DNA of 22,220 bases from a virus, in the IMG/VR virus record IMGVR_UViG_3300025120_000625, positions 1 to 22,220 of that record. One strand, 5' to 3'. Numbering within the stretch: position 1 is the stretch's first letter; each line of letters starts with the position of its first letter. The translations under genes and the position numbers were made by a program. The notes under the pieces are model-generated. The model saw only the letters and a list, made by a program, of their open reading frames with translations, was not told where the DNA came from and did no database searches. Positions 1 through 22,220 of this stretch are shown here, piece after piece.

Positions 1-173
1 AAGCTGCAAGAGAGGTAGACGTTCCTATTCGTTGGGGCGCGGCATGGCACATATCAAACATAGCTCAGTTTGAAGGCACTATGGAAGATGCCATGAACGA
101 GTATGTTGATACAAGAAGGACTCAAGGACGTAGGCCATTTATTGACGGGCCACATTTTGAGCTAATGGTTTAA
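1..173 (+). CDS. M15-type peptidoglycan peptidase (endolysin), C-terminal part
   Basis: This is the 3' end of a gene that enters from the left edge; the open frame starts at base 3 and ends at TAA 171-173. The 56 visible residues contain VPIRWGAAWHI and, near the end, FIDGPHFELMV. A terminal PHFEL box is typical of the M15 family of zinc D-Ala/L-Ala peptidases used by phages as endolysins, where this histidine is one of the zinc ligands. The RWG segment also fits the region before the last catalytic residues. The rest of the zinc site lies outside the window. The enzyme would cut peptide cross-links in the host wall, either at lysis or at entry. Its place directly upstream of tail genes fits a late lysis or virion gene. 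No holin or spanin is visible beside it. Confidence 0.75.
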   Translation, partial: AAREVDVPIRWGAAWHISNIAQFEGTMEDAMNEYVDTRRTQGRRPFIDGPHFELMV

Positions 174-231
174 ACCTAAGTCTAGTACAAATTGAACAAA
201 TGTGTATAATACGCTTAACAGGAGATCGCTG

Positions 232-2352
232 ATGCCGTTACAAAAGCTGCAATTTCGCCCCGGTATCAACCGCGAAACTACGTCTTACAGCAATGAAGGC
301 GGTTGGTTTGACATGGATAAAGTGCGATTTCGCTTTGGATACCCTGAAAAAATTGGAGGTTGGGTTCAACAGTCCTCTAACTCTTTTCTTGGTACGGCTC
401 GTGCATTGCACCCTTGGGTGGCGTTAGATGGAACTAATTATCTTGGAGTAGGCACTAACCTTAAATACTTTATAAACGAGGGAACTCAGTATTACGATAT
501 AACTCCTATTCGCCTTACAACAAGTGCTGGTGATGTGGTGTTTGGCACAGGCGCTGACACGCTGGATGGGGCAGTGCTGGTTGCTGATGAGTCAATTACC
601 TTAACTAGCTCTTCAGGGTTTCCTGCCTCTGGTTTAATTAAGATTGGAAGCGAAGAAATAACTTACGCTGCTGTTTCATCTAATACACTAACTGGTTGCA
701 CTAGAGGACAAAACGGGACTACGGCTGCGGCACACGCAGATGATGCTGCTGTTACTTGTGCGACAATCACCGTAACCGATTCCAACCACGGCGCACTAAA
801 TGGAGACTTTGTGACCTTTTCAGGTGCAGCTTCATTAGGTGGCGTAATAACAGCAGCAGTTTTAAATCAAGAATACGAGATAACTAACATTGTAAGTGAC
901 GATGTTTATCAGATCGAAGCTAGAACTGTCGCTACTATTCCCTCAATAACAACTACAGATGGTTTAAATCCAACCTTTGTGTTTGCCAATACATCAGATA
1001 GTGGCAATGGTGGAGGTTCAATCGTTGGTGCGTACCAAATCAACACTGGTCTTGACACAACCATTTCAGGAAACGGTTGGGGCGCAGGATCATGGGGTCG
1101 TGGCACTTGGAACTCTGGTGCCGACTTAACAGCCTCTGGACAAACTTTACGCATTTGGTCCCATGATAATTTTGGAGAGGACCTCGTTATTAATGTGCGG
1201 GATGGAGGACTGTTTTATTGGGATAAAAGCAACGCAAGTGGCGTTAATGGTAGGGCTGTTTCTCTTTCATCACTAGCAGGAGCGAACAAAGTTCCAACTA
1301 TAGCAAAGCAAGTTATGGTATCTGATAAAGACAGACACGTTATAGCATTTGGCTGTGACCCTGAAACAGCCGAAGGAACGCAAGACCCCTTGTTAATTCG
1401 CTTCTCTGACCAAGAAAACATTGTTGAGTGGCAGTCACTTGTGACTAATACCGCTGGTGATTTACGCATAGGTTCAGGTTCCAAAATTATAACCGCTATA
1501 GAAACACGTCAGCAAATATTGGTGTACACAGATGTTTCTTTGCACGCCATGCAGTTCTTAGGACCGCCATTTACTTTTGGTATTAATTCTATTTCTGAAG
1601 GCATAACAATAGCAGGACCTTTAGCTGCAATAGCGGTAGAAGATAACGTATTCTGGATGGGCGCAGAGGAGTTTTACGTCTACGGTGGTAGCGTTCAAAG
1701 ACTGCCTTGCTCTGTTAGAGATTATGTATTTACAAACATTAACACAGACCAGCTAGAGAAAGTTACTGCTGGCGTAAACTCTGCATTTGCCGAAGTAACT
1801 TGGTTTTATCCTTCTGCCTCTAGTGCAGAAAACGATAGCTATGTGACATACAACTACCAACAGAAGATATGGTATTATGGCACACTTGGTCGAACTGTGT
1901 GGCTAGATCGTGGTGTAAACGCAGACCCAATTGCGGCTGGTACAGATCATTACCTGTATTTACATGAAATTGGATTTGACGATGGAAGTACAACTCCTGT
2001 CACAGCTATTTCTGCCTTTATAGAAAGCAGTCAGATGGACTTAGGAGAAGGCGAACAATTTGCGTTTATGCGCCGTTTAATCCCAGACATGACCTTTAGA
2101 GACTCAACAGCAGACGCCCCAAGTGCTACTATGACTCTTAAAGTCAGGAACTTCCCCGGAGGAAACTATCTTGACTCTGATGCAAGTTCAGTTGCAAAGA
2201 CAGCAAGCGTTCCAGTAGAACAATTTACCGAACAGGTATTTGTTCGGCTTAGAGGTCGGTCTTTCGCCTTTAGAATAGATAGTTCAAACACGGGAGTTGC
2301 ATGGCGATTAGGTTCTCCAAGGGTTGACATCAGACCTGATGGGAGGCGTTAA
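232..2352 (+). CDS. P22 gp10-like tail/packaged-DNA stabilisation protein
   Basis: The 706-residue product is probably a short-tail structural protein that plugs or extends the portal after DNA packaging. The family-like part is the second half: a run of beta-rich segments followed by YVFTNINTDQ, the aromatic motif EVTWFYPSAS near residues 522-531, and a YNYQQKIWYYG segment. I associate this pattern with gp10-like tail accessory proteins. Residues about 112-174 form an apparently inserted module ending in TRGQNGTTAAAH, followed by a second module with HGALNGDFVTFSG at about 186-198. I chose ATG 232 because AGGAGA lies seven bases upstream. A GTG at 202 would add ten residues but has no ribosome binding site. 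The stop overlaps the next start (TAATG). The family assignment comes from motif memory and is moderately sure; a virion role is more certain. Confidence 0.7.
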   Translation: MPLQKLQFRPGINRETTSYSNEGGWFDMDKVRFRFGYPEKIGGWVQQSSNSFLGTARALHPWVALDGTNYLGVGTNLKYFINEGTQYYDITPIRLTTSAGDVVFGTGADTLDGAVLVADESITLTSSSGFPASGLIKIGSEEITYAAVSSNTLTGCTRGQNGTTAAAHADDAAVTCATITVTDSNHGALNGDFVTFSGAASLGGVITAAVLNQEYEITNIVSDDVYQIEARTVATIPSITTTDGLNPTFVFANTSDSGNGGGSIVGAYQINTGLDTTISGNGWGAGSWGRGTWNSGADLTASGQTLRIWSHDNFGEDLVINVRDGGLFYWDKSNASGVNGRAVSLSSLAGANKVPTIAKQVMVSDKDRHVIAFGCDPETAEGTQDPLLIRFSDQENIVEWQSLVTNTAGDLRIGSGSKIITAIETRQQILVYTDVSLHAMQFLGPPFTFGINSISEGITIAGPLAAIAVEDNVFWMGAEEFYVYGGSVQRLPCSVRDYVFTNINTDQLEKVTAGVNSAFAEVTWFYPSASSAENDSYVTYNYQQKIWYYGTLGRTVWLDRGVNADPIAAGTDHYLYLHEIGFDDGSTTPVTAISAFIESSQMDLGEGEQFAFMRRLIPDMTFRDSTADAPSATMTLKVRNFPGGNYLDSDASSVAKTASVPVEQFTEQVFVRLRGRSFAFRIDSSNTGVAWRLGSPRVDIRPDGRR

Positions 2353-2666
2353 TGTCAAGAAACTTAGTTCTACCGTTCTTTCCTATACCTCCAGAGGAGT
2401 ACAATCAGGAATACATGGCAGAAATAATGCGTTCATTTACTGTGTATTTGACTCAAATACAAAACCCCGGAGAGGGTCGCAACACGAATTTAACCCTTAC
2501 AAACTTGCAAACAGACGATCAGGGATTAGAGCCGGGGGCTTTATTTAACTACAGAGATGCTAGTGGGATGATGGGGTTTGTAAAAATTGCTGTTGCTGAT
2601 ATAGCTAACCTAAGAGGCAATACAGCAACGGGCGGAGTAGGAGCAGCAACGGTGACAATATCATGA
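2352..2666 (+). CDS. Small conserved-type protein of the structural operon
   Basis: I do not recognise this 104-residue product. The start ATG shares a base with the upstream stop (TAATG) and is preceded by GGGAGG five bases away, so it is translationally coupled to the tail protein gene. The N-terminus is proline- and aromatic-rich (VLPFFPIPPEEYN). The middle contains an amphipathic stretch (AEIMRSFTVYLTQIQNPG), and the C-terminal third is Gly/Ala/Thr-rich. No signal peptide, transmembrane segment or cysteine motif is seen. Position and coupling suggest a minor virion component, perhaps a tail accessory or assembly factor. An overlapping frame at 2324-2548 is a shadow without its own ribosome binding site. 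Confidence 0.75.
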   Translation: MSRNLVLPFFPIPPEEYNQEYMAEIMRSFTVYLTQIQNPGEGRNTNLTLTNLQTDDQGLEPGALFNYRDASGMMGFVKIAVADIANLRGNTATGGVGAATVTIS

Positions 2667-2893
2667 CCGATACAGTTATTACATTAGAAGATGGATCAAA
2701 ATGGCATCCATCTAGCAGCAAGGATACTGTTTCTTGCGCAAACTGTGAAAATGAGGTAGACACGCCAGCAGAGATTGCGTCTTACCCAGACGGTAAATGC
2801 CCAGATTGCGGTGAAAACTGGACTGGATCAGAGTCAAGAAGTACAAATATTCAGGTTACAGCGCCTGCGCAACTTTCTGGCGCAACGCTCTAG
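2663..2893 (+). CDS. Small zinc-ribbon protein
   Basis: The 76-residue product has two CxxC knuckles, C25-x2-C28 and C46-x2-C49, separated by 17 residues. The sequence around them (SCANCEN and GKCPDCGENW) is a classic zinc ribbon. Its start overlaps the previous stop as ATGA, so it belongs to the same operon. The partner is unknown: zinc ribbons of this size can bind nucleic acid or proteins, or simply stabilise a small fold. A zinc ribbon inside a virion gene cluster is slightly unusual. It could be a virion-associated protein or a late regulator. The C-terminal 20 residues look disordered. Confidence 0.75.
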   Translation: MTDTVITLEDGSKWHPSSSKDTVSCANCENEVDTPAEIASYPDGKCPDCGENWTGSESRSTNIQVTAPAQLSGATL

Positions 2894-2945
2894 CATTTTA
2901 AAAGGACATTTGTTAACTTAAACTAAGTGGTCATGAGGTAACGCG

Positions 2946-4013
2946 ATGCAGAACATGGAAAGATACGGAAGAAACGGTGACACAATGATGGGTCATCTTA
3001 CTCCGGGCGAAACAGTTGTTCCTCAAGAGGTGCTTCAACAGAACCCTCAAGTAGCCCGTGGCCTTGGTCGTGCGTTTCAAGATGTTGGTGCTGATCCAAC
3101 TCGTTACGTTGTTGGCTCTGGTACTAACAACATGAATCCCATGACAGGACAGCCTGAATTTTTCTTAGATAAAATCCTTCCTTTTTTAACAAAAGCCGCT
3201 GCAAATCCGATGGTTCAAGGCGCTGTTGGAAATGCTATTTTACGCAAAGTACAAGGTAAAGACGTTGGACTTCGTGATCTTTTGCTTGGCGGTCTTGGCG
3301 GTGCTACCATTGGTAATTTTACTGGTAGAGGCACTGGTCTTGGAGACTTTGGCAAAATGTTGGGCTTTGATGTTGATTCTGCTCAAAACGTAGCTTCAGC
3401 GGTTTCTAATGTTGGTAGCGAATCACCAGTTTCTATGTTTCCAACTGATAAGGGTGGAGCAGTAGTTGATCAATCAGTCAAAGAACTTTTAGGACAAGGA
3501 ACTGCTCCAAAAATAGCGCGTGCAGAGGGTCTTTTAGGTTTGGGGGAGATGTTTAATACTGATACATCTTCAACTATTGGAAGAATTTTAAACACACCAG
3601 CAGGAGAGGCTATAGCTACTGGACTTACTCTTCAATTAGCTGATTCATTATTTAGTAAAGACGCAGACCCTGATCCAGATGGAAACATAGAAAGATTTAA
3701 CAGAGGTTCTGGACAAGCTCCAGTAACCTTTGCAGAGCGCCCGTTGCGTGATGAAGAATTTTACACTGACGATCTAAACCAAGACCTAGAGGTTTTATTA
3801 GCAAATAAAGGTGGTCCAGCGTACTTCCCTCGCAGAAATGGCGGAATAATGCCAAGTGAAGGCTCTGGTACAGAAGATGACGTACCAGCCATGCTAACCG
3901 CTGGTGAGTTTGTAATGACTCGTGACGCCGTTAAGGGCGCAGGCGGTGGTAATTTAAACAAAGGTATTAATAAAATGTATGGCATGATGGATAGCCTAGA
4001 GAGGACAGCGTAA
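2946..4013 (+). CDS. Virion-associated protein with two LTxGE motifs
   Basis: This 355-residue product resembles a family common next to ejection-protein genes in marine phage contigs; I know of no assigned function. It has the motif HLTPGETVVPQEVL near residues 17-30 and a second version, AMLTAGEFVMTRDAV, at 315-329. The central part (about 75-235) contains Gly-rich hydrophobic stretches such as LRDLLLGGLGGATIG at 109-123. A low-complexity acidic linker (KDADPDPDGN) follows. ATG 2946 is preceded by GAGGT six bases upstream. The stop overlaps the next gene's start (TAATG). The likely role is an internal head or head-tail junction protein. The glycine-rich centre could be membrane-interacting, but no clear transmembrane helix is visible. 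Confidence 0.7.
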   Translation: MQNMERYGRNGDTMMGHLTPGETVVPQEVLQQNPQVARGLGRAFQDVGADPTRYVVGSGTNNMNPMTGQPEFFLDKILPFLTKAAANPMVQGAVGNAILRKVQGKDVGLRDLLLGGLGGATIGNFTGRGTGLGDFGKMLGFDVDSAQNVASAVSNVGSESPVSMFPTDKGGAVVDQSVKELLGQGTAPKIARAEGLLGLGEMFNTDTSSTIGRILNTPAGEAIATGLTLQLADSLFSKDADPDPDGNIERFNRGSGQAPVTFAERPLRDEEFYTDDLNQDLEVLLANKGGPAYFPRRNGGIMPSEGSGTEDDVPAMLTAGEFVMTRDAVKGAGGGNLNKGINKMYGMMDSLERTA

Positions 4014-5569
4014 TGTCAGATGTGACCAGTACAGTAATCAATCAAAGGCCAGCCTATATTCAAGGTTATGACGAGGCTTTACTACAACGTATCTTTGGCG
4101 CTGACGATGGAACTGGACAGTTTACAGGAGGTCTTATTGATGATCCTGAACTTTTCCAGCAACTAGATTACACTCAAGGTGCAGACACAACTGGATTACA
4201 AGCTGCTGTTGCAGGCGGTCTTGACACAGATCAAGAGCGCCAAGACTTTATGGATCGCTACGCTCCTTACTTCACGGATGCAGAAGGCAAGCCACGTTTC
4301 CTACCAGAAGCTGGCAAAGCAATGGGTAAAGGCGAAGATACAATCTCTACTGCTTTGTCTGATTATATTCCAGATGCAAAAGGTTATTTAGACAAGGGCG
4401 TGGGTTCAGTAGATGCAAAAGGCATTTTTGACACTGAGCTAAGTGGAGCTAAAACAAGAGCAGATCAAGGAACAGATGCTTTTGACACACAGTCAAGAGC
4501 CGAATCTTTGTTGGGAGATGCCCGTAGCGCAGTTAAAGGCGGTCTTGGTCAATTCGATGCTCAAGATTCTTTTGATCGCAGAACACAACGCGCTGAAGCA
4601 CTTACTGATCAAGGTCTAGGTAAGTTCGATCCATCATCTGTTGATGAGTTTATGAACCCATACCAAGAAAAAGTTATGGACGCAGCCTTAGCTAAAATTG
4701 ATCGTGAAGGCTCAAAGATGCGTCAGGCTGGTGCCGCTAAGGCAATCGGTGCAGGAGCGTTCGGTGGCTCTCGTTCAGGCGTTCAGGCCGCAGAAACAGA
4801 AAGAGCCATTGCAGAGCAAAAGCAAAACACCATAGCTGGATTAATGTCTCAAGGTTACGACAAGGCTCTGAAAAGCGCTGCATCCGCTGATGAAGCTGCT
4901 CGTAAGCGTGCTTTGCAGGGTTCTAGTCTTGCTGGTCAACTTGGCGTTCGTGGCTCTGCTGCTGAACAAAAATCTTTTGAAGACGCTGCAAAGCGTGGCA
5001 TAGGTGCGGGTCAGCAACTTGGCGCTCTTGGTTCCACACAGCTTGGCACAGAAGCAAAGACATTTGCAGATGCCGAAACTCGTATGCTTAAATCTGCTGA
5101 GATATACCGCAATATGGGCCTATCAAGCGCTGAAGCTCAAGCTCGTGCGCAAGAAGACGCTTTCAAGCGCAACTTAGAAACTGGTCGTTTAACTGGTGGC
5201 CTTGGTCAAACTGTAGGTCAGTTAGGTGGAGCGCAAGCAAATATTGGTCAGGGGTATGGTCAGTTGGCGGGTACGTCTTCTAACATTGGCGCTAACTACG
5301 CTGGTATTGCTCCTGCTGACTTGAACTTCATGTACGGACTTGGCGGCAAAGAACGTGCTTACGATCAACAGCGTCAGGACTTCAATCGTGCAAATGTCAA
5401 CCTTAATACAACAACTGCACTCGCTCCTTACAGTTATGGTCAAAACTTCTTAACAGGATCGCCATCTGCATCTATGTACGGAAGCTTTACCCAAGCGCCA
5501 AGCAGCGCACCTAATCCTTTCCTTCAAGGTGTTGGAGCTTACGCTACATACCAAGGTATGAATCAATAA
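4013..5569 (+). CDS. Probable internal virion/DNA-ejection protein 1
   Basis: The 518-residue product is rich in Ala, Gly and Gln with long predicted helices. A recognisable block, DEFMNPYQEKVMDAALAKI, runs into an Ala/Gly-rich stretch with GAGAFGGSRSGVQ (about residues 207-260). I associate this block with structural or ejection proteins of podovirus-like marine phages. Three loosely repeated segments of the type FDxQxRAxxLxxxA with a GLGxFD end precede it. The C-terminus is Asn/Gln/Ser/Pro-rich and looks disordered. Translation is coupled to the previous gene (TAATG, with GAGAGGA upstream). By position it corresponds to the first of three large ejection-type proteins, comparable in order to the trios of T7 or P22. 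That comparison is inference, not homology I can show. Confidence 0.65.
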   Translation: MSDVTSTVINQRPAYIQGYDEALLQRIFGADDGTGQFTGGLIDDPELFQQLDYTQGADTTGLQAAVAGGLDTDQERQDFMDRYAPYFTDAEGKPRFLPEAGKAMGKGEDTISTALSDYIPDAKGYLDKGVGSVDAKGIFDTELSGAKTRADQGTDAFDTQSRAESLLGDARSAVKGGLGQFDAQDSFDRRTQRAEALTDQGLGKFDPSSVDEFMNPYQEKVMDAALAKIDREGSKMRQAGAAKAIGAGAFGGSRSGVQAAETERAIAEQKQNTIAGLMSQGYDKALKSAASADEAARKRALQGSSLAGQLGVRGSAAEQKSFEDAAKRGIGAGQQLGALGSTQLGTEAKTFADAETRMLKSAEIYRNMGLSSAEAQARAQEDAFKRNLETGRLTGGLGQTVGQLGGAQANIGQGYGQLAGTSSNIGANYAGIAPADLNFMYGLGGKERAYDQQRQDFNRANVNLNTTTALAPYSYGQNFLTGSPSASMYGSFTQAPSSAPNPFLQGVGAYATYQGMNQ

Positions 5570-5578
5570 GGAGCTATC

Positions 5579-7576
5579 ATGGCTGAAGAATCATTATTTC
5601 AGAGACAGTTCAATTACATGGCAGACTTAAAAAATAATCCTGCGATGGAAGGGATTATGAGCGCGTTTGGTAGCGCACCAGAAGCTGTAAGCGCAATAGC
5701 TGATATGAAAGACAGAACTGTACCTGCAAATATAGGTGACGCACTTATTCAGCAAGGAATAAATATTATTCCTAATATTGCAATAGGCGCTGAAAAAACT
5801 GCCGATGCCCTTAAAAATCTTCTTGAGTCTGATTCTTCGCTTGTAAGAGGATTAAAGGATGGAACAATTTTAGAGCAAGACCTACTAGACAGTGGTTATG
5901 ACTTTAGGGGATTAGACTTAGTTGATATTTTAGGTCCAAATTTTGGGGACTCTTCTATTCAAAATCTTACTCTTCCAGATGGAACACCTGCATTTGACAA
6001 GGTTGGACCCGGACAATCAAATATATTTGACCCAACAGGAGAAGGATTATTTAAAGACCAAAACGAAGAAATTCAGTACCTACTAGACAATGCTGATGAA
6101 GCTGCAAATTTTGGTTATCTTGATGTTACACAATTTGATGTAGAACAAGAAGAAAAACGTGAGGCTGCTGCTAAAAAATTCAGATTGCAAGAAGAAGAAC
6201 TTGTAAATTCTCAAGGTGGCTTAGGGTCTATGACTGTTGCAGAATCTGACAAAATTAAAAAAGAATCTATTGAGTTGACTCAAAAAGATGCAGAAGCAGG
6301 TTTTATGGCAGCAATGGACGATTTCTTTGAAGGCGCTCGTGGCACAGGTCCCGAAATGCCCAAGAAGAGAACTATAGAACAATATAAGGAAGCATTTTCT
6401 GAAGCTACTGGAATTGATGTAAGTGGCAAAGTAGATAAAAAAGCATTTTTAATGTCTATAGGTCTTGGTCTTTTACAAAACAAAGCTGGGAAAAATTTTG
6501 ATATAAGCAAAATAGCTGAAGAAACTGGAAGGGTTATAGAAGAAGCGTTACCTGCATTGGAAAAAGCCAAGGAAAGTGCGCGTCAAGGCGCTCTTGCTGG
6601 CGGTAAATTCGCATTGCAAACTGAGTCTGCTGACAAAGCAGTTCGTGCGGCTGCTGAAGAAAAAATGTTAAATAGAGACAGATATTGGGTTTTCAAAAAA
6701 GGCACAGCAGATAAGCCATTTGAAGGATTTGACGTAGGCCAGTTTGAAAGTTTAAATAAATACGAACTTGATAAACTTATGAAAGACCCAAAGTTTCAAG
6801 AACAGTTTGATTTTATTTCTTACGAAGACCGTTTTGAAATATTAAAAGCTAAAGTTGAAGCTGAAAATATTGATTATGGTGATCAGTGGAGCAATGATTT
6901 AAAACAAGTGTCTTTAATTGGTGGATTAGCAACCGACCTACCTCCCGCCTTGCAAGTTGCGGCTGTTGCTGAAGATTCAAACTTTAAAGGAAAATCTACA
7001 AGTAAATATAAACTTCAGGAAGGTGAAGAAGGCGTAAAAAGGCGTTTAGTAGATTTTCAAAAAGAAATTATTAAAAACGAAGAAGTGTTATCAGAACTTA
7101 TTAAAAACATACAAGAAGGCATTAGCATACCTGAACAATTTATTGGAAAAGTAAAACAAATAGGAATAAGTTTTGGTCTTGATTTAGATACATCAAGTAC
7201 AGCAGCGGCACAAAAGGAGTTAGCAAATGTCGCAATTGATAATGTTTTAGCAATTTTAAAAGAGTCTGGAAGAACTATATCTGAAGGCGAACGCAAAAGA
7301 GCCGAGCAACGTGTGGGTGAGGTTAAAATGAGTTTGTATGGTTCAGACCCTAAATTAGTTTTAAAACAAGTAGAATATGTATATAATATGGTTGTTGGTA
7401 ATGCTCAAAAAAAATTAGACACTGCTGTTTCTGGATTTGAAGAAAATTTTGGATTTGAAATCATTCCTTCAAACCCATCTAATTCTAAACAATCACCTAT
7501 AACAAAAACAGAACTTAATGAATTTAATACAATGTATGGAACTGACTTCACTATGGAAACTTTTCCAAAGGATTAA
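5579..7576 (+). CDS. Probable internal virion/DNA-ejection protein 2
   Basis: The 665-residue product is acidic and strongly alpha-helical, without a family I can name securely. Helical, charged segments (for example about residues 190-235 and 500-600) have coiled-coil character. A middle block, AFLMSIGLGLLQNKAGKNFD (about residues 289-308), is a short hydrophobic helix that could touch a membrane. ATG 5579 follows AAGGAG (5568-5573) with five bases of spacing, and the SD overlaps the upstream stop. It is placed between two other large virion-type genes, so a role inside the capsid or in genome ejection is inferred. The coding sequence is more A/T-rich than the gene before it. Confidence 0.6.
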   Translation: MAEESLFQRQFNYMADLKNNPAMEGIMSAFGSAPEAVSAIADMKDRTVPANIGDALIQQGINIIPNIAIGAEKTADALKNLLESDSSLVRGLKDGTILEQDLLDSGYDFRGLDLVDILGPNFGDSSIQNLTLPDGTPAFDKVGPGQSNIFDPTGEGLFKDQNEEIQYLLDNADEAANFGYLDVTQFDVEQEEKREAAAKKFRLQEEELVNSQGGLGSMTVAESDKIKKESIELTQKDAEAGFMAAMDDFFEGARGTGPEMPKKRTIEQYKEAFSEATGIDVSGKVDKKAFLMSIGLGLLQNKAGKNFDISKIAEETGRVIEEALPALEKAKESARQGALAGGKFALQTESADKAVRAAAEEKMLNRDRYWVFKKGTADKPFEGFDVGQFESLNKYELDKLMKDPKFQEQFDFISYEDRFEILKAKVEAENIDYGDQWSNDLKQVSLIGGLATDLPPALQVAAVAEDSNFKGKSTSKYKLQEGEEGVKRRLVDFQKEIIKNEEVLSELIKNIQEGISIPEQFIGKVKQIGISFGLDLDTSSTAAAQKELANVAIDNVLAILKESGRTISEGERKRAEQRVGEVKMSLYGSDPKLVLKQVEYVYNMVVGNAQKKLDTAVSGFEENFGFEIIPSNPSNSKQSPITKTELNEFNTMYGTDFTMETFPKD

Positions 7577-7582
7577 TTAAAA

Positions 7583-10500
7583 ATGACGCCTCAAGAACAG
7601 CTAAGACTTTTAAGAGCTTCAAAAGACGAAAATATTGCAGCGTCTAAAAAGTTACAAATTATGAGAGCTATAAAAACAGGTGAGGGTGATATAGACTCTA
7701 TTCTTGGCACCCCTAATGAAGAAACAAATCCTCTTGGAATGAGAAGTGCAAAATCATTTGAAGAATTATTAAATTCTTCAACAAATAGAGACAAGGGTTT
7801 TGATTACGAAACTGGTGCTGGAAGTGGACTTCGAGCAAAGTTGTCATTTATGGAAACTGCTGAAGAAAAAGAAAAATTGCTTCGCAGGCTTGTTGGCGAA
7901 GATGGTTTTACAAAAGACTCAGAAGGTTTATTGGCTTTAACTGAAATTGGTCAGTTAAGTCAAGGTATGAAACCTATTGGGAAAAACCTTGTTATTGAAG
8001 ATGAGGGACTTAGTTTTGGTGACGTAGCTGATCTTGCTGGATTAGTTCCTGAAACAGCAGGCGCGGTTATTGGTGGTATTCTTGGCGCTCCGGGTTTGTT
8101 CACAGGGGCCGTTGGTGCCTCTGCTGGTGCCGCCGCAGGTCAATCCGCTGAAGAATACATAGAAAACTTGTTAGGTTTACAAACTCAATCTGGCATAGAA
8201 GTAGCAGCAGACGTGGCAAAAGAAGCTGCTTTAGCTGGTACTTTTGATTTTGCTGGAAATCTAATATTTAAAGCAGGAAAAGCTGCATTTGGGTTGGCTG
8301 GTAGAGGCGTTAAAGCAAGCACAGCGGCTGGTCAAGCAACAGAGTCACAACAGGCCGCAGGATTACGCGCTCTTAGAATTTTAGATGCGGGTGGTCTTCC
8401 CGGTGCAGAAGCTGCTGGATTAGGCCCTGTTGCCTCTAGGCTGTCTGCAACCTCAAGAAATATATCAGGAAGTGAAGATCAAGCTATAAAAAACATTTTC
8501 TTTGCTAGATCGCAAAAAGACAAACTTTTAGAAGATGCTGGAGTGGGTAGCATAGATGAAGTTGCAGATGTAATAAAAAATTCTACTCCTGACAAAGCAA
8601 ATAGATTAAACAAATCTCTTTTAGACGCACAGGAGTTGTCTGCTAAGGCTTTAGATGACGCACTTGGTGTTTTAAGTAAAGCGGTAGATGAAGGCGTTGA
8701 TGTTGGAGATGATCTTTTAACTCAATTAGTTGGTGGTTATGATAACTTTGTAAAAGAAGCGAACGTATGGTATCAAGGCGTTGACGATACACTTTCAAAA
8801 ATTAAAAAACCTATTACTATAGGTAAAGGTACAAGCCGTAGAACCATTACTCAAGAAGGCGGCGAATTACCAATTTTTGATATATCTCACTTAAAAACTC
8901 AATATGACGATGTAATAAGCATTGATTACGATGGAGTTGCAGAGCTTGCACCCGAAGCTTTCAGCGCTTTTGGAAATGTTTTAAAGAAATTAAATGCTAA
9001 TACTGCGGATGGCTCTAAAGCAGGATTTACATCTTATAGGGGTCTTCGTTCATTTCGTAAAAACATCAACGATGCTTTGTATGATAGAAGTATGGGTATA
9101 GGAAACACAACAGAAAGAAAGTTATTAGCAGAGATGAGAGATTCTGTTGATGAAATGATGCAAGGCGCTCTTCCAGTAACCCTTAAAGGCTTAACTGACA
9201 CTGAAGGTAAAATAATTAAACAAGCTCTTAAAAAACATAAAATTGCTCAAGCGAATTATGCTAAAGAGATAAAAGTTCAAGAAAAATTAGAAAAATTAAG
9301 TATTTTAAGAAATGTTGGTGAGGCTGGCAAAGATGTTAAGCTTGTAGCGGGACAGAACTTTAATGCTATAATTTCTAGACCAGATCGCATTAAGGCTGTT
9401 TTAGAAGCTGTAAAAAGAAATTCAAAACTTGCTGGAGTAGAAGACGGTTCAGAAGGAGTTCGCAGGTCATTAGCTAGGCAATATTTAGACGATGCCTTAA
9501 CTAACGCAAACAAAGATTCTTTAGACCCTACTTCTTTTAATGGAGTCAAATTTTATGACTCAATTAAAAAAATAAACAAATCAGGTGTGGGCAAAGAGTT
9601 GTTTGGTGAGGATTGGAATCAAGTTCAATCTTTAGCTAAAGCTGTATCTTACAATGGCATTAAAAAAATTGACGAATCAATTATGCAAAAAGTTATTCAA
9701 CAGAATCCCGGTGATGATGTTGTTATAACTTTAAAAAATGTTTTAGATGCTCAAATTGATTTGCAAAAATCTCAATCTTCTAAAGTTTTAAACGATTTAG
9801 CTAATGGCAAATTAGATGCAGAAGACGCAGCAATATCTATATTAAATCCAAATTTAGGAAATTCTCAAATAAAATCAATTCTTGAATTTTTTGAAAGTGA
9901 CCCAGTTGCTAAAAAAACGATACAAGATGCAATACTTAGAAATGTGTTAGGTGCTGTTGATGACAAGATATTTATTAGTGAAGCTTCTGCATTTTCTCTT
10001 AGAAACGCTATAGATGCTTACAAGCCCGGAGTTTTAAAAACAGTTTTAGGAAAAGAAAAAATGGAAGGTCTTGAGCAACTTGCTGATGATCTAGTATTTC
10101 TTAAAGACACAGGGAGCAGAGGTGCTGGTGCATTGGCTGCTGAAGCGATTCGTACAGGTTTAATTACTTCTCCAATGAAAAATGCAACAAAAGTTGGGAG
10201 GTTTAAACTTTTAGATCGCCTTATCAACAGCCCAGATACTATGAGAAAATCTTTAGAACTTCGTACTGGAGCAAAAACACCTCAACAAGTTTCTGATGCT
10301 ATTGCTATGCAATTTAATGAAGCAGCCGCACGATCAACTGGATCACAAATTCCAATGACCGAAAATGTAGCACAAATTGGACAGCGTATAGGTTCTGGAT
10401 TGGGAACTATAAATCGTGCTAAATCTGCTGTGAGACAGGGTGGAATAAGAGCGATTCTTGCAGATCAAGAAGCTCGTGGAACACGCCCACCTATGATTGA

Positions 10501-10663
10501 TATTCCTACAGTTAATCAGCCGATAGCTACTGATGTTCAAGTTAGAAAAAAAGTTAACCCAAGAATTTCACAACAACAAATAGATTTACGAGAACGCGCA
10601 AAGTCTAATCCGTATGTTGCATCTACATTATTAGGCGGTCTTGGAAGTGCGGGTCTGCTCTAG
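7583..10663 (+). CDS. Large internal virion/DNA-ejection protein with glycine-zipper segment
   Basis: The 1026-residue product is the largest in the window. Residues about 153-187 are almost entirely small and hydrophobic (LVPETAGAVIGGILGAPG, then AVGASAGAAAG), a glycine-zipper pattern typical of proteins that insert into or oligomerise in membranes. Most of the remainder is helical and charged. The C-terminus ends in a second short hydrophobic stretch, VASTLLGGLGSAGLL. I see no lytic transglycosylase or peptidase motif of the kind T7 gp16 carries. The ribosome binding site AAAGGA lies ten bases before ATG 7583. As the last gene of the trio it could form the channel through the host membrane during infection; that is inferred from the zipper and the position. 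Its stop overlaps the convergent RHH gene's stop. Confidence 0.65.
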   Translation: MTPQEQLRLLRASKDENIAASKKLQIMRAIKTGEGDIDSILGTPNEETNPLGMRSAKSFEELLNSSTNRDKGFDYETGAGSGLRAKLSFMETAEEKEKLLRRLVGEDGFTKDSEGLLALTEIGQLSQGMKPIGKNLVIEDEGLSFGDVADLAGLVPETAGAVIGGILGAPGLFTGAVGASAGAAAGQSAEEYIENLLGLQTQSGIEVAADVAKEAALAGTFDFAGNLIFKAGKAAFGLAGRGVKASTAAGQATESQQAAGLRALRILDAGGLPGAEAAGLGPVASRLSATSRNISGSEDQAIKNIFFARSQKDKLLEDAGVGSIDEVADVIKNSTPDKANRLNKSLLDAQELSAKALDDALGVLSKAVDEGVDVGDDLLTQLVGGYDNFVKEANVWYQGVDDTLSKIKKPITIGKGTSRRTITQEGGELPIFDISHLKTQYDDVISIDYDGVAELAPEAFSAFGNVLKKLNANTADGSKAGFTSYRGLRSFRKNINDALYDRSMGIGNTTERKLLAEMRDSVDEMMQGALPVTLKGLTDTEGKIIKQALKKHKIAQANYAKEIKVQEKLEKLSILRNVGEAGKDVKLVAGQNFNAIISRPDRIKAVLEAVKRNSKLAGVEDGSEGVRRSLARQYLDDALTNANKDSLDPTSFNGVKFYDSIKKINKSGVGKELFGEDWNQVQSLAKAVSYNGIKKIDESIMQKVIQQNPGDDVVITLKNVLDAQIDLQKSQSSKVLNDLANGKLDAEDAAISILNPNLGNSQIKSILEFFESDPVAKKTIQDAILRNVLGAVDDKIFISEASAFSLRNAIDAYKPGVLKTVLGKEKMEGLEQLADDLVFLKDTGSRGAGALAAEAIRTGLITSPMKNATKVGRFKLLDRLINSPDTMRKSLELRTGAKTPQQVSDAIAMQFNEAAARSTGSQIPMTENVAQIGQRIGSGLGTINRAKSAVRQGGIRAILADQEARGTRPPMIDIPTVNQPIATDVQVRKKVNPRISQQQIDLRERAKSNPYVASTLLGGLGSAGLL

Positions 10664-10881
10664 TCCTCTAAAACAGAAGACAGGCCACCGATACCAACTG
10701 CGGCTGGCGCTTGATAAACTTGGTTGCCCTTGACACGAGATTCAATGTTTTCGTATGTTTCGTTAATCATACGAGAAAGCTGACGCCCTATAGAACGGTC
10801 TTCGTGCGTTGCTATAAAAACTAACTTATCGTATGCTTCAATCGAAACACCTACGGATTTGTATTTTCCGGGGTTTGGCAT
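10660..10881 (-). CDS. Ribbon-helix-helix DNA-binding protein
   Basis: The 73-residue product has an RHH-like layout: a strand YKSVGVS (7-13), then two helices with AYDKLVFIATHEDRS leading into IGRQLSRMINETYENI (29-46). RHH proteins dimerise through the strand, which contacts the major groove, and often repress their own promoter. I chose ATG 10881 because GGAAGG (10891-10896 on the minus strand) is nine bases away; an ATG at 10899 would add six residues with a poor SD. The gene runs against its left neighbour, sharing the CTAG stop overlap, and lies only 20 bases from the divergent nuclease start. No toxin gene is adjacent, so a phage transcription regulator is more likely than an antitoxin. 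Its targets are inferred. Confidence 0.7.
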   Translation of the reverse strand: MPNPGKYKSVGVSIEAYDKLVFIATHEDRSIGRQLSRMINETYENIESRVKGNQVYQAPAAVGIGGLSSVLED

Positions 10882-10901
10882 GGTGAGGTTCCTTCCCATA
10901 A

Positions 10902-11276
10902 ATGACTTTCCCTACTGTATATAATCCCAAACTGCGTGGGTCAAGGCCCAAGTATGGAAATAAAAAGGTTGTTGTTCAAGGCATTAAGTTCGATTCCAAG
11001 TGGGAAAGCCAGAGGTATCTATACCTCAAGTCGCTTGAGCGTGCTGGAACAATCAAAGACCTTGAGCTACAGGTTAGGTTCAACTTAGAAGTTAATGGTC
11101 AGAAGATATGCGCCTATGTTGCTGACTTCTGTTACAACAGAGAAGACAAGGATGGCGTGTGGCATTATATTGTTGACGATGCCAAGGGTGTTGAGACGCC
11201 TGAGTTTAAGCTGAAGAAGAAGTTGATGAAGGCTTGTCTGGGGATTGATATTCTGTTGTCGAAGAAGGGGGGCTAG
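10902..11276 (+). CDS. DUF1064-type PD-(D/E)XK nuclease
   Basis: The 124-residue product matches the DUF1064 pattern closely: KYGNKKVVVQGIKFDSKWESQRYLYLKSLERAG-type N-terminus, a YVADF strand, and VDDAKG. The likely catalytic set is E35, D75, D93 and K95 (D-x-K). The family has a restriction-endonuclease-like fold, and phage members are often found with replication and recombination genes as putative branched-DNA or Holliday-junction nucleases. The start ATG at 10902 has only a distant GAGG (10885-10888) as SD, so translation may be weak. The stop TAG lies in the loop of a G6C/GC6 hairpin. It is divergent from the RHH gene, and the predicted RHH promoter lies inside its first codons. Confidence 0.8.
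   Translation: MTFPTVYNPKLRGSRPKYGNKKVVVQGIKFDSKWESQRYLYLKSLERAGTIKDLELQVRFNLEVNGQKICAYVADFCYNREDKDGVWHYIVDDAKGVETPEFKLKKKLMKACLGIDILLSKKGG
10916..10944 (-). promoter_or_regulatory. Candidate promoter of the RHH gene
   Basis: On the minus strand, TTGACC (10939-10944) is followed after exactly 17 bases by TATACA (10916-10921). This would start transcription about 28 bases before the RHH start codon. CCCAC overlaps the 3' end of the -35 box. The whole promoter sits inside the first codons of the divergent nuclease gene, so binding here by the RHH protein could affect both genes. Confidence 0.45.
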
Positions 11277-11284
11277 GCCCCCCC
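11267..11284. terminator. Possible bidirectional hairpin terminator
   Basis: GGGGGGC (11267-11273) and GCCCCCC (11277-11283) form a 6-7 bp pure G/C stem with the nuclease stop codon TAG as the loop. It lies between two convergent genes, where a shared terminator is expected. Neither side has a strong run of U (the plus side reads AATAATTATTT), so intrinsic termination may be weak. Confidence 0.45.
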
Positions 11285-11289
11285 AATAA

Positions 11290-11628
11290 TTATTTACATT
11301 TGGCGATGTGCGCCTTTAGTTTCTTGGCAATACTGTCAAAGTATTTGCCCCCTGCTAAAATCGTAGGCTCATCATCCCAATGACCCTCACGATAGTCAAT
11401 TTGAGCGCGGTTATCCACATCACTGTGGAAGATGCCCATAATATCAACATCAACCTGAGTTGATGGCTTGATATTCCCAGACAAGAAGTCATCTAGGAAA
11501 GCAACGTACTGATCTTGTAGAGCCTGCGGCTCTATATTGTCAGCACACTCAATGAAGTGTGAAACTTCACTGGAGGTGTAGTCAGGCTTTCCGCGAAAGC
11601 TGACCCCGAATGGAATGGTATTAGGCAT
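11290..11628 (-). CDS. Acidic 112-residue protein of unknown function
   Basis: I do not recognise this protein. It is small and acidic (roughly 18 Asp/Glu against 11 Lys/Arg), with acidic clusters VDVDIMG, SDVDN and HWDDEP in the middle and a basic C-terminal helix (AKKLKAHIAKCK). No membrane segment or metal motif is clear. ATG 11628 has a strong SD, AAAGGAG (11635-11641 on the minus strand). A very good promoter lies further upstream and a hairpin follows the stop, so it appears to be a single-gene transcription unit divergent from the replication operon. That setting is typical of early phage proteins that act on host machinery or control the switch, but its function is open. Confidence 0.75.
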   Translation of the reverse strand: MPNTIPFGVSFRGKPDYTSSEVSHFIECADNIEPQALQDQYVAFLDDFLSGNIKPSTQVDVDIMGIFHSDVDNRAQIDYREGHWDDEPTILAGGKYFDSIAKKLKAHIAKCK

Positions 11629-11687
11629 GGCGTACTCCTTTCAGAGTATTAGAGAAATAGAAGGAAACCTTCGTCTGTGTTAATACC

Positions 11688-11716
11688 ACTATATCCCATA
11701 CCAAGTGGGAAGTCAA
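11688..11716 (-). promoter_or_regulatory. Leftward promoter with operator-like dyad
   Basis: On the minus strand, TTGACT (11711-11716), a 17-base spacer and TATAGT (11688-11693) make a strong sigma70-type promoter for the 112-residue gene. The spacer holds a dyad: TCCCA and TGGGA separated by seven bases (11694-11710). It also contains CCCAC-N3-GTATGG read on the minus strand, which recurs in the opposite promoter at 11781-11794. This is a likely operator. Confidence 0.65.
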
Positions 11717-11717
11717 C

Positions 11718-11766
11718 ACCTAAAATAAAAAAAATTATCTAAATAAAAAAATATTTTTTAAAAAAC
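11718..11766. other. A/T tract between divergent promoters
   Basis: About 49 bases are almost pure A/T, with a 14-bp palindrome AAAAAATATTTTTT (11746-11759) overlapping TTTTTTAAAAAA (11754-11765). The phased A-runs should give bent, easily melted DNA. It lies directly beside both -35 boxes, so it may act as an UP element for both promoters. A role as an unwinding element of a replication origin is possible, but I see no iterons nearby. Confidence 0.4.
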
Positions 11767-11770
11767 CCAC

Positions 11771-11801
11771 TTGACAGTCACCCACACTGTATGGTTATAG
11801 T
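11771..11801 (+). promoter_or_regulatory. Rightward promoter of the replication operon
   Basis: TTGACA (11771-11776) is a perfect -35. The best -10 is TATAGT (11796-11801), which gives a long 19-base spacer; it is the same hexamer as in the leftward promoter. The spacer contains CCCACACTGTATGG (11781-11794), the second copy of the CCCAC-N3-GTATGG element, and another CCCACTT lies just before the -35. The long spacer suggests that the promoter may need an activator or be weak by itself. The first gene starts at 11835. Confidence 0.55.
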
Positions 11802-11834
11802 TGGGACTCTAGTAACAAGCGGAAAGGAAACGAC

Positions 11835-12233
11835 ATGGAAAGTCGTGATATATTTGAAGTTAGAAAAGTTCTAAAAGCATCTATGGCTGATCTCAAGGAT
11901 CAGTTAAAAGAAGTAGAAGATAAACTGTCATCTACATATCTACCAAAAGCCAAGGAGTTACTTGGTTATAATGGTGAAGACTTTGGCACCGTAAACATCT
12001 CTCATGGTAACGACATAATAAAAGCAGTTGTCTCCAAGAAAGTAACATGGGACCAAGAGCTTCTTCGTGAGGCTTTGTCTAAACTGTCTGAGGAGGACGC
12101 AAGGCATTACGGCAAGCTTACCTTTGCTGTTGAGGAACGTAAGTTCACAGCCGCACCTCCTGCAATAAAGCGGATGTTAGAAGATTGCCGCACCACAGAA
12201 ATTGGTAGCTTCAAAGTAGAACTGGAGACATAA
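11835..12233 (+). CDS. First gene of the replication operon, unknown function
   Basis: The 132-residue product is not one I can name. Residues about 10-45 form a charged helix with heptad-like spacing (VLKASMADLKDQLKEVEDKL), likely a coiled coil. The rest has an alternating pattern suggesting a small alpha/beta fold (DIIKAVVSKKVTWDQELLREAL, then KLTFAVEERKF). AAAGGAA sits six bases before ATG 11835. The gene directly precedes a Sak4-like ATPase and an SSB-like gene in one operon, so a part in recombination or replication, perhaps as a structural or regulatory subunit, is a reasonable guess. Its stop is one base before the next ATG. Confidence 0.7.
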   Translation: MESRDIFEVRKVLKASMADLKDQLKEVEDKLSSTYLPKAKELLGYNGEDFGTVNISHGNDIIKAVVSKKVTWDQELLREALSKLSEEDARHYGKLTFAVEERKFTAAPPAIKRMLEDCRTTEIGSFKVELET

Positions 12234-12234
12234 A

Positions 12235-13098
12235 ATGGCACTACAAATTATAACAGCCGATCAGCGTATGGCTGAGAAAAAAGGCCACAAGATCGTGGTA
12301 TGTGGTGCAAGCGGTGTGGGTAAAACCACACTCGCTCGTACTCTTAATGCACCTACAACTTTGTTTATGGACTTAGAAGCAGGTGATGCAGCTATCGAAG
12401 GGCATCCTATTGATGTCGTTCGTCCTCGTACATGGGCAGAGTGTCGTGATCTTGCCTGCTTCTTGGGGGGAGCAAACCCATCTCTGGCTGAAGATCAGCC
12501 TTACAGCGAATCGCACTACAACTATGTAGCGCAGATTTATGGGGATGGCGCAGAGCTTTGGCAAAAGTACGACACTCTGTTCGTGGACTCAATTACTGTA
12601 GCAGGGCGTTTGTGCTTTCAGTGGTGCTTACAGCAGCCAGAAGTGCGCTCTGAGCGTTCTGGCAAGCTAGACACTCGCGCTGCTTATGGATTGCATGGTC
12701 GTGAGATGATGTCATGGCTAACGCACATTCAGCACATTCGTTCTAAGAACGTGATCTTCGTGGGTATTCTTGACGAAATCACTGACGAGTACGGACGCAA
12801 GCAATACAGCTTGCAAATCGAAGGCAGCAAGACAGGGCGCGAATTGCCCGGTATTGTTGATGAAGTAATTACTATGGCAATACTAACAGGTGATCACGGC
12901 CAATATCGTGCATTTGTGTGTCAGCCTCTAAACGAGTGGGGCTATCCAGCAAAAGATCGCTCTGGTAGGCTTGACACAATCGAAGAGCCACATCTTGGAA
13001 AGTTAATGGAAAAGATGGAAAGTGGTTCAAACAAAACAGATGAAGAATTAATCTTTGTCGATCCAACAACTCAAAATTCTAGCGAAGGAGAAGTATAA
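12235..13098 (+). CDS. Sak4-like RecA-fold ATPase (phage recombinase)
   Basis: The 287-residue product has a Walker A motif GASGVGKTT (24-32), a second acidic loop MDLEAGD (45-51) and a Walker B-like strand YDTLFVDS (112-119). This is the AAA_24/Sak4 pattern of phage P-loop ATPases. Sak4 of phage HK620 is a distant RecA relative with single-strand annealing activity stimulated by its cognate SSB. Here an SSB-like gene follows with a TAATG overlap, the same arrangement. The likely role is annealing of single strands during recombination-dependent replication or repair. A GGAGA lies seven bases before the start. The C-terminal 25 residues are acidic and probably flexible. It could also be another AAA_24 ATPase with a different role. 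Confidence 0.75.
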   Translation: MALQIITADQRMAEKKGHKIVVCGASGVGKTTLARTLNAPTTLFMDLEAGDAAIEGHPIDVVRPRTWAECRDLACFLGGANPSLAEDQPYSESHYNYVAQIYGDGAELWQKYDTLFVDSITVAGRLCFQWCLQQPEVRSERSGKLDTRAAYGLHGREMMSWLTHIQHIRSKNVIFVGILDEITDEYGRKQYSLQIEGSKTGRELPGIVDEVITMAILTGDHGQYRAFVCQPLNEWGYPAKDRSGRLDTIEEPHLGKLMEKMESGSNKTDEELIFVDPTTQNSSEGEV

Positions 13099-13715
13099 TG
13101 CTTAATTTTAACAACGTCCCACAGGACGAAAATGCACCAAGTCAAGAATTCTCTATCATACCAAATGGTACTGTTGTTCGTGCTGTTGTTCTTGTCCAGC
13201 AGGGAGACATAGAAATCCCTGAGTTTGGTCAAGGCCAATGGTTTAAGAGGTCAGCGTCAACAGCGGCTAAGTGGATGAACCTAGAGTTCACTATCATTGG
13301 TGGTCAATATGATCGCCGTAAGTTTTGGCACAGCGTCTTTGTCGATGGTGATAAGATGGGGCCAAGCGGTATGCCACAAGCTAAAGAGATTGGTCTTCGT
13401 ACATTGAAGTCCGTTGTCGAAAGCGGAAGGGGTATTAGTCCTGCGGATATGTCTCCACAAGCACAACAAAACCGAAACATCTCAGGTATGATGGACTTGA
13501 ATGGCATGGAGATTTGTGCAAAAGTTGGCGTCAAGAAAGGTACAAACGGCTACAAGGATAGCAATCAGCTAATGGTAGCGTTAACGCCTGACAATAAAGA
13601 TTATTTGCCTCAAGGCAGTGTTCCTATGCAACAAACTACAATACCCGCACAGGCATCTGCACCACAAGCTCCTGCACAACCTAGCGGTGCAGTTCCTTCT
13701 TGGGCGCAAAAGTAA
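13098..13715 (+). CDS. SSB-like (DUF669-like) single-strand DNA-binding protein
   Basis: The 205-residue product begins MLNFNNVPQ and has a strand-rich core with VVRAVVLVQQGD, WMNLEFTIIGGQYDRRKFWHSVF and a later MEICAKVGVKKG segment. This layout fits the OB-fold, DUF669-like phage proteins that serve as SSBs. The C-terminal 40 residues are Pro/Gln/Ala-rich and end in VPSWAQK, a flexible tail with an aromatic tip rather than the usual acidic one. The start overlaps the ATPase stop (TAATG) with GAAGGAG upstream. It is expected to coat single-stranded DNA and load the Sak4-like protein. The OB fold is inferred from sequence pattern, not shown. Confidence 0.7.
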   Translation: MLNFNNVPQDENAPSQEFSIIPNGTVVRAVVLVQQGDIEIPEFGQGQWFKRSASTAAKWMNLEFTIIGGQYDRRKFWHSVFVDGDKMGPSGMPQAKEIGLRTLKSVVESGRGISPADMSPQAQQNRNISGMMDLNGMEICAKVGVKKGTNGYKDSNQLMVALTPDNKDYLPQGSVPMQQTTIPAQASAPQAPAQPSGAVPSWAQK

Positions 13716-13716
13716 T

Positions 13717-13785
13717 CTAGCGGCAGGGCCATTCCGCGCCTGCTAGAACTCGCACAGGGGGGGCGAGGCCGCTAACCCCCCAACT
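13717..13785 (+). promoter_or_regulatory. Structured RNA element before the helicase gene
   Basis: The 92-base gap between the SSB-like and helicase genes folds strongly. TAGCGGC (13718-13724) pairs with GCCGCTA (13768-13774). Inside lie two hairpins: AGGGC with GC(G)CCT (13725-13741) and CTCGC with GCGAG (13749-13767). The loop of the second contains GGGGGG (13757-13762), which can pair with CCCCCC (13776-13781) outside the junction, making a pseudoknot. The helicase SD AGGTG follows at 13798-13802. It could be a cis-acting translation or transcription control element, a small RNA, or a plain G/C-rich terminator-like hairpin. Confidence 0.4.
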
Positions 13786-13807
13786 ATTCTAGCAAATAGG
13801 TGTAATT

Positions 13808-15496
13808 ATGTTATTAAGACCTTATCAAGAGGTTGCTGTCTCTGATGCTTGTACGGCGTTAGATAAGCACAAAAATACTCTCATTGTCGCTCCAACGGGC
13901 GCTGGCAAAACAATCATGCTTTCTGCCCTTGTTGGCGAACGTCACAAGAAGGGCAAAAGAATTTTAATTGTTCAGCATCGTGACGAACTTGTTAATCAAA
14001 ACAAAGAAAAGTTTGAACGGATAAACCCTTACATCACGACAAGCATTGTTAACGGGACAGTTAAGCATTGGGACGGTGATGCCGTGTTCTCAATGATTCA
14101 AACAATGTCACGCGACAGGAACCTACGGAATCGCCCTAAGTTCGACATGGTTGTGATTGACGAGGGCCACCATGCAGCGGCTCCTACTTACACAAAAGTA
14201 ATTGATGCAGTGCGTGAGGATAACGATAAAGCTGAGATCGTAGGTTTTACAGCAACGCCCAATCGTGGCGATGGTAAAGGCTTACGCTCTGTATTCAACA
14301 ACTGCGCACATCAGATTGAATTAGCCACACTGATTCGTGAAGGCTTTCTAGTACGCCCTAAAAGCTACGTCATTGATCTTGGGGTGGGTGAACAACTAGA
14401 CCAAGTTACAAAGCGCGGCAAAGAATACGATATGGAAGAAGTGGCGGCTATCATGGATCGCCAAGTCATTAATGATCGTATTGTCTCTGAGTGGAGAGAG
14501 AAGGCAATGGATCGCAAGACTGTTGTGTTCTGCTCAACTGTAGCACACGCGGAACACGTTTGTGCCGCATTTGTTGTGGCAGGCGTAAGAGCCGATTATG
14601 TAACAGGTGAGACAGACAAAATAGAACGTGCAGATATGCTTAACAATCTTGAGTTTGGTGATCTGCAAGTTATCGTCAACGTGGCAGTCCTGACAGAAGG
14701 CTTCGATGCTCCACCCGTATCTTGCATCATTCTAACGCGCCCATGTTCTCAAAAGGGTACAATGGTGCAAATGATTGGTCGCGGTCTGCGCATACTTGAT
14801 CCTGAGATATACCCAGACATTATAAAGACTGACTGCGTTGTCATGGACTTCGGCACATCAATAATCACTCATGGCGGTTTAGATGATTCAGCGAACCTAG
14901 ATGGGTCAGATAGGTCTGTAGGCGGAGAAGCGCCCACTAAGATATGTCCAGAGTGTGAAAGCGAAGTGGCATCGAACACACGCATCTGTCCAATCTGTGA
15001 GCATGAGTTTGAGCGTAAGGTAAAAGACGCATTAGAAAACTTTGAAATGACCGAATACGATCTCATGCAAATGTCTCCATTTATGTGGATTGATCCGTTT
15101 GGTCAGGGAACAGCTATGATGGCTACAGGCTTCAGTGGCTTCGCTCTGGTAGGCAGTGTTGGAAAATACTGGATAGCTATTGTAAAGGCCCAACACGGGC
15201 GTCCTAGAATAGTCTCCATTGGCGAGAAGGTGCAGGCAATGGCGGCTGGAGATGATTTCTTGCGTGAGGTCGAAGACAGCAATGCGGCGAACAAGTCAAA
15301 GCGCTGGTTAAACGAAGCGGCAACAGATAAGCAAAAAGATTTATTGCGTAGATATAACGTAGAAATTAACGCGATGGATTTCTCTTGGACGAAGTATAAA
15401 GCGGCTTGTTGCTTAGGGTACTATTTTAATAGTGAAAAAATTGATAAGGTAATTTCAGGGCAATGGAAGAAACTAAAGGGAGAAGATCATGAATAG
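13808..15496 (+). CDS. Superfamily 2 DNA helicase with zinc ribbon
   Basis: The 562-residue product is a complete SF2 helicase/translocase. Motif I is PTGAGKT (29-35), motif II is DEGH (118-121), motif III is TAT (148-150), and motif VI is QMIGRGLR (321-328), with the TEGFDAP motif V region at 296-302. After the two RecA domains comes a CPECE...CPICEHEF zinc ribbon (C380, C383, C394, C397), and then a C-terminal domain of unknown function ending in a basic, aromatic segment. Phage relatives unwind or remodel forks and recombination intermediates. The SD AGGTG is five bases before ATG 13808, and a structured RNA precedes it. The stop overlaps the DUF6378 gene by eight bases. Confidence 0.9.
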   Translation: MLLRPYQEVAVSDACTALDKHKNTLIVAPTGAGKTIMLSALVGERHKKGKRILIVQHRDELVNQNKEKFERINPYITTSIVNGTVKHWDGDAVFSMIQTMSRDRNLRNRPKFDMVVIDEGHHAAAPTYTKVIDAVREDNDKAEIVGFTATPNRGDGKGLRSVFNNCAHQIELATLIREGFLVRPKSYVIDLGVGEQLDQVTKRGKEYDMEEVAAIMDRQVINDRIVSEWREKAMDRKTVVFCSTVAHAEHVCAAFVVAGVRADYVTGETDKIERADMLNNLEFGDLQVIVNVAVLTEGFDAPPVSCIILTRPCSQKGTMVQMIGRGLRILDPEIYPDIIKTDCVVMDFGTSIITHGGLDDSANLDGSDRSVGGEAPTKICPECESEVASNTRICPICEHEFERKVKDALENFEMTEYDLMQMSPFMWIDPFGQGTAMMATGFSGFALVGSVGKYWIAIVKAQHGRPRIVSIGEKVQAMAAGDDFLREVEDSNAANKSKRWLNEAATDKQKDLLRRYNVEINAMDFSWTKYKAACCLGYYFNSEKIDKVISGQWKKLKGEDHE

Positions 15497-15755
15497 AGGT
15501 GAAATATTAGATACGGCAAAGCAGTATGTAATCAAAGATCGCCATAACGAACACGGCGATTTAGAAGAAAATTTCGATAAGATAGCTGATTTGTGGAATT
15601 GCTATTTAGAAGGTTCTTACATCAGCGTTACAGATGTTGGGGTAATGATGGCACTTCTAAAAATTGCTCGTGTCAGATCGAACCCCAAAAACATTGATAA
15701 TTTTGTGGATGGTGCTGGTTATCTTGCGTGTAGTGGAGAGCTTTCGAGCAAGTAA
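15489..15755 (+). CDS. DUF6378 family protein
   Basis: The 88-residue, all-helical product fits DUF6378 well: GEILDTAKQYVIKDRH, then DLEENFDKIADLWNCYL, MMALLKIARVR and a final DNFVDGAGYLAC with a GE. The family is frequent in phages; I know of no proven function. The pattern of Glu/Asp on helices resembles MazG-like nucleotide pyrophosphatases, which would make dNTP-pool control plausible, but the metal-binding set is not established. GGGAGA lies before ATG 15489, and the start is inside the helicase end, so translation is coupled. Confidence 0.75.
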   Translation: MNRGEILDTAKQYVIKDRHNEHGDLEENFDKIADLWNCYLEGSYISVTDVGVMMALLKIARVRSNPKNIDNFVDGAGYLACSGELSSK

Positions 15756-15781
15756 TTTTATTTTAACGAGGAGACAGTACA

Positions 15782-16009
15782 TTGAGCGAAGTTGATACGG
15801 CACCAATGCCCATGAAAGAATTGGCGTTTATACTTGGAAAGTTTGGTTGGGACACAAAGTTCTCTGATCTTACAGAAGAACAAGTGCAAACACTTATATT
15901 TGGAATACAGGAATCTAAACGTCTAGCAGCGGAGATTGACATTGGAACACTCGAAGACACCTACTTTAAGTCAACAGGCACTTGGCCCTCTACTTCAATC
16001 CCGTTCTAG
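15782..16009 (+). CDS. Small protein with TTG start, unknown
   Basis: The 75-residue product has no recognised family. The start is TTG 15782, supported by a strong GAGGAG (15768-15773) eight bases upstream; no ATG or GTG fits as well. The sequence is mostly helical (MPMKELAFILGKFGW, then LTEEQVQTLIFGIQESKRLAAEIDI) with an aromatic C-terminus. Its last 68 bases overlap the Cas4-like nuclease gene in another frame, so the two may be translationally coupled. A short unit upstream of a nuclease could be a regulator or partner, but nothing in the sequence proves it. Confidence 0.6.
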   Translation: MSEVDTAPMPMKELAFILGKFGWDTKFSDLTEEQVQTLIFGIQESKRLAAEIDIGTLEDTYFKSTGTWPSTSIPF

Positions 16010-16724
16010 GGTTGATCCGGTAGCAGACAGTATCAAGGAAGCTGTAGATAAAGCTATCGTTTCTAACGAGACAAAAAGGGAGCGCAGAAAATACATCGGC
16101 GCTTCAAGCATCGGTGATGAGTGTCAGAGAAAAATACAGTATCGTTACCTGAACTACGCTATAGACCCTGACAAAGCATTTACGGCACGCACGTTGCGTA
16201 TCTTTCAGTTTGGGCATGAGATTGAAGACTACGCCGCTAAGTGGCTCAGGGACGCTGGTTTTGATCTGCGCACAGAAGATAAGGGCGGTGAACAGTTTGG
16301 ATTCTCAATAGCTGATGGCGAGATCAAAGGACACATAGATGGTGTTGTTTGTGATGGTCCTGTCGCTATGGATTATCCTAGCCTATGGGAGTGCAAGTCA
16401 GCTAACGACAATAAGTTTAAAGGCTTTGTTCGCCACGGCGTTGCAAAAGCTAACCCAGTATATGCAACTCAGATTGCTCTATATCAGACCTATATGGAGC
16501 TTAATGAAAACCCTGCATTGTTCACTGTGGTTAATAAAAACACTTCTGAAGTTTATTACGAGCTTGTTCCGTATGATAATAATCTCGCTCAAAAAGCGAG
16601 TGACAGGGCGGTAAACATATTGACTGCATCAAAAGCTGGTGACATTCTACCTCGTATCGCTCAGAGTAAAGATTTCTTCCTATGCAAGTTTTGTGAATTT
16701 AGACAAACTTGTTGGAAAGCGTAA
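15942..16724 (+). CDS. Cas4-like PD-(D/E)XK exonuclease with Fe-S cysteines
   Basis: The 260-residue product has the Cas4/RecB-type nuclease signature. There is an N-terminal IGASSIGDECQRKIQYRYL box with C61, then GHEIEDYAA (H92), GHIDG (D133), the ECK strand (E150, K152) and YATQIALYQTYM (Q177, Y181). The C-terminus, CKFCEFRQTC (C248, C251, C257), completes four cysteines expected to hold a 4Fe-4S cluster. Such nucleases resect DNA ends and feed annealing recombinases. No CRISPR array or Cas1 is present, so adaptation is not its role here. No ATG is available: TTG 15942 has GGAG seven bases upstream, while TTG 15936 is too close to it. The start is therefore tentative. Confidence 0.85.
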   Translation: MEHSKTPTLSQQALGPLLQSRSRVDPVADSIKEAVDKAIVSNETKRERRKYIGASSIGDECQRKIQYRYLNYAIDPDKAFTARTLRIFQFGHEIEDYAAKWLRDAGFDLRTEDKGGEQFGFSIADGEIKGHIDGVVCDGPVAMDYPSLWECKSANDNKFKGFVRHGVAKANPVYATQIALYQTYMELNENPALFTVVNKNTSEVYYELVPYDNNLAQKASDRAVNILTASKAGDILPRIAQSKDFFLCKFCEFRQTCWKA

Positions 16725-16726
16725 TT

Positions 16727-16762
16727 AATGTGAGGTGCGCTTGGTCGGCGGCACCCCACATT
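16727..16762 (+). promoter_or_regulatory. Long hairpin before the primase-helicase gene
   Basis: AATGTGAGGTGC (16727-16738) pairs with GCACCCCACATT (16751-16762) with a single A-C mismatch and a 12-base loop. It starts three bases after the nuclease stop. It could stop transcription (weakly, as only a short U run follows) or control the next gene: CCCC at 16754-16757 inside the stem is complementary to the SD core AGGGG (16782-16786). Confidence 0.45.
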
Positions 16763-16793
16763 TAGTAGTCAGGTTGGGTATAGGGGCAAGATA

Positions 16794-18992
16794 ATGAATG
16801 TTTTAAGGTTTGGCAAGACAACAAGTGAAGTTGCAGAGCGTATTTCAAGGGAAGTTCCTCGTAGTGTCCAATTAAGCGCACTACTCGAAACATACCCAGA
16901 AGGGGTGCAACGCGGCAAAGAATTTTTTATTGGCTCCCTAAATGGTGAAGCTGGTAAGTCTCTGCGGATAAATATTGATATTAGCAGTCCTTGGTTTATG
17001 ACAGGCAAAGACTTTGAGTCTGGTGATGGTATCGGTGGTATATGTAAAGTCTTCAAAGAAGGGCGAGGATATTCTCTCGCTGAGTCAATAGAATACTTTA
17101 AAGATTATATGCCCTCAGATTACGTTGCCCCACCTGAAAATGTTGTTAAGCCGAACAAAGAAACTCCACCACAAGTTGTAACTCTACAACCCGAACAAAA
17201 AACATCTATTAACCCAAGCACACCTTTTGAGGAAGAATATAACTATACAGACGCAGATGGCGCAATAATAGTATCGGTTCGTAAATACTATGACCGGGAC
17301 GCAAGTGGAGGAATTGTTCGGGACAACTCTGGAAAACCTAAGAAACAATTTCGTCAATTCATGAATGGTCGGCAAGGTGTTCCTGAGCCAAGACCTCTGT
17401 ATAATATCCCGAACATTTTAGAGGCCAACAAAATTATATGGGTTGAAGGCGAGAAATGCGCTGATGCTTTAAACGCGCTGGGCTATACCGCAACTTGCAC
17501 AATAGGTGGTGCAGGGATGCTGTCTGAGAATACTGCAAGCAAGTTCGACTTCTCGCATCTGCGTAACAAAGACGTAATCTTATGGCCTGATAATGATGAT
17601 GCTGGCAAAAAGCTGGCGCGTATTGTCGAAGCTCAAGCGAAAGCAGCGGGTGCTAAGTCCACCATGATGCTTAAAATACCCTCTACTAAAGAAGAAAAGT
17701 GGGACGCGGCTGATGCAATAGAAGAAGACTTTAACATAGAAAAGATGTTGAAGACTAATGCAAGCAAGATCAAAAAGCCAATTAGCCTAATAGATAATAG
17801 CCTATTAATTAACGAATACTTTGTTGGCTCTGCACCTGAGCAAAACTTTCTTATTGGCGATACAATACCTCTTGGCGTGCCATGTGTCTTTGCGGCGGCT
17901 GGTGACAGTGGTAAAGGCATGATGACACTTGATCTAGCCATGAAGGTAGCGTCAGGGGCAACAATGCAAAGCGCATTTGGCGGTCTGGTCGCAGAGCATG
18001 GTGACGTAATCCTAATCACTGCGGAAGACGATAAAGACGAAATGCACAGGCGTATCTCTAGGCTTGATCCTAGTAAATACCGCGAACATTATGAACACAA
18101 ATTGCGCGTGCTACCACTTCCAAACCTTGGCGGTGTGTTTCCAATTATGCAGAAGTTCGACAACTCGTATCTAATGGGCGAAGAGTTCTCTCGCATCTAT
18201 GACCAAATGTTGGAAATGGATACCCTAAAGCTGATCGTTATTGATCCTATGGCATCGTTTGTTCACGCTGATGTTAACGCTGATCCAGCGGCGGGTGCCG
18301 CGTTTATGAGCCTATTAGCACAGATGGCAACAGAAACAGGGGCTACAGTCATGGTTAATCACCACATGGCTAAGATTAGAGACAATGATCCTGTCACAAC
18401 CCCAGAACAAGCGCGTAACCTCATTCGTGGTACATCTGCTATTGTCGATGGCGTGCGCTCTGCGTTTGCAGTCTGGTCTGTTGACGAAGGAACAGGCAAG
18501 GAAAGGTGTAAAGATTTAGATATAGAATACACAAGAAACGGCGTTTTCGATGGGGCTGTTGTTAAATCAAACGGGCCAGCTAATCGTGAAATAAGACACT
18601 TTATTCGTAATCCTGAAACGGGATTGCTGGAAGATCGTTCTGTAGATATTCGATCTCTGGCTATGTCTCCAACAGCGCGTGATCGTGTAAAACATATTGT
18701 TGATTTCGTTCGTATCAGAGAGAATGATGGTCGTGCCGTAAGCCAAGGTGGTGGTGTTGATGGCTTGCATACAGCGGTTAACGAATCGCAAGAAATTGAG
18801 CCATGCGTTATTGTTCTTAAAAATGCTGGAGAAAAATCAACCATAAATAACTCAATTAAAGAAGCGTTGAAAATGGGACTGATCCGTAAATATGCGCTGT
18901 CTCTTGGCGGCCCAGAAAAATGGCTTGGAACTATGGATGGTCCATTCTCTCGTGGCGAATATGAACGTCAAACAGGACGCGATAACATTTGA
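16794..18992 (+). CDS. TOPRIM/RepA-type primase-helicase
   Basis: The 732-residue product joins a primase-like N-terminus with an ATPase. A segment with WFMTGKDFESGDGIGG (67-82) resembles the region before primase cores. The TOPRIM domain follows with WVEGEKCADAL (216-226) and PDNDDAGKK (265-273). The C-terminal RecA-fold domain (about 350-570) is RepA/AAA_25-like: AAAGDSGKGMM (367-377) as Walker A, IVIDP (481-485) as Walker B, and VNHHMAK (521-527). The usual Ser/Thr after the P-loop Lys is Gly here. No zinc-binding CHC2 cysteines are seen. A winged-helix-like tail may close the protein. It probably primes and unwinds the phage origin. AGGGG is seven bases before ATG 16794. Confidence 0.85.
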   Translation: MNVLRFGKTTSEVAERISREVPRSVQLSALLETYPEGVQRGKEFFIGSLNGEAGKSLRINIDISSPWFMTGKDFESGDGIGGICKVFKEGRGYSLAESIEYFKDYMPSDYVAPPENVVKPNKETPPQVVTLQPEQKTSINPSTPFEEEYNYTDADGAIIVSVRKYYDRDASGGIVRDNSGKPKKQFRQFMNGRQGVPEPRPLYNIPNILEANKIIWVEGEKCADALNALGYTATCTIGGAGMLSENTASKFDFSHLRNKDVILWPDNDDAGKKLARIVEAQAKAAGAKSTMMLKIPSTKEEKWDAADAIEEDFNIEKMLKTNASKIKKPISLIDNSLLINEYFVGSAPEQNFLIGDTIPLGVPCVFAAAGDSGKGMMTLDLAMKVASGATMQSAFGGLVAEHGDVILITAEDDKDEMHRRISRLDPSKYREHYEHKLRVLPLPNLGGVFPIMQKFDNSYLMGEEFSRIYDQMLEMDTLKLIVIDPMASFVHADVNADPAAGAAFMSLLAQMATETGATVMVNHHMAKIRDNDPVTTPEQARNLIRGTSAIVDGVRSAFAVWSVDEGTGKERCKDLDIEYTRNGVFDGAVVKSNGPANREIRHFIRNPETGLLEDRSVDIRSLAMSPTARDRVKHIVDFVRIRENDGRAVSQGGGVDGLHTAVNESQEIEPCVIVLKNAGEKSTINNSIKEALKMGLIRKYALSLGGPEKWLGTMDGPFSRGEYERQTGRDNI

Positions 18993-19018
18993 CATGAAGT
19001 GGGAGTATATGGTATATA
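18989..19018 (+). promoter_or_regulatory. Promoter of the two-gene HTH unit
   Basis: TTGACA (18989-18994) overlaps the stop codon of the primase-helicase gene. An 18-base spacer leads to TATATA (19013-19018). The spacer contains AAGTGGGA and TATGG, elements also found in the divergent promoters near 11700. The -10 overlaps the 16-bp palindrome, so a protein bound there would block the promoter. Confidence 0.5.
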
Positions 19019-19024
19019 TACCAT
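19009..19024. promoter_or_regulatory. 16-bp perfect palindrome, candidate operator
   Basis: ATGGTATATATACCAT is perfectly self-complementary and covers the predicted -10 and start of transcription. It is placed 22 bases before the ATG of the first small gene. The HTH protein encoded next but one is the natural candidate to bind it; the RHH protein is another. Confidence 0.5.
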
Positions 19025-19045
19025 TATATATAGAGGAGGAGAGCA

Positions 19046-19231
19046 ATGGAAAACAAGAAGTTAAACCAGTTTCAGGAGAGTGAATTAAAATACCTGAAAC
19101 AACAGGTTGACAGGTTACAAGAAGAAGACCGCAGTGACGTTCACCCAAACGCAAAAAATGATCTTTGGGTGGCGCGTGACCAGCTAAACGATTTCGTTCA
19201 AGAAATGAGAAAAGCGGGAGTAAACATATGA
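19046..19231 (+). CDS. Small helical protein, unknown
   Basis: The 61-residue product is highly charged and helical (LKYLKQQVDRLQEEDRS, then DLWVARDQLNDFVQEMRK), likely a short coiled coil. I do not recognise it. A very strong SD (GAGGAGGAGAG, 19033-19043) precedes ATG 19046, and a promoter with a palindrome lies upstream. Its stop overlaps the next start (ATGA), so it is translated with the HTH gene. It may be a partner or dimerising cofactor of that regulator, but this is only positional inference. Confidence 0.65.
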   Translation: MENKKLNQFQESELKYLKQQVDRLQEEDRSDVHPNAKNDLWVARDQLNDFVQEMRKAGVNI

Positions 19232-19521
19232 TTTCACTTTACGAAGAAACCTATGCTTGGAAGTTTAAAAAACAAGTTCAACAAGATAGAATTGATAACC
19301 CAAAACTTAAAGCACCAATAGTTAAAAAATTTAGCTCTGAAGACGCGGCAAGGTTTGGCGCTATGAATAAGCTCCCCAAAAAAGAGCTAACTAAGCAAGC
19401 TAAAAAAATAAACGAAATGATGTGCCTTGGTCTAAAGCGCTGGCAAATAGCAAAAATAATGGAAAAAAGCGAAGACTGTATTCGTAAAACTGAAAAGCGT
19501 TACAATCTTCCCTTAAAATAA
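19228..19521 (+). CDS. Helix-turn-helix protein, probable regulator
   Basis: The 97-residue product is basic. Its C-terminal third reads GLKRWQIAKIMEKSEDCIRKTEKRYNLP (68-95), a clear helix-turn-helix of the homeodomain-like/RNA polymerase sigma-region type, where the second helix (SEDCIRKTEKRY) would read DNA. The N-terminal half is positively charged and likely flexible. GGGAG (19216-19220) precedes ATG 19228, and the ATGA overlap couples it to the upstream gene. With a palindrome over its own promoter, it looks autoregulated. Being the last gene before the strand change, it may control the switch to late genes. The 3' end overlaps the opposing low-complexity gene by nine bases. Confidence 0.65.
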   Translation: MISLYEETYAWKFKKQVQQDRIDNPKLKAPIVKKFSSEDAARFGAMNKLPKKELTKQAKKINEMMCLGLKRWQIAKIMEKSEDCIRKTEKRYNLPLK

Positions 19522-20151
19522 ATTTTGAGGCTGATAAGGATTTGGAATACCTTGATAGGTTCCATATCCGCCTTGGCTTTGCATCATACCATAACCACCA
19601 TATTGCTGAGGATAGGGCATGGCTTGCTGATACGGGCTTTGGTACGGCTGGTAACTAGGCAACGGCATCCTATAACCCTGAGCAGGCATACCACCAGAAC
19701 CAAAAGGGCTAGTTGATTGTGGTTGCAATGAAGACATAATTCCCTGCGGTTGCGATTGTGGTATTTGAGGTAAACCACCAAACAAACCCATCCCTGTCGG
19801 GTAACCACCACCAATTCCCCTTTGAAGGTTTTCTATAGATTTGTCCTGTTCGCTGTAATTAAACGAACGAGGATCGTTCGGGTTGTTACCAGCGAAGTTA
19901 ATCTCTTCCATAGTAGGTAACGCTTGAGGCTCTTGATACTCACCAGCGTAACGAGGATCGTTCGGGTTCTCTGCTTTGAGCATATCAAATTCTTCACGAG
20001 AACCAGAAGCGGGACCAGTGCTAGGAACAGGACGCATAATATCATCCCCTTGCTCTATGGGGCCACGACCAAGAAGGCCATCAGTACGGCTATAACCACC
20101 AAAAATCTCAGCAAGACCTGTCTCAGGATTTATACGCGCAAATGAACTCAT
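19513..20151 (-). CDS. Pro/Gln/Tyr/Gly-rich low-complexity protein
   Basis: The 212-residue product has an ordinary N-terminal third (SSFARINPETGLAEIFGGY) and then two NPNDPR repeats, at about residues 62-67 and 90-95. From about residue 112 it becomes nearly all Gly, Pro, Gln, Tyr, Ser and Met: GYPTGMGLFGG, then SYQPYQSPYQQAMPYPQQYG and YGMMQSQGGYGTYQG. This is a disordered, prion-like composition. No family is recognised. GGAG (20161-20164 on the minus strand) lies nine bases before ATG 20151. Possible roles are a virion decoration or tail protein, or a scaffold that condenses. The matching shadow frames on the plus strand are not genes. Its end overlaps the HTH gene. Confidence 0.65.
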   Translation of the reverse strand: MSSFARINPETGLAEIFGGYSRTDGLLGRGPIEQGDDIMRPVPSTGPASGSREEFDMLKAENPNDPRYAGEYQEPQALPTMEEINFAGNNPNDPRSFNYSEQDKSIENLQRGIGGGYPTGMGLFGGLPQIPQSQPQGIMSSLQPQSTSPFGSGGMPAQGYRMPLPSYQPYQSPYQQAMPYPQQYGGYGMMQSQGGYGTYQGIPNPYQPQNLF

Positions 20152-20187
20152 GAGTTATGTCTCCAAAAGGAAATTATTCGTGTTATA

Positions 20188-20412
20188 TCACTTTTCTGCC
20201 GCCCGATCAATAGACCTATCACCCATGTAAGCATCAACAACCATCATCATGAAAAACGGCAAATCATTCGGATGTAAACCTAAGCCAAACAAAAGTTCGA
20301 CTACCAAATTACGCATCTCAGGCATAGAAATAGTTTCGGGCATCTCTTGCAAGACACCCGAAATAATTACCTCTATTCTTTCTGGACTTAATCGCTCTTG
20401 GCTAATAGCCAT
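20188..20412 (-). CDS. Small helical protein, unknown
   Basis: The 74-residue product has no family I can name. Two amphipathic helices stand out: ERIEVIISGVLQEM and MRNLVVELLFGLGLHPNDL, followed by PFFMMMVVDAYMG. The Met-rich hydrophobic patch is short and is probably a core rather than a membrane helix. AAGGAA lies six bases before ATG 20412. It sits between the low-complexity gene and the methyltransferase gene in the same direction. It might be a chaperone or partner of the low-complexity protein, but this rests only on adjacency. Confidence 0.65.
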   Translation of the reverse strand: MAISQERLSPERIEVIISGVLQEMPETISMPEMRNLVVELLFGLGLHPNDLPFFMMMVVDAYMGDRSIDRAAEK

Positions 20413-20442
20413 AAGTTATTCCTTCCTACAGGTATGTTGGCG

Positions 20443-21114
20443 TTAAATAGCTAAAAATAAATCTGGCATTGAATATTCAATTTGTTGCTTTGCTATATTA
20501 AAATAATCAGAGTTCATTTCTATTCCTACAAAGCTCATCCCAGCTTTTACGCTCTCTACCCCAGTTGTTCCTAAGCCCATAAAAGGATCGCACACAACGT
20601 CTCCTTTTTTCCCAAAATTATCCAACATAAACCTTGCTGCTTCTGGATGCATGACAGCTCTGTGAATTTTTTTGTGTGGGTTTGATGAGTAAACAGGTGT
20701 TGTAAAGTGGTTTAAAGTATATGTTTTATTAGCTTTAAGAGATTTGTTTTTTTTAGACAAAACTAAAATGTACTCATATGCATTAATCAAATGTGGGTTT
20801 GGCATAGGATTTGACTTTTTCCAAATCAACACTTCAATTATTTGCTCAGAAAAAATACCCATAATTTTGTGTACATCTTTTTTATTATAACTGTTTTTTT
20901 GAATGTTGTAGAACACGTTTCCATTACAAATACGCAAACAATCATTGATAGATGTCTCTAAAAATTTAACGTAGTTGTTAACAATGTCGGTATGATTGTT
21001 ATATTTATCATTTCTTTTTCTGTTATATGGAGGTGAAGTAACCACCATATCAATTGAATCTGGTTTAATTTCTTTGATAAGATCAAAGCAATCTCCCAAC
21101 ATTAAATTAATCAC
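20443..21114 (-). CDS. Orphan DNA methyltransferase, beta-type motif order
   Basis: The 223-residue product is a small amino-methyltransferase (N6-adenine or N4-cytosine). The catalytic motif IV, TSPPYN (26-31), comes before the AdoMet-binding motif I, DPFMGLGTTG (176-185), with the target-recognition region between them. That order is the beta class. TSPPY is found in both N4-cytosine and N6-adenine enzymes, so the base is undecided. No restriction endonuclease is nearby, so it may shield phage DNA from host restriction or mark it for regulation. The gene is visibly more A/T-rich (Lys, Asn and Ile rich) than its neighbours, hinting at recent acquisition. The GTG start overlaps the hydrolase stop by eight bases, with AAAGGA seven to eight bases upstream. 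Confidence 0.85.
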   Translation of the reverse strand: MINLMLGDCFDLIKEIKPDSIDMVVTSPPYNRKRNDKYNNHTDIVNNYVKFLETSINDCLRICNGNVFYNIQKNSYNKKDVHKIMGIFSEQIIEVLIWKKSNPMPNPHLINAYEYILVLSKKNKSLKANKTYTLNHFTTPVYSSNPHKKIHRAVMHPEAARFMLDNFGKKGDVVCDPFMGLGTTGVESVKAGMSFVGIEMNSDYFNIAKQQIEYSMPDLFLAI

Positions 21115-21544
21115 TTTTTAATCCTTTCTTTGGCCTTTGCTTGGGCCTGATACTGACCTTTATTGCAACAGGCTTCTCATAAGAATAAAAAATATGAGTG
21201 CCAATACGAGCCAACCTATATAGTTTCTTACGCCAAACAGGACGAACCTTTGTAGTATGAAAATGATCTGCGGCTATCGGCGGCAAAAAACTAGGGTCTG
21301 ATAAAGACTTAAAAGCAATATCCTTAGATTGCTCCCATGCTTCCTGATCCCTTGGAATAGGCACAAGTCCATTGCGAACAAAAGAAAACTGCTTTGGTTG
21401 CGCGATAACACTGCAAACATCATCTGGAAACCTTTTGGATTCCACACGATTAACAATTACACGCGCTACCATAAGCTGGCCGACTTTAGGTTCTCCCCTC
21501 GCCTCATGATAAAGCGCTAAAGCCAAACACAATTCTGCTATCAC
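21107..21544 (-). CDS. SleB-type cell-wall hydrolase
   Basis: The 145-residue product matches the SleB/hydrolase_2 pattern: ALYHEARGE (10-18, with the likely catalytic E14), GQLMVARVIVNRV, a PKQFSF segment and AADHFHTT followed by WRKKLYRLARIGTHIFY (104-120). Members cut the glycan strand or spore cortex, and phage copies serve as endolysins. There is no signal peptide. The C-terminus is strongly basic (KVSIRPKQRPKKGLKSD), which may help it reach the outer membrane or wall. GTG 21544 overlaps the upstream stop (GTGA) and has no SD of its own, so translation depends on coupling. This is a second lytic gene besides the M15 peptidase at the left edge. Confidence 0.85.
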   Translation of the reverse strand: MIAELCLALALYHEARGEPKVGQLMVARVIVNRVESKRFPDDVCSVIAQPKQFSFVRNGLVPIPRDQEAWEQSKDIAFKSLSDPSFLPPIAADHFHTTKVRPVWRKKLYRLARIGTHIFYSYEKPVAIKVSIRPKQRPKKGLKSD

Positions 21545-21822
21545 TTCTCAATGTCCAATTTGTACATCCAATTTTGTAAAACTTGGTAACTTTTTAAACC
21601 TAATAAATTAGCAGCATTTTTTAGGTTTTTACTTTTGTCAATAGCTCTCCTGATGTAGTCACGCTTTACATCGTCAAGAGCAGAGTGAACATCGTAATGC
21701 TCCTCATACCGATCAAGAGGTAAATACCCCTCAAACTCATCGCGTAACTCCTCCAAATCAGATTGCGTTGTTATGCCCGTTAACCTGTCAAGCAAGTAAC
21801 GAAACGTAGGTCGATCTGTCAT
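21541..21822 (-). CDS. Fis-like HTH DNA-binding protein
   Basis: The 93-residue product ends in VKRDYIRRAIDKSKNLKNAANLLGLKSYQVLQNWMYKLDI (52-91), the Fis/HTH_8 arrangement in which a helix pair starting at NAANLLG reads DNA. The N-terminal half is acidic (LEELRDEFEGYLPLDRYEEHYD) and may be the dimerisation part. ATG 21822 has GGGAGG eight bases upstream; a TTG at 21828 would be too close to that SD. It overlaps the stop of the 22-codon mini-ORF (TAATG) and, at its end, the start of the hydrolase gene. It may regulate this minus-strand block or act as a nucleoid-type factor. Confidence 0.75.
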   Translation of the reverse strand: MTDRPTFRYLLDRLTGITTQSDLEELRDEFEGYLPLDRYEEHYDVHSALDDVKRDYIRRAIDKSKNLKNAANLLGLKSYQVLQNWMYKLDIEK

Positions 21823-21890
21823 TACCAATTCCTCCCGAAGACTTTTGCAAATACTTCGTCGAGAATTTTTTCTAATTCATCTTTTGTCAT
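21822..21890 (-). CDS. 22-residue mini-ORF
   Basis: The frame reads MTKDELEKILDEVFAKVFGRNW, a single amphipathic helix. GAGGG lies five to six bases before its ATG. The start is inside the end of the upstream gene and the stop overlaps the Fis-like gene's start (TAATG). Both ends therefore look like coupled genes. It could be a real small protein or a coupling leader for the regulator. Confidence 0.45.
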   Translation of the reverse strand: MTKDELEKILDEVFAKVFGRNW

Positions 21891-22098
21891 GTTTTTCCCT
21901 CATTTTTTTAAAGTTAATTTCTACTACTTCTGGTTGTTTAAAAATATCCACTATCGCAACGCTGTGATATTTTGCACCAGTATCGTTAGAAAAATTTCTA
22001 CGAGCAATTTCTGCCGCCTTCACAATGTCTTCAGCGTCAATTATATGAGTTGCAGAAACCACGCCTTCCACAACTATTTGGTAAGTTTTTTCGGCCAT
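21877..22098 (-). CDS. Small alpha/beta protein, unknown
   Basis: The 73-residue product has the alternating pattern TYQIVVEGVVSATHIIDAEDIVKAAEIARRNF ... YHSVAIVDIF, a beta-alpha-beta fold. The C-terminus is basic. I do not recognise a family. ATG 22098 overlaps the upstream stop (TGATG); the weak GGGGGT before it suggests that translation relies on coupling. A GTG one codon earlier (22101) is possible. It shares its operon with the mini-ORF, Fis-like gene and hydrolase. Confidence 0.65.
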   Translation of the reverse strand: MAEKTYQIVVEGVVSATHIIDAEDIVKAAEIARRNFSNDTGAKYHSVAIVDIFKQPEVVEINFKKMREKHDKR

Positions 22099-22220
22099 CA
22101 CAAAACACCCCCAGTTTTAAATTGAATGTGTTGCGTCACGGTGTTTTCAATCTCATTGTTGAACTCCATAAACATGCGGTCTGCAACCGAGGTGACTTGC
22201 TGGACAAAATGAGGCCAATC
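22098..22220 (-). CDS. C-terminal part of a gene running off the right edge
   Basis: The last 123 bases on the minus strand are open for 40 codons and end in TGA (22098-22100), which overlaps the next start. The visible end reads WPHFVQQVTSVADRMFMEF, followed by NNEIENTVTQHIQFKTGGVL. It is a helical C-terminus with no recognised family. Confidence 0.55.
   Translation of the reverse strand, partial: DWPHFVQQVTSVADRMFMEFNNEIENTVTQHIQFKTGGVL

Follow-up and report, generated by a model that had tools for sequence, protein, structure and literature searches.

Organization of the Locus

The window analyzed here is the whole of a 22.2-kb IMG/VR virus contig (22,220 nucleotides) from an uncultured marine phage. 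Its rightward half encodes a replication and recombination operon, in which the first gene (11835..12233, plus strand; phrog_2480) is followed by genes for a Sak4-like annealing protein, a helicase, a Cas4-type exonuclease, and a primase-helicase. To the left of this operon lie an accessory, or cargo, gene encoding 112 aa (11290..11628, minus strand), a DUF1064/Holliday junction resolvase-like gene (10902..11276, plus strand; PF06356 at 1.4e-19, phrog_190 at 3.7e-34), and the gene of a 73-aa ribbon-helix-helix (RHH)-like protein, the candidate repressor (10660..10881, minus strand). The end of this last gene overlaps by four bases (10660–10663) the end of a large structural gene on the opposite strand (7583–10663). 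Where the DUF1064 gene ends, between the two converging genes, the hairpin GGGGGGCTAGGCCCCCC (11268–11286) is a possible bidirectional terminator, though it has no clear U run.

By sequence comparison, the phage has no close cultured relative. Judged by a structural protein (~31–39% identity), the nearest cultured phages are among those of Roseobacter (CRP-901/902) and SAR11, and the RHH-like protein found no match in the phage records searched for cultured relatives. One related phage contig (L213) was binned with a Rhodobacteraceae MAG, which hints weakly at where the host belongs. A search for phage RNA polymerase (PF00940) gave no match, but it gave none in the control genomes either, so this negative carries no weight. 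Little is known about gene timing in marine phages of the Roseobacter and SAR11 type.

Two Divergent Promoters Share a Dyad

Between the accessory gene and the rightward operon stand two divergent σ70-type promoters. P_L, on the minus strand, has the form TTGACT-N17-TATAGT, with its −35 box at 11711..11716 and its −10 box at 11688..11693. P_R, on the plus strand, has the form TTGACA-N19-TATAGT, with boxes at 11771..11776 and 11796..11801, so that the two spacers are unequal. All four boxes are read from the sequence; the −10 box of P_L and the −35 box of P_R recur in relatives, and TTGAC-N17-TATA is found at P_L in 31/31 locus entries, 18 of them distinct. The initial annotation had reported identical −10 hexamers and a shared element, CCCAC-N3-GTATGG, between −35 and −10 in equal orientation to transcription. 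Both statements hold: CCCACTTGGTATGG occupies 11696–11709 on the minus strand and CCCACACTGTATGG occupies 11781–11794 on the plus strand, one in each spacer, and these are the only two exact matches in the window. The reversed pattern, used as a control, has zero matches there. When up to two mismatches are allowed, the window contains 4 matches against 2.5 expected, which is no enrichment; the significance of the element derives instead from its position and conservation, that is, from its presence at the same place in relatives. The annotation had staked the element on its not being frequent in coding DNA and on its presence in the corresponding region of related phages; it is not frequent in the former and is conserved in the latter.

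The half-sites CCCAC and CCATAC had been described as a loose dyad. The dyad stands, and it is stronger than that wording implied: a better description is the 15-bp dyad CCCAY-N5-RTGGG, which the left site matches at 10/10 defined positions and the right site at 9/10. A dyad scoring 10/10 is expected 0.07 times in shuffles. The predicted operators are O_L (CCCACTTGGTATGGG; 11695..11709, minus strand; score 21.0 with a matrix built from the left and right sites), within the 17-bp spacer of P_L, and O_R (CCCACACTGTATGGT; 11781..11795, plus strand; score 17.5), within the 19-bp spacer of P_R. Many relatives extend the dyad to ATCCCAY-N5-RTGGGAT, as in ATCCCACTCCATGTGGGAT of L066. The predicted half-site is TATGGGAT (reverse ATCCCATA), and its paired copies are spaced ~10–11 bp, in most cases as inverted and in some as direct repeats. 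At the divergent spot comparable to this one, Roseobacter phage CRP-901 has a different helix-turn-helix (HTH) regulator, and its intergenic sequence, read by eye, contains no such dyad.

Immediately 3′ of the P_R −10 box is TGGGAC, which is a further TGGG half-site or a GGGA discriminator, and then a TCTAG leader motif at 11808. The longer form TCTAG(T/C)A recurs just 5′ of ribosome-binding sites, those of operon-internal genes included (11808, 13078, and 13788 in the window; also in G006, G021, and G022). In three ~55-kb relatives, 28 of the 196 occurrences of TCTAG fall in such leaders, against 4.8% for permuted pentamers; the motif is possibly a signal for RNA processing or translation.

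Conservation among Relatives and the Accessory Slot

Counterparts of the rightward operon's first gene are encoded by 168 candidate stretches, from which 80 loci were kept; about 90 related contigs were compared, yielding 93 P_R locus entries with some contigs entered twice. P_R and O_R are kept in nearly all of them, with a 19-bp spacer in 86/93 entries (39 distinct sequences). All loci with a leftward gene retain P_L, and its spacer is 17 bp in every entry. Over the distinct promoter sequences, 39 of P_R and 18 of P_L, complementarity between the arms is maximal at the dyad centre (0.56–0.67, against 0.00–0.41 at shifted centres). The offset of the dyad from the −35 box varies, being 3, 4, or 5 bp. 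O_R deviates in some relatives, as in ATATCACACTGTATGC of L028–L035, and some near relatives have direct TATGGG repeats in P_L and inverted ones in P_R.

Spacing between DUF1064 and the operon follows a bimodal distribution: 57–63 bp, or 411–787 bp with a leftward gene. In the short class, as read from the sequences, the TGA stop codon of DUF1064 lies inside the −35 box. The intervening accessory slot (11277–11834 in the window) is empty in most relatives, and the 112-aa gene is either absent from them or replaced. The leftward genes that do occur are of several apparently unrelated kinds (112, 70–87, ~88–102, and 144 aa) behind a promoter and operator that are alike, which indicates that P_L serves the accessory slot. 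Since P_L drives an optional accessory gene, it is not one half of a λ-like switch. The initial annotation had proposed that one regulator acting at both promoters would set the early switch; a shared and conserved operator is indeed present, but the system extends beyond these two promoters. The slot appears to be a place where unrelated genes come under one common operator.

A Third Site in the Promoter of the RHH-like Gene

A third site was missed by the initial annotation and was found with the position matrix built from the left and right sites only. O_RHH (CCCACGCAGTTTGGG; 10926..10940, minus strand) belongs to the promoter of the RHH-like gene and falls within the opening codons of DUF1064. 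This promoter has the −35 box TTGACC (10939..10944, minus strand) and, after a 17-bp spacer, the −10 box TATACA (10921–10916), and it is conserved in relatives. With a score of 15.1, O_RHH ranks third in the window, and in all of 10 related contigs it is one of the five best sites. When TTGA[CT] is required in addition to the matrix, O_RHH scores 11.4–15.1 in 17/17 genomes; the highest score in 544 kb of shuffled sequence is 8.6. In most relatives this region reads TTGAC-CCACGCNNYTTGGG-ATTATATAC.

The sites in these 17 genomes are homologous copies and are not independent; the synonymous test is therefore the weightier argument. Among 54 distinct coding sequences, DUF1064 shows complete synonymous invariance at codons 6–9, 12–14, and 16 (1.0; the mean for the gene is 0.64), while codons 10 and 11, at the dyad centre of O_RHH, vary. 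To judge from these coding sequences, the invariance under O_RHH exceeds what the protein code demands. An autoregulatory promoter is thus predicted to be concealed within the coding start of a neighbouring gene.

The ~55-kb relatives contain a further class of early promoter, in which TGGG stands directly before and directly after the −10 box, 10 bp apart (positions 18/28 or 19/29 from −35), with TCTAG just downstream. Examples are found at 30144 and 28765 in G011, at 30809 and 29485 in G021, and at 5120 and 6376 in G022. These promoters may be further targets of the same binder or may in part display core promoter signals. Their number lends something to the view that the conserved bases are mostly such signals, a TRTG-like extended −10 and a GGGA discriminator, marking strong early promoters on which no regulator acts. 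This view leaves the CCCA arm and the dyad symmetry unexplained. Furthermore, the TGGG of O_RHH is 4–5 bp further from its −10 box, yet it is frozen at synonymous sites. As a full account it is very unlikely, although the core promoter could account for some of the TGGG bases near the −10 box.

The Candidate Binder

The start of the 73-aa protein at 10881 corresponds to Met7 of the listed open reading frame and is backed by the ribosome-binding site GGAAGGA and by homologues that begin there. Pfam, PHROG, and NCBIfam scans of 25 members returned no family match, RHH families included; searches with PF01402 and PF03869 across 13 contigs, up to E 10, found no match, and hhalign against Arc and CopG gave nothing. 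The AlphaFold monomer, of low confidence (pLDDT 64), places helices at 14–26 and 31–53, both after an extended conserved stretch, KYKSVGVS, and a structure search with it produced no useful fold match. Against solved structures there is a weak in-register match to HP0222 (E 0.66), the only RHH-type protein among the weak matches. The pattern of a KYKSVGVS strand followed by two low-confidence model helices suggests that the protein probably adopts an RHH fold, although no RHH family profile recognizes it. The RHH protein named in the initial annotation is a plausible candidate for the binder, with a conserved dyad in its own promoter, but the class assignment has no profile match behind it.

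Variation among relatives bears on whether the sites have one binder. In one clade, where the RHH protein has diverged (~46% identity), O_RHH is without its CCCA arm, and P_L and P_R have both switched to the same new 18-bp element, ATCCCATASTATTCCATA, of the form ATCCCATA-S-TATTCCATA, which stands in opposite orientation to transcription in the two promoters. Such a parallel change of P_L and P_R is expected if they share one binder. In a Rhodobacteraceae-binned relative, the RHH protein is at 50% identity, all three sites are kept, and the KYKSVGVS strand is unchanged.

That shared binder may be another protein, either a phage HTH protein or a host regulator. A 95-aa protein encoded at 21541–21828 has, by eye, a Fis-like C-terminal HTH, is kept in most relatives, and is a second candidate regulator; it is present in 7/10 related contigs, and relatives also encode Myb/GcrA-like HTH proteins. 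An inverted repeat whose half-site centres are 11 bp apart would suit an HTH dimer as well. The Fis-like protein is missing, however, from three contigs, which may be incomplete, and no operator was found at its gene. Only the RHH-like gene sits in every contig that reaches its place, adjoining the operators each time, and is itself preceded by a promoter containing the dyad. A binder other than the RHH-like protein is consequently unlikely, if still the most credible of the alternatives.

A Model for Early Shut-off

The three promoters share sites that are conserved in both sequence and position. The same predicted operator is present in the RHH-like gene's own promoter and in the early promoters, an arrangement expected of an autoregulated early repressor of the Arc/Cro kind. 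The reading that we consider fairly probable is that the element is the operator of a dimeric phage DNA-binding protein, most likely the 73-aa RHH-like protein, which by occlusion would shut off the early genes together with the gene that encodes it. Taken separately, the two components of this reading, binding by the RHH-like protein and repression by the binder, are each quite likely. After infection, host polymerase would fire the near-consensus σ70 promoters at once. Paired half-sites occupy the core of P_R, which serves the replication and recombination operon, of P_L, which serves the accessory gene, and of the RHH-like gene's own promoter; elsewhere in the genome, further TGGG half-sites flank the −10 box of early promoters. 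Once enough of the RHH-like protein has built up, it would cover the spacer and −10 box and block polymerase, so that the early operon, the accessory gene, and the RHH-like gene itself would all be shut off together. Near-consensus boxes with an operator inside the core promoter fit occlusion by a repressor, and viral RHH proteins commonly repress in this way at their own and early promoters (PMC5569661). A lysogeny switch governed by a temperate repressor was considered and set aside: tyrosine integrase (PF00589) is absent from 17 possibly incomplete contigs, with positive controls, which makes lytic shut-off the likelier role.

What counts against a pure repressor is the suboptimal 19-bp spacer of P_R, which such a model leaves unexplained. 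In bacteria whose start sites have been mapped, among them alphaproteobacteria, the most frequent spacing is 17 bp (PMC8407463). The long spacer may lower basal strength, or it may signal that P_R is controlled in another way, in the manner of MerR. MerR regulators act on 19–20 bp spacers (PMC8113463), and the contrast between a P_R spacer of 19 bp in 86 of the 93 entries and a P_L spacer that never departs from 17 bp allows the reading that one small protein corrects the geometry of P_R, activating or timing the replication operon, and represses the 17-bp P_L and its own 17-bp promoter. If true, the early genes would have a built-in order that requires neither an HTH nor a MerR protein. Activation of the MerR type needs a dyad held rigidly at a fixed place in the 19–20 bp spacer, whereas here the offset varies and the dyad lies toward the −10 box. 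Moreover, general family scans found no MerR match among the proteins scanned, and RHH proteins usually repress by occlusion (PMC5569661). With 17-bp spacers at P_L and the RHH-gene promoter and a variable offset from −35, a MerR-type mechanism was rejected as the main view, and activation at P_R combined with repression elsewhere is improbable.

Under repression by occlusion, an early regulon, its operator, and its candidate repressor would be legible from sequence, with three sites within 900 bp and one 73-aa protein.

Comparison with Known Systems

Arc of phage P22 is a small RHH protein whose targets of repression are early promoters, its own among them, and which acts through short half-sites inside the promoter. 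The role and half-site placement proposed for the 73-aa protein would be of the same type. The two proteins have no sequence match, and P22 is temperate, with Arc in the ant immunity region, whereas here a replication and recombination operon would be controlled and no integrase was found. λ Cro likewise is a phage protein that lowers the activity of host-polymerase phage promoters in the lytic cycle. T7 gp5.7 acts in a similar manner (PMC5569994). Both differ from the 73-aa protein in being HTH or winged-HTH-like, unrelated in sequence, and directed to other sites.

Among viral RHH proteins, F55 of the Sulfolobus virus SSV1 and SvtR of SIRV1 offer a likeness in acting by occlusion at several viral promoters and their own, F55 through tandem repeats in early promoters (PMC5569661). 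Their promoters are archaeal, F55 maintains lysogeny, and the sites are ATAGATAG rather than the TATGGGAT predicted here. Omega/ParB of pSM19035, also an RHH protein, accepts direct or inverted half-sites (PMC9499535), an alternation that would be matched by the one between relatives here; its half-sites are contiguous 7-bp heptads serving plasmid partition and copy control, in contrast to the ~10-bp phased half-sites of the phage. MerR-family promoters resemble P_R only, in having a dyad within a 19-bp spacer, and differ from this system in the 17-bp spacers of P_L and the RHH-gene promoter and in the rigid position of the dyad. The best reading of this system is a probable early shut-off like that of Arc, Cro, or F55.
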